In this document: positions 1 through 49,147 of the stretch, in pieces
How the letters are laid out: each line of letters starts with the position of its first letter
Position numbering within the stretch: position 1 is the stretch's first letter
Virus record (IMG/VR): IMGVR_UViG_3300020421_000031
Location: 1-49,147 of that record
Length of the DNA: 49,147 nucleotides
DNA from: a virus
Strand: one strand, 5' to 3'
The notes under the pieces: generated by a model
What the model was told of the DNA's origin: nothing
Databases searched by the model: none
What the model saw: the letters and a program-made list of their open reading frames with translations, nothing else
Position numbers and translations under genes: made by a program

Positions 1-774
1 CCTGCTCCTGAGGGTGAGACCATCCCATGGGCAAAACTGTACTCCCACGCCTTCCAAGGTCCTGGTGGTTGGTACATCGAGAACTCTCGCACCACTATCA
101 ATGAGAAAGATCCCGTTGGTGAAGTGAACCGCCGTCTCTGGAACAGCGGTGCTGATGAAGACAAAGAGACTGCTCGTAAGCAGAAGCGTAAGCTCCAGTA
201 TTACAGCAACATCTATGTCGTGAAGGATCCTAAGCATCCTGAGAACGAGGGTAAAGTATTCCTTTACAAGTATGGTAAGAAGATCCATGATAAGATCCTT
301 GCTGCCATGCAACCTGAGTTCCAAGATGAAGAACCAGTAAATGTTTTTGATCTGTGGGAAGGTGCTAACTTCAAACTGAAGATCAAAAAGGTCGCAGGTT
401 ACTGGAACTACGATAGTTCTGAGTTTGATTCTGTCTCTGCTCTCAGTGCTGATGATGATGAACTGGAAGCAACCTGGAAACTTGAGCACTCCCTGGAAGC
501 ATTCACTTCAGCGGATCAATTCAAATCCTATGAGGATCTTGAGCGTCGTTTGAACCTTGTGTTGGGAATTGGGCAGCGACCTGCTCCCCGTCCTTCTGTT
601 GAGGATGAAGAGTATGAACCAGTCGCTGCTACTGGTGGGTTCAATGACCCTGATATCACCTCTGCTCCCTCTGCTTTTCGTCAGCAGATGAGTGCTCCCT
701 CTCCTGTCAAGGAAGAGGCAATCGTTGAGGATGATGATGCTCTGTCCTACTTCGCTAAACTTGCTGAAGAGTGA
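1..774 (+). CDS. 32: gp32 single-stranded DNA-binding protein (5' end missing)
   Basis: The gene is open from base 1 and lacks its start, leaving 257 visible residues. It is the T4 gp32 family protein that coats single-stranded DNA during replication, recombination and repair and recruits partners through its acidic tail. The visible part carries the family blocks MNRRLWNSG, VVKDP..PENEGKVF.YKYGKKI and the WEGANFKLKIKKVAGYWNYD stretch of the OB-fold core. It ends in the expected acidic tail (about 30 residues rich in E and D, ending YFAKLAEE). An internal GTG at 124 begins an apparent 216-codon gene, but it lies inside the conserved core, so the real start is upstream of the window. The stop overlaps the next start by 4 bases. 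Family assignment is secure; the zinc-binding part, if present, is outside the window. Confidence 0.95.
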   Translation, partial: PAPEGETIPWAKLYSHAFQGPGGWYIENSRTTINEKDPVGEVNRRLWNSGADEDKETARKQKRKLQYYSNIYVVKDPKHPENEGKVFLYKYGKKIHDKILAAMQPEFQDEEPVNVFDLWEGANFKLKIKKVAGYWNYDSSEFDSVSALSADDDELEATWKLEHSLEAFTSADQFKSYEDLERRLNLVLGIGQRPAPRPSVEDEEYEPVAATGGFNDPDITSAPSAFRQQMSAPSPVKEEAIVEDDDALSYFAKLAEE

Positions 775-968
775 TCAAGAAAGTGCTAGGGGTGGTCTTC
801 CACCCCGTAACAGCAATGAACTTACTGTTCGTTGGAACTTTAGGAATGATTGAACTCATTCACATCAGAGCACACCATACTTTAGAACAAGATGTCCATG
901 GACATGTTCACAGAGCATTAAAAAATAATCCAGAACTAGCACGGTCAACGTGTTACGAATTGGATTAA
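771..968 (+). CDS. Small single-pass membrane protein, function unknown
   Basis: This 65-codon gene starts at a GTG that overlaps the gp32 stop, so it is probably translationally coupled to gp32. One hydrophobic segment (about residues 16-32, MNLLFVGTLGMIELIH) is followed by a His-rich polar tail (HIRAHHTLEQDVHGHVHR) and an NPELARS segment. This suggests a small membrane-anchored protein with a charged tail. I do not recognise a family. Small proteins in this slot are common in T4-like cyanophages, but I cannot name a function. A later start at the internal Met (residue 16) is possible. Confidence 0.6.
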   Translation: MIKKVLGVVFHPVTAMNLLFVGTLGMIELIHIRAHHTLEQDVHGHVHRALKNNPELARSTCYELD

Positions 969-986
969 TCAATTCCATAAAACTGG

Positions 987-1016
987 AAAAAAAATTCGGG
1001 CAATTTTTTGCCCGAA
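987..1016 (-). terminator. Rho-independent terminator of the gp4-gp2-gp48-gp53 operon
   Basis: The sequence has a perfect 9-bp stem, TTCGGGCAA (995-1003) with TTGCCCGAA (1008-1016), and a 4-nt loop. Eight As at 987-994 become a U-run when read on the minus strand. On the plus strand the hairpin is followed by As, so termination should act mainly on minus-strand transcripts leaving gp53. It also separates the convergent gp32 transcript. Confidence 0.85.
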
Positions 1017-1020
1017 AAAG

Positions 1021-1650
1021 TCAACCAGTTTTCTTTAGACGCTGACTAATATAGTTGGCGTCTTTTTTGTATAGATTTTGTTTTCTAAAATCATTTACAA
1101 ATGATGTGAGATAATCTGATTTAAGGAGATAGATTTCTCTTTTCTTTTCATTCTCATCATGGAACCATTCAGCAACGGTGACGGGACGGCAAATCTCGTT
1201 GCCGTTTTTTGTTACAATAGCACCGTCAATGTTTAGTTTATGTGTTTCATTGTAAAATGTCTCATCTACACGTTGACCTACTTTATATGGTCCGATTGCA
1301 TCTGTTTCGTAGTGGTGAATTTCTGAATAAGGATCATCATATTCACTCTCTAATACTTTATATACTTCGTAGTTAGTCATTGGCCAATCATATTGTACAT
1401 TAACCATGTTGTTGACTAAAAGAATAACCCAATCATAGAATGGATCTCCATATGCTTTATCTGCTAGAGAATCTGGACGCTCTCCATCTTCAATCGCATA
1501 TTTTTGAAAGAGTGTGACATTGGAAAAGATGTCATCACTAATTTTATATCTACGAAAGAAATTTTTCGCAGTTACAAAGTCAGACTCTGAGAAAGGATAG
1601 CTAATTGGTTTCTCGTCATACGAGATGTTTGGGATGAGTGAAAAATACAT
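1021..1650 (-). CDS. 53: gp53 baseplate wedge subunit
   Basis: The protein has 209 residues; T4 gp53 has 196. Gp53 completes the baseplate wedge and lets wedges join around the hub. The family hallmark is present at about residues 60-100: R.DSLADKAYGDPFYDWVIL followed by NN..NVQYDWPMTNYE. This matches the 'RPEELA..IYGNP.LYWVLL' block of T4 gp53. The C-terminal third, with KREIYLLKSDYLTSFVNDF, matches the conserved gp53 tail. The gene is last in a four-gene minus-strand operon (gp4, gp2, gp48, gp53). One base separates it from the gp48 stop, and a strong terminator lies just beyond its stop. This order resembles the T4 2-4-53 neighbourhood. Confidence 0.92.
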   Translation of the reverse strand: MYFSLIPNISYDEKPISYPFSESDFVTAKNFFRRYKISDDIFSNVTLFQKYAIEDGERPDSLADKAYGDPFYDWVILLVNNMVNVQYDWPMTNYEVYKVLESEYDDPYSEIHHYETDAIGPYKVGQRVDETFYNETHKLNIDGAIVTKNGNEICRPVTVAEWFHDENEKKREIYLLKSDYLTSFVNDFRKQNLYKKDANYISQRLKKTG

Positions 1651-1651
1651 T

Positions 1652-2884
1652 TTACCTTACTGATTTACCGACATCTTCAGCAAAACAAATCTTTGTTTCC
1701 TGGAAGTTTAATTGTAATCCCACTGCTACTGGTTGTCCGTCAGAATATGTAGCGTAAGTTCCATCAGGTGTGTAGTTCACATCGACTGATGTTAATGCAC
1801 ACATTTTATATCGTGGCATTCTAGGATTTTCATTGGATCCTTTCATGAAGGAAACTCTAACTAGTTTTGGCACACCAATAAATCCTAATTTTACTCCTTG
1901 ATTATTTCCGTCTTGATTAAATCCTAATACTTTTCCTGGGTATTTTGATGGCAGCATAGCTTTTTTAAACTGCTCTGTCAGATTATTAACTTCTACTGAT
2001 TCTTTTTGGTGCCTAGGAACCAACTTAAAGTTCAATGAAAAATTTCTCATTTGAATTCCACCAAATAATAATTCTGTATTTGGATTGAAAATTGCTCCAG
2101 AGATACCACCAAAGATATCGTCATAAGATAACGAGTCGCCTGTTAGTTTGCTGGTAGCTGCTTGTAAAGCAGCAGCACCTGCTAGTGGTCCTACTTTATC
2201 AAGTAAATTATTAATAGCAGTTGCTCCTGATGCTACTTTATCTCCAAGACCCTTCCGACCCATAGCTCGCAGACCCTCTGTTGCTAGAGTGCTCATAGAT
2301 TTTCCATCCCAGTTTGCTCTAAATCCAGTTGAAACATCTTCTGGCATGTAAAGCATTATTGGTTTATAACCACTAGCTGAGACATATTCATTTGCCATAT
2401 TATAGTCGAACACTCCGCCATCAGGTTTTCTGTCGCCAAATGGAGCTTTGTAATCATAAAACTGGAACAGTACAAAATCACCGTCTTTTGTTATACCTCC
2501 CTGATCCTCTCCTGCCATTGGATAACGATAACTACCATCACCTTCTGCTGGTCTCGCTACTGAAGGAAGTGTTTTTAAATTAATTAATCCAGCTCTTGCT
2601 CTCGCATCACCTGCTTTATTTTCCCTTTGAGTGTCTAGATCATAACCTAATGCTATACCAACTACTCCTTCTGGGGGTTGTACTATTTGTCTTCCCCCTT
2701 GTGGTTTGAAATTGAGTGGTTGCGGGACGAATCCAAAACTACCAGCAGACCATGTGGGGTCATTAATATCAACAGGTCTAGGTCCCCATACGTAGGTTTT
2801 ACCACCAGTAACGTAATAATCTCCTGGTTTATATGTTTGGGGTTTTTGAGTTGGTTGTGCTGATGGTGACTGCTCTTCTGCCAT
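1652..2884 (-). CDS. 48: gp48 baseplate tail-tube cap/junction protein
   Basis: This 410-residue protein caps the baseplate hub and sits under the tail tube, acting with gp54 to start tube polymerisation. The C-terminal 130 residues carry the tube-like fold typical of cyanophage gp48: MRNFSLNFKLVPRHQKESVE, the F..G..K..R.SF segment and a closing L.LNFQETKICF strand. The N-terminal part is Pro/Gly-rich (about residues 1-60), and a small helical, Ala/Gly-rich middle lies at 195-250. The assignment rests on this C-terminal pattern and on position between gp2 and gp53. In T4 the homologue lies next to gp29 and gp54. The start ATG overlaps the last base of the gp2 stop region. Confidence 0.75.
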   Translation of the reverse strand: MAEEQSPSAQPTQKPQTYKPGDYYVTGGKTYVWGPRPVDINDPTWSAGSFGFVPQPLNFKPQGGRQIVQPPEGVVGIALGYDLDTQRENKAGDARARAGLINLKTLPSVARPAEGDGSYRYPMAGEDQGGITKDGDFVLFQFYDYKAPFGDRKPDGGVFDYNMANEYVSASGYKPIMLYMPEDVSTGFRANWDGKSMSTLATEGLRAMGRKGLGDKVASGATAINNLLDKVGPLAGAAALQAATSKLTGDSLSYDDIFGGISGAIFNPNTELLFGGIQMRNFSLNFKLVPRHQKESVEVNNLTEQFKKAMLPSKYPGKVLGFNQDGNNQGVKLGFIGVPKLVRVSFMKGSNENPRMPRYKMCALTSVDVNYTPDGTYATYSDGQPVAVGLQLNFQETKICFAEDVGKSVR

Positions 2885-3573
2885 TACCTAGACATCTCCT
2901 TGGATTTTTTAGTACCGTATCCTCTGATCATTCTCTGACCTGTGATTTTGTCGTAGAATTTATCATCGGTTTCTTCCCAAACAGTTTGTCTGTCGATAGG
3001 AAAGTTTCTTCCATTCACATCCTTTACAAAGTCCTCGGTTGGTAGAAGAATGGCAGTGTCCCATTCTTTAGAAGCGAGGTCAAGATATAAACCTTCTACA
3101 TGGTTACTGAGATATTTATGGAAACATGCCTTAGGTATGTCAATTCTACCTTGCATTAGTTTCTTCACAGTAACGATTCTCTTTTTGGGGGAGAGGTAAT
3201 GTAAGTTAGCACCCCAGAATTCACTCTTGCCTGGTGCTTTAAAACAGTATACTAAAGGAAATCTATCATAGTAAGGCAACCACCTTGATTTTGCCTTGTA
3301 TTCAAACATATACAGATGACCTGCTACAGCATATCTACGCAATTCATTTGCGTCTTGTTCTTCTACAGCACCAATTCTATCCCTTTTTTCTTCTAAGATA
3401 TATTTGTTAAAGTTCTTTTTGTATTTACTTGCTTCTGCTTTTACAGCGTTTCTGTACCATGTAAGAGATTTTTTTTCTCCACCAGTAGAATTAGATACTC
3501 TTTCAAAGAGTGTTTTATATCCTGGGTTTTTGTTTACGCTGTTGCGTTGTATTGAGGCGAATCCTGTTGCCAT
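2884..3573 (-). CDS. 2: gp2 DNA end protector protein
   Basis: The protein has 229 residues and is the likely gp2 homologue. T4 gp2 binds the ends of packaged DNA and shields them from host RecBCD. Recognisable blocks are LPYYDRFPLVYCFK (about residues 98-112) and the GANLHYLSP motif (about 121-129), both typical of this family in T4-like phages. A basic N-terminus and a basic C-terminal tail (GYGTKKSKEMSR) fit DNA contact. It lies between gp4 and gp48 in the minus-strand operon, 4 bases after the gp4 stop. The pairing with gp4 supports the call, because both act at the head-tail junction. The family is fairly sure; end protection itself is taken from T4. Confidence 0.72.
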   Translation of the reverse strand: MATGFASIQRNSVNKNPGYKTLFERVSNSTGGEKKSLTWYRNAVKAEASKYKKNFNKYILEEKRDRIGAVEEQDANELRRYAVAGHLYMFEYKAKSRWLPYYDRFPLVYCFKAPGKSEFWGANLHYLSPKKRIVTVKKLMQGRIDIPKACFHKYLSNHVEGLYLDLASKEWDTAILLPTEDFVKDVNGRNFPIDRQTVWEETDDKFYDKITGQRMIRGYGTKKSKEMSR

Positions 3574-3577
3574 TGCT

Positions 3578-4069
3578 CTAGACTCCTAAGTGATCTTCGG
3601 TAAGTATTAAGAAGTTCATCTGCCTGTCTTCACAATACTCTCGCGCAGCAGACCACTTAGTTTGGTTTTTTGCGTAAGTCAGAGCAGCATTACGATAGGC
3701 AGCAGTTTTTTTGTTTTTGTCATTCGGTGGTTTTGTTTGTTTCTTGGGTTTTACTTCAATAATATATTTTGTGACCTTACCAGACTTTTCGCGAACTTTA
3801 ATGTAGAAGTCAGGAAAGTATCTTCTCACTTTACCATCAGGAGCTCTGTATGGTATAATAACTTCTTCACTACCCCACTGTAAAATGGATGGGTTGTTGT
3901 CACAGAATACCATGAACTTTCGTTCCCACAACGATCTGTAGATGATGTTAGTGGGATTGCCACGATACTTCTGAGGATTTACAGGTTTGTAAATACCAGA
4001 GTATGCCATAAATATAGAAGGACCAACATAGGTATTTAGCGTGTCAATCAACAGCTTTTTGTCTGCCAT
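3578..4069 (-). CDS. 4: gp4 head completion protein
   Basis: The protein has 163 residues; T4 gp4 (gp50/gp65) has 150. It acts at head completion before tail joining and belongs to a nuclease-like fold. Conserved blocks are IIYRSLWERKFM.FCD (about residues 43-58), QWGSEEVIIPY (63-73), DGKVRRYFPDFYIK (77-90) and IIEVKPKKQTKPP (103-115). The PDFY and E-V-K residues sit where a PD-(D/E)XK active site would be. It is the first gene of the minus-strand late operon, with GGAG close to its start. Its first 29 bases overlap the start of the divergent gp54 gene, and the likely gp54 promoter lies inside its coding sequence. Confidence 0.93.
   Translation of the reverse strand: MADKKLLIDTLNTYVGPSIFMAYSGIYKPVNPQKYRGNPTNIIYRSLWERKFMVFCDNNPSILQWGSEEVIIPYRAPDGKVRRYFPDFYIKVREKSGKVTKYIIEVKPKKQTKPPNDKNKKTAAYRNAALTYAKNQTKWSAAREYCEDRQMNFLILTEDHLGV
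4008..4014 (+). promoter_or_regulatory. T4-type late promoter element for gp54
   Basis: ATAAATA lies inside gp4, 27 bases before the GTG at 4041. It matches the core of the T4/cyanophage late promoter -10 element, and no -35 is expected. The longer CATAAATATAG string recurs at about 5638 inside gp51, upstream of gp29, so that copy may be a second late element. Confidence 0.55.
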
Positions 4070-4766
4070 CTCCGCTAGAGGCGGGATGTCATACTCAAAT
4101 AACTACATTGTTGCATTTGAAAATGTGCCAATTAGTTACGCTGGATTGTCGGAAGAAATTGAGTATTTTTGTGATGAAGCACAACTTCCTAACATCAATA
4201 CAGCAACTGGAACTATAAATGGACTTTATACTGGACTTGGTAATATAGACTATCCACACACTAAAGTTTTTACAGAACTTCAGTTAGGATTCATGTTAGA
4301 TGCTGACTTATCTGTGTTAAAATATTTGAACGCATGGTACAACTCTATTTTTATTGAGACTGGTACTAGCGAAAGTAGATCTACCAGAGTAAAATTTAGG
4401 AATGAATACACAGGAACCATAAAAATTACAAAGTCTGAAACTGGTCCAGATTCTACAACCCAAAGAAAACCAATTACATATGTTTTGGAGCAAGCATATC
4501 CATATGCTATTGATTCTGTTCCACTACAGTTTGGTTCTTCTCAGATCACAAAAGTAACAGCACAGTTTAAATATCAAAGACATTATACAGTTGATAGAAA
4601 TATTCGCAATATCAAGGATTCTAATATTCCAGCAAGTGGAGTTTTAGTTGGAGAAGTTGAAATTGGACCAGGAATATTCACACAACAATGGTTGCTTCCA
4701 AATGGAAAAATTGTTGAGAAACGAGACAATAAAGTTGGAACTGGAACACAACCTACAGCCCGCTAA
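4041..4766 (+). CDS. 54: gp54-like baseplate tail-tube initiator
   Basis: The protein has 241 residues from a GTG start and most likely corresponds to T4 gp54 (320 residues). Gp54 sits on gp48 and forms the first tube-like ring for tail tube growth. The N-terminus MSINSFLSAI..RGGMSYSNNYIV has the form of a tube-family opening. The middle (TGLGNIDYPHTKVFTELQL..F, LKYLNAWYNSIF) is typical of gp54/gp19-fold proteins, with a beta strand pair leading to ITKVTAQFKYQRHY. An ATG at 4086 (residue 16) is an alternative start. I prefer 4041 because the extra residues fit the family opening. It diverges from gp4 with a 29-bp overlap. An unrelated tail-tube paralogue cannot be excluded. Confidence 0.7.
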   Translation: MSINSFLSAISARGGMSYSNNYIVAFENVPISYAGLSEEIEYFCDEAQLPNINTATGTINGLYTGLGNIDYPHTKVFTELQLGFMLDADLSVLKYLNAWYNSIFIETGTSESRSTRVKFRNEYTGTIKITKSETGPDSTTQRKPITYVLEQAYPYAIDSVPLQFGSSQITKVTAQFKYQRHYTVDRNIRNIKDSNIPASGVLVGEVEIGPGIFTQQWLLPNGKIVEKRDNKVGTGTQPTAR

Positions 4767-4833
4767 ATTTAATTTTTTGATTCCATAAAAGGGCGAAAAT
4801 TTTTCCCGCTAATTTTTAGGTAAAAAAGTCGCG

Positions 4834-4841
4834 CTAAATAT
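4834..4841 (+). promoter_or_regulatory. Late promoter-like element before gp26
   Basis: CTAAATAT lies 24 bases upstream of the gp26 ATG in the only gap (98 bp) between gp54 and gp26. The same gap has a weak GC-poor hairpin (GGG..AAAATTTTTCCC, about 4791-4807) with trailing Us, which may partly terminate gp54 transcripts. Confidence 0.5.
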
Positions 4842-4864
4842 ACATATGAACTGGTCTAAACATA

Positions 4865-5578
4865 ATGGCATTACCACAAGTTGTGCTTCCAACTTATGAG
4901 TTGGAAATTCCGTCTAATGGCAAAAAAATCAAATATCGCCCATTTGTAGTAAAAGAAGAGAAATTACTTCTTCTGGCAATGGAGTCAGAAGATGTGGGTC
5001 AAATTGAAGCAGCAGTAAAACAATTATTGAAAGGTTGTATTCAATCTAGAATTAAAATTGATGATTTAGCAATTTTTGATCTAGAATACATTTTCCTTCA
5101 GATTCGTGCAGTTTCCGTTGGGGAAGTTGTTGATATGAATATTACATGTGAGGATGATGGACAAACTACAGTCCCTTATAAGTTAAACTTGTTAGAAGTT
5201 GAGGTACAGAAACCAGAAGGTCATTCTAACAAAATTATGCTTTCTGATGAAATGGGTATTGTGATGAAATATCCAAAATTTGATACTTTTATCACTGGAT
5301 CGATTATTGGTGAATCTCTAACGGCAGAATCAGTTATTGATGTTATTGCTGGTTGTATTGATCAACTTTTTGACGCTGAAGATGTATATGATAGTTCTAC
5401 TACTACTAAAAAAGAATTTAAAGAATTTTTAGAAAATCTTACCAATAGTCAATTTGAAAAAATTCAAGAATTCTTCCAGAGTTCTCCAAAACTAGAACAT
5501 ACTATTAAAATTACAAATCCCAACACTGGTGTTGAAAATGAAATAGTATTTTCGGGATTATCGTCTTTTTTCGGATAG
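4865..5578 (+). CDS. 26: gp26 baseplate hub assembly protein
   Basis: The protein has 237 residues and belongs to the T4 gp26 family (T4 208 residues), needed to assemble the baseplate hub. The N-terminus LPTYELEIPSNGKKIKYRPF followed by VVKEEKLLLLAMES is the family signature. L..YIFLQIRAVSVGE (about residues 75-92) and the four-strand MGIVMKYP segment are also typical. Its stop (TAG 5576) lies in the middle of a compact -1 frameshift signal, so a fraction of ribosomes could read on into gp51 and make a 299-residue fusion. Bases 5536-5578 overlap the gp51 reading frame. Gp26 and gp51 act in the same step in T4, which fits production from one locus. Confidence 0.88.
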   Translation: MALPQVVLPTYELEIPSNGKKIKYRPFVVKEEKLLLLAMESEDVGQIEAAVKQLLKGCIQSRIKIDDLAIFDLEYIFLQIRAVSVGEVVDMNITCEDDGQTTVPYKLNLLEVEVQKPEGHSNKIMLSDEMGIVMKYPKFDTFITGSIIGESLTAESVIDVIAGCIDQLFDAEDVYDSSTTTKKEFKEFLENLTNSQFEKIQEFFQSSPKLEHTIKITNPNTGVENEIVFSGLSSFFG

Positions 5579-5605
5579 CACTCTTCCACAACACGTTGGA
5601 AGGGT
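5566..5605 (+). promoter_or_regulatory. Predicted -1 programmed ribosomal frameshift signal (gp26 to gp51)
   Basis: The slippery heptamer T TTT TTC spans 5566-5572 in the gp26 frame (codons TTT and TTC, both re-pairing as TTT after a -1 slip). A 7-nt spacer (GGATAGC, containing the gp26 stop) follows. Then a stem-loop has ACTCTTCCA (5580-5588) paired with TGGAAGGGT (5597-5605): 9 bp including one G-U, with an 8-nt loop. Heptamer, spacer and stem are the classical three parts in their usual spacing. The frame entered is exactly the gp51 frame, and it has no ATG, GTG or preceding SD before the conserved gp51 sequence. Confidence 0.8.
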
Positions 5606-5763
5606 ATTATAAAACTAATTTTGCTTTGATGCAGCATCATAAATATAGCTTGAGTGATGTTGAAAATATGATGCCGTTTGAGAGGCAAGTTTATGTTTCT
5701 CTATTGATGCAGCATTTGGAACAAGTTAAACAACAACAAGAAGCGGCAGCTAAACAACGATAA
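5572..5763 (+). CDS. 51: gp51 baseplate hub assembly catalyst, probably made as a gp26-gp51 frameshift fusion
   Basis: Reading in the -1 frame after the heptamer gives 63 residues, with blocks RIALFHNTLEGYYK, NFALMQHHKYSLSDVENM and MPFERQVYVSLLMQHL, then a Gln/Ala-rich tail ending at TAA 5761. The helix-rich MQHHKYSL..ENMMPFER core is the short cyanophage form of T4 gp51, which helps hub assembly and is not kept in the virion. Stops at 5533 and 5539 bound the frame upstream. Between them and the conserved sequence there is no ATG or GTG. A TTG at 5596 or the ATGs at 5629 and 5668 would truncate it and lack an SD. I infer expression through the frameshift. The stop overlaps the gp29 ATG. Confidence 0.75.
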   Translation, partial: RIALFHNTLEGYYKTNFALMQHHKYSLSDVENMMPFERQVYVSLLMQHLEQVKQQQEAAAKQR

Positions 5764-8504
5764 TGGCACACGGATATCTAAACCCTACAGATTTAAGAAC
5801 CGAGAGAAATTTTCTTGGTGACATTGCTGGTGCTATCGGAAACAGAATTGGCAAAGCGTCTGATATGGCACGCAGAGAGCGTGCTTATGCAGAAAGTGTT
5901 GGCGAAAAAAATAATACCTCTCTTGCGGAAGCTGGTATTGGAAGAGGTCATTTTTTCCAGAGAGCACTAGGATCTACTTTCGGTGGTGATGCTCTAGCAA
6001 AAACTAGGGGTAGATTTGCTAAAGATGCTACAATGAGCATCGATCCAACAGGATCGCAAGCGTCTAGATTTAGAGGTGGTTTTGTTGACAGGGGTCGTTA
6101 TGATTATTCTGAAGAAATTTTTGGTGCTCCTGCTGAAAGAGCTGGAGCATTAGCAACAATTTTTGGTGGTGGTGACAGTGGTCCTGGTGTTGCCCAAAGA
6201 TTAATAGAAGCAGGACCGCAAGCAATTAATCCTGAGGTTCTTGGTGGAGAAACTGCCAAATATCAAGGAACTAAAACTAATGCTGCTGGATTTACTGTTG
6301 ATACTACGGCAACAGAAATTAAGGATATTGCTGGTATTTTGAATCAAATTGGTCAGTTGATGGTTAGAACCAACAACAGTACCATTCAGGCAGTTGATAG
6401 TGTACAAAAAGTAAATGTTAAAGTTGTTGAAAGTATACAGAGTCTAGGACAACTTCAAGTTGGTATTGCCGAAAGACAAATTCAAAACCAGAAATTACTT
6501 GCCGCTAATGCTGAAAATACAGCAGAAAAAATTGCTTCTAGGCAACAGGCATCTTCTGAAAAAGCAAATATGGCACAGAGACGTGTGTCTAGTGGGGATT
6601 TGGATCCAGAGGGTTCTGGAATGGAAGGTCCAGAAGCTGGTGGTATTTTAGGTAGTATGTTTGGTAGTCTAGGAAATATTTTAGACACTGGAATGAGTTT
6701 ACTTGGTGGTGGTCGCCGTGGTCGCCGTGGTCTTAGTAGAATGAGTCGTGCTGGTAGAAAAGCACAAAGAGCACAAGGATTTTCTACTGCTAATGCTGGA
6801 GACGTTGGTATTCGTGGAATGAATTTCCGCAATAACAGTATGACTGGCGGTCAGTTATCTACAGCAAGAATCCAGGCTGGCGACATGCGCCCAGGTTCGC
6901 TTAGTAGAGCTCAAAATGATATAACAAAGAGATACGCTCAAAGATATGGTGAAAAAGCTGCCCTGAAACGCTTTGGCGCAGAAGGTTTAGAAGCAGCAGG
7001 AATGACTCTTACAAAAGGAGCAAGAGTTGCGAAATTCTTGAGTCCTGTTTTAAAGAGAGTTCCTTTAGTTGGTGGACTGTTAGATTTTGGTGTAAGTCTT
7101 GCTTTAGGAGAATCTGTTGGTAGAGCAGCAGCGAAAGCAATTGGTGCTACTTTAGGTGCAGGATTGGGTACTCTTGTTCCTATTCCTGGCGTTGGAACTA
7201 TCTTAGGTGGTATTGCTGGAGATCTGTTAGGTGGTGCTGTATATGATGCTCTACGTGGTGGTGCTAGTAATAACGATGAGGCAGGATTAACTCCATTTGC
7301 TACAGGTGGTATTGTTACACAACCTACAGCAGGTTTGGTTGGTGAAGCTGGTCAAGAAGGTGTTTTCCCACTTGAGGGTGCTAGAGGCAGGAAAACATTC
7401 CTTATGTTTGGTGAAGGTATATTAGAAGCACAGAAACAAAATAAAAAATTATCCGCTGAAATTCAAGCAAGAGGATTAGCAGAATATTTTGATAAAAAAC
7501 CATGGTGGGAAAATTTACTTGAAGGATTAAAAAATTTCCTTCCTAATTGGAATCCATTCCAAAGAAATCCCAGAACTCCTCCTGGTCCTGGTCCTGGTGG
7601 TGGAGATATTGATGTATCTAAACTTGCTGGAGATACCCCAGAAGCAAAAGCATGGTTGGCAGCAATTAACGCTACAGAAGCAGGTGGTAAGGACAGATAT
7701 AACACACTAGTTGGTGGTGAGGTTGTTCCTGAATTGACACAAATGACAATGCAGGAAGTTTATGATATGGCGTATGGAAGTTCTATTGGACAAGGATTCT
7801 TGCCAGAAAGATTTGGCGGTAGAAAAGTTAGATATGCTTCCCCAGATGGTACAGTATATTCTTCTCATGCTGCTGGTGCTTTCCAATTCCATCCAGGTAC
7901 AATGATGGCGAGAGTGAAGCAAGCGGGAATGGACCCATCAACAACTTTATTTACTCCTGAAAATCAACAAAAACTCGCTTTAGCGCATTTGATGAATCTT
8001 GGTGTTGATCCAAATAAAGCAATGAATTCTGCTTCGTTATCAAAAGCTGGATCACTGGCAGGATGGCAAGGATTGTCTGTGGAAAATGGACATATCACAG
8101 AAGCTGGTGCTATGAAACTGTATGCGGACATGTTAAAGAAAGCACGAGCTGGTAACTCGACGTTTGGTTCAAATAATGAAAGTCCTCCTCTTGACGAAAA
8201 AACCAAAGGACTACTAGAGATGTTTGGTCTGGAACCAGATCGTTCTTCTTTAAAAACCACACCAGTTAAAACATCATCTTTTATAGGACCACAACCTATT
8301 AGTGATTTATTAACAACGTCAGCACAAGTTGATTCTCAATCAAGAGCACAATCATATCAACCGTTGATGTTTACACTACCGTCACAGCAATCTACAGATT
8401 CAAATAGCGGTCAGCAAGGATTTGCTTTAGGACTAGCAACTGCTGGTTCTTCTGGAATGGGACTTAATCCATATTCTAGTCTTGGTCTCATGACTCTTAA
8501 ATAA
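5763..8504 (+). CDS. 29: gp29-like tail tape-measure/hub protein with lysozyme-like domain
   Basis: The protein has 913 residues (T4 gp29 has 590). It fills the gp29 slot between gp51 and gp27, where the hub subunit that sets tail length is expected. The first 280 residues are polar and helical, with Gln/Asn-rich stretches. A hydrophobic Gly/Ala-rich segment (about 418-498) resembles tape-measure membrane helices. FATGGIVTQPTAGLVGEAGQ (about 515-534) is a common tape-measure motif. Residues about 620-790 look like a lambda-endolysin-type muramidase: a catalytic-type Glu in INATEAGGKDRYN (E639), then AAGAFQFHP and FTPENQQKLALAHL. Peptidoglycan cleavage during injection is inferred. The C-terminus is Ser/Gln-rich. 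The start ATG overlaps the gp51 stop. Confidence 0.82.
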   Translation: MAHGYLNPTDLRTERNFLGDIAGAIGNRIGKASDMARRERAYAESVGEKNNTSLAEAGIGRGHFFQRALGSTFGGDALAKTRGRFAKDATMSIDPTGSQASRFRGGFVDRGRYDYSEEIFGAPAERAGALATIFGGGDSGPGVAQRLIEAGPQAINPEVLGGETAKYQGTKTNAAGFTVDTTATEIKDIAGILNQIGQLMVRTNNSTIQAVDSVQKVNVKVVESIQSLGQLQVGIAERQIQNQKLLAANAENTAEKIASRQQASSEKANMAQRRVSSGDLDPEGSGMEGPEAGGILGSMFGSLGNILDTGMSLLGGGRRGRRGLSRMSRAGRKAQRAQGFSTANAGDVGIRGMNFRNNSMTGGQLSTARIQAGDMRPGSLSRAQNDITKRYAQRYGEKAALKRFGAEGLEAAGMTLTKGARVAKFLSPVLKRVPLVGGLLDFGVSLALGESVGRAAAKAIGATLGAGLGTLVPIPGVGTILGGIAGDLLGGAVYDALRGGASNNDEAGLTPFATGGIVTQPTAGLVGEAGQEGVFPLEGARGRKTFLMFGEGILEAQKQNKKLSAEIQARGLAEYFDKKPWWENLLEGLKNFLPNWNPFQRNPRTPPGPGPGGGDIDVSKLAGDTPEAKAWLAAINATEAGGKDRYNTLVGGEVVPELTQMTMQEVYDMAYGSSIGQGFLPERFGGRKVRYASPDGTVYSSHAAGAFQFHPGTMMARVKQAGMDPSTTLFTPENQQKLALAHLMNLGVDPNKAMNSASLSKAGSLAGWQGLSVENGHITEAGAMKLYADMLKKARAGNSTFGSNNESPPLDEKTKGLLEMFGLEPDRSSLKTTPVKTSSFIGPQPISDLLTTSAQVDSQSRAQSYQPLMFTLPSQQSTDSNSGQQGFALGLATAGSSGMGLNPYSSLGLMTLK

Positions 8505-8506
8505 TC

Positions 8507-9916
8507 ATGGAAGCATCAAACCCCACTGATTTTACACTAACAAAAGTCATCATTTATCCAAATGGTGATAAAGAACCACGTCCTATTACGGCTCTGGTTA
8601 ATACTTTTGAATATGTAGAAAATATTACACATCCATTTTTATCAGCAAAAATGGAAGTAGTTGATAGTGCTGGACTTCTTACTACACTTCCAATTCAAGG
8701 TGGAGAAAAAATAGTAGTAGAAGTTGATGCGAAAGCATTTAAAAAGAAAATGGAGTATGAATTTGTTATTTGGACGATTCAAAATAGATTTGCTAGACAA
8801 CAAAAACAATCATATGATATTGGTTTAATTTCTATGGAGGCATTAGTAAATGAAATTACTAGGGTTAATCAACCATTATCTGGAAATCCTGAGAATATCA
8901 TAGCTAAACTCCTCAATGAGAGATTGAAAACAACTAAGACAATATTTGGTGAACCATCAAAATTTGAAGTTAAGATGGTTGCGAATTATATGAGAACATT
9001 TGATATAATTGCGGAAATTGCCACAAAAAGTGTTTCAGCACAAACAAATTATAATTCTACGAATAATCAGAACAATAATAAATCAGAACAACAAGTAAAA
9101 GGATCTGCAGGATTTTTCTTTTGGGAATCGAAAAGAGGTTACAATTTTTTTGCTGTTGATTCTTTGTGTGCTGATCAAGATAGCAAATTAAAATCAAAAA
9201 ATTTAGATTCTCCACCATGGGGACAATATGTGGAGACATTAGGAAATCAAGAAGGAATTGACACTAGATTTCAAATTTTGGAGTCTAATTTTGAATCTGA
9301 AATTGATTTACTTAGTTCATTGAGACACGGAAAATACTCATCCATGTTGGTATTTTTTAATCACTCAACGGGACAATATGAAGAGTATGTGTACAAGATT
9401 AAGGATAGTTATGACAATATGGCACATTTGGGTGGTCAGGAAGGAATTACTTTGATTCCAACAAATCAAATTGAATTATCTGATTATCCAAGTAGAATCA
9501 TGTCTGTATTCTTAGATCACGAATCATGGTATAATGAAGCAACACCTGCCTCACCCGATCCAAAAGATGGAGCAACAGATCCTACGAAATTTGCTGACTG
9601 GCAAAAATATTATACAGCACAATCTTTAGCAAGATTTCAGTTGCTTAAGAATCAAATGTGTACTATAGTTATTGCTGGCAATCCAGATATTTGCGCTGGT
9701 GATAAAATTGATATTAGATTAGTCAACAAAGTTGGAACAGTTGAAGGTAGAAAAGAACCATATGACCCAGAAAGCAGTGGTGTGTATTTAATTTCTGAAG
9801 TAGCACATTTTTACGACACTACGAATGGTCCTGGTGGCAAATTTACAACAACTCTCAGACTAATGAGAGATTCATACGGTCTAAAAGATAGACCATCAAA
9901 CCACGGCACTAAATAA
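8507..9916 (+). CDS. 27: gp27 baseplate hub subunit
   Basis: The protein has 469 residues (T4 391). Gp27 forms the trimeric torus at the centre of the hub that holds the gp5 spike. The N-terminus TDFTLTKVIIYPNGDKEPR and a following F.YVENITHPFLSAKMEV..SAGLL are typical. G..GGEKI.VEVD strands and EF.IWTIQNR lead to the SLARFQLLKNQMCTIVIAGN segment (about 385-404), which is the fold seen in contractile-tail hub proteins. It follows gp29 by 2 bases and precedes the gp5 region, as expected for hub assembly. The TAA stop is part of a CTAAATAA element that may serve as a late promoter for the next gene. Confidence 0.88.
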   Translation: MEASNPTDFTLTKVIIYPNGDKEPRPITALVNTFEYVENITHPFLSAKMEVVDSAGLLTTLPIQGGEKIVVEVDAKAFKKKMEYEFVIWTIQNRFARQQKQSYDIGLISMEALVNEITRVNQPLSGNPENIIAKLLNERLKTTKTIFGEPSKFEVKMVANYMRTFDIIAEIATKSVSAQTNYNSTNNQNNNKSEQQVKGSAGFFFWESKRGYNFFAVDSLCADQDSKLKSKNLDSPPWGQYVETLGNQEGIDTRFQILESNFESEIDLLSSLRHGKYSSMLVFFNHSTGQYEEYVYKIKDSYDNMAHLGGQEGITLIPTNQIELSDYPSRIMSVFLDHESWYNEATPASPDPKDGATDPTKFADWQKYYTAQSLARFQLLKNQMCTIVIAGNPDICAGDKIDIRLVNKVGTVEGRKEPYDPESSGVYLISEVAHFYDTTNGPGGKFTTTLRLMRDSYGLKDRPSNHGTK

Positions 9917-9935
9917 CACAAGGAGGTAATTACCT
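9909..9935 (+). promoter_or_regulatory. Late promoter-like element and very strong ribosome binding site
   Basis: CTAAATAA (9909-9916) overlaps the gp27 stop. It is followed by AGGAGGTAA (9921-9929), a near-perfect Shine-Dalgarno 6-7 bases before the ATG at 9936. Bases 9924-9935 form the perfect palindrome AGGTAATTACCT, so part of the SD could pair with bases next to the start. The RBS is much stronger than those of the neighbouring genes. Confidence 0.5.
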
Positions 9936-10163
9936 ATGGAAAGTATCGAAAAGCATATCGAGAAGGATAAAGAGATTCTTGGGGATCCTACAACTTCTCC
10001 TCAGCAACGTCGTCATATTGAAGGCGAACTGCATGAATTGGAAGAATATGTAGAACACCACAAAAAAGAAATCGAAGCTGGTGATCATCATGATCCCACA
10101 TACCTTGAACTCTATTGTGATCAAAACCCATCAGAACCAGAATGTTTAATTTACGATGATTGA
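9936..10163 (+). CDS. Small charged coiled-coil protein between gp27 and gp5
   Basis: The protein has 75 residues and is highly charged and helical: MESIEKHIEKDKEIL, SPQQRRHIEGELHELEEYVE and HHKKEIEAGDHHD. This fits a short helical hairpin or coiled coil. An acidic Cys-containing tail (YCDQNPSEPECLIYDD) follows. It has the strongest SD of the region, so it may be made in large amounts. It sits between two hub genes, and a role as a chaperone or minor hub part is an inference from position only. I know no named family. The stop overlaps the TTG codon that opens the longest gp5 frame. Confidence 0.7.
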   Translation: MESIEKHIEKDKEILGDPTTSPQQRRHIEGELHELEEYVEHHKKEIEAGDHHDPTYLELYCDQNPSEPECLIYDD

Positions 10164-10168
10164 TTGAT

Positions 10169-13027
10169 ATGGATCAGTTATTATCACAGTTAATACCAAC
10201 TCAACGCATTGGAAACGATGGTTTCAATTGGTGGGTGGGGCAAGTAGAAGGAACTGCCGCAGACGAAAAAAACAATAAAGGCGGATATCGTTTCAAAGTT
10301 CGCATCGTAGGATATCATCCTAAGAGTAAGGATATTCTCGATACGAAAGACTTGCCATGGGCTAACGTGATGATGCCAGTCAACGTACCCTTCATGCCTG
10401 GTAATGTTGGTGGAGCACATCCTCAACTTGTTAAGGGGTGTTGGGTAGTTGGTTTTTATCTAGACAATAATAAGCAAAAACCCATTATCATGGGTTCTAT
10501 TGGTCAAACTCCTGGTGCTACAACTATTTCCCAGAGTGAAAGACCAGGAGATGATGAATCTTTTAAAACATATAATAATTGTACAGCAAGACCAGTAAAT
10601 CCAGCAACGGATGGAAAACCAGCAGAGGAAAGTGATGGTGGTGAGGGCGAATCTAATAAAACTACTGGTGCTTTAGATGATGGCACATCAAATGCTGATG
10701 GTCAGAGAGTTCCACCAGCAGACAGAAAATATAATGGTCAAAAAGATGAAAAGTGGTGTCAAACAGTAGCAGAAAAGTGCGATAATGAAGACATCAAAAC
10801 AAAGACTACAATTCTTCTTGGTGAGTTTCTAGCAGAAGTACAAAATAATAATGGCAATATTGGCACTTACTTGATTAGTCCTATTAATGGAACTATCAAT
10901 GATGGTGTTGGTATTGCTAGAAAATACGTCAATAAATTTCAAAAAGTTATTACTGAATTTGTTGCGAGAGTAAAAGGATTTGTAATTGAGAAACTATCCA
11001 ATGCGGTAAAGGATCTCATTAACGCATTGATTTACCCAGATGATACTGGAAATGTTCTAACTCCTGTTACAGAATGGTTCAATAACATATTGAAAGATCT
11101 TGGGTGTCAGATGGCAGACCTTGGAGATCGCTTGGCAAAGTGGTTGACAAATGTGTTAATGAGTTATGTCAATCAAATTTATCGTGCTGCAGCATGTCAA
11201 GTAGATGCTTTAGTCAATGGCATTTTATCAAAGATGAATTCTTTGATGGAAGATATCTTGGGTAAAGTCTTGGGTCCAATTCAAGATATTTTGGGTGCTA
11301 TTGCTGGACCACTTAATATTCTTGGTGGAGCAATTAATTTTGTGTTGAATCTTCTGGGAATTTCTTGCTCTGGTCCTGAGAATGAGTGTGCCAAATATAA
11401 AGCAGTTTGTACAGATGGCGAGAAGAAGAAAGATAAAAATGACAAAGATTTCCTTGATGATTTATTAGAGAGTATTGATAATTTATTCCCTGCTACTGGT
11501 GCTGATTATACTCAGTATGTTTGTGATGAAGCATATAAAGGAGCACCATTAGAAGTTACTACTGTTGGATTTACTGGTGGTGTTCCAAGAGACGGCACTA
11601 GATCAGGAACACCTACAACAAAGAAGCAGAAGATTTCATATACAATATCTGATGTTAAGGTGACTGAAGGAGAGCAAGCACAGTTTGTAGTTACTAGAAC
11701 TGGATACCTAGAAGTAGCATCTTCTGTTACTTTTAAGACTCTTAAAAGAGGCGAAGCTACCCCGAATGAAGATTATTTGCCAGCAGAGGGAATTCTAGGT
11801 TTTGCTCCAACTGAAAAAGAAAAAACTATTATTATCGATACTTTGTATTCTGATGAAAGAGAACAAGAAGAAGATTTTTATATCAGACTGAAGAGAAACT
11901 CTCCTTCAAAGGGTAGTGGTGTTAGAAGTAGTTTTATCAAAGCTGTTGGTAAATGTACAATTACTGAGAGAAATGTTAAAGAACCATATGATCCTTATAA
12001 TCCAAAACCAGTAAATCCATTTCCAGATATTCCTACTGTTTTCCCACCAGATGAAATAGATGTTCCTACTGATCCAGAGTATCCTGATGAAGTTGATGTG
12101 CCAGATTCGGTAACAAACATACCAGCATACGCTGTAACTGCTGATAGAACTTCCTGTCCAGAAGGTGAGTTTATCATATACACTATTACTACATCCAATG
12201 TTGAAAATGGAACCATCTTATACTATTCATTAACAGGAAATGGCATTACCGCTGATGATATTATTGGCAATAATTTAACAGGACAGTGTGTAATTAACAA
12301 TAATTCTGCTGAAGTAACAGTGGGAATAGAAGACGATGGAGTCGTAGAAGAAGAAGAAGTTTTACGTTTCACATTAAATGGTACTGGTGCTGCTACAGAT
12401 GTTCTTATTACAGCACCAGATGGCGAAGATGGTGATGATGATGATGATGGGGAGGGAGAAAGTCCAGAGACTGAATTTGATGATTTTGTACCGCCCACAG
12501 TCAATCCAATTAAGGTCATCACTGACCCAGGTGGTGGTATCATAGAGATTCCTATTGAAGATCCTGGTGATCCTTGGGAAGAACCACCATATGTTTGGAT
12601 TGGTGGTGAAGGTATCGGTGCTACAGCAACTCCTTTACTTGATCAGAATGGGTTTATTACGGAAATTCGTATAAAATCTCCTGGATATGGATATAAACTA
12701 AACATTCCTGATAATGCAGGTGTTCGTTGTATCATTGATAGTTTTACTGTATTAAGTCCTGGTGTTGGATATAAAGAGACACCCGAGATGTATGTTGATG
12801 GAGAACTTGGTATTGCCGAAGCGATCATCAATGAAGATGGATTTGTTATTGGTGCCAGAACTTTGAATAGAGAACTCACATTCTCTGAGTTCCCTGAAAT
12901 TGTAATTGTTGGTGGCGGTGGATATGGTGCTAGACTATTACCATCTCTAGCATGTCTAGATACTGAGGCATTGACTGTTGTTGGTGCTACTAAGATTGGA
13001 ACTGGTCGTTACGTTGATTGCCCATAA
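10169..13027 (+). CDS. 5: gp5 baseplate hub/spike protein with OB-fold and Calx-beta-like domains
   Basis: The ATG at 10169 is preferred over the TTG at 10160, giving 952 residues (T4 gp5 575). Residues about 8-115 match the gp5 OB-fold: FNWWVGQVEG, GGYRFKVRIVGYHP, LPWANVMMPV and KPIIMGSIGQTPGA. A helical section (about 190-410) with Cys residues follows. Two Calx-beta-like segments come next, VTEGEQAQFVVTRTG with E..EDFYIRL (about 487-595) and PEGEFIIYTITT with VVEEEEVLRFTLNG (about 655-745). An acidic run (GEDGDDDDDGEGE) and a Gly-rich beta C-terminus with GYGY/GVGYKE motifs end the protein. No T4-type lysozyme domain is visible, so the muramidase function appears to have moved to gp29. The role is piercing the outer membrane, by analogy. 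Confidence 0.85.
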   Translation: MDQLLSQLIPTQRIGNDGFNWWVGQVEGTAADEKNNKGGYRFKVRIVGYHPKSKDILDTKDLPWANVMMPVNVPFMPGNVGGAHPQLVKGCWVVGFYLDNNKQKPIIMGSIGQTPGATTISQSERPGDDESFKTYNNCTARPVNPATDGKPAEESDGGEGESNKTTGALDDGTSNADGQRVPPADRKYNGQKDEKWCQTVAEKCDNEDIKTKTTILLGEFLAEVQNNNGNIGTYLISPINGTINDGVGIARKYVNKFQKVITEFVARVKGFVIEKLSNAVKDLINALIYPDDTGNVLTPVTEWFNNILKDLGCQMADLGDRLAKWLTNVLMSYVNQIYRAAACQVDALVNGILSKMNSLMEDILGKVLGPIQDILGAIAGPLNILGGAINFVLNLLGISCSGPENECAKYKAVCTDGEKKKDKNDKDFLDDLLESIDNLFPATGADYTQYVCDEAYKGAPLEVTTVGFTGGVPRDGTRSGTPTTKKQKISYTISDVKVTEGEQAQFVVTRTGYLEVASSVTFKTLKRGEATPNEDYLPAEGILGFAPTEKEKTIIIDTLYSDEREQEEDFYIRLKRNSPSKGSGVRSSFIKAVGKCTITERNVKEPYDPYNPKPVNPFPDIPTVFPPDEIDVPTDPEYPDEVDVPDSVTNIPAYAVTADRTSCPEGEFIIYTITTSNVENGTILYYSLTGNGITADDIIGNNLTGQCVINNNSAEVTVGIEDDGVVEEEEVLRFTLNGTGAATDVLITAPDGEDGDDDDDGEGESPETEFDDFVPPTVNPIKVITDPGGGIIEIPIEDPGDPWEEPPYVWIGGEGIGATATPLLDQNGFITEIRIKSPGYGYKLNIPDNAGVRCIIDSFTVLSPGVGYKETPEMYVDGELGIAEAIINEDGFVIGARTLNRELTFSEFPEIVIVGGGGYGARLLPSLACLDTEALTVVGATKIGTGRYVDCP

Positions 13028-13905
13028 TGCCACACTCTGTACCTGCTAACGAATACCCTACTGGTATTTTTAAACAAACAACACCAGATGAAGTTCAGCA
13101 ACTTGATCGTGGTCCTAGATTTAACACTGCTTTCAAGGGTGCTCTGACTCGTTCAGAGATCTATGAGAGAATGTATCCTGATGGTCAAACAGCAACATTG
13201 AGAATTGATGGACCAGCTACAAACGGTGGGTTCCTAGCACTCCAGTCTGGTGGATCTGTAATGATCGTCACTGGAGAAAAAAATGTAGAGAAGGGTCCTG
13301 GCAGTGGCAAACTATGTATTCATTCTCACGGACAACAGCAAAAACACGAGCAAAGAACTGATATCGAGTATAGTGCTGGTGATGATGAAGAAAACCAAGC
13401 GTTGAATATGATTGCTTATGGTGATGTTGTGGAGCAAGCAATTGGTAGTACACGTCACATTAGAGCACAAAAAATTGTTATTTCAGCATCTGAAGAATTA
13501 TTTTTGATTGGTAAATCACAAGTATTCATTCAAGCAGGATCTAATGGTGGTGGTACTATTACCATGAATGCTGGTAATGTTGAAAAAATTACCAATAATG
13601 ATAAAGAAGTTATCTTAGGACAGAAGATGACTTTTGGTGTTTCTGAGGAGACTACGGTTCAATTTGATCCTAGAGCATCAATCAACGCTGTTTCTCCTGG
13701 TCATGTCAATCATAAGATTTTGGGAGACTATAAAGTTTGGGTAGGTGGTGTAGAGCAGCATATTGTTGCTGGTGGTCCAGCAGTTCCACCACTTGTCAAA
13801 GATAGATTAAACAGTTATTCTGTGAAGACACTACTAGGAAATTCTGAGATTCAAAGTGTTGCTGGTAACACGAGTCTCAAGGGACTATTAATTTTACTTA
13901 ACTAA
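13027..13905 (+). CDS. Structural beta-rich protein following gp5, putative spike/baseplate component
   Basis: The protein has 292 residues from the ATG at 13027, which overlaps the gp5 stop (TAATG). A TTG at 13018 would add three residues. After a polar N-terminus (PHSVPANEYPTGIFKQ) the protein is dominated by short beta strands with turns, for example KIVISASEELFLIGKSQVFI, GTITMNAGNVEKITNN and KVWVGGVEQHIVAGG. A His-containing CIHSHGQQQKHEQ lies at about residues 96-108. This pattern is like the beta-helix and prism repeats found in contractile-tail spikes. Translational coupling to gp5 suggests it is a spike partner. The domain is not firmly identified. It is the last gene before a strong terminator. 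Confidence 0.65.
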   Translation: MPHSVPANEYPTGIFKQTTPDEVQQLDRGPRFNTAFKGALTRSEIYERMYPDGQTATLRIDGPATNGGFLALQSGGSVMIVTGEKNVEKGPGSGKLCIHSHGQQQKHEQRTDIEYSAGDDEENQALNMIAYGDVVEQAIGSTRHIRAQKIVISASEELFLIGKSQVFIQAGSNGGGTITMNAGNVEKITNNDKEVILGQKMTFGVSEETTVQFDPRASINAVSPGHVNHKILGDYKVWVGGVEQHIVAGGPAVPPLVKDRLNSYSVKTLLGNSEIQSVAGNTSLKGLLILLN

Positions 13906-13936
13906 TTAATCAGATATCCGTATCGAAAACTGGCAC

Positions 13937-13962
13937 AAGGGGGGTTGTTTGACCCCCTTTTT
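13937..13962 (+). terminator. Rho-independent terminator after the gp54-gp5 block
   Basis: AAGGGGGG pairs with ACCCCCTT (stem centred on GGGGGT 13940-13945 and ACCCCC 13952-13957, loop TGTTTG) and is followed by Ts at 13958-13962. It closes the late structural operon and isolates the next promoter. Confidence 0.85.
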
Positions 13963-14021
13963 AATGCTAAATTACTCTTGTAGCAAATCAGGGGACTGCC
14001 TCAATTACCCGCACAACCCAC

Positions 14022-14050
14022 TTGACACACTCTGCTTCAAGTGCTACAAT
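14022..14050 (+). promoter_or_regulatory. Host-type sigma70 promoter of the beta-barrel gene
   Basis: TTGACA (14022-14027), a 17-bp spacer and TACAAT (14045-14050) are near-consensus. A perfect 10-bp inverted repeat flanks the promoter, with ATTACCCGCA at 14004-14013 and TGCGGGTAAT at 14085-14094. The predicted leader begins with a GGGAC/GTCCC hairpin (14060-14076). Confidence 0.85.
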
Positions 14051-14122
14051 ACATTCAACGGGACAAGTCGAGTCCCTATCCATCTGCGGGTAATCACTCC
14101 GCAAGTAAACAAAGGTATTAAA

Positions 14123-14494
14123 ATGATCAAATCTGTATTCGCAGCTACTGCTGCTCTGTCCGTTTCTGCTGGCGCTGCTGTTGCAGGTCCCTACGTCAAC
14201 GTGGAAACCAATGCTGGTTGGACTGGCTCGGAATATAACGGTGCCGCAACTGACCTTCACGTAGGCTACGAGGGCGCTTTCAGTGAAACTGGTTCCTACT
14301 ACATCCAGGGCGGCGCTACTGTGCTGACTCCCGATGGTGGTGACACTGACACCGTTCCTTCTGGTAAGGCAGGCATTGGTCTGGGACTGACCGAGGCACT
14401 GGGTGCTTATGGTGAGGTTTCCTTCGTCGGTTCTGGTGATGAGGATCTGGACCGTGGTTATGGTGCTAAGTTGGGTCTGAAGTATTCCTTCTGA
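14123..14494 (+). CDS. Exported small beta-barrel/porin-like protein
   Basis: The protein has 123 residues from the ATG at 14123; a longer frame from 13949 would cross the promoter and is rejected. A clear signal peptide (MIKSVFAATAALSVSAGAAVA, likely cut after AVA-GP) is followed by alternating beta strands with Gly/aromatic ends (PYVNVETNAGW, GGYEGAFSETGSYYIQGG-like). It ends in GYGAKLGLKYSF, the final-Phe pattern of outer-membrane barrels. It should go to the periplasm or outer membrane of the host. GC content and C-ending codons are clearly higher than in neighbouring genes. The gene is monocistronic between a near-consensus promoter and a perfect terminator, which suggests strong early expression. 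Its role is unknown. Confidence 0.8.
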   Translation: MIKSVFAATAALSVSAGAAVAGPYVNVETNAGWTGSEYNGAATDLHVGYEGAFSETGSYYIQGGATVLTPDGGDTDTVPSGKAGIGLGLTEALGAYGEVSFVGSGDEDLDRGYGAKLGLKYSF

Positions 14495-14509
14495 TCTGAA
14501 TAACAGTGA

Positions 14510-14534
14510 GGGCACCTTCGGGTGCCCTTTTTTT
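14510..14534 (+). terminator. Strong Rho-independent terminator
   Basis: GGGCACC, TTCG tetraloop and GGTGCCC (14510-14527) are followed by seven Ts. It ends the beta-barrel transcript. Confidence 0.95.
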
Positions 14535-14540
14535 ATGCTT

Positions 14541-14548
14541 CTAAATAT
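14541..14548 (+). promoter_or_regulatory. Late promoter-like element
   Basis: CTAAATAT lies 19 bases upstream of the ATG at 14567, in the short gap after the terminator, and matches the other late-type elements in this window. Confidence 0.5.
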
Positions 14549-14566
14549 TGTGTATGATTCTTCATT

Positions 14567-14767
14567 ATGAACTACAAACCGTACAGTCCAGAGTGGCACA
14601 GATATCGTTATCTAAAGGAAGCTATTGATACGTACCTTGACGACTACGTTGAAAACGATATCATTATGGGTGATATCCTTAGTATCGTGTGTGATCGTCA
14701 AGAGAAAGCACATGCTGAGTATCATCGACTCGAAGACTTAGAACTTAAACTAGATTTCAGAGACTGA
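14567..14767 (+). CDS. Small conserved-type hypothetical protein
   Basis: The protein has 66 residues and is aromatic and charged: MNYKPYSPEWHRYRYLKEAI, then an acidic helix DTYLDDYVENDI and a C-terminal helix with EKAHAEYHRLEDLELKL. No membrane segment or known motif is visible. It opens a run of short tightly packed genes (14567-15741) of the kind scattered through T4-like cyanophages. One base separates it from the next gene. The same motifs (DDYV..D, RQEKAHAEY) echo the protein at 43518 (DDYLNDDRV, EYHKTAYCRAMSLRDSM), a possible distant relation. Confidence 0.7.
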   Translation: MNYKPYSPEWHRYRYLKEAIDTYLDDYVENDIIMGDILSIVCDRQEKAHAEYHRLEDLELKLDFRD

Positions 14768-14768
14768 C

Positions 14769-15083
14769 ATGCTATCTACTCAATACAGACTAAGACTAGA
14801 ATTCATCTGTAAGAAGATCGCAAACAAGGAGGAAGTAAAATTAGAAGATATGATCTGGGTGGAGAAACTTGCCAAGAGACATACTACTGCTAGGGACTGG
14901 TTAAACAAAGCACGTCGTCAGGCAGCGCAGGACATCCAGGAAGGCAGTATGGATGATTTTATGAATAGGATGGGTCTAGGAGATCCAGACCCCTCCAACT
15001 ACCGCACAGGGTTCGATGGTGCGGATGATATTAAAGACTGGTTCGGACGAGACAAACCTGATGATTGGAGGCAACGTGACTAA
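14769..15083 (+). CDS. Hypothetical helical protein with acidic Trp-rich tail
   Basis: The protein has 104 residues. The N-terminal half is basic and helical (LSTQYRLRLEFICKKIA, WVEKLAKRHTTARDWLNKAR). The C-terminal half is acidic with GLGDPDPSNYRTGFDGADDI and DWFGRDKPDDWRQRD. I do not recognise a family. It overlaps the next gene, whose GTG (15076) is in its last codons, and probably is translated with it. Short genes of this type in cyanophages are mostly of unknown role. Confidence 0.7.
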   Translation: MLSTQYRLRLEFICKKIANKEEVKLEDMIWVEKLAKRHTTARDWLNKARRQAAQDIQEGSMDDFMNRMGLGDPDPSNYRTGFDGADDIKDWFGRDKPDDWRQRD

Positions 15084-15345
15084 TGATTTTTTAGACAACT
15101 TGGGTGCTAATCAATATCGGAAGATGCATCAACCCAAAAAAATTAAACTCACACCTCAAACATATATTGATATGAATGAGGAATTTGAGCAAAACGGTGA
15201 TAGGGTAAGAATTGAAGTTCCTACTCAAGAAGCAATTGACAAATGGCAGAACTGGATCGATCCAGACATGCATAATAGAACTGTAGAACCTAAAGATATG
15301 GTTCAGGAAATGTGGGATGCTATTGGAGGACGACCCAATGACTGA
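15076..15345 (+). CDS. Hypothetical protein
   Basis: I chose the GTG at 15076 because GGAGG sits at 15067-15071, four bases before it. A longer frame from 15016 lies wholly inside the upstream gene. The 89-residue product has a basic segment (RKMHQPKKIKLTPQTYID), an acidic central part and WQNWIDPDMHNRTVEPKDM, ending EMWDAIGGRPND. It has no signal peptide, membrane segment or motif I can name. It is coupled at both ends with overlaps of a few bases, so it belongs to the same transcript as its neighbours. Confidence 0.6.
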   Translation: MTNDFLDNLGANQYRKMHQPKKIKLTPQTYIDMNEEFEQNGDRVRIEVPTQEAIDKWQNWIDPDMHNRTVEPKDMVQEMWDAIGGRPND

Positions 15346-15499
15346 AGAATGGAGAGAAGCAACTAACAAAGTAATTGCTCTACAACAAGTTAGTAATATT
15401 GAAAAACTTTTAGATGGTAAAGCATCTCATTACGTTTGTGTTGATAAATTTACAACTCACGAAAAAATTGTAATCGAATACAATCACAAGAAAAAATGA
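15338..15499 (+). CDS. Small hypothetical protein
   Basis: The ATG at 15338 has GGAGGA at 15325-15330 and overlaps the upstream stop, so the longer frame from 15317 is not needed. The 53-residue product is MTEEWREATNKVIALQQ followed by a beta-like part, SHYVCVDKFTTHEKIVIEY, and a basic end (NHKKK). No family is recognised. Its last base overlaps the ATG of the glutaredoxin-like gene. Confidence 0.6.
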   Translation: MTEEWREATNKVIALQQVSNIEKLLDGKASHYVCVDKFTTHEKIVIEYNHKKK

Positions 15500-15741
15500 A
15501 GACAGCAACTATTTACAGCAACGGAAGTCAAGAGTGTGAAAGGATGGCATCCTTACTTAAATCACTTGGTGGTGAATTTTTAGAATACAAACTAGGGCAA
15601 CACTTTACTCAGAGAGCATTTGAGGATGAGTTTGGACTAGAAGCAACATATCCTCAGGTATCAATTGGTTATCAACATATTGGTAGCATGAAAGAAACAC
15701 TATATTACATGAGTAATATGGGAATGTTAGCAAAAGCTTGA
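15496..15741 (+). CDS. Glutaredoxin-like protein lacking the N-terminal active-site cysteine
   Basis: The protein has 81 residues with the thioredoxin fold pattern: a first strand TATIYSN, an active-site loop, a helix ECERMASLLKSLG, a cis-Pro strand YPQVSIGYQHIG (Pro53) and a C-terminal helix. In glutaredoxins the loop is CPYC. Here the matching residues are S11-Q12-E13-C14, so only the second cysteine remains. Dithiol reduction of ribonucleotide reductase is therefore unlikely; another binding or monothiol role is possible. The pattern is clear enough for the fold but not for a substrate. The gene ends inside the -35 element of the following promoter. Confidence 0.75.
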   Translation: MKTATIYSNGSQECERMASLLKSLGGEFLEYKLGQHFTQRAFEDEFGLEATYPQVSIGYQHIGSMKETLYYMSNMGMLAKA

Positions 15742-15766
15742 CATAACCTTAAAAACTCAGTATAAT
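15738..15766 (+). promoter_or_regulatory. Consensus sigma70 promoter
   Basis: TTGACA (15738-15743), exactly 17 bases and TATAAT (15761-15766) are fully consensus, with the -35 overlapping the preceding stop codon. It drives the 46-residue protein, the 2OG oxygenase and probably the two adjacent tRNAs. Confidence 0.9.
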
Positions 15767-15791
15767 CAACTATGTTAGGGATAAAGACATT

Positions 15792-15932
15792 ATGGCTTTA
15801 AAGCAGTATAAGAAAATCGATAGACACGGACACGAAGAAATTTGGGAATGGGATGAGACACCTGAACTTAGAGCATTTATTAAGCAACAATCAATCTTGA
15901 AACTATCTCAACCTCCAACTAGACCGAATTAA
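15792..15932 (+). CDS. 46-residue hypothetical protein
   Basis: An open frame from ATG 15792 to TAA 15930 encodes MALKQYKKIDRHGHEEIWEW, then DETPELRAFIKQQSI and a Pro/Gln-rich end (SQPPTRPN). It begins 26 bases after the -10 of a perfect promoter, and its stop overlaps the ATG of the following oxygenase gene (TAATG). Both points argue that it is real. The mix of basic N-terminus, aromatic core and Pro tail gives no family. It is a short gene easily missed by length cut-offs. Confidence 0.65.
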   Translation: MALKQYKKIDRHGHEEIWEWDETPELRAFIKQQSILKLSQPPTRPN

Positions 15933-16423
15933 TGAAAGTTTTTGACGACTTTCTTCCTGAAGAACAGTATAATGTAATTGCTAGTACCATGTTGAGTGCG
16001 GACTTTCCATGGTACTACGCCAATTCTGTTGTATCAAAAAATCTTCTTTGTACAGAACAAGAGAATTATCAATTTGGACATAGTTTTTATTTTAACTATG
16101 GATTCAAGAGTGAGTATGCTCAAATGTTGATACCTATCTTGGAGAGATTAAATCCTAGTGCTATTGTTAGAATTAAGGGAACACTTCTCCCCAGATCAGA
16201 AAAAAATATTGAGCATGGTTACCACCTCGATAACCAATCGAGTACGTTAGCTGCGATATACTACATTAATACTAATGATGGGTATACAAATTTCAAAGAA
16301 GGTGGTAAAATTAACAGTGTAGCAAACAGATTAGTTTTGTTCAACACTGACGAATATCATACAGGGGCAACTTGTACTGATGAAAAAGTTAGAGTTTTAA
16401 TTAATTTCAATTACTACTCATAG
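15932..16423 (+). CDS. 2OG-Fe(II) oxygenase family protein
   Basis: The protein has 163 residues with the double-stranded beta-helix iron site of 2-oxoglutarate-dependent dioxygenases. H98-L-D100 (HGYHLDNQ) and H143 (EYHTGAT) would bind iron, and R154 (KVRVLINFNYYS) would bind 2-oxoglutarate. An N-terminal VFDDFLPEEQYNVIASTM is common in phage members. Substrate is unknown; cyanophages often carry several such enzymes. Nothing is missing in the active site. The TAG stop shares its last base with the first base of the following tRNA gene. Confidence 0.85.
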   Translation: MKVFDDFLPEEQYNVIASTMLSADFPWYYANSVVSKNLLCTEQENYQFGHSFYFNYGFKSEYAQMLIPILERLNPSAIVRIKGTLLPRSEKNIEHGYHLDNQSSTLAAIYYINTNDGYTNFKEGGKINSVANRLVLFNTDEYHTGATCTDEKVRVLINFNYYS

Positions 16424-16495
16424 CTTCCTTAGCAATCTGGTGAATGCAGCAAACTCATAATTTGCCTAAGGAGAGTTCGATCCTCTCAGGAAGCA
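16423..16495 (+). tRNA. tRNA with CAU anticodon (Met or lysidine-modified Ile)
   Basis: Acceptor stem GCTTCCT/AGGAAGC (16423-16429 and 16488-16494), anticodon stem GCAAA/TTTGC with loop CTCATAA, T-arm GAGAG/CTCTC with loop TTCGATC, discriminator A16495. CCA is not encoded. The first base overlaps the oxygenase stop codon. CAU could read Met or, if the wobble C is modified, Ile AUA; sequence alone does not decide. Confidence 0.85.
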
Positions 16496-16500
16496 CCTAA

Positions 16501-16585
16501 GCGAGTGTGGCGGAATCGGTAGACGCACCAGACTTAAAATCTGTTGAGAATTAATCTCGTGGGGGTTCAAGTCCCCCCACTCGCA
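16501..16585 (+). tRNA. tRNA-Leu (UAA)
   Basis: Acceptor stem GCGAGTG/CACTCGC, D-arm TGGCGGAAT..GGTAGAC, anticodon loop CTTAAAA (anticodon TAA), long variable arm with GAG/CTC, T-arm GGGGG/CCCCC with TTCAAGT. Discriminator A16585. CCA is not encoded. It lies 5 bases after the CAU tRNA, so they are probably co-transcribed. Confidence 0.92.
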
Positions 16586-16609
16586 TTCTGTTAAATAACG
16601 TTAACAGAA
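16586..16609 (+). repeat. 9-bp perfect inverted repeat after tRNA-Leu with late-promoter-like loop
   Basis: TTCTGTTAA (16586-16594) pairs with TTAACAGAA (16601-16609) around a 6-nt loop. No U-run follows, so it is not a clear terminator. The TTAAATAA across the left arm and loop resembles the other late elements and lies 23 bases before the next ATG. Confidence 0.6.
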
Positions 16610-16621
16610 AACTCCAACATC

Positions 16622-16903
16622 ATGGCTCAGTTCAGATACACAATCAGCAGAAAACATTGTTTCGTTGATAACGAACCAGTTCTTATGTATTTTGTTGAAA
16701 GTATGCCATTTGCTTTTGACGTGTTAGAAAGACATGAGAAAGAAGACAAATGGATTTTATCTGAAGCAGCAATTAATCAAGAGTATACTTTGGAAGACAT
16801 CTTTAGATACTCTGATTACTTGATTGCTGAAGAATGCCATCCTGTATTGTTTGAATTAGATCTCGTTAATCCTGAAGTATTGCCTGATGAACACGTTTCT
16901 TGA
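16622..16903 (+). CDS. Hypothetical acidic protein upstream of cpeT
   Basis: The protein has 93 residues: MAQFRYTISRKHCFVDNEPV, then MYFVESMPFAFDVLERHEKE, an acidic helical middle and VLFELDLVNPEVLPDEHVS. No motif, membrane segment or signal peptide is visible. Its stop lies 17 bases inside cpeT, implying coupled translation. Whether it works with CpeT in bilin handling is not shown by the sequence. I do not recognise it. Confidence 0.6.
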   Translation: MAQFRYTISRKHCFVDNEPVLMYFVESMPFAFDVLERHEKEDKWILSEAAINQEYTLEDIFRYSDYLIAEECHPVLFELDLVNPEVLPDEHVS

Positions 16904-17411
16904 ATTATTTGAGGGGACTTTTGCTAACAAACGTCAAGCACAAAGTCATCCTACTCGTTATGCCCATATTCGTGTTAGTCATCGCAAGATTGGTGAAACT
17001 AGATTTTATGGAGAACAGGCATATAATTATCAATTAGATCGTCCTTACAGACAGTTTGTTATTGAAGTTGTAGACGAAGGTGATTATCTTAGACTAAAAA
17101 ATTATGAGATTAGTACCCCGTCTGATTTTGTCGGATGTAGGAACCTTGATAAACTTACTGATGACCTCTTGACTTATCGAGAGGGGTGTGATAATATTAT
17201 TAAGGAAACCGCGCCAAAAACATTTACTGGTAAGAATGATACTTGTGAATGTTGGGTTAACCGTGGAGGTATTAAGACTTACGTTAATAACGAAGTTCTT
17301 CTTACCGAAACAAACTATCAAGTTATGGACCGTGGTCTTCATGCAGATACTCACCAAAAAGTGTGGGGATCTGATTACGGTCCATTTAACTTTACCAGAT
17401 TGCCAAACTAG
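16887..17411 (+). CDS. cpeT: CpeT-like phycobiliprotein bilin lyase homologue (auxiliary metabolic gene)
   Basis: The protein has 174 residues of the CpeT/CpcT family, which attaches or handles bilin chromophores on phycobiliproteins in cyanobacteria. Recognisable stretches are LELFEGTFANKRQAQSHP, an R-F.GEQAYNYQLDRPYRQF segment, CDNIIKETAPKTFTGKND, ECWVNRGGIKTYV and MDRGLHADTHQKVWGSDYGP. These correspond to the family beta-barrel. Cyanophages carry cpeT among their photosynthesis-related genes, where it may help keep the antenna working during infection; activity of the phage version is not shown by sequence. The last codons and stop lie inside the tRNA-Thr gene (10-base overlap), so the transcript must be either translated or processed at that point. 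Confidence 0.9.
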   Translation: MNTFLELFEGTFANKRQAQSHPTRYAHIRVSHRKIGETRFYGEQAYNYQLDRPYRQFVIEVVDEGDYLRLKNYEISTPSDFVGCRNLDKLTDDLLTYREGCDNIIKETAPKTFTGKNDTCECWVNRGGIKTYVNNEVLLTETNYQVMDRGLHADTHQKVWGSDYGPFNFTRLPN

Positions 17412-17474
17412 CTCAGCTGGTAGAGCAGGGCTTTTGTAAAGCTCAGGTCGCAGGTTCAAGTCCTGTGTTTGGCT
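17402..17474 (+). tRNA. tRNA-Thr (UGU)
   Basis: Acceptor stem GCCAAAC/GTTTGGC (17402-17408, 17467-17473), D-arm GCTCAGCTGGTAGAGC, anticodon stem GGGCT/AGCTC with loop TTTGTAA (anticodon TGT), T-arm GCAGG/CCTGT with TTCAAGT. Discriminator T17474 and no encoded CCA. Its first 10 bases overlap the 3' end of cpeT. Confidence 0.9.
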
Positions 17475-17623
17475 CTACGACGGGGAATGAGCTCGCCCGC
17501 GACGGTGCTAACCACACTGTGATCTTGAGAGTTGGTTACTCTCTTTGCTCCTTTGGATACTGTCAGTATGTTAGGGTTGAAAAAATGCCCCATAGCAAGC
17601 ATACTGATAAGTCCATCGCACAA
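17475..17623 (+). other. 149-bp structured non-coding spacer between two tRNAs
   Basis: No open frame. It contains the perfect hairpin GAGAGT/ACTCTC (17527-17543) and a longer one, TCAGTATG (17563-17570) with CATACTGA (17600-17607), whose arms can be extended by an internal GGG/CCC pairing. It is much more structured than other gaps here and lies between tRNA-Thr and tRNA-Asn. It may be a processing spacer or a small RNA; no tRNA fold can be drawn. Confidence 0.35.
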
Positions 17624-17695
17624 TCCTCTTTAGCTCAGCGGTAGAGCGGTTGACTGTTAATCAATTTGTCCCTGGTTCGATCCCAGGAAGGGGAG
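17624..17695 (+). tRNA. tRNA-Asn (GUU)
   Basis: Acceptor stem TCCTCTT/AAGGGGA (17624-17630, 17688-17694) with one T-G pair, D-arm GCTCAGCGGTAGAGC, anticodon loop CTGTTAA (anticodon GTT), T-arm CCTGG/CCAGG with TTCGATC, discriminator G17695. CCA is not encoded. Confidence 0.92.
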
Positions 17696-17797
17696 TTATG
17701 TATAGAACAACGTATAGAGAACAGTTTAGTTATATTTTTTTGTGTGTAAGAGAAATAGCATTAATTGTCATTCTGAGAGATCGGTACAGACCTCGCG

Positions 17798-17805
17798 TAT
17801 AAATA
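17798..17805 (+). promoter_or_regulatory. T4 consensus late promoter of the giant structural gene
   Basis: TATAAATA matches the T4 late promoter core exactly and lies 40 bases before the ATG at 17846. The 150-bp gap after tRNA-Asn is otherwise AT-rich without an open frame; a GAGAGATCGGTACAGACCTC-like weak hairpin precedes it. It is the best late element in the window. Confidence 0.8.
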
Positions 17806-17845
17806 AATCCTAGGATAAAAGATATACCGCAGGGTCAGATTAATC

Positions 17846-20800
17846 ATGCCTTTAACACGTCTGGATAACCTTATCAGCAGCAAAACTGGTAAGTATCTTT
17901 ATGTTTCTCCTGATGATTTCAACGCAACAGATGCGTTATCTAATAGAGGTAACTCACCTGTAACACCATTCAAGAGCATCCAACGTGCTTTTCTAGAAAT
18001 TGCCAGATTCTCGTATCTGCCTGGTTTCGGAAATGACAGATTTGACCAGTTTAGCATCATGTTGATGCCTGGTATTCACTACATTGATAACCGTCCTGGT
18101 CTTGGTGATACTGCTGGTATTGATGTGTTTGGTTTCGACCAAGCAAATAACGAGTGGACTGATAACTCGATCCTTGATATTTCTAACCCTGATAACGTCC
18201 TTTATAAGTTTAACAATACTGAGGGTGGTGCTATCATCCCCAGAGGTTCTTCGCTGGTGGGTTATGACCTTCGCCGTACTGTTGTTCGTCCTCTATATGT
18301 TCCTGACCCTGCTTCGGTAACAGTTCCTCGTTCTGCTATCTTTAACGTTACTGGTGGTTGCTACTTCTGGCAATTCACTATCAAAGATGGTCAGACAACT
18401 GCAGAATCTCCTTTATATAATGGCATCGATGGTACTGGTGAAGTTTACTATGATCCAAATGACTTTACCAGAAAGACTGCTCCTAACTATTCTCACCACA
18501 AACTAACTGTATTTGAATATGCAGATACAGAAGAACTAGGTCTGTTCTACAGAAAAATTGCTAAAAGTTTTTCTGCTTATCAACCTACAATTGATGATCC
18601 AGGCGAGTTTGATTTCAGAGTCCAAGAGAACAGAATTGTTGGACCTCTATCTGACTCCAGAGTTATCGAGTCCTTGACTTTAAATGATGCTACGACAATT
18701 CCTAGCATTCCTGCTTCCACTGCTGAGATTGAAGTAACAACTAAGGTAGACCACGGATACTTTGCTGGTCAGTTTGTTGCTATCTCTAACACGGAAATTG
18801 ATAGTGTACTTGAGGGTATCTTCCCTATTAAGACTATCGATCAGAACGATCCACGTAAATTTACTTACGAAGTTGCGGAAGTTGTTAGTGCTATTGGTAC
18901 TGGTATCGCGGCAGGTCAAACTGTTAGTGTAGATACTACCCCAGCACTCGGTCAGAACGCTCAGACACTTGCTGAAGTTGATAGTGTAGAGTCTGCCTCT
19001 CCATATGTCTTTAACTGCTCTATCCGCTCTACGTGGGGTATTTGTGGTATCTGGGCAAATGGTCTTAAAGCAACAGGCTTTAAGTCAATGGTTATCGCTC
19101 AGTATACGGGCGTTTCGTTGCAGAAAGATGACAGAGCATTCATTCGTTATGATGAGTATTCTAACACTTGGAACCAAGCATCACTAGTAGACGCATTTGC
19201 TACTGTTCCTTATCACGCTAAGGGTGATTCTTATTGGAAGGATGACTGGAGAAACTTCCACGTTCGTGCTTCAGAAGACGCATTTATCCAGAACGTTTCT
19301 ATCTTCGCTGTTGGTTTTGCTGATCACTTCCTAATGGAAAGTGGTGGTGACATGTCTATCACCAACTCGAACTCTAACTTTGGTAACACATCTCTACATG
19401 CCATTGGTTTCAAAGGTTTCGCCTTTAACCAAGATAAAGGTGGTTTCATTACTGACATCATTCCACCAAAAATTGTTGAGACTGGAACTGCTAACATTAA
19501 GAAAACTCAATATTATACTATCGATATTTCTGGAACAACCCAAGATCAAAGCAACTATACCAAATTGTTCCTTGGTAGTGAAGAGATTACCAGTCCACTA
19601 AATCGTCCTGCTGTTAGTATTGGTGGATATAGACTCGGTTCTAAGTCTGGAGAAAAACTATATGTAAGACTTGACCCTGCTGTAACTGATGGTACTGAAG
19701 AGTTCAATGTAACTTTAGAACCAACTGGTTTTGTTAAGTATATTGCTGCTCCACAAATCCTTAACCCATCTGGATTTGCTATCAATAGCATCTATGCTGA
19801 CGCTGCTAATCTAATTGAAAGCAATCGTCGCATGATTCAGGAGGAAGTCTTTGGATATATTATTGAAAAGTATCCAAGACTTCAGGACATTTCTTATGTC
19901 AACCCTGGCAGAGATCCTAATGCAAATCGTTATTTTGACGCTCGTAATTTAATTATTGCTAATAGGCAAAATATTATTAATGATACTCTTAACTCATTAA
20001 GTATTTTTGCTGGAAATAATGTTAACGCTGATATCATTGGCGCTATGGTTGATGCTGTAGCAGAAGATTTAAGAGATGGTGGTAACTATAACACGGTTAC
20101 TGCTATTCAAGAATTTTTTGTTACCGATACTGCTCTTGTTTCTAATTTAGTTGGACAAGAAGAAAGTTTACTTTGGGCGGTCAGAAGAGCTCGTGATCTA
20201 TGTAAGCAAGCAGTAGCAAACTTACTTGGAGTCAAGGCAAATCTTTATGATCCAAGTGGAACATTACCTGATCTCTCACTAAAACTTAATCCTCCTCATG
20301 GTTCTGTTACCAATGGTTATACTGGTTCTCAAGCAGAAGAAGCTGGATTAACAACCAATGGTGTTACTATTGATCTTTCCAATAAAGATGCTAAGAGATA
20401 TAAAACTACTTACGATCTTATTACTAGAAACAGAGATTATATTCTTGACAATGCTCTCGCTGAGATTGCTGTCTATCATGAAGATTTTTATATTCCTAAT
20501 GATCCCCAGGAAGCAGCAAGATCTAGATACAAGGATGCATATCGTTTTATTAGAAGAAACAAGGCGGATGCTCTAGATTATGCTATTGGACAGATTCAAA
20601 CTCAATATCCATCATTTGTGTTCCCAGGAGGATCTTCTGATAAGTGTAAAAGAGACCTTGGAATTTTCGTTGATTCTATTGCCATGGACATTTTCCATGG
20701 TGGTAACCTTTGGACTAGAACATTTACAAATAAGTATTTTGATGGAAGCGGTCAGTGGATTTCTGCTGGACTATCTGGAGAAGAAGCTCAGAGTAACGCA

Positions 20801-23800
20801 GGATTTAATGCCGTTAGAGATTACCTACAGGACGCTGTATCAAACCAGTTAACTAGTGGTTATCAAGATTTAACTATCAGTCCTGGTGAAGCAGTTTATG
20901 GTGATGGAAATGGTGATCTGACAAATACTGATGTTGCGGCATGTACTGATGTTCAGAATGCCATTGCTACATTAACTACTATTACCACTCAGTGTATTAC
21001 TGATGGTAATAATTACAGTATTCAAGATCCAACAAATGCGAATTATGTTGTACCTACAGAAAGAACTCTATTAGTAGGTGAAGCAAAGTGCCGTAGAGAT
21101 ATTGGATTAGTTGTTGACGCTGTACGTCAGGACTTGTGGTTTGGTGGTAATGCTTACTCCATCTCGATGGCGAAGACATACTTCAACCGTTTTGGAGACC
21201 CAATTACTAATGGTCTAGAAGGTGAAGAATCTCCAGCTATAACATCATTTAAGAGAGCTGCTGATGCTATCAACTTAGCAATCAACAATCAACTTTTCTA
21301 TAAAGATAATACAATTACATTAGATCAAGTAGGTGATCCACCTATCGTATCTGATATGAATGCTGATGCTCATGATCTTGTTTTAGCAAATAAAAAGTTT
21401 ATTGCTAAGCAAGCTTATGAGATTATGCTAGAAGCATATCCTTCATACACACCTCAGGCAACTAATACTGAGCAAGACTGCTTAGACGACGTTTATACCG
21501 TCCTAGAAGAAGTTATGTATGATGTTAAGTTTGGTGGTAACGCCAAGACTTATGATTCTGCTGAAATTTACGTTACTAACGTAATGCCATATTTTGGATT
21601 GAGCAAATTAAGAAAGCAGTTCACTCCAACTAACGTTTCATATGACCCAGCAACTGGTGTTTCTGTATTCACCATTCCTGGTCATGACATGGAACAAGGT
21701 CAGTATATCAGAGTTGATATTGGTAGCGTTCTCTTCACATGTACAATGGATGGGAACCAAACTCAACACGCATCACCAAGTGCTGATGATCCTTATGCTG
21801 GACAGTGGATGCAGATTATTGCGGCAGATTCTTCCACAGTAACTGTTAACGTTGGTGCTTCCAGTGCTAACCAGAGCTTTAATCCAACTAATGCGGTATA
21901 TGATTCAGTTACTGGTGATATGGAAATCACCATTGGTGCTCACTCATTGAGTGTTACTGAGGGTGTTATTATTGCTGATAATTCTCTCACCTTTACGTGT
22001 GATCAGGATAACAACCAGTCTCAGAAAACTTATCCACGTCCTGGTAGCGATCCTTTTGCTGGTAGATCTATTCCTATTACTGCTACCACAGCAACTACAA
22101 TTACTGTTAATGTTGGCGCAGCAGGAACTGCTGCTGGTGTAGCACATACTTTTGTGAGTGCTAACCCTGGTGCTGTACAACACAACCCACAATCTGCTCA
22201 TACATTTGTTTCTGCTACTACTAATTGTGTAAACTATGGTATTTCTGCAGCAACATTTATTGATCCAGAACGTGATGAAGCAGCCGCGGTACTTACTGCT
22301 GCTAGAAATCTAATCGCAGATGTTCTTAGAAACAATGTTATTCCTCCTAAGAGTGCTAACACAGAGACACAAGTAATTGATAATAATATTGTTACTGATT
22401 GGGATCCTCTTGCTTGTTCCGATGCTATCAACGCAGCAACTACCAATCTTGATACTATTATTCAAGCAATCGGAACCGATTCTGGTGTTGGAAATCTAAA
22501 TGGTATTACTAGAACTGTTCCAGCACAACCAAGCACTAGTGGTGTTCTTCCACAACCAGGTGGATATGTTCCTGGTAACTGTTCAGATGTAGTATCTACT
22601 TTAAATACTCTGATTGAAATTATTTGTGATGCTACTGCTGATGGCAATTTAGACAATTTACCACCACTTGATCAAGGTGAATGGGACTGTGCTAACGTTC
22701 GTGGATCTATTGAAACATTATTTGATATTGCTGATGATGCTTTTACTGCTACTACATTAACAAATCTACCCGTTGTAACTAGAGGTGGATTCTCTACAGA
22801 CGCAGAAGCATCTAAGTGTTTCCGTGATGTGTCTTACATTGTTGATGCTGTTGTTAATGATCTACGACTTGGTGGTAACATTAACTCTGTACAAGCAGGT
22901 GAAGCATACTATGTTGGTAACAGTCTAACTTACATTGATGGAGAGAAGACTGAGACATTAGACGCTTGGAATTATGTTGGTCAAATGGCAACTGCTGCCA
23001 TGAGAAACTTTGATGTTTGGATTGACAGCTGTAGTTCTACTGCTGGTTCTGCTATTATTGATATTAATGATACTCGTGGTATTCTTATTGGTATGAGAGT
23101 GGTTGAGTATAGTAATGCTCAGGTAACTAATGGGTTATTAGATTCTAATGCTTCTCCTGTATATTCAACTATTCAACAAAACGCATTTGTTAAGAGAATT
23201 GTAAGTAGCACTCAAATTGAAATTGGTGTTCAAAATTCTAGATTTGATTTTGGTAGTACAATCAATGCTCAGCAAAATAACACTAATGGATTAGGTTTAT
23301 ACTTTACATTTGAAAATGGTCAGTGGGCAGATACTCTACCCAAGACAGTTATTGTTGGACCTCTTGGTTCTACTCCAACACCTGATGTATTGGTTGATAC
23401 ATCACCTGGCATTGAGTGTTCTGGAACTGCTGATGCTATCACCACTCTTATTGGTAACATCACAACTATCATCAATAGTGGATTGGGATCAGTTGACAGA
23501 CAAGAACAAACTGCTAGTGTCAGTCTATTTGCATCTAGAGCAACAGTATTTACTATTAATACTTCTGGAACTGGAGCATCTAACCCACATGACTTTGAAA
23601 CTGGAACACCAGTTAGATTGGTTCCACGTCCACGTTTTGATGTTTCTAAGGGTAAATATGTTGATGTTGACAAACGTCTTGTCAGACTACCTAATGGATT
23701 TGAAACTAACAGAACATACTATGTAATTGCTCCTGGTAGAAGAACGCAACCAGAAGATTATTCTACTACAACATTCTTCAATGGTAGTGATCAAACTAAA

Positions 23801-26800
23801 TTGATGCTCGCAACATCTAAAGAGAATGCTGCAGCAGGTATTTACATCTATGCTTCTGAGTCAGAATCAATTGATCCTAATGTGGAAATTGACATCTATC
23901 AGTTTGTTTTAGATGAGAGATACGATCTACACACATACAAAGGTAAGTTAACTAATACTGTTAACGCTGGTATTGAAACTGATGTATCACATGTCTTTGA
24001 TGTTCCATTCTCTTCTGTAACACCTCATGAGGTATTCATTAGAGCATTTGATGGAGAAGTTCTTCCTGATGTTTCTACGACATATGCTAATGATACAGAT
24101 GTAGCAGTAACTGATATATCAGATGCTAATTTTGGTAAAATTAATCCTAACAAGTCATTCTTTGCTCGTTATCAGAATGATAGAGTCTTTACTATTCACA
24201 AGACTCATGCTGATGCTATCAACAATGTATTCCCAATTACATTCTTATCAGGTCAGACTAACGGATTTAGAATTTTCTCTAACAAACGTAGAAGTCCTGT
24301 AAAATATGATCCTGGATTTAGCAATGGAATTGCTACAACAGGTAAGTGGTTTATCAATTGTAAGGATGAGGGTTCATCTAGCATTCCACAACCAGTTAGA
24401 GATGAAAATATTTTCTGGAGAATTAAGCAACAGGATCTAGAAGATCGTCCTAGATCTACAGACATGTGGTTTACACGTTTGGAAGACGAACGTGCGGCAG
24501 ATGATAGAACATACAAACTACGTTATGTCATTCCTAAGTATCTTGAAAATGCAAGAGATCCTATCAATGGATTTGTTATTAAGACAAGAACTGATGATAC
24601 ACGTAAACTAGTACCGCAGAAAGTTCTACTGAAACCTGTTGCTGGTACGGTATTTGGTGCTCGTTTTAGTAACCCAGTACAACCAAATGAGTTTATTGGA
24701 TTTACTGATACAGATTTCTCTACTGCTGGATTAAACTCTGAAAATTCATATGATCCATATAAGAAAGATCAAACTGGTCAAGGTATTGAATATCGTGCTT
24801 TCGCTAAGTTCTCGTCGGGTATTCAAGCAACTATTCAATCTGGTAGATATGTTGAAGACGATCTAGATCCAGAAATTAAGTATCTAGAATTGACTTTATA
24901 TGATCATGCTGTTGATACTCTAAACTTCCCTGGTCTTAGAAACGAATCATTTACTACAGTTCAAATTAATGCACCACAAGGTGGAGAATTTGTAGTTAAT
25001 AAAACTGCTAGCATCACTGCTAATCAGATTGAATGGACTGGTAATTCTTCTGGTCTTGCTAATATCCATGGGTATTTCACAATTGGTGGACAGCATTACC
25101 TAATTCTAAAAAATATTCGCGGCGGAAAATTAGAGTATAGCGAGTATTATAATACTAGATTTACTCAAGGTTCTGTTTTTGCTGACATGCTTGATGATCA
25201 AGACATGGGCAAATCTTTACCACTTAAGACTCTAATCAGAAAGGGATATCCAGAATTCTATTATAAGCAAAAAGGTGCTAATGTCTATACTATTACTCCT
25301 GGCGATACAGTACAAGATGATGCTGGTATTGAATACTATGTTGAGTCTGTAAAAGATGCTGGAGTTATTGAAGATTCCTTCTATGTCTTTAGCTATGAGA
25401 CTCTACAGCGTAGAATTGCAGGTCAGCAAGACGGTGTTTACTATCTCTCCTGCTTACGTGGTAACATTTCTCCATTCCCACAGGGTGCTGGCGTTGCTGA
25501 AAACTTCCGTAAGTTTAAGTTCTCCCAACCAGTTAGTAGTTTGTATCCTCTGAACTATAAGAATGATCCTCTTTGGTTCCAGAAGGCAGGTACATCACCA
25601 GAAGAATTGAATATTGCTTCTCAGTTGCTTGATCCACCTGCTACATTCTCCGCTGCTGATAATTATATCCACGGTCTTGTTACTACTAATGATTTTAAAG
25701 GATCTGTAACTAGAGAACTAGTCCAGGATTTGATTGAGCAACCAGCATTTATTGAAAACGATTATATCCAGAATGCTATTCAAGCACAGACTGGTAATGC
25801 TACTTCTGGATCTGAAGATCGTAAGATCTCTATCGCAGGTGATAGCACAGTTGTTGCTGATCAGCGTTACTATGTTGAACTTCGTAGACCATCTATTGCT
25901 CGTGCTGGTAACCACACGTTTGAATACCTTGGTTTCGGTCCTGGTAACTACTCCACTGGTCTCCCAGCACGTCAGGAGATTGTCTTAACACCCACTGAGG
26001 ACTTCTACGCTCAAAGTAAGAAACAAGACGGTGGTATTGTCTTCTACACGGGTCTAAACTCCAACGGTGACCTCTATATCGGTAACCGTAAGATCAACGC
26101 TATTACAGGCGAAGAGACCTTCCTTGAGAGAGCAGCACTTGTAGATTCTGAAGATGAAAATGAAGATATCGGTAACCTCGTTACATCATTCGATACTCCT
26201 GTAACATTCAACCAGAACATTACAGTTGTTGGTGGTGATGGTTCACAGCAGAACGTATTCCAATCTCCTCTAATTGTTTCGGTACAAGATAATGATCTAA
26301 CTGAAGTTAGAGACTCCTTTACTGTTCGTTCTAACGTTTCTAGTATTGACCCTGTAACACAGGAAGAGCAGGATGAGACGTTAGATAGAACTAATTTCAC
26401 TCCTCCATCTCTTGGTGATATTAGACTCAGTAAGAATAGAGTAGACTCTGCTGTATTCGGTATCAGTGCTAGAGGCATGGGTCAGAAATATCAGATTCAG
26501 ACTCATATCACTGCTGGTGTTCCTTCTAATATCTCTCCAAACAATTCATCTCTAATTGCTAATGGTGGCAGTAGATTACTTACTTCCCAATTTGTAAATT
26601 ATAGTGGTGTTGCTGCCAAACCTGGCGACATTCTGTTGAAAGGTAAGCAGGTTGGTAGAACTGGATCTCTGGGTTGGGTTTATGCAAACTACTTCGCACA
26701 AATTCCTAATAACAATATCTTTACGATTGAATTTGATGGTACAAATCTAGTCAAACTTACTTTTAAAGATGAGTTTGGTGTAGATGTTACCAACGCTGCT

Positions 26801-29800
26801 ATTGGTATTACTAATGGATCACAGATTAGATTTAGAAATTATTCAGATGCTAGATTTAATTCTACTTGGACAGTCTTTAGTCCTAATGGTGATGCATTTA
26901 GTCCAACAAATAACTACGTACATTTCCAGATTTATAATAACATCAACATCGCAACTGTTGCTTGGAGAGGTGCTGGTAGTATCACTGATGTTGCTCCTGG
27001 TGTACCAGTTCCAGCAGTTGACTTCTCTAATTCTAATTGGAAAGAATATGGAGTAGTTGGTGGTGAAGCACTACGTACTAACACAGAAGTTATTGGTGAC
27101 TATAAGTTAGGTATTAATACAGTCGCTAGATCTGCTCATAATGCTTGCTTAGACGCATTTAGTTCCGATGAAGTTCTACCAAGAGCTAACTTGGATATTG
27201 TTGGAACAACATTTATTAGCGGTAAGAAAATAAATTCTTACTTAACTGAAACATCTGTTGTCAAGACAGAAACTGATCAAGATGATGCCTTCTTGGTTGG
27301 TGGTGATAGTGACAATCCTAGTGATAATGCTACATTCAGAGTGATGACTACCAATAATGGTAGAGTTGGTATTAACACTGCTGTTAATGATACAATCAAC
27401 CCCTACAAGTCTTTAGACAAGACCTTTGTTGTAGTTGGTGACGCTAGAATCCATGAGAATTTAGAAGTCACTGGTGATCTGGAAGTTAATGATGGTGATC
27501 TTACAACTACTAACAATACGTTTAACTTTATTAATCAGAATGCCAACGTTCTAAACTTTGCTGGTGAAGGTCAGATTCTAAGTCTGATGAATAATACTAG
27601 TGCTGCTCAATCAATCAATATTGGTAACGCTACTGGTAACCAGACCATATTAGTGGGTGAAGCGGTAACTAATGGAACAATTAAGATTCATAGAAATACA
27701 ACCGCATCAGTCGTAGATATTGCTACAGTTTCTAATGATGTAACTTCTACATGTAATATCACTATGGGTGGAGCATGGGCAACCCAGTCCGACACTGCTT
27801 CATCTTTCAAGATTGGAACTTTCTACACAGGACTTGCTGGTAACCTTGAGATTGGTACTGGATATGGTGCTGGAACTAGTAGCTCTAGATTGTTTACACA
27901 AACAAGAGTTGCTAATCTATTTGATGGAGACCAAACAAATACTATTAACTTCGCAACAAACGCAACCACGTTACAGATGGGATCTAGTGGTGGTACTACT
28001 ACTATTAGAAACACTCTAAATGTTCTTGCCTCTGCAATTGTTGAAGGTAATATTAGATTAGACGGTGGTTTAAATGCTGGTATTATTGAAATTGGTAGAG
28101 GTAGATTCAATACTACTATTCAGGGGCATCAAGTTGGTGGCGTTGATAATCCAAATATTGATTTCTACAAATATCAAGTTACTGGAAGAGTAATTGATAC
28201 TGCTGGTGTTTCTGCTTGGGGTTCAAATACATTTTTGGTTGCTGGTGGTCAAATTGCTGCTATTGACAATGTTGTTAATAACGGTGGGGCAAACAGAACT
28301 CCTGGAAACTACGCTTTCCTTGAGGGTACTTCTGATGGTGCTGGTGAAGGAGCATCATTTACTGTTCTTGTTAGATTTGATAAGACAATTGATATTACGA
28401 TTGACAGTCCTGGTGAAGGATATGCTAATGATGAAACAATCACTATCACTGACACTCAATTAGGTGGCGGTGGTGGTGGAGACCTTACGTTCCAAGTAAA
28501 TGGAACTAACTCTACTGGTAATAATTACTACTTACCAATCAGTACACCTTCTATTACTGACTTCCAAGTTGGTCAACTACTTCTTCTTGATCGTGGTAAC
28601 GCATCTTCTCCTGATACTGTTGGATCTGGTGGAAATGTATTAACAGGATTAAGAACTGAAGCAGAAAGTGAAATTGTTAGAATTACTGGTATTGCCAACG
28701 TTGCTAACCCTGCTGATCCAAATGGATACAGATTAATTGTTAACAGAGGACAAGAGGGAACAGGAACCTATACAAACCACCCAGATGGTTGCATTATTGC
28801 TATCCTTGATAAGCAAGCAAATGCTTCTTACATCACTGGTTCTGACCTTGATAACAATGGTGAACTAGATGAACCACTATCTGGTATCGGAAATGGATCT
28901 GGTAATGTAAGAATTGGTATTGCTGAATTTGGTGGTACATTAACAACTGCCGACTTCTTAAGATTGTCACAGAACGAATTTGTTTCTGTTGTTGATCTAA
29001 TTTCCACTTCACCACAATCACTAATCATTAACGACGGTGGTGATCCTGCTAGTGATGTATTTAAGGTTGAATCTACAACTGGTGACACATATATCCTTGG
29101 TGATATTGCTGCTGGTATAGGATATAATAAGTTTACTGTTGATTCTGTAACTGGAAATACATTTGTTCAGGGAACTTTAACTACAGAGAACACATTGACC
29201 ATCAATGGTTCTACTATTGAGAATCAGCAGTTCTTCACTATTACCAATGGTGGTGCTACTGGTACTCCAATTAGAACAACTTTAGAAGTTGATACTGCAA
29301 CTGGCGATCTAACAATCAACGGTGGTGACATTAATGTTTATGGAACTGATGGAACTACTCCTCGCCTGACATTTGATAATTCTTCTGGAGACTTTACTGT
29401 ATACGGTTCGTTCTCTGCTTTGGGTACAGGTGTTTCTACTTTTGGTGGATCACTTGATATCGATGGTGGTATTAACCTTGAGTTCCAAGAGGGAATTGGA
29501 AGAACTGCGATTGATTCTAAGTTTGAAATTACAAATACTAGTGGAAATAGCATCTTCCAAGTATCTAATGATGGATCACTGAGGGTTGCTCAAATTGAGA
29601 ATTATATTACTAACACAGGTGGTAGGAAGTGGTTGTTCATTGGTGATACTGCGGCAACTTTAGAAGCTAATGTTAATTACTTTGTTAATTGTACTGGTAA
29701 TACTCTCTTAAGATTGCCAGCTAACCCACAAATGGGCGATATGATTCGCATTATAGATATAAGTGGTAGTCTAACATATAATCAGACAATGATCGTCAGA

Positions 29801-30019
29801 TCACCTGATAATACAAAAGTTCAAGGTGAAGTAACAAATACTGGACAATCATTGTTGGGAGGTGTTCAACCTTCAGAAAGTGCTGGTTGGAATGGTGGTG
29901 AATTAGTTGTACAAACACCTAATGCTTCATTTGGACTGGTATATGCTGGAACATCTGCGCCTGGTGGTCAACCTGGCGTACCATCATCCCTCTCGGGTTG
30001 GTACTTAATGGACGTATAA
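17846..30019 (+). CDS. Giant virion structural/tail fibre-like protein (4057 residues)
   Basis: This single 12.2-kb frame has no internal stop. The N-terminus (about 1-535: TGKYLYVSPDDFNATDALSN, PFKSIQRAFLEIARFSYLPG) looks like a conserved cyanophage baseplate/fibre attachment domain with C-ending codons. Residues about 640-1750 carry at least five copies of a C..D......D....D...GGN helical motif and two tandem 86-residue beta repeats. A second conserved, GC-richer block lies at about 2672-2805. The C-terminal third is fibre-like, with Gly/Thr/Asn-rich strands (TINFATNATTLQMGSS, GNIRLDGGLNAG) and a LRLPANPQMGDMIRI / GWYLMDV end. It should be a long fibre or baseplate appendage on the virion; the exact T4 counterpart is not clear. 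The fibre genes follow within 3 bases. Confidence 0.85.
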   Translation: MPLTRLDNLISSKTGKYLYVSPDDFNATDALSNRGNSPVTPFKSIQRAFLEIARFSYLPGFGNDRFDQFSIMLMPGIHYIDNRPGLGDTAGIDVFGFDQANNEWTDNSILDISNPDNVLYKFNNTEGGAIIPRGSSLVGYDLRRTVVRPLYVPDPASVTVPRSAIFNVTGGCYFWQFTIKDGQTTAESPLYNGIDGTGEVYYDPNDFTRKTAPNYSHHKLTVFEYADTEELGLFYRKIAKSFSAYQPTIDDPGEFDFRVQENRIVGPLSDSRVIESLTLNDATTIPSIPASTAEIEVTTKVDHGYFAGQFVAISNTEIDSVLEGIFPIKTIDQNDPRKFTYEVAEVVSAIGTGIAAGQTVSVDTTPALGQNAQTLAEVDSVESASPYVFNCSIRSTWGICGIWANGLKATGFKSMVIAQYTGVSLQKDDRAFIRYDEYSNTWNQASLVDAFATVPYHAKGDSYWKDDWRNFHVRASEDAFIQNVSIFAVGFADHFLMESGGDMSITNSNSNFGNTSLHAIGFKGFAFNQDKGGFITDIIPPKIVETGTANIKKTQYYTIDISGTTQDQSNYTKLFLGSEEITSPLNRPAVSIGGYRLGSKSGEKLYVRLDPAVTDGTEEFNVTLEPTGFVKYIAAPQILNPSGFAINSIYADAANLIESNRRMIQEEVFGYIIEKYPRLQDISYVNPGRDPNANRYFDARNLIIANRQNIINDTLNSLSIFAGNNVNADIIGAMVDAVAEDLRDGGNYNTVTAIQEFFVTDTALVSNLVGQEESLLWAVRRARDLCKQAVANLLGVKANLYDPSGTLPDLSLKLNPPHGSVTNGYTGSQAEEAGLTTNGVTIDLSNKDAKRYKTTYDLITRNRDYILDNALAEIAVYHEDFYIPNDPQEAARSRYKDAYRFIRRNKADALDYAIGQIQTQYPSFVFPGGSSDKCKRDLGIFVDSIAMDIFHGGNLWTRTFTNKYFDGSGQWISAGLSGEEAQSNAGFNAVRDYLQDAVSNQLTSGYQDLTISPGEAVYGDGNGDLTNTDVAACTDVQNAIATLTTITTQCITDGNNYSIQDPTNANYVVPTERTLLVGEAKCRRDIGLVVDAVRQDLWFGGNAYSISMAKTYFNRFGDPITNGLEGEESPAITSFKRAADAINLAINNQLFYKDNTITLDQVGDPPIVSDMNADAHDLVLANKKFIAKQAYEIMLEAYPSYTPQATNTEQDCLDDVYTVLEEVMYDVKFGGNAKTYDSAEIYVTNVMPYFGLSKLRKQFTPTNVSYDPATGVSVFTIPGHDMEQGQYIRVDIGSVLFTCTMDGNQTQHASPSADDPYAGQWMQIIAADSSTVTVNVGASSANQSFNPTNAVYDSVTGDMEITIGAHSLSVTEGVIIADNSLTFTCDQDNNQSQKTYPRPGSDPFAGRSIPITATTATTITVNVGAAGTAAGVAHTFVSANPGAVQHNPQSAHTFVSATTNCVNYGISAATFIDPERDEAAAVLTAARNLIADVLRNNVIPPKSANTETQVIDNNIVTDWDPLACSDAINAATTNLDTIIQAIGTDSGVGNLNGITRTVPAQPSTSGVLPQPGGYVPGNCSDVVSTLNTLIEIICDATADGNLDNLPPLDQGEWDCANVRGSIETLFDIADDAFTATTLTNLPVVTRGGFSTDAEASKCFRDVSYIVDAVVNDLRLGGNINSVQAGEAYYVGNSLTYIDGEKTETLDAWNYVGQMATAAMRNFDVWIDSCSSTAGSAIIDINDTRGILIGMRVVEYSNAQVTNGLLDSNASPVYSTIQQNAFVKRIVSSTQIEIGVQNSRFDFGSTINAQQNNTNGLGLYFTFENGQWADTLPKTVIVGPLGSTPTPDVLVDTSPGIECSGTADAITTLIGNITTIINSGLGSVDRQEQTASVSLFASRATVFTINTSGTGASNPHDFETGTPVRLVPRPRFDVSKGKYVDVDKRLVRLPNGFETNRTYYVIAPGRRTQPEDYSTTTFFNGSDQTKLMLATSKENAAAGIYIYASESESIDPNVEIDIYQFVLDERYDLHTYKGKLTNTVNAGIETDVSHVFDVPFSSVTPHEVFIRAFDGEVLPDVSTTYANDTDVAVTDISDANFGKINPNKSFFARYQNDRVFTIHKTHADAINNVFPITFLSGQTNGFRIFSNKRRSPVKYDPGFSNGIATTGKWFINCKDEGSSSIPQPVRDENIFWRIKQQDLEDRPRSTDMWFTRLEDERAADDRTYKLRYVIPKYLENARDPINGFVIKTRTDDTRKLVPQKVLLKPVAGTVFGARFSNPVQPNEFIGFTDTDFSTAGLNSENSYDPYKKDQTGQGIEYRAFAKFSSGIQATIQSGRYVEDDLDPEIKYLELTLYDHAVDTLNFPGLRNESFTTVQINAPQGGEFVVNKTASITANQIEWTGNSSGLANIHGYFTIGGQHYLILKNIRGGKLEYSEYYNTRFTQGSVFADMLDDQDMGKSLPLKTLIRKGYPEFYYKQKGANVYTITPGDTVQDDAGIEYYVESVKDAGVIEDSFYVFSYETLQRRIAGQQDGVYYLSCLRGNISPFPQGAGVAENFRKFKFSQPVSSLYPLNYKNDPLWFQKAGTSPEELNIASQLLDPPATFSAADNYIHGLVTTNDFKGSVTRELVQDLIEQPAFIENDYIQNAIQAQTGNATSGSEDRKISIAGDSTVVADQRYYVELRRPSIARAGNHTFEYLGFGPGNYSTGLPARQEIVLTPTEDFYAQSKKQDGGIVFYTGLNSNGDLYIGNRKINAITGEETFLERAALVDSEDENEDIGNLVTSFDTPVTFNQNITVVGGDGSQQNVFQSPLIVSVQDNDLTEVRDSFTVRSNVSSIDPVTQEEQDETLDRTNFTPPSLGDIRLSKNRVDSAVFGISARGMGQKYQIQTHITAGVPSNISPNNSSLIANGGSRLLTSQFVNYSGVAAKPGDILLKGKQVGRTGSLGWVYANYFAQIPNNNIFTIEFDGTNLVKLTFKDEFGVDVTNAAIGITNGSQIRFRNYSDARFNSTWTVFSPNGDAFSPTNNYVHFQIYNNINIATVAWRGAGSITDVAPGVPVPAVDFSNSNWKEYGVVGGEALRTNTEVIGDYKLGINTVARSAHNACLDAFSSDEVLPRANLDIVGTTFISGKKINSYLTETSVVKTETDQDDAFLVGGDSDNPSDNATFRVMTTNNGRVGINTAVNDTINPYKSLDKTFVVVGDARIHENLEVTGDLEVNDGDLTTTNNTFNFINQNANVLNFAGEGQILSLMNNTSAAQSINIGNATGNQTILVGEAVTNGTIKIHRNTTASVVDIATVSNDVTSTCNITMGGAWATQSDTASSFKIGTFYTGLAGNLEIGTGYGAGTSSSRLFTQTRVANLFDGDQTNTINFATNATTLQMGSSGGTTTIRNTLNVLASAIVEGNIRLDGGLNAGIIEIGRGRFNTTIQGHQVGGVDNPNIDFYKYQVTGRVIDTAGVSAWGSNTFLVAGGQIAAIDNVVNNGGANRTPGNYAFLEGTSDGAGEGASFTVLVRFDKTIDITIDSPGEGYANDETITITDTQLGGGGGGDLTFQVNGTNSTGNNYYLPISTPSITDFQVGQLLLLDRGNASSPDTVGSGGNVLTGLRTEAESEIVRITGIANVANPADPNGYRLIVNRGQEGTGTYTNHPDGCIIAILDKQANASYITGSDLDNNGELDEPLSGIGNGSGNVRIGIAEFGGTLTTADFLRLSQNEFVSVVDLISTSPQSLIINDGGDPASDVFKVESTTGDTYILGDIAAGIGYNKFTVDSVTGNTFVQGTLTTENTLTINGSTIENQQFFTITNGGATGTPIRTTLEVDTATGDLTINGGDINVYGTDGTTPRLTFDNSSGDFTVYGSFSALGTGVSTFGGSLDIDGGINLEFQEGIGRTAIDSKFEITNTSGNSIFQVSNDGSLRVAQIENYITNTGGRKWLFIGDTAATLEANVNYFVNCTGNTLLRLPANPQMGDMIRIIDISGSLTYNQTMIVRSPDNTKVQGEVTNTGQSLLGGVQPSESAGWNGGELVVQTPNASFGLVYAGTSAPGGQPGVPSSLSGWYLMDV
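20045..22915 (+). repeat. Five-copy GGN helical motif inside the giant structural gene
   Basis: Copies begin at 20045, 20645, 21089, 21479 and 22817 (residues 734, 934, 1082, 1212, 1658). They follow the pattern C-x-x-D-(6)-[DE]-x-x-x-x-D-(3)-G-G-N, for example CRRDIGLVVDAVRQDLWFGG and CFRDVSYIVDAVVNDLRLGG. The first copy lacks the Cys (VDAVAEDLRDGGN). Several are preceded by a helix with LI..N..II..EA. DNA identity between copies is low, so the duplications look old. Confidence 0.75.
21620..22120 (+). repeat. Two tandem 86-residue beta repeats inside the giant structural gene
   Basis: The unit starts with F-x-P-T-N (21620 and 21878, period 86 codons). Matching landmarks are FTCTMDGNQTQH with DPYAG and FTCDQDNNQSQK with DPFAG, each ending in TVNVG. 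This looks like a repeated beta-sandwich, often seen in marine phage fibres. Confidence 0.7.
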
Positions 30020-30022
30020 GAG

Positions 30023-31324
30023 ATGCCTTTCTATCAAGAAACACGAACCATGAAAGGTGCCGTTATCGGCACCATTATGCCATGGTCTGGACCAATCAGT
30101 CAAATACCAAAAGGTTGGATTATTTGTGATGGCACTACACCACCAGCAAATGAGTATCCCTTACTTGTACAAGCAATTGGGGATACTTATAATTCTGGTT
30201 CTACTAATTTGGGAGGAGCATTTCCAGCATATACTGGCAATTTTACTCTTCCTAATTTAGTTAATGGTAAAATGTTAATGGATATTGAGCAATCTTATTT
30301 TGGCACTTTATCAGATCCTAGAGACAATGACGTTACTGCTGGCAATTTAATTAAACCATATATTGGAACAAATACTGATAATGGTATCAATGTTTCATGG
30401 AATAATGTAAATACTGATGTTATTTTTTCATTAAATGAAAGAAATGGTTACAGTGGAAATATTGCTGGCAATAAGATTATTGATGGTGAAGGTGAAAAAT
30501 CTATCTTTATTGGTGGTAGAAAATTAGGACATTCTCATATCAGAGGTCATAGTCATGGCGGCATTTATGAAACTGTTGGTGGTGGATTGGGATCTGGTAG
30601 TGCTTCAGCTGAGAACACAAGACCAGGAAAAGGTGTTATTCCATATGATAATATAACAGCAACATTTACATTTGCTGGTTATGACGAAGCAGATGTTGTT
30701 TGGGGTGCTCGTTTTGATGATTTTGAAGTTGATCAAGTTAGATTGGGTATCAAAGAATTTAGAAAAGATAATGTTATATTAGAAGATTCTAGTTCATGGG
30801 GGTCTTTTGGTAGTTTTAGTGGATTTGGTGCTGGTGATGAAGGAAGAACTGTAATGAGATGTTCTGGAGAAAACCCTCCAGTTAACTTAGCACCACAGAA
30901 AGTAGTCGCAACTTCTCTTGCTCAAAAAGCAAATTTTTCGTATCCAGTATGGGGTGGTAATGGTGCTAACTCAATTCCGTTTGCTCAGGGTGGTGGCAAT
31001 ACTGAAGTCCCTACTGGATTTAAAAATTATTATGACGATACCCCCGCAGCTGGAAATTTTGGTGTTTTCTTAAGTAATCCTGCATCTAATTTTGATACTG
31101 ATACAGGAGGAGGACAAGTAACAAATGTTGACGCTCATGATCATGAACCACTTACAATTTTATATGATCAAAGTAGTCTAAAACCACAATCTAGGTTAGT
31201 CGCTGACGTTAATATTCCTGCTACTACAAATCTTGATAATGCATCAAATAAATCAGTGTTGTCTATTAGTATGAACACTAGTCAGCCTTCAATGACCTGT
31301 ATATACATCATCAGAGCATACTAA
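30023..31324 (+). CDS. Tail collar/short fibre-like protein (Phage_Collar type)
   Basis: The protein has 433 residues. Residues about 12-90 (GAVIGTIMPWSGPISQIPKG, WIICDGTTPPANEYPLLVQA, IGDTYNSG..FTLPNL) form the Phage Tail Collar pattern: a G-x-I-P/W opening, GW..CDG, and a LPNL/LPDL end. The rest is beta-rich with His/Gly segments (LGHSHIRGHSHGG, VDAHDHEPL) that resemble metal-binding turns of T4 gp12. It ends in a beta strand SMTCIYIIRAY, seen in many collar proteins. The role is probably host contact at the baseplate. It starts 3 bases after the giant gene and is followed by a second collar gene. Confidence 0.85.
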   Translation: MPFYQETRTMKGAVIGTIMPWSGPISQIPKGWIICDGTTPPANEYPLLVQAIGDTYNSGSTNLGGAFPAYTGNFTLPNLVNGKMLMDIEQSYFGTLSDPRDNDVTAGNLIKPYIGTNTDNGINVSWNNVNTDVIFSLNERNGYSGNIAGNKIIDGEGEKSIFIGGRKLGHSHIRGHSHGGIYETVGGGLGSGSASAENTRPGKGVIPYDNITATFTFAGYDEADVVWGARFDDFEVDQVRLGIKEFRKDNVILEDSSSWGSFGSFSGFGAGDEGRTVMRCSGENPPVNLAPQKVVATSLAQKANFSYPVWGGNGANSIPFAQGGGNTEVPTGFKNYYDDTPAAGNFGVFLSNPASNFDTDTGGGQVTNVDAHDHEPLTILYDQSSLKPQSRLVADVNIPATTNLDNASNKSVLSISMNTSQPSMTCIYIIRAY

Positions 31325-31325
31325 A

Positions 31326-32216
31326 ATGGCAAATTACACATACGAAAGAGGAAAATATGGTGGTTGTGTTGGGAGTATTATTATTCACTCAACGCCATCA
31401 ATCTCTTCCAGCAACGATCCTCTCACAGCACAATTTAAAGATGATATTCCAGCAGGATATTTGAAATGTGATGGTTCTGTATTAAGTGCTAGAGATTTTT
31501 TAGCACTGTCTAGAGTTCTTGGAGTTGGTGATGAATGTAGATTTAAGAGAGATAATGAAAATGTGAGAAATGCGGACGCAATTACTGGAGATTTAGGACA
31601 ATTTCAACTACCAGACTTAGGATCTAAAGTAATTATTGGTGGTAGAGGATCTGGAACATACAATAATGATTTTGTTGACAGGGACGGTAACCTTACAAAT
31701 ACTGTTACAAATAGAGTTGGTCCTCAGATTGAGGTTATTTGTAATGAAGGTGATACAATTACTACAACATATTTGGGAAATGCTCGTATTACTGCAAGTG
31801 GCACTATCAATATGTTGGGAAGTCCTAGATATAAATTAGATAGAAATACTTCAGATACTGAGTTAAATATTGAAAATTTTCAGGGGCATTTACACAATTC
31901 TAACCAATCATATATCAATTATTCTACAAGACATCAGGTAGGTGGAGAAGGTGGTAAGGATCGTGGACAATCTCTCGGAAACAGTGGAGCTGGAAACTCG
32001 ATTGACTTTACTGGTGATGGTGGTAGAGAATCAATTCACGATCATAGAATTACTAGACCCACATCATATACTCACAATTTTACCTATTCATATGCTCAGC
32101 AAGATGTTGATATGACTGGAGTTGAAGCTAGGGTTGATGTTGATATATCAAACGAAGAAAAAATAGATCAATTAGTAACACCATTTATTCTTGTTCAGTA
32201 TATAATTAAATTTTAA
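31326..32216 (+). CDS. Second tail collar/fibre protein
   Basis: The protein has 296 residues. The collar pattern is again at the N-terminus: GGCVGSIIIHSTPSI, DIPAGYLKCDGSVLSARDFL, and LGQFQLPDLGSKVIIG (about residues 10-115). A middle part with Thr/Asn strands is followed by FQGHLHNSNQ and SIHDHRITRPTSYTHNF, His-containing turns like those of the preceding gene. It ends with PFILVQYIIKF. It is a paralogue of the upstream and downstream collar genes, probably another host-contact component. One base separates it from the upstream stop. Confidence 0.82.
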   Translation: MANYTYERGKYGGCVGSIIIHSTPSISSSNDPLTAQFKDDIPAGYLKCDGSVLSARDFLALSRVLGVGDECRFKRDNENVRNADAITGDLGQFQLPDLGSKVIIGGRGSGTYNNDFVDRDGNLTNTVTNRVGPQIEVICNEGDTITTTYLGNARITASGTINMLGSPRYKLDRNTSDTELNIENFQGHLHNSNQSYINYSTRHQVGGEGGKDRGQSLGNSGAGNSIDFTGDGGRESIHDHRITRPTSYTHNFTYSYAQQDVDMTGVEARVDVDISNEEKIDQLVTPFILVQYIIKF

Positions 32217-34445
32217 ATGCCACAAACTACCAACATAAATTACACATCCAATTTTACTATAGATCCATACGTTTATAGTTTATATTTTAAAGCTTATGGT
32301 GCTAGTGGGGGTGGTGAAAATGTTGCCAGTACATCATCTAGTCCTGCTGGTCAAGTTCTTGGTTATCAGATGAGATCTAGTTCAATATTTGTAGATCAAG
32401 CAACCAGACAAATAAGTCCATCTGGAAGTGGTGGATCTTTTGATGGTTCAGGTGAATGGTATTCTGGAAATGTTGGATACAGAGCGGGATCACTTGGTTG
32501 GACTAGCATTAATGATGCCCCAATCACTGAAACAGTAACAATGATTGGTAATGCTGGAAGTGGTTTTCAGGTTAATATTACTTATTCGCCATATCAAAGA
32601 GCTCTTGATGTAGGAACAGATGATTATCAGACTCAAATAACAATCAATAGTGTTGTAAGTGTTGGTGTAGGTTATCCTGTTGGCACTGTTCTTTCAACTA
32701 GCACATGGAATAATTATCCTGGTACTATTGATAGAATTCTCAAAGTTACTAATGTTTCAACTACATCTTTTGGAAGTACACCAGGCGGTAGTGGTGGACA
32801 AACTACTTTTTTGGGATTTACTTTAAATGGTGGTCAAGGTGGTGGTGTTGGTGGAAAAAATCAAGGTGGAAACGCAGGTACAGTAACTCAAAGTTCTATT
32901 TGGTCAACAGTTAGTGGTCAAAGTATTATTATTCCACCACCAGCAGCTCGTGGACAATTGAGTAGTGGCGGACTTGGTGGATTAATTGATGGATCTAGAA
33001 ATAATGGTGGCAATGGATCTAATGGAGTTGCTTCATATACGTCTTCTATGACACATGTTTTTGATAACGCGAGTAATGTACATAATTTTAGTCAATCTGG
33101 TTCCACTTCTGATATCTCTTTGAATTATAGAAACCCAAGTGCTCCAGACGGAATATATGGATTTACACCATCAAATGGCAAATACTATGAACTTACTTTT
33201 ACTACTCCTTACATAGATAATAATTGGACGTTTAGCATTCCAAGTAATCAAATTTGTCAGCAATCAGCAGGTGGAGGAACTGGAGCACCAACATATGGTG
33301 TAAATGGCACTGCTAATAAAAGTTCCAGTGGTCTTGATATTTGGTTCCAAAATGGTAAGGGTGGAAATGGTTATATTCGTTGTTTTACTATTAATACCAG
33401 TGGTGTCAAAGTAGGCGCTGTAGGTAGAGGTGGTGGTGGAGCTTCAGCTGTTGAGGGAATATTTCCACGCTCATCATTGGTTGATTCTGTTACTTATGCT
33501 CCTGGAACAACAGTTCTAGCAAATATTGGTGCTGCTGGAAATCGAGGGGGAACTATTGGCAATTGTACTGCTGGTGTATCAGCCGAAATTTACGTATCAC
33601 AAACCATTTATCCCCAAATATATCTTTCTAGTAATAAACTTGTATTAAAACCATCTGATCCCACTGCCACATTAAGTTGGAGTAGTGCTGGAGATATTGA
33701 TGCTATTAGGTGGCCGTTTAATGGAGATGTAACCAATGGTAATTTAAATAGTTTTGCCCTTGTGTCTCCCACAGAAACAACAACATATACAGCTGAAGGA
33801 TATAATACTAGCATAAGTGATTTAGTTTCTTTTAATCCTGAAGCTTCACTAACAATTGTTGTATTACAAGCACCTGTTATTAACAAGTTTATTGTTACCG
33901 AAACTCTTAATTTTGGTGCTACAGGTCAAATTGAATACGAAATAAAATATGCTGACATCGGATCGGAAATAGAAATTTATTATTCATGGGATGATGGACC
34001 GAAAAAAGATAATACACCAGAATTAATAAGTACAATTAGTATTCCAGCATGTGCCTCTGCAGAAGAAACAGGCGATGATAGTCAAACTGTAGTTCAAAGT
34101 AGTGACGGTGGAGTAATTGGACCAATTCCTTATACACCATCATGGGATAATTGGGGTCCATCCGAAATAACATATGTTATAACAGCAACTGGCGAAGGCG
34201 GTATATCTAGTTCATCAACTACTACTACTGTAGTTATTGATAGGACACCAGAAAATATGGCTATCCCCGAAACAGAAGATGTACTTAGAGATCAAGAACC
34301 AGTTTTTACAACTCCAGACGCTGATGTTTTATCACAATTATTGTTAGTAGATGATATAGATATACCAGTAGAAATTAAATCAAATTATCCAGTTGAAGTT
34401 CAAATAAATGATGCGGGTGGGTTTAAAAAAGTAAGGAGTCTCTAA
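32217..34445 (+). CDS. Gly/Ser-rich fibre or adhesin-like protein A
   Basis: The protein has 742 residues and starts directly after the previous stop. The N-terminal 430 residues are Gly/Ser/Asn-rich with many short beta strands (LYFKAYGASGGGENVAS, GGQGGGVGGKNQGGNAG, GAVGRGGGGASAVEG). An Ig-like part follows (about 470-560: VLKPSDPTATLSWSSAGD, SPTETTTYTAEGYN), then a further beta domain. The last 65 residues (TPENMAIPET onward, ending INDAGGFKKVRSL) are shared with the next protein, suggesting a common attachment module. A receptor-binding role is inferred from composition and from its place among collar proteins. Confidence 0.7.
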   Translation: MPQTTNINYTSNFTIDPYVYSLYFKAYGASGGGENVASTSSSPAGQVLGYQMRSSSIFVDQATRQISPSGSGGSFDGSGEWYSGNVGYRAGSLGWTSINDAPITETVTMIGNAGSGFQVNITYSPYQRALDVGTDDYQTQITINSVVSVGVGYPVGTVLSTSTWNNYPGTIDRILKVTNVSTTSFGSTPGGSGGQTTFLGFTLNGGQGGGVGGKNQGGNAGTVTQSSIWSTVSGQSIIIPPPAARGQLSSGGLGGLIDGSRNNGGNGSNGVASYTSSMTHVFDNASNVHNFSQSGSTSDISLNYRNPSAPDGIYGFTPSNGKYYELTFTTPYIDNNWTFSIPSNQICQQSAGGGTGAPTYGVNGTANKSSSGLDIWFQNGKGGNGYIRCFTINTSGVKVGAVGRGGGGASAVEGIFPRSSLVDSVTYAPGTTVLANIGAAGNRGGTIGNCTAGVSAEIYVSQTIYPQIYLSSNKLVLKPSDPTATLSWSSAGDIDAIRWPFNGDVTNGNLNSFALVSPTETTTYTAEGYNTSISDLVSFNPEASLTIVVLQAPVINKFIVTETLNFGATGQIEYEIKYADIGSEIEIYYSWDDGPKKDNTPELISTISIPACASAEETGDDSQTVVQSSDGGVIGPIPYTPSWDNWGPSEITYVITATGEGGISSSSTTTTVVIDRTPENMAIPETEDVLRDQEPVFTTPDADVLSQLLLVDDIDIPVEIKSNYPVEVQINDAGGFKKVRSL

Positions 34446-36190
34446 TGCCAACAATCAATTGTGGTACAGGAATTACTGATGTAGTTATACCACCAAATGC
34501 TTATAGTATTTCAGTTGAGTTAGCAGCGGGTTCTGGCGGCGATGGCGGCAGCGATGCTGGCGCAACTGCTAAACCAGGTGGAAGAGCTAGAAAAGCAGTA
34601 TTTTATTTTCCTGAGTATACTCCTAGAACTTTACAAATGCAGATTGGTTCTAGAGGTGGCAATGGAAACGGTTGTGTTGGCGGTGGAGGAAGAGGAGCGT
34701 CTGGGTTTGGTGGTCCTGCTGTTGGTGGCATTGGTGGTGCTACTGGACCTAGTGGATGCTCTGGTGGCGGTGGAGGTGGTGGAGGATGTTCTGCTATCTA
34801 CGATAGTATAAAAGGAGGATTTGTCGCTTGTGTTGGTGGCGGAGGCGGTGGAGGTGGTGCTTCTTTAAGAGCTAGTGCTACTGATCCTCCCGAAGGAACT
34901 TTTGGTAAAGGATTATACACTGGAAATATAAATTCTATTACTGGTGGTGGTGTAGGTGCTTCTTGTCCCAATGATGGCGGCGGTGGCGGCGGTGGTGGAG
35001 CAGGATGTACTGGTCAAGCTGGTGGATATGAGGGATATGATGATAATAGAGGTGGGCAATCAGGTCGTGGTGGACTTTCTAATTTTGATTCATCATATTG
35101 TAGTTTCACATATAATTCGGGAACACAAAATATTGGGGATGGATTTGCAGTAGTAAATTATCTTTTAGCAAATCCTACTATTGATAGTTTTACAGCAGAT
35201 CGAACAGCAGTTAAACGTGGCGAGTTGGTTTTATTACAATGGGAAACTACTTTTGCTCAAAGTGTTAGTTTCAGTCCTTTTCTTGCAAATGGGCTTAATG
35301 TAGATGATAATTATTTAATCTCTCCAAATAATACCATTACCTACACGTTATCTGCTACTGGATATGGTATTACTGTAACAGATCAAGTTACCATTACAGT
35401 TTATGTTCCTCCCATATTTAATATTTCAACTAACAAAGCGGAAATGATGCGAGGTGATACCGTCAGGATTTCTTGGAGTGTTTCAGGTGATGGTGGAGCA
35501 TTAAATTGGAGTCCTACTTTAGAATGGTTATCGGGTGGTATTACTAATCTTAATGTCACTAGTTTTTCTGATGAGCAACCTATAGATGAAACAACATATA
35601 CTGGAAGAGTTTATGGTGTTGGTGGAGAAGATACTGATTTTGTAGTAGTTATTGTATATCAACCAGTAGAATTATCAATAACTGCTCCAACTTCTATATC
35701 ATATGGATCTCAAGGATCTATTGATGTCACTACAAGATATGCTACAAATTCTATAACAGTAACACCAACATATAATTATGATTTTGTTGGATCTACTACA
35801 GGTGCTGTTGTTAATTTAACTCCTGATGCGAGTGCTGTTCTTACTGGTAGCACACAAAATACTAATACATATACCACAACAATACCATATACTGATAGAG
35901 GACCATTGTCAGTAACATACCTTATTCGAGCTGAAGGACCATTGGGTAACTTTAAAGAAGACACAGTTACCGTACCAATTAATATTGATAAGACTCCAGA
36001 TAATTTAAATATTCCTGAAAGTGACGAATTAATTATTGATGAATCACCAGTTGTTACACCAGAAGTAGAAGTTTTATCTGAATTACTGTTGATCGATGAT
36101 ATTGACATACAAGTTGAAATTAAAGCAAACCAACCAATTCAAGTAGATATTAATCAAGCAGATGGATGGGAAAACGTTCGTCAGTTGTAA
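34445..36190 (+). CDS. Gly-rich fibre or adhesin-like protein B with poly-Gly runs
   Basis: The protein has 581 residues; its start overlaps the previous stop. After a 30-residue beta opening (CGTGITDVVIPPNAYSISVE), residues about 31-215 are extremely Gly-rich with Cys (CVGGGGRGASGFGGPAVGG, CSGGGGGGGGC, GGGGGGGGAGC). This recalls poly-glycine II sheets of T-even adhesins such as phage S16 gp38. Ig-like domains follow (about 240-330, 330-410: VKRGELVLLQWET, MMRGDTVRISWSVSG), and the C-terminal 65 residues match protein A (EVLSELLLIDDIDI). The Cys-capped runs are unusual. It is probably a receptor-binding tip or its partner. Confidence 0.72.
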   Translation: MPTINCGTGITDVVIPPNAYSISVELAAGSGGDGGSDAGATAKPGGRARKAVFYFPEYTPRTLQMQIGSRGGNGNGCVGGGGRGASGFGGPAVGGIGGATGPSGCSGGGGGGGGCSAIYDSIKGGFVACVGGGGGGGGASLRASATDPPEGTFGKGLYTGNINSITGGGVGASCPNDGGGGGGGGAGCTGQAGGYEGYDDNRGGQSGRGGLSNFDSSYCSFTYNSGTQNIGDGFAVVNYLLANPTIDSFTADRTAVKRGELVLLQWETTFAQSVSFSPFLANGLNVDDNYLISPNNTITYTLSATGYGITVTDQVTITVYVPPIFNISTNKAEMMRGDTVRISWSVSGDGGALNWSPTLEWLSGGITNLNVTSFSDEQPIDETTYTGRVYGVGGEDTDFVVVIVYQPVELSITAPTSISYGSQGSIDVTTRYATNSITVTPTYNYDFVGSTTGAVVNLTPDASAVLTGSTQNTNTYTTTIPYTDRGPLSVTYLIRAEGPLGNFKEDTVTVPINIDKTPDNLNIPESDELIIDESPVVTPEVEVLSELLLIDDIDIQVEIKANQPIQVDINQADGWENVRQL

Positions 36191-36197
36191 ATAAATA
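36190..36197 (+). promoter_or_regulatory. Late promoter-like element before the 993-residue fibre gene
   Basis: AATAAATA overlaps the end of the previous gene and lies 31 bases before the ATG at 36228. AAAAGGA at 36221-36226 is a plausible SD. Confidence 0.5.
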
Positions 36198-36227
36198 ATA
36201 GAACTGGAATCCTAAGCTTTAAAAGGA

Positions 36228-39209
36228 ATGTCATATTCGTTTGCACCTAATAATGAACCGCTGTATGTATCGGAAGGCGATTACGTACAGTTTAAGTTCA
36301 AAGCTCCTTCCAGTTGGAATACCACAGAAACAGTCACCATCAAAGTTGGTGATCTTCTTCAGTATTGGTTAATCACAACTATTGAAGAAGATTTTACACC
36401 AGATCCATTTCCATTACAAGGATTTGAAGATGCTGATATCGATACTTTGTATACTTTTGGTGATGGAAGTAGACCAGGAGAAGTAATACCTACTATCACT
36501 GGATTAACACCAACAACATTGGTATCTGTTGCTGTTAGTAGTAATGTTCCAATTCCAGCTGGAGCAACTATTACTGATTATGTTGCTGCTCGTTTTGATT
36601 ATAATGGTGATGGAACATGGGATACTGGATGGATAACTGCTGATGGTAGTCAGCAGGTTGAAAATGGTGCTAGAATTCAAATAAGAGGTAGAACTCCTTC
36701 TTTCTATACTCAATACATGAGAATAAGTGTGGTAATTGGAACTGCTAATGAAACTTGGAGTGTAAGAACTGAAGCAGTTCCTGGAAATAATGCTGTACCA
36801 TTCCCAGTTTTTACAGATCTAGATCCTGTTGAAACAGATACTATGGTTTACAGTGAAGTATTAAGAGTACAGGGATTAAATGAAGATGGTGTTATTGCTC
36901 TCAGTAATACTGCGACATCGGCATATGCATTGTCTCTTAATGGAAATACATCTACTAATGCTGATGGATATGAAGTGTTAGATGGTGCTAACTGGCAAAC
37001 CAGTGGAACTATCAGTAATGGTGATTATTTACAATTAAGAATGTTAAGTGCGTCAACTAATTTAACTCCAAGATTAACTGATTTGTCCATTGCTGATGAT
37101 GCTAATGGATCGACTTGGACTGTTACTACAGGAACCGCATCTGATTCTACTCCTAATAACTTCTCATTCACTGATCAAACTGGAGTTCTTACAAGCACAT
37201 TAATTGGATCTGATCAACAACCTGTTGCTGGTATTAGTGGATTAACTCCTGGACTATCAGTGCCTGTAGAGATTATTAGCACTGATTCTAATTTAGTTCG
37301 TGTACAGGTTAATGAAGGATCTATTGGTGTATTTCCAACATCAGTACAAAATAATGATAAATTGTATATCTATTTGGAATCTGCTCCTACGTTTAATACA
37401 TCCAGACAACTTCAGATTCGTGTTGGTGATAGAGATATTTCTACATGGACTGTTATAACAGGCAGTGGACCAGACAGTGATGCCACATTTAATGTCCCAG
37501 CAGACTTAACTAATCAAGTTCCAAATACTTACGTAAGCAGTTCCCCTGTTACTGTTGCTAGTATTAACGTACCAATTACTATCAATGCTACAAATGGATC
37601 ATTAATTTCTATTGATGGTGATACTCCAGTTCCTGGTCCTAGAACATTTGATCCTGCTGTTAATACATCATTTACATTGGTAAGTTTAGTACCAAGTAAT
37701 TTAAATACAACACAGTCTACCACAGTCACTGTTGGTACTGGATCAGCAAATAACCCTTTTACTTGGTCGGTAACAAGTTATGCTTCAGCACCACTTCCAG
37801 CAAATAATTTAGGTGTTTGGTATAGTAAGAAAGTTGAAAAATTTGATGGTTATCCAATTGGTACTGTATTGCCAATTTTAAAAGATAACCTTGGAACTTA
37901 TGGTGATCTTGATGGATCTCTTGGTGATAGATATCCTGGATTCATCTCTTGTGATGGTAGAAGTTTGAGTACAACAGCGTATTTCTTACTATTTGATATT
38001 ATTGGATATACTTATGGTGGGTCTGGCGGTTTCTTCAATCTTCCAGATTATAGGAACAGAAGATTATGTGGTACTGGACAAGTTGATGCTAGTAGAGCTA
38101 ATTCAGTTTCTCTTCCAATTTCAAGTGGTGGATCTATCTTTGATGTTGGTGCTGAAGGTGGATACTGGTATTTTGATAGGGTAGATGCTTTAGGTGCTGA
38201 TCCACTCGAACAAATTCAGGGAACAGGTACTACAGGACTTGTTAGTGAATACTTTAGTCTTGGTACAGTAAAACTATCAGGACTTGAAACAATAACAGAT
38301 GATGTTAGATTTACCATTGTTGGTAATGTTGTTGGACAAATTGGTCCATTAGAAGATGTTCTTGTACAAGCTCCAGAGCATGATCATTCTTTCATTGCTG
38401 CTGTTGTCGATGGAGATAGAGGAGATCCTCTAATTAAATGGGGTCCACCAGCTGGTAGAGGTATGTTTGCTGTTCGTGATGGTCAGTTACCTAGTAGAAA
38501 AGAATATAAGAATAATAAAGGAGATACTATATCAAAGCAAGGAGATTGCTGGGAAGACTTCTTAAGTGGTCTTAATGGTGGTAGTGGAGACTTTAAGACA
38601 GAATTGGAATTATATTATGGTAGTGGATTTGATTTAAAACAGTGGGCTTTACAAAATTTGGAAACATCATTGGGCGAAGTTAACGTTGAAGTGACTGGAT
38701 CGTTCCCTTTCGATCTAGGAGACGTAGATTTTGGTGATGTTGATGATGATTCTGAGACTGACGTTGAATTTATGACTTGGTGGATATCTCCAGCTAGTGG
38801 TTTGTCTGGAGCAGATTTGGAAGATATTTCATCTGGTACTAATGAATGTGCTGCTCTTGTAGATACAGATGCAGTACGTTTTAGTCTTGATTCGTATTTG
38901 CCCGTTACTGGAAACACATTAAGTCACTCTCATTTCATGACCGAAGATCCCATACAAAATATACAAAGTGATTTTAGTGCTGGAAACTTGCCTGGTGCTG
39001 GTCTTAAATGGTCTGGACTTGGAAATGGTGCTACTTCTATTAATTTAATATTCACTCAAGATGATGTTTTTATGGATATGACAGATGCTACATTTATCTG
39101 GAACAAGAGTTTTGCTAAACCATTCCCATCTGTTACAATGGAACCACAGATACAAGTTCCAATTATCAATCCCTTCCATAAGACTAAATATATTATCAAA
39201 GCCTATTGA
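36228..39209 (+). CDS. Large fibre protein with collar domain
   Basis: The protein has 993 residues. The first 520 residues are repeated beta modules separated by VRVQVNEGS-like and TWTVITGSGP/TWTVTTGTAS lines; at least four copies of a W(S/T)V.T..(A/G) segment are visible. Residues about 540-640 form the collar domain: DGYPIGTVLPILKDN, DRYPGFISCDGRSLS, YFLLFDIIGYTYGG, GGFFNLPDYRNRRL. The rest has acidic turns (DVDFGDVDDDSETDVEF) and ends in NPFHKTKYIIKAY like the other collar proteins. It is the last of five fibre genes and has its own RBS and a late element upstream. Confidence 0.82.
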   Translation: MSYSFAPNNEPLYVSEGDYVQFKFKAPSSWNTTETVTIKVGDLLQYWLITTIEEDFTPDPFPLQGFEDADIDTLYTFGDGSRPGEVIPTITGLTPTTLVSVAVSSNVPIPAGATITDYVAARFDYNGDGTWDTGWITADGSQQVENGARIQIRGRTPSFYTQYMRISVVIGTANETWSVRTEAVPGNNAVPFPVFTDLDPVETDTMVYSEVLRVQGLNEDGVIALSNTATSAYALSLNGNTSTNADGYEVLDGANWQTSGTISNGDYLQLRMLSASTNLTPRLTDLSIADDANGSTWTVTTGTASDSTPNNFSFTDQTGVLTSTLIGSDQQPVAGISGLTPGLSVPVEIISTDSNLVRVQVNEGSIGVFPTSVQNNDKLYIYLESAPTFNTSRQLQIRVGDRDISTWTVITGSGPDSDATFNVPADLTNQVPNTYVSSSPVTVASINVPITINATNGSLISIDGDTPVPGPRTFDPAVNTSFTLVSLVPSNLNTTQSTTVTVGTGSANNPFTWSVTSYASAPLPANNLGVWYSKKVEKFDGYPIGTVLPILKDNLGTYGDLDGSLGDRYPGFISCDGRSLSTTAYFLLFDIIGYTYGGSGGFFNLPDYRNRRLCGTGQVDASRANSVSLPISSGGSIFDVGAEGGYWYFDRVDALGADPLEQIQGTGTTGLVSEYFSLGTVKLSGLETITDDVRFTIVGNVVGQIGPLEDVLVQAPEHDHSFIAAVVDGDRGDPLIKWGPPAGRGMFAVRDGQLPSRKEYKNNKGDTISKQGDCWEDFLSGLNGGSGDFKTELELYYGSGFDLKQWALQNLETSLGEVNVEVTGSFPFDLGDVDFGDVDDDSETDVEFMTWWISPASGLSGADLEDISSGTNECAALVDTDAVRFSLDSYLPVTGNTLSHSHFMTEDPIQNIQSDFSAGNLPGAGLKWSGLGNGATSINLIFTQDDVFMDMTDATFIWNKSFAKPFPSVTMEPQIQVPIINPFHKTKYIIKAY

Positions 39210-39211
39210 TT

Positions 39212-39880
39212 ATGTCATCATTACCTGATTATAGACCTCATGAATTGATGCTTGACCCAAAAATTACCAAAGTCGAATTTAACGACTTTATTGGTGTTTG
39301 GCCTAATTTTATGCCACGACCATTATGTGATGAAATTTGTAATTTTACAGATAATCTAATTGATCAAGCATGTGTTGTTAACCCAAGTCTTGGAATAGAA
39401 GAATACGGACCTCCTGATCGTGTTGTTAAATCCGAAGACATATATGGTGGACAGTTGAATAGAAAAGATTTCGCGATGATCTTGAACTATTCTAATAGAG
39501 ACTTAGTTCTTAAAATTAATTCTGTTTTGAGAACATGTGTGAGGCATTATATTTCAGAGTATCAATCTCTTAGAAATACTAAAATGATCTCCTCTGATAT
39601 TAAAGTACAAAAAACTCCTCCTGGAGGTGGATACCATCTTTGGCATTATGAAAACTCTGATGAATCACATGCCTTAAGAGAATTAGTCTGGATGATTTAT
39701 CTTAATGATATGCCAGATGGTGAGGGTGAAACTGAATTTCTTCATCAAAGACGTAGAATCAAACCAACTGCTGGTACGGTAGTTGTTTGGCCAGCAGGAT
39801 TCACTCATACCCATAAAGGAAATACTGTACTCACTCAAGATAAATATATTTTGACAGGATGGTACATTAAACGTAATTAA
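39212..39880 (+). CDS. 2OG-Fe(II) oxygenase beside the fibre genes
   Basis: The ATG at 39212 is preferred over the TTG at 39206, giving 222 residues. The iron site appears as GGGYHLWHYEN (H145, E147; an HxE form in place of HxD) and FTHTHKG (H199 or H201). An LVWMIYLND and GTVVVWPAGF pattern fits the double-stranded beta-helix. The N-terminus VEFNDFIGVWPNFMPRPLCD.. is typical of cyanophage members. It is the first of three oxygenase genes within 2.6 kb of the fibre operon. Its substrate is unknown; modification of a virion or host protein is possible. Confidence 0.82.
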   Translation: MSSLPDYRPHELMLDPKITKVEFNDFIGVWPNFMPRPLCDEICNFTDNLIDQACVVNPSLGIEEYGPPDRVVKSEDIYGGQLNRKDFAMILNYSNRDLVLKINSVLRTCVRHYISEYQSLRNTKMISSDIKVQKTPPGGGYHLWHYENSDESHALRELVWMIYLNDMPDGEGETEFLHQRRRIKPTAGTVVVWPAGFTHTHKGNTVLTQDKYILTGWYIKRN

Positions 39881-39885
39881 CTCTC

Positions 39886-40830
39886 ATGGAACAAAGAATA
39901 GCTCTCATACAAGTTGATTTTGCTAACAATACCATCATAGAAAATGCTGAGAAAGCAAATGGATTTAGATTGTTAGGAACTTTCAACGGTAAAAGACATA
40001 ATATAGATGAAGAAACTAAAGATAAGTTTCTTAGCACAAAGATTTCTGACTTCTGGCATACTGATAAAGACTTGCTTGAGTATTTTCAATACTTTAGTGA
40101 TGGTACATATTTTTGTCAAAGAAAGAAAGTGAAGTATGACTTTAAAACAGAAAGTACATATCTTCAAACTTATGGTTTTACTGGTGCTAGTTCTGAGCAA
40201 GCAAGAGAACTATATGAGTTGATGGATACTTTCTTTAAAGTTGTACTTGAAGTAAAAAATGCAAAGATTAATCGTTTAGTTGCTGGTATTGATAAGGAAG
40301 CAGCATTCTTCGAGCAACGTCAATTTAAGTTAAAAAGACAAAAGCGTGAGATGTTGAGTCTTTCTGATTGGAGAATTCTCCCCGACATCGAAGATAGTTA
40401 TGAAGGCGAGAAAGACGCTTGGATTAAATGGAGAAAATGGATTAGAGAACACGCTACACCAAGTCCTGCAGACTCAGAATTTCATAACTCTGGATTGGAA
40501 TACTTTAAGTATACTTACAATCTTAAGTTTCCAATTGATCCAAACAAGTATAGATTGTTATATCCAGATGGTAAATTGGAAGATGGTGTAACTGATGCCC
40601 CAGCATTTATGGACGCCAATGATACAAATCAATGGGTCAAGCATGACTCTCAGGCATCTACTGATTTCTTCAAGAATAGAGAAGTTAACATGTTTAACCT
40701 AGCACAAAGAGGAATTGCACCTACTAGAAAGGTTACTAAACAAGTATTAGACCTCATGAAAGAGTTGAAAGTCGATGATGATATTGAAGTTGATTGGGCA
40801 AACTATATTACTGATGAAAATGAACTATGA
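39886..40830 (+). CDS. Tail assembly chaperone-like protein
   Basis: The protein has 314 residues. Residues about 155-190 (LKRQKREMLSLSDWRILPDI, then EKDAWIKWRKWIREH) match the recurring R..LL..SDW..LPD....EK...W..YR..LR motif of phage tail-fibre assembly chaperones. The N-terminal 110 residues are mixed alpha/beta, and C-terminal residues form an acidic helix (LDLMKELKVDDDIEVDW). It sits directly after the fibre genes, where an assembly factor is expected, and between two oxygenases. The motif is clear, but the full-length family is not one I can name. Confidence 0.7.
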   Translation: MEQRIALIQVDFANNTIIENAEKANGFRLLGTFNGKRHNIDEETKDKFLSTKISDFWHTDKDLLEYFQYFSDGTYFCQRKKVKYDFKTESTYLQTYGFTGASSEQARELYELMDTFFKVVLEVKNAKINRLVAGIDKEAAFFEQRQFKLKRQKREMLSLSDWRILPDIEDSYEGEKDAWIKWRKWIREHATPSPADSEFHNSGLEYFKYTYNLKFPIDPNKYRLLYPDGKLEDGVTDAPAFMDANDTNQWVKHDSQASTDFFKNREVNMFNLAQRGIAPTRKVTKQVLDLMKELKVDDDIEVDWANYITDENEL

Positions 40831-41306
40831 TATATGAAATTGATTTACTAAATTATGAACAACTAACATATATCAATCAGTATTTCAATCATTTAACGTT
40901 CAAAGATGGTAAGATTAGTAATCCATCTGCGAATAAACGCTGTCAAACAGTATTTGATGGACCAGGACATTATGATCTAAACATGTATTGTCGTGATATA
41001 ATATTACGCACAGTTCCATTAAAAGTATCAGAGATGTCACAGTTATATTTCATAAAGTATAATGTTGGTGACAAATATGAAGATCATTATGATGCCAATC
41101 CATGTGGTGGGGTAAGATCAGATTATAGTATGACTTGTTTTCTAAATGATGATTACGATGGTGGAGAATTGGTTATAGAAAATGATAGGAGTATCAAATT
41201 GTCTAAAGGCAAAGCGGTATTATACCCAGGAAGTCTGCTTCATCGTGTAAATGAAGTCAAGTCTGGTATTAGAAATGTTTTTATTGGATGGTTACAAACA
41301 CAATGA
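40827..41306 (+). CDS. 2OG-Fe(II) oxygenase, prolyl-hydroxylase-like
   Basis: The protein has 159 residues. The active site is complete: EDHYDANP (H87, D89), LLHRVNEV (H139), and IRNVFIGW (R149) for 2-oxoglutarate. LYFIKYNVGDKYEDHYDA and GGELVIEN...KLSKGKAVLYPG are typical of prolyl 4-hydroxylase-type phage enzymes. It overlaps the chaperone-like gene by 4 bases and the next oxygenase by 4 bases, so these genes are probably translated together. Proline hydroxylation is possible, but no substrate can be read from the sequence. Confidence 0.88.
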   Translation: MIYEIDLLNYEQLTYINQYFNHLTFKDGKISNPSANKRCQTVFDGPGHYDLNMYCRDIILRTVPLKVSEMSQLYFIKYNVGDKYEDHYDANPCGGVRSDYSMTCFLNDDYDGGELVIENDRSIKLSKGKAVLYPGSLLHRVNEVKSGIRNVFIGWLQTQ

Positions 41307-41818
41307 GTGATATTATACAGTATGATGATTTCTTTTCTTTCAACATTGTCAGAAAGATATACTCTAAGGTAGAAGAATCTAAATGGAGATTTGGTCATGG
41401 GTCACATGTTGACAAATATAATAGACCACAAGGTATTCCATTCTGGCGCATGGATCTCTTAGAGGATTCATATTTTTCTGATTATCTTCTAAATATCATT
41501 AGGGAAAAAACCCAGCAAGATTATGATCTATATGATGTGTATGCTAATGGTCATACATTTGGCACTCAAGGAGAGTTCCATGTTGACTGGTATGAATCGA
41601 ATGGTAAAACTCTAATATATTATGCAAATCCTACATGGAAACCAGAGTGGGGAGGAAAAACCATATTTCTCCATGAAGATAAGGAATTGGAGTATAAAAA
41701 CCCTATTCCCAACTCTGCCATTCTTTTTCCTGGTGAAATACCACACATGGCAGAGGGAACAACTAGATTATTTACTGGGTTGAGAGTAACTATTGCTTGG
41801 AAACTAATACTAAAATGA
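41303..41818 (+). CDS. 2OG-Fe(II) oxygenase
   Basis: I chose the ATG at 41303 (ATGA overlap); the longer frame from 41288 adds five codons inside the previous gene. It encodes 171 residues with QGEFHVDWYE (H93, D95), IPHMAEG (H148) and GLRVTIAW (R161). A PTWKPEWGGKTIFLHED stretch and NSAILFPGEIP complete the fold. The N-terminus YDDFFSFNIVRKIYSKVEES is of the usual helical type. It is the third oxygenase in the block and only distantly like the one at 40827, so they are not recent duplicates. Confidence 0.85.
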   Translation: MSDIIQYDDFFSFNIVRKIYSKVEESKWRFGHGSHVDKYNRPQGIPFWRMDLLEDSYFSDYLLNIIREKTQQDYDLYDVYANGHTFGTQGEFHVDWYESNGKTLIYYANPTWKPEWGGKTIFLHEDKELEYKNPIPNSAILFPGEIPHMAEGTTRLFTGLRVTIAWKLILK

Positions 41819-42162
41819 ACTCATCTTACGACGCATTCTACTTAGATAATTTTATTGAGAACTATGCTGTTCTTAAAGGAAAAGCAGTGGTATATCTCAG
41901 ATCGACTGGTTGGAATGCCAGTTCTGATGTAGATGCTATTAATGCCTCACAAGAACTGTATAAAGATATTCTTCCCACTGATTTGTGGACTCTATTGAAG
42001 AATTCTGAGCATGTATTTGCTGAGGTAGATGACTTTGATGAAATGCTGAACTTTTTAGAGTCAAATCTACCAGATAGTCAAGCAAGCACTACCACACCAG
42101 AAAATTATATTTTCTATTCGCTTGCTAACTCTAAAGGTCAAATTGTGGTGACAAACGAATGA
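41815..42162 (+). CDS. Hypothetical protein after the oxygenases
   Basis: The ATG at 41815 overlaps the previous stop; the longer frame from 41797 adds six codons. The 115-residue product opens MNSSYDAFYLDNFIENYAVL, followed by a beta part with KGKAVVYLRSTGW and an acidic helical region (EHVFAEVDDFDEMLNFLESN). A final beta strand KGQIVVTNE ends it. No motif is recognised. It is in the same overlapping run as the oxygenases and the 287-residue gene, so it may belong with them. Confidence 0.6.
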   Translation: MNSSYDAFYLDNFIENYAVLKGKAVVYLRSTGWNASSDVDAINASQELYKDILPTDLWTLLKNSEHVFAEVDDFDEMLNFLESNLPDSQASTTTPENYIFYSLANSKGQIVVTNE

Positions 42163-43022
42163 TGTTCTCAGATAACTTTCACATTGTAGAGAAATACAAT
42201 GTAAACACACAAGAGCATGTTTCGACTATCGAAATGATGCCGAGAAGATTTACCCGTTTGGTTGATTCTGCATATCTCCCAGACATAGAACCTGATTTGA
42301 TTGTCAAGTTAAACAAATTGTTTGATTATAAGCAAAAACATACTACAGATCCTAACTACTCCTTTGACAAATATCTTTATATCGAGCATAAAGATAACAA
42401 TGTAATGTCTTATTATTGTAAAAATCCAATCAGATTTGGTACAATTGAACATCCCACTGCTTGGAATAGGTTTATAACAGAGATTGATGCTACTAATATT
42501 TTAGACTTTAGAACTAAAATTAGATCTATCACTAATAATAATGATAACATGGACGAAGCAATCATGGGAATATCATATGACCCAGATGGAATTGCTACTC
42601 AAGTTTCTGTTTGGGATGGTCATTACAACATTGATGTTGATGATGATTCTCTCTTACGAAAAATGTACACTCTTTTTTATGGGAGACGAGATACCTGTAG
42701 GGGTGTTGTATCTTTGCCAAAAGAGGGCACAGATATTAAATTACAATTGGTATTCAACTACCCAGAAGTTTTTGATAACGATAATGAGTTGTTTCTCAAT
42801 AAATCTATTACAAATATGACTATGGTTGATGCGTATCTTGATGTGCTTTCTCGCGATGGTGGACTAGAACTCATTACAGTTGAGCAAAAAGACTATATCA
42901 AATCTGTGTGTGTCGGTCAATCCACATTTGAATTAGAATATATTATTGCTAAAGATGGAACGGTTAAAGATCTTTATGTTGATCATTGTCGTGTTAGAGA
43001 ATTTGAAGACTTGACAGCATGA
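42159..43022 (+). CDS. Hypothetical protein, end of the oxygenase block
   Basis: The protein has 287 residues and starts with an ATGATG pair, so it may begin at 42159 or 42162. The mixed alpha/beta sequence has no signal peptide or membrane segment. YLYIEHKDNNVMSYYCKNPI, AIMGISYDPDGIATQVSVWD and LKLQLVF-like strands suggest a beta-rich globular protein. Two halves both contain Y..D and WDGHYNIDVDDDS / KDGTVKDLYVDHCR beta turns, which hints at an internal duplication. I do not recognise a family. The upstream overlaps tie it to the oxygenases. Confidence 0.6.
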   Translation: MMFSDNFHIVEKYNVNTQEHVSTIEMMPRRFTRLVDSAYLPDIEPDLIVKLNKLFDYKQKHTTDPNYSFDKYLYIEHKDNNVMSYYCKNPIRFGTIEHPTAWNRFITEIDATNILDFRTKIRSITNNNDNMDEAIMGISYDPDGIATQVSVWDGHYNIDVDDDSLLRKMYTLFYGRRDTCRGVVSLPKEGTDIKLQLVFNYPEVFDNDNELFLNKSITNMTMVDAYLDVLSRDGGLELITVEQKDYIKSVCVGQSTFELEYIIAKDGTVKDLYVDHCRVREFEDLTA

Positions 43023-43060
43023 TGGATTGCTGATATGCTTTCTAAGCATTGAGCAAACCA

Positions 43061-43258
43061 ATGGACTTGACAAACCCACCATCTCATAGTGATTTAATTC
43101 ACTATCAAATTCAAGCAATGTTACGAGAGAATTCATTTCCCGAGAATGAGTTAAAATATCTTGGTGTGCGTGATGGTGAGCACTGGTATTTGATTGCTGG
43201 TGAACATGAAGTTCCCGCAGGGTCTATCGAAAGTCTAGATCAGGTCGATTCCCAATAG
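43061..43258 (+). CDS. Small hypothetical protein
   Basis: The ATG at 43061 is preferred over the TTG at 43049, giving 65 residues: MDLTNPPSHSDLIHYQIQAM, an acidic loop and LGVRDGEHWYLIAGEHEVPA. No strong SD is visible for either start. It begins the block of very short accessory genes. An AACATGAAGTTCC string inside it (43203-43215) is repeated at 43265-43277 just after its stop. Confidence 0.5.
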   Translation: MDLTNPPSHSDLIHYQIQAMLRENSFPENELKYLGVRDGEHWYLIAGEHEVPAGSIESLDQVDSQ

Positions 43259-43266
43259 TTAAATAA
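43259..43266 (+). promoter_or_regulatory. Late promoter-like element
   Basis: TTAAATAA follows the stop at 43258. A second weak candidate, AGTAAATA, lies at about 43313-43320 just before the ATG at 43330. The stretch 43259-43329 is otherwise non-coding apart from an 11-codon frame. Confidence 0.4.
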
Positions 43267-43329
43267 ACATGAAGTTCCTTGAATATTCATTGGAACCACT
43301 GTAAAATACCCTAGTAAATACGAGAGCAA

Positions 43330-43521
43330 ATGGACTGGACTAACACCACGAAACATGAAAAACGTAAAGATGCGTTCTACATTTTCTATGAAAGTGTATT
43401 AAAACCAGACCATGAACTGCGTCAAGACGCACATGATCAGCAATGTTATCATGAATTGCTTGAATGGCGTGGTGAACTTATTGCTTATCTTGATAAACGG
43501 AGAAACGAAGAGTTTCAATGA
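43330..43521 (+). CDS. Small hypothetical protein
   Basis: The protein has 63 residues, mostly one charged helix: MDWTNTTKHEKRKDAFYIFY, HELRQDAHDQQCYHELLEWR and AYLDKRRNEEF. No hydrophobic or signal segment. It overlaps the next ATG by four bases, suggesting co-translation. The family is unknown to me. Confidence 0.6.
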   Translation: MDWTNTTKHEKRKDAFYIFYESVLKPDHELRQDAHDQQCYHELLEWRGELIAYLDKRRNEEFQ

Positions 43522-43802
43522 CAACACCAAAACATTTTATGGACAACCGCCCTGTTCTCACCAATGATGAAGTCCAACAAGAGTATTCCAAGCAACGCAA
43601 ATGTCGTATGCAAGATGCTATCGATGATTACCTCAACGATGACAGAGTATCAAGCAAGCAAGCATATGAAGAGATGCTATCTTGCATCGATGATGTGATA
43701 GAATACCACAAGACTGCCTATTGTCGTGCTATGTCTCTTAGAGATTCCATGACTGGTGAATCTGTGCTAAACTTACAACACCGTATCCCTGCCCGTTACT
43801 GA
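43518..43802 (+). CDS. Small hypothetical helical protein
   Basis: The protein has 94 residues. The ATG overlaps the previous stop. It contains DDYLNDDRVSSKQAYEEML and DDVIEYHKTAYCRAMSLRDS, a helical pattern similar in style to the 66-residue protein at 14567 (DDYVENDI.., RQEKAHAEY). It ends in a basic tail HRIPARY. This could be a paralogous pair, but the identity is low and I make no functional claim. Confidence 0.6.
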   Translation: MTTPKHFMDNRPVLTNDEVQQEYSKQRKCRMQDAIDDYLNDDRVSSKQAYEEMLSCIDDVIEYHKTAYCRAMSLRDSMTGESVLNLQHRIPARY

Positions 43803-43803
43803 C

Positions 43804-44001
43804 ATGACAGAAGAAGATTTTAAAAAAGCAATGGAAAACATTCTGATGATGCAGAATAACAATGATGCTAACTTTCAGATTCTTCAACATCAAATTGACA
43901 ATCTTCAACGTCAATTGACTGAACTAAATGATCTCAAAGAGATGTTCCGTCTACCTAAACCAGAGAACAAAGATCGGAAATTGTTTGATGAAGCAGACTG
44001 A
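43804..44001 (+). CDS. Small coiled-coil protein
   Basis: The protein has 65 residues. The middle (FQILQHQIDNLQRQLTELND) is a clear leucine/isoleucine heptad coiled coil, flanked by helical ends. It may dimerise; no partner is visible. It starts one base after the previous stop and overlaps the next gene by 14 bases. Confidence 0.65.
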   Translation: MTEEDFKKAMENILMMQNNNDANFQILQHQIDNLQRQLTELNDLKEMFRLPKPENKDRKLFDEAD

Positions 44002-44299
44002 TTTTGAGTTGCTCCAACCTGTTGAGTATCACAACCTCACAGGTTACATTTCTTTCATTAGTGAATACTATATCAGTATAGTATACAAAGACATCCCATT
44101 ACCTGAGTCAGCAAACTCACGGTGGGGTCGTCATTATTGTACAATCATTGTTTATCCCCCCTATTGGCATGAAATACGCAGTCGTTTGGATGAAGAACAA
44201 GAAAAAGGGAACGAGTCGCCAAGAAGCGATCTTCTACAATTTGGAAGATGCCGCTCTGTGGGAGCAGCACATAAACAAAACGGTACACGCAAAGACTAA
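43988..44299 (+). CDS. Small hypothetical protein with unusual long C-terminal overlap
   Basis: The ATG at 43988 (MKQTDFELLQPVEYHNLTGY) fits better than 43928, which lies wholly inside the coiled-coil gene. It encodes 103 residues. The first 65 look like a folded beta domain (ISFISEYYISIVYKDIPLPE, RHYCTIIVYPPYWHEI). The rest is low-complexity, and bases 44169-44299 also encode the next gene in another frame. The C-terminal extension may come from loss of an earlier stop. The N-terminal part is the likely functional unit; the function is not known. Confidence 0.55.
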   Translation: MKQTDFELLQPVEYHNLTGYISFISEYYISIVYKDIPLPESANSRWGRHYCTIIVYPPYWHEIRSRLDEEQEKGNESPRSDLLQFGRCRSVGAAHKQNGTRKD

Positions 44300-44327
44300 C
44301 ATTGTGCCTATTTTTGGGGACAGTTAA
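44169..44327 (+). CDS. 52-residue hypothetical protein embedded in a +1/-1 overlap
   Basis: A frame from ATG 44169 to TAA 44325 encodes MKYAVVWMKNKKKGTSRQEA, IFYNLEDAALWEQHINKTVH and AKTNIVPIFGDS. This reads like a proper compact alpha/beta protein, with AIFYNLEDAALWEQH as its centre. It ends just before the terminator at 44340. Its coding bases overlap the previous gene for 131 bases, far more than other overlaps here. I judge this frame the more protein-like in the shared stretch. Confidence 0.6.
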   Translation: MKYAVVWMKNKKKGTSRQEAIFYNLEDAALWEQHINKTVHAKTNIVPIFGDS

Positions 44328-44339
44328 TGAACTGGACTA

Positions 44340-44362
44340 GGGGGTTGACAACCCCCTTTTTT
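44340..44362 (+). terminator. Rho-independent terminator
   Basis: GGGGGTT (44340-44346), loop GAC and AACCCCC (44350-44356) followed by six Ts. It ends the tiny-gene block. Its stem and loop contain the TTGACA of the next promoter. Confidence 0.88.
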
Positions 44363-44373
44363 CATGCCATACT
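44345..44373 (+). promoter_or_regulatory. Possible sigma70 promoter embedded in the terminator
   Basis: TTGACA (44345-44350) spans the terminator hairpin, and CATACT lies 17 bases further (44368-44373). The -35 is perfect and the -10 moderate. It would drive the nuclease gene at 44398, leaving a short leader. Confidence 0.45.
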
Positions 44374-44397
44374 ATATCTGTACTCAACCAAAGGGCA

Positions 44398-45075
44398 ATG
44401 ACCGTCTCTCCTCTCTTCCGCAAGCAGATCAGATCTGTGCTGAAGAGAATCTCCAACAACAAAAAGAGTCTGGTCCCTGACACTCAAAATACTGATCAAA
44501 ACTCTGGTCAGACTTTTGAGGCTCTTGTTCTCGATGACCTAATCTTCGAGTTTGCTTTGGTTGAGGTGGAGAATCTTACCACTTCACAGAAGAAAAAGAT
44601 TCATCCTAAAGCAACACCTAAGTGCCGTGTTTTCTATGGTGCTTGTGAAGATGGCAAAACTGTTTATGTTCTTGATCTTCCCAAAAGCACTCCTGACTTC
44701 ATCGTGGTTCACCCTGATGAGATTAAATTTATTGAATGTAAGTCTATCTTCTCTGGATCAAAGACTCCCAAATTCAACGCTGGTCTGAATGATCCACAGA
44801 AAGTTAGAATGACTATCTACTTGACTTACAAGGCAGATGGTAATGTGATTATTATGCGTCATGGTGAGCAAATTATCAGTGATGAAGAGGCAAAAGCACT
44901 TCAAGAGTATTCTAAACTGATGGAAGAGTATTCTAATACTCTCAAGAAACAGTTTGGATCTAAACTTGGCAACATCAAACCAGAATATGCTAAGCGATTT
45001 GAGCACACTGATGCTGACCTCTGGGAGTATTCAGAATCTCTTGAAGAGCAAGCACTCAATCTGTTTGATAAATAA
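44398..45075 (+). CDS. PD-(D/E)XK nuclease (restriction-endonuclease-like)
   Basis: The protein has 225 residues. An active-site set typical of PD-(D/E)XK nucleases is visible: E41 (TFEALVLDDL), P99-D100 (STPDFIVVHP) and E113-C114-K115 (KFIECKSIF), each on or next to a beta strand. Residues 130-150 (NDPQKVRMTIYLTYKADG) form the next strands. A charged helical C-terminus (EEYSNTLKKQFGSKLG) may bind DNA. It is followed by a ParB-like protein and a DNA methyltransferase, which suggests a restriction-modification-like unit or degradation of host DNA. Specificity cannot be read from the sequence. Confidence 0.72.
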   Translation: MTVSPLFRKQIRSVLKRISNNKKSLVPDTQNTDQNSGQTFEALVLDDLIFEFALVEVENLTTSQKKKIHPKATPKCRVFYGACEDGKTVYVLDLPKSTPDFIVVHPDEIKFIECKSIFSGSKTPKFNAGLNDPQKVRMTIYLTYKADGNVIIMRHGEQIISDEEAKALQEYSKLMEEYSNTLKKQFGSKLGNIKPEYAKRFEHTDADLWEYSESLEEQALNLFDK

Positions 45076-45094
45076 ACTCTGATTAAGCGAAGAC

Positions 45095-45113
45095 GAGGGA
45101 GTTTATCTCCCTC
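45095..45113 (+). other. Perfect 7-bp hairpin without U-tract
   Basis: GAGGGAG, loop TTTAT and CTCCCTC lie between the nuclease and the ParB-like gene. No run of Ts follows, so it is not a typical terminator. It could protect the end of the nuclease mRNA or affect translation of the next gene. Confidence 0.55.
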
Positions 45114-45153
45114 AGGTAGTTTGATCTTACTGTTCAATTAAGAAAGTAAACTA

Positions 45154-46116
45154 ATGAAAACTAAAAACTTTGACGATTGCTGTGGCATCGTCCCATATTC
45201 CTTTGTGGAATATCTAAGGCTCAAAACTTGTCCAGTACAACGTAACCACGTTAAACGTGCTCGTGACAAGAAAACAAAAGAAAAACTAGGTATCTTACTT
45301 CCTCAGCATACATTTATTGCTACTGCTGAGTTGACCCAGGACTCGTTTGATCCCACTAATGGTGAGGTCTACAAAGCGGGAACTGTATTCCTAGTTGACT
45401 CACATACTAGACGAGAGTTCTGGAAACTTGGTGAATCTGATGCGTTGCCAGAGAAACTGACATCGCAACACTATAAAGTAAATTCTGTTGAAAATCTTCG
45501 CAAACTTTACTATACATTTGACAACACTACAAATACTGAGAAGTCTGCAGACCTAGCATATGGTGCTGCTCGCTATCTTGGTGTTGAGTTTAAGAACCAC
45601 AAATTGTATCAGGTTACTGGATTGACTTGGGCAGCACATTTCTACTCAAAGCAACAGTTTCCTAAGACAAGTGGTTATGATGGTGACAAACTAATTGATG
45701 TAATTAAGGAGTTCACTCATGAACTTCTGTTTCTTGATTCATTCATCTGGGATAAGAAGATTGACATTCCTCACCCATTGAGGTCTGCTTCTCTTATGTT
45801 CTTGAAGAAGTACAATTGTGATACGTATTCACGTAAGATTGTACAACGTGTCTTCCAAGATGAGTTTGCTGCCAAAGATGATAACAGACGTTTGGATGCT
45901 GTTACACATATTCTGGAGTGGTTGAAAGATAAGAATGCTGAATTCGCAGCAAACTTTAATACTATTCCTGTTCTTACTGAGAAGTTCTTGTATTGGTTGA
46001 ACCAGGCATATCTGGAAGATACTACAGGTAAAGAACGTCTAGAGAAGAAAGGTGTGTCTACTGATGTACTTGACAAGTATGTTAGAATTTCTAAATTGGA
46101 ACTAGTTAACGCTTGA
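45154..46116 (+). CDS. ParB-like (ParB/Srx N-terminal-type) protein upstream of a methyltransferase
   Basis: The protein has 320 residues. Residues about 25-92 look like a ParB/Srx-type domain: CPVQRNHVKRARD (Q29, R30), LLPQHTFIATAEL, then VFLVDSHTRREFWK (V81-D82-S83-H84-T85-R86), close to the ParB VDGHHR box. A helical DNA-binding-like part (about 110-180) and a Cys-rich helical C-terminus follow. ParB-like proteins near phage DNA methylases are common and may guide them or act as nucleases. The family is plausible rather than certain. Its stop overlaps the methylase ATG. Confidence 0.6.
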   Translation: MKTKNFDDCCGIVPYSFVEYLRLKTCPVQRNHVKRARDKKTKEKLGILLPQHTFIATAELTQDSFDPTNGEVYKAGTVFLVDSHTRREFWKLGESDALPEKLTSQHYKVNSVENLRKLYYTFDNTTNTEKSADLAYGAARYLGVEFKNHKLYQVTGLTWAAHFYSKQQFPKTSGYDGDKLIDVIKEFTHELLFLDSFIWDKKIDIPHPLRSASLMFLKKYNCDTYSRKIVQRVFQDEFAAKDDNRRLDAVTHILEWLKDKNAEFAANFNTIPVLTEKFLYWLNQAYLEDTTGKERLEKKGVSTDVLDKYVRISKLELVNA

Positions 46117-47000
46117 TGTACAACATTCTTGCTGGCGATTGTCAACAGGTTCTCTCCACTTATGGGGAGAACTTTTTTCATTCTTGTATCACTGATCCTC
46201 CCTATGGTATGGGTATGGAGCATTGGGATCATTCTGTTCCCGATGTAAACATTTGGCGTGAGGTATATCGTACACTCCGCCCTGGAGCATTTTGTCTTGC
46301 ATTCTGTTCTCCTGAATTGTATCACAGACTCGCATGTAATGTAGAAGACGCGGGATTTATGATTAAAGATCAGATCATGTGGATGACCACCACTAAGATG
46401 CCCAAGTATAATAAACTTAAACCCGCACATGAACCCATTGTTGTAGCACAGAAACCGTACAAAGGTACGCTCAAGGATAACTTTGAGGAATGGGGATGCG
46501 GAATGATTGATGTAACTAACACTCGTATTCCGTGGGATAAGAAACCTCCTACTGGTTGGGTGGCACAAGGTGCTAAACGTCGCACATTTGGTAAGGATGG
46601 CAAAACTACAGGTACACAGAAAGAGTTTGGAACTGTAGATGCTAATCCTGATGGACGTTATCCATCAAATATCATTGGTGATGTACAACATGAGCATCAA
46701 AAGTATTTCTATGCTCCTCGTGCCACACGTAAAGAGAAGGGACAAGATAACGATCATCCTACAGTCAAACCAGTGAGTTTGATGGAGTATCTTATCAAGA
46801 TCTATTCTCCTGTTAATTCTATGGTGCTCGACCCATTTTGTGGTAGTGGTAGCACTGGTGTTGCTGCTATGAATATCAATAGAGATTTTGTTGGAATCGA
46901 CATGGATGAGCACTATTGCCAAGTGGCATCTGATCGTCTAAGATCAGTGTGTCCTGAGACCCCTCCAGAATCGCCTGTAAGCGTCCTGAATCACCTATGA
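46116..47000 (+). CDS. DNA adenine methyltransferase, beta class
   Basis: The ATG at 46116 (294 residues) is preferred over the TTG at 46113. Motif IV DPPY is at residues 27-30 (SCITDPPYGMGME). Motif I-type DPFCGSGSTG is at 239-248, and HPTVKPV (214-220) matches motif X. The catalytic motif comes before the AdoMet motif, which is the beta-class order, and DPPY favours N6-adenine. The 90-200 region would be the target recognition domain (IPWDKKPPTGW, RRTFGKDGK). It may protect phage DNA from the adjacent nuclease or from host enzymes. Target sequence is not known. Confidence 0.9.
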   Translation: MYNILAGDCQQVLSTYGENFFHSCITDPPYGMGMEHWDHSVPDVNIWREVYRTLRPGAFCLAFCSPELYHRLACNVEDAGFMIKDQIMWMTTTKMPKYNKLKPAHEPIVVAQKPYKGTLKDNFEEWGCGMIDVTNTRIPWDKKPPTGWVAQGAKRRTFGKDGKTTGTQKEFGTVDANPDGRYPSNIIGDVQHEHQKYFYAPRATRKEKGQDNDHPTVKPVSLMEYLIKIYSPVNSMVLDPFCGSGSTGVAAMNINRDFVGIDMDEHYCQVASDRLRSVCPETPPESPVSVLNHL

Positions 47001-47179
47001 CTGACCAGACCACTGATGTGCCCCTAACGCCTTCACAGATCCGATTCTTGTTGGATATGATGATGGGGTGTCCTTTGGGGCACAGTCAACAATACTCATA
47101 CCACCACGGTGTGAACGATGCTGAGTTGTACGACCACTTGCTGAACTGTCTACCAATTGCCCACAGACCCTCTGAATGA
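46997..47179 (+). CDS. Small hypothetical protein
   Basis: The protein has 60 residues; its ATG overlaps the methylase stop (ATGA). MTDQTTDVPLTPSQIRFLLD, then MMMGCPLGHSQQYSYHHGVN and ELYDHLLNCLPIAHRP. No motif I can identify. Coupling to the methylase suggests the same transcript, not necessarily the same job. Confidence 0.55.
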   Translation: MTDQTTDVPLTPSQIRFLLDMMMGCPLGHSQQYSYHHGVNDAELYDHLLNCLPIAHRPSE

Positions 47180-47212
47180 TGTATTCTATAGAAGTCGTCA
47201 AGGGAACACCAC

Positions 47213-47464
47213 ATGACCGTTCAAGTCGTCAAGCACTCCTTCTACAAGATCGAGATCGACACTCATGAGGCACCACAGCAACCCATCGTATACTTCCGCA
47301 AGACTGGCAAGTGTACTACTCAAAGCGGCATGGATCGTCAGCACGACCGCATTGTGATGGAGACTGTTGAGGCATGGCGTCCATTCTCACAGCAGATCCG
47401 TCGTTACACCATCTCTCGTGTGCCAGCTGACGTAGTGGTCGGTGGCGAGATCCGCAAGGCATAA
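47213..47464 (+). CDS. Small hypothetical protein
   Basis: The protein has 83 residues, beta-rich in the first half (MTVQVVKHSFYKIEIDTHEA, PIVYFRKTGK) with a Trp/basic second half (EAWRPFSQQIRRYTISRVPA). GC content is higher than the structural region. No motif is recognised. A 33-bp gap with an AT-rich TATTCTATAG precedes it, too weak to call a promoter. Confidence 0.6.
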   Translation: MTVQVVKHSFYKIEIDTHEAPQQPIVYFRKTGKCTTQSGMDRQHDRIVMETVEAWRPFSQQIRRYTISRVPADVVVGGEIRKA

Positions 47465-47498
47465 TCTACCCTATACTATTCACATCGACACAAACACC

Positions 47499-47954
47499 AT
47501 GACTGCCACCTTCGCTGACTACGTTGCCACACAGGATGCTCGCAACGACATCCAACTCAAGGTACATGAGTATTGCCTGATGCTCTGTGAAGCACTAGAG
47601 CAAGACTTCAAGAGGGATAGCATTCGTCGCGCTAACTTCTTCAATCATACTGAACCTGAATACAAAGCACAGCGTCTTGCTTCTATTGAGCGCGGTGATT
47701 GCCTGTATAAGTTCATCATTGAGAGTGGTCGTAAGTATCACAAGATCATCATGGTGACTGATAGTGGTAATCGTAGCGTACATGCATTCATTAACATGAA
47801 GACAGGTGAGTTGCATAAGGCAGCATCATTCAAGACACCAGTCAAAGAAGCGCGTTTTGATCTTCGTATCATCCGTGAGCGTGAGTTTGTGCTAGAGAAT
47901 GCTGACTGGTCTGGTGGTTATCTCTACAAGAATGCATACTATCAGGGTGCTTGA
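47499..47954 (+). CDS. Hypothetical protein, about 151 residues
   Basis: The ATG at 47499 is preferred; the longer frame from 47442 overlaps the previous gene. The protein is helical in the first half (ATQDARNDIQLKVHEYCLML, CEALEQDFKRDSIRRANFF). The second half is a beta domain (DCLYKFIIESGRKYHKIIMV, SGNRSVHAFINMKTGELHKA, GGYLYKNAYYQ). No catalytic motif I can name. GC-rich like its neighbours, in a block that may be early-expressed. The stop lies inside the -35 of the next promoter. Confidence 0.65.
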   Translation: MTATFADYVATQDARNDIQLKVHEYCLMLCEALEQDFKRDSIRRANFFNHTEPEYKAQRLASIERGDCLYKFIIESGRKYHKIIMVTDSGNRSVHAFINMKTGELHKAASFKTPVKEARFDLRIIREREFVLENADWSGGYLYKNAYYQGA

Positions 47955-47979
47955 CACCACACCCAATACATAGTATACT
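47951..47979 (+). promoter_or_regulatory. Sigma70-type promoter
   Basis: TTGACA (47951-47956) overlaps the stop codon of the previous gene; a 17-base spacer and TATACT (47974-47979) follow. It should start a transcript about 15 bases before the ATG at 48001 and drive the four-gene small-protein run. Confidence 0.8.
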
Positions 47980-48000
47980 AACTTCATTCGCTTATCTCAA

Positions 48001-48231
48001 ATGACTGCTCCCGCGTTCTATCTGGTTGCTGATGGTAATGCATTTGCCATTGAAGAAGACGGTTATATGTTTGGTGCTCCTGTCGATGATGATGGTAGCG
48101 TAATCTGGGATTGTGCTTACGACTTCAATCCTTGTGATGAAGATGTTGAATACGTAGCACACATGTGTCAATTACTTCAACACGCACAATCACTCACTAT
48201 TGAACAAACCAACGAGGTCTTTGTCAAATGA
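48001..48231 (+). CDS. Small acidic hypothetical protein
   Basis: The protein has 76 residues and is strongly acidic: FYLVADGNAFAIEEDGYMFG, APVDDDGSVIWDCAYDFNPC, DEDVEYVAHMCQLL. The beta hairpin with Asp-rich turns suggests a small globular protein; the family is unknown. Its stop overlaps the ATG of the next gene. Confidence 0.65.
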   Translation: MTAPAFYLVADGNAFAIEEDGYMFGAPVDDDGSVIWDCAYDFNPCDEDVEYVAHMCQLLQHAQSLTIEQTNEVFVK

Positions 48232-48476
48232 ACATGTTAGCGGATCACATCAAGGAATTCATCCAACCTTATCCCAATCGTTATACTCGTGGTGATTGGG
48301 AGATTCGTGTACTTCCGCACGAAGATCTAGATTATGATGGCGTACAGAAGTATTGGCGCTTATTCAAGAAGTTTCCTAACGATTTTGCTGCTGCTGCAGC
48401 ATCTCTACTCCCTAAGGATGTAGAATTCATTCAGTACGACCACCTCGCCAACATCCTCTTCGCTAAAAAACTATGA
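48228..48476 (+). CDS. Small hypothetical protein
   Basis: The protein has 82 residues: NMLADHIKEFIQPYPNRYTR, GDWEIRVLPHEDLDYDGVQK, YWRLFKKFPNDFAAAAASLL and a hydrophobic end. No motif is recognised. It overlaps genes on both sides by four bases. Confidence 0.6.
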   Translation: MNMLADHIKEFIQPYPNRYTRGDWEIRVLPHEDLDYDGVQKYWRLFKKFPNDFAAAAASLLPKDVEFIQYDHLANILFAKKL

Positions 48477-48727
48477 GTAACTTCAACATCACTGATGACT
48501 CCGCAACTGTTGATCGTCTGTCACAACAACGTGATGACATCTATGACTGGTGTGTTGAGCGTTTCCGTTATCACATGGCAAATGATAACATTGATGAAGC
48601 ATTAGCACTTGCTGATGAGTTCTTTGAATGGATGGACCCTGACAACATGGAGAAAGAAGAGACTGCATTCTTTAATGAAGATGAACTCTTGAATTTGTAC
48701 CTATCACTCCCGGAGAACTATGGCTGA
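48473..48727 (+). CDS. Small acidic helical protein
   Basis: The protein has 84 residues: SNFNITDDSATVDRLSQQRD, then DIYDWCVERFRYHMANDNID, EALALADEFFEWMDPDNM and acidic NEDELLNLYLSLPENYG. Helical and negatively charged; DNA mimicry is one idea, without support beyond charge. Overlaps the next ATG by eight bases. Confidence 0.6.
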   Translation: MSNFNITDDSATVDRLSQQRDDIYDWCVERFRYHMANDNIDEALALADEFFEWMDPDNMEKEETAFFNEDELLNLYLSLPENYG

Positions 48728-48875
48728 AGAAGACTACGAAATCTCTCCTGATATGGCAAAACTCATTGTATCTTACATGGATTCATGTAATAATCAAGAG
48801 TATGCTAAATCTGAACTCTTATTACAACAAATCAAAGAACAAGGTGCAATTGATCATGAAAAACGTTCTACTTAG
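48720..48875 (+). CDS. 51-residue hypothetical protein
   Basis: A frame from ATG 48720 to TAG 48873 encodes MAEEDYEISPDMAKLIVSYM, DSCNNQEYAKSELLLQQIKE and QGAIDHEKRST. It overlaps the previous gene by eight bases and the next by 20 bases, continuing the overlapping run. Helical and acidic, function unknown. Confidence 0.55.
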   Translation: MAEEDYEISPDMAKLIVSYMDSCNNQEYAKSELLLQQIKEQGAIDHEKRST

Positions 48876-49147
48876 TCTATTAACAGCAGTATCACTTACT
48901 ACAGCACCAGTATTTGCTGATGATAGTAAGATCACCAAAGGATACAACACCATGGATAGTATGGGTTGTATGTTGTTAGGTGAGTGTACTGATGGTGTCA
49001 AGAAAGTATACTCTATGCTTGATATCTCATCAGAATATGACAACATAGAACCTTTCACTAGTGTCACTGGTGAGTTTCATAATATGTTACACTCACTCAA
49101 TCAAGTTGGTGTGAATGTATTCCTTGCTGATAGTAAGTATTTCCCTA
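48856..49147 (+). CDS. Secreted small protein (3' end outside the window)
   Basis: A frame from ATG 48856 stays open to the window edge (97 visible residues). A typical signal peptide, MKNVLLSLLTAVSLTTAPVF with a likely cut after VFA, is followed by DDSKITKGYNTMDSMGCMLL and GECTDGVKKVYSMLD. The Cys pair (GCMLLGEC) could form a disulfide in the periplasm. Exported proteins with this GCMLLGECTDGV pattern are a known cyanophage type, but their role is not known. It overlaps the end of the previous gene. Confidence 0.7.
   Translation, partial: MKNVLLSLLTAVSLTTAPVFADDSKITKGYNTMDSMGCMLLGECTDGVKKVYSMLDISSEYDNIEPFTSVTGEFHNMLHSLNQVGVNVFLADSKYFP

Follow-up and report, generated by a model that had tools for sequence, protein, structure and literature searches.

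A probable programmed -1 ribosomal frameshift joins gp26 to gp51 in the tail assembly chaperone gene of T4-like phages

The window analysed here is the whole 49,147-nucleotide stretch of DNA from a marine T4-like phage (IMG/VR record IMGVR_UViG_3300020421_000031), and the features of interest in it are listed in Table 1. The product of the gp26 ORF matched PF12322 (E=2.4e-72, 243.6 bits against a curated cut-off of 24.5), and hence belongs to the T4_baseplate family, and also matched phrog_150 (E=2e-79). It was the only PF12322 match in the 49-kb record, which is a fragment, and a search of that fragment for a separate, full-length gp51 carrying a gp26-like domain itself found none. The -1 frame at the end of gp26 is open for 63 codons (5572-5760) before a stop at 5761-5763, and its translation was related to phrog_634, 'baseplate hub assembly catalyst' (E=4.1e-28), and could be aligned across 40 sequences (alignment A5). 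Reading from gp26 into this frame would give a predicted fusion of 299 aa. The -1 stop overlaps the start of the downstream gene (TAATG), the product of which had phrog matches to tape measure and endolysin families. Relatives of that gene are annotated as endolysin, oxygenase-like or late control protein, and its best phrog match is named endolysin. With a tail tube gene upstream and a probable tape measure gene downstream, the tail assembly chaperone (TAC) region at 4865-5763 occupies the position of a G/GT-type gene.

Table 1. Features at and around the gp26/gp51 junction of the window.
Feature	Position	Strand	Basis
Tail tube protein gene (upstream neighbour)	4041..4766	+	PF23849 Phage_TTP_2, E=3.4e-90
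gp26 ORF, assigned as short tail assembly chaperone (TAC-N), 237 aa	4865..5578	+	PF12322, phrog_150
Weak Shine-Dalgarno-like GGGA, 8 nt ahead of heptamer	5554..5557	+	Anti-SD profile, synonymous null
Slippery heptamer T TTT TTC	5566..5572	+	Identical in 213/218 distinct loci, slippery in 216
-1 frame extension (TAC-C, 'gp51'), 63 codons and stop	5572..5763	+	phrog_634, alignment, T4 gp51 colinearity
Optional lower helix, 5' arm	5575..5578	+	Fold, pair counts (columns 9-12/41-44)
0-frame stop TAG, one codon past heptamer	5576..5578	+	Same distance in 214/218 loci
Stimulatory hairpin, 5' arm	5580..5588	+	MFE fold, pairing in relatives, selection beyond coding
Stimulatory hairpin, 3' arm	5597..5605	+	MFE fold, pairing in relatives, selection beyond coding
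Optional lower helix, 3' arm	5607..5610	+	Fold, pair counts (columns 9-12/41-44)
Downstream gene, probable tape measure protein, 913 aa	5763..8504	+	phrog matches, position

At the junction, the gp26 frame reads ...TCG TCT TTT TTC GGA TAG, and the heptamer is thus in the gp26 phase. A sequence-only reading of this DNA had proposed, on the model of lambda G/GT, that a -1 frameshift connects gp26 with gp51, citing an in-frame heptamer, a 7-nt spacer, a 9-bp stem with an 8-nt loop and a 63-codon gp51-like frame. Each of these elements was recovered at the positions in Table 1, the gp51-like character of the frame is borne out by the phrog_634 match and by homology to the C-terminus of T4 gp51, and every sequence test that was run supported the proposed shift. 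When both strands of the window were searched for in-frame slippery heptamers no more than 60 nt from the end of a long ORF, three were found, and the -1 ORFs following them were of 63 codons (the heptamer at 5566-5572), 9 codons and 4 codons. The TTTTTTC heptamer is over-represented in the window, mostly on the minus strand (25 copies against 16.5 expected, a count reached in 2 of 100 shuffles).

A junction set was assembled from viral contigs and named phages and comprised 218 distinct loci, forming 48 clusters at 75% protein identity; protein queries from Vibrio and Rhizobium phages added just 2 and 1 viral contigs, respectively. As the clusters share ancestry, their p-values are not independent and are used as guides only. 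The heptamer was TTTTTTC at 213 of the 218 loci, TTTTTTG at 2 and TTTTTTT at 1, and a slippery site followed by an open -1 frame, as in TAC frameshifting, was present at 216. Except where a contig ends, the -1 frame in relatives is about 56-65 codons long. Chance is ruled out for the heptamer because of this conservation across 218 distinct loci. Of the 48 clusters, 46 have the standard heptamer, and in every one of these the Phe-Phe pair was encoded by TTT TTC; among the 207 other Phe-Phe pairs in gp26, 10 used these codons. At the standard heptamer the preceding codon (Ser, Asn, Asp or Ala) always ended in T.

The hairpin of the window (9 bp, 8-nt loop) is part of the MFE structure at -16 kcal/mol, and it begins 7 nt after the heptamer, a proper spacing for a stem-loop of the dnaX/IS type. 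Its stability gave a z of only -1.9 against dinucleotide shuffles and of -3.56 against synonymous recoding, the latter for the locus identical in sequence to the window (L001). When the same synonymous-codon null was applied to the -1 peptide in 47 clusters, the mean z was -2.98, with p<0.05 in 36 and p<0.01 in 28 of them; the predicted stem was absent from a few relatives in this test (L084, L093, L115, L122 and L129). Folding is stronger than in synonymous recodings of the -1 peptide, and the encoded amino acids by themselves therefore do not account for the stem. Along the gene, the mean folding energy was -11.2 kcal/mol exactly at the junction, as compared with about -5 kcal/mol elsewhere.

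In the window group (53 relatives), 92% of cells were paired, as against 45-55% when the arms were slid; in the P-SSM2 group the corresponding values were 92% and 24-39%. The stem arms are CACTCTTCCA/TGGAAGGGT or CCCTCT/AGAGGG in the window group, GTATGGCTCA/TGAGTCATAC in the P-SSM2 group and TGTTCTATAATAAT/ATTATTATAGAACA in the S-PM2 group, and different clades thus carry unrelated stem sequences at an identical location. The alignment of junctions suggested in the sequence-only reading was expected to reveal a conserved heptamer, spacer and stem with compensatory changes. The heptamer, its phase, the distance to the stop and the location of the hairpin are indeed conserved; true double changes were few (3 pairs in alignment A2 and 2 in A3), and covariation taken alone would be modest evidence for the hairpin. 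RNAalifold applied to the window-group alignment recovered no more than a core of 5 bp, in which no pair was compensatory, because the register shift of CCCTCT/AGAGGG in one subgroup blurs the alignment, and for this group per-sequence and synonymous-null tests were used in its place.

The Shine-Dalgarno (SD)-like site of the window is weak (-4.1 kcal/mol, p=0.053 under the synonymous-codon null, as judged by the identical L001). Over the 48 clusters, the anti-SD energy peaked at -6.4 kcal/mol against a background of -0.5 kcal/mol, for 8-mers whose first base lies 18 to 12 nt upstream of the heptamer. In the P-SSM2 and S-PM2 groups the element is typically GGAGGG, with its end 9 nt upstream of the heptamer, which falls inside the 9-14 nt range known for -1 stimulation (PMC5009743). 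Part of this sequence is owed to the encoded Glu-Gly; the Glu codon at the site was GAG in 28 of 31 cases, as compared with 29% GAG use in the gene body, and the mean z against synonymous recoding was -1.4. Judged from sequence, the heptamer, hairpin and SD-like element make up a predicted dnaX/IS-like three-part signal in many relatives, with a weak SD component in the window phage.

Phage T4 provides the link between the two proteins. Both T4 gp26 (208 aa, E 8.8e-64) and residues 1-201 of T4 gp51 (249 aa, E=3.9e-52) match PF12322 and are therefore paralogues, and the C-terminus of T4 gp51 is homologous to the -1 extension. As gp51 consists of a gp26 domain and the -1-frame piece, the predicted 299-aa fusion is the equivalent of gp51, and gp26 alone is the short form. 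The fusion is colinear with T4 gp51, but in T4 the two proteins, though of the same family, come from separate, divergently transcribed genes, and the T4 codons are TTC TTT, which are not slippery. A long gp51 encoded elsewhere was found in the two-gene phages T4, Klebsiella 15882-3, 44RR, an Acinetobacter phage, VR20 and EC-F2, and neither the heptamer nor the -1 extension followed gp26 in any of these six. A normal ATG and SD for gp51 combined with a disrupted heptamer had been named in advance as the finding that would count against a frameshift, and this combination occurred only in phages such as T4, with a second complete gp26-like domain fused to the tail. Its restriction to phages that encode a full-length gp51 separately is consistent with frameshifting.

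The frameshift arrangement was found in Kyanoviridae, a Methylophilales phage, Vibrio phages nt-1 and KVP40-type, Aeromonas phages CC2 and phiWae14, Stenotrophomonas phage Bhz51, and Rhizobium and Sinorhizobium phages. The sites in the Aeromonas phages are AGT TTT TTC GCA TAA (CC2) and GAT TTT TTC GCC TGA (phiWae14), each with a -1 TAC-C, and this arrangement may, by analogy, account for the report that Aeh1 alone lacks gp51 (PMC3037559). In Ackermannviridae (Salmonella phage Marshall and Serratia phage 2050H1), an unannotated -1 TAC-C-like extension follows the gp26 homologue at GAA ATT TTC ATT TAA or CAG GTT TTC ATC TGA, sites that are not canonical X XXY YYZ heptamers. Vibrio phage K397 has -1 TAC-C-like sequence after the noncanonical CTT TTC AAG TAA TGG, where an ATG overlaps the stop.

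For structural comparison with the TAC-N fold of HK97 gp13, gp26 and the -1 extension were modelled as two separate halves. Residues 1-89 of the gp26 AlphaFold model (pLDDT 87.8) were aligned by VIA-align with the HK97 tail assembly chaperone 2ob9 at Z 6.8 (83 aligned, 3.9 A), a value in the range below 8 that can reflect a common arrangement. The other matches were 3klu YqbN (Z 7.1), 3fgx (Z 6.2) and 5ir0 (Z 4.8), followed by values of 3.6 or less; Foldseek gave E 3.1, and a search for solved structures related by sequence found none. The likeness of the modelled N-terminal part of gp26 to the HK97 chaperone is suggestive, with a Z below the safe level. T4 gp51 was reported to be absent from the particle (PMC3004832). 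The most fitting reading of the pair is as tail assembly chaperones, TAC-N and TAC-NC, that serve the tape measure protein. The sequence-only reading had called them baseplate-hub chaperones, an old T4 label in place of which tail assembly chaperone is preferred.

Programmed -1 ribosomal frameshifting very probably makes two tail assembly chaperones from this one gene, as judged by the sequence evidence. From the anatomy, conservation and homology observed at the junction, we infer the efficiency of the shift, its protein products and their chaperone action. The majority of ribosomes would terminate at the TAG at 5576 and release gp26 (TAC-N, 237 aa). Some would pause on the hairpin, assisted in relatives by the internal SD-like site, slip from T TTT TTC to TTT TTT, and read 63 more codons to yield the 299-aa gp26-gp51 fusion (TAC-NC), the T4 gp51 equivalent. 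The short and fused forms would then help to load the tape measure protein, encoded by the next gene, into the growing tail.

Alternatively, termination at the gp26 stop could be followed by reinitiation there or shortly beyond it (translational coupling), and gp51 would then be a short protein of its own, as database records that annotate it as a separate short gene imply. P-SSM2-type phages have an ATG 2 nt past the gp26 stop that would allow this, and an ATG overlapping the stop or 2 nt beyond it is likewise seen in Vibrio or Rhizobium phages. However, the heptamer is equally strict in phages having the ATG, and the SD-like site lies ~24 nt before the P-SSM2-type ATG, too far upstream to serve initiation, though well placed to stimulate a -1 shift. 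In the window, as the sequence-only reading had observed, neither ATG nor GTG was found ahead of the conserved -1 part, the sole possible start in that frame being a TTG at 5596, at the margin of the stem's 3' arm. No ATG precedes the conserved part at 69 of 80 window-group loci, and at 31 of the 80 the conserved residues are preceded by no ATG, GTG or TTG. Moreover, in the predicted junction peptide (S-F-F-R followed by ISMFYNNLENYYR in S-PM2), the R opens the -1 frame, ahead of any ATG, and it is conserved in at least 90% of the 40-sequence alignment. A free 60-aa protein would also have no counterpart in T4, where gp51 is full length. Reinitiation is thus considered improbable.

Slippage of the RNA polymerase rather than the ribosome on the T run at the junction would yield the same fused frame, and transcriptional slippage is known on longer runs of 9 As or Ts (cited in PMC5009743). 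Here nearly all loci have a run of six T, under the usual length, and the codon phase, the downstream hairpin and the upstream SD-like element are ribosomal features, which makes this explanation still less probable than reinitiation. That the change of frame is a sequencing error or the mark of a decayed gene has a negligible probability: nothing in its favour was found, and it is refuted by the recurrence of the identical arrangement at more than 200 distinct loci, drawn from isolate genomes as well as independent assemblies.

The sequence-only reading was mistaken in taking the scheme to be undescribed for gp26 and gp51, since T4-like TACs were published in 2022. That study reportedly found frameshifting conserved in several T4-like groups, with genes 26 and 51 as the T4 pair. 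In the passages that cite it, Vladimirov, Gautam & Davidson 2022 (Virology 566:9-15) is the source for the identification of T4-like TACs (PMC12846349, PMC10885494), and is credited with poly-T frameshift signals in T4-like TAC-N genes (PMC12846349) and with T4-like phages having separate short and fused genes (PMC10885494). The TAC-N/TAC-NC logic, as relayed there, is common to the window phage. A literature search on frameshifting at gp26/gp51 matched papers on unrelated phages only. Among the open papers searched, none analysed the hairpin and SD-like element of this junction, nor did the literature search find a paper on cyanophage ribosome profiling. Frameshift use in T4-like phages was thus already proposed in 2022, and the stimulator anatomy and synonymous-codon tests may be the new detail.

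Lambda gpG/gpGT and the TACs of long-tailed phages also comprise a short and a frameshifted long product encoded between the tail tube and tape measure genes. The lambda heptamer is G GGA AAG, whereas the window has T TTT TTC and a selected hairpin, to which relatives add an internal SD, and the PF12322 protein is longer and of T4 type. In the E. coli dnaX gene and IS elements, an internal SD lies upstream of the slippery heptamer and a stem-loop downstream of it (PMC5009743), as in many relatives; the window differs from them in its U-type heptamer, weak SD and unrelated gene. In Vandenendeviridae/Andersonviridae, the passage on Pseudomonas phage Adele describes a -1 shift on T-rich sequence close to where TAC-N ends at its 3' side, as in the window, but gives the site as GTTTTT, unlike T TTT TTC (PMC12846349).

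Cyanophage gp51 was described as lacking the first 200 residues and as ~20% of the length of T4 gp51 (Sullivan et al. 2010, PMC3037559). It appears fragment-like probably because it is the tail of gp26, read in the -1 frame, rather than a gene. In Synechococcus phage ACG-2014j, the -1 extension lies unannotated between gp26 and the next gene. The gp51 annotation should change in hundreds of cyanophage records. The chances are about even that cyanophage TAC genes carry a full dnaX-like programme in which the heptamer and geometry are frozen and the hairpin sequence is replaced by lineage, and that T4-type phages swapped this device for gene duplication. Frameshifting and gene duplication would then be alternative routes to the same protein pair, and an abundant marine phage group is offered for testing frameshift stimulators and the ratio of the two chaperones.
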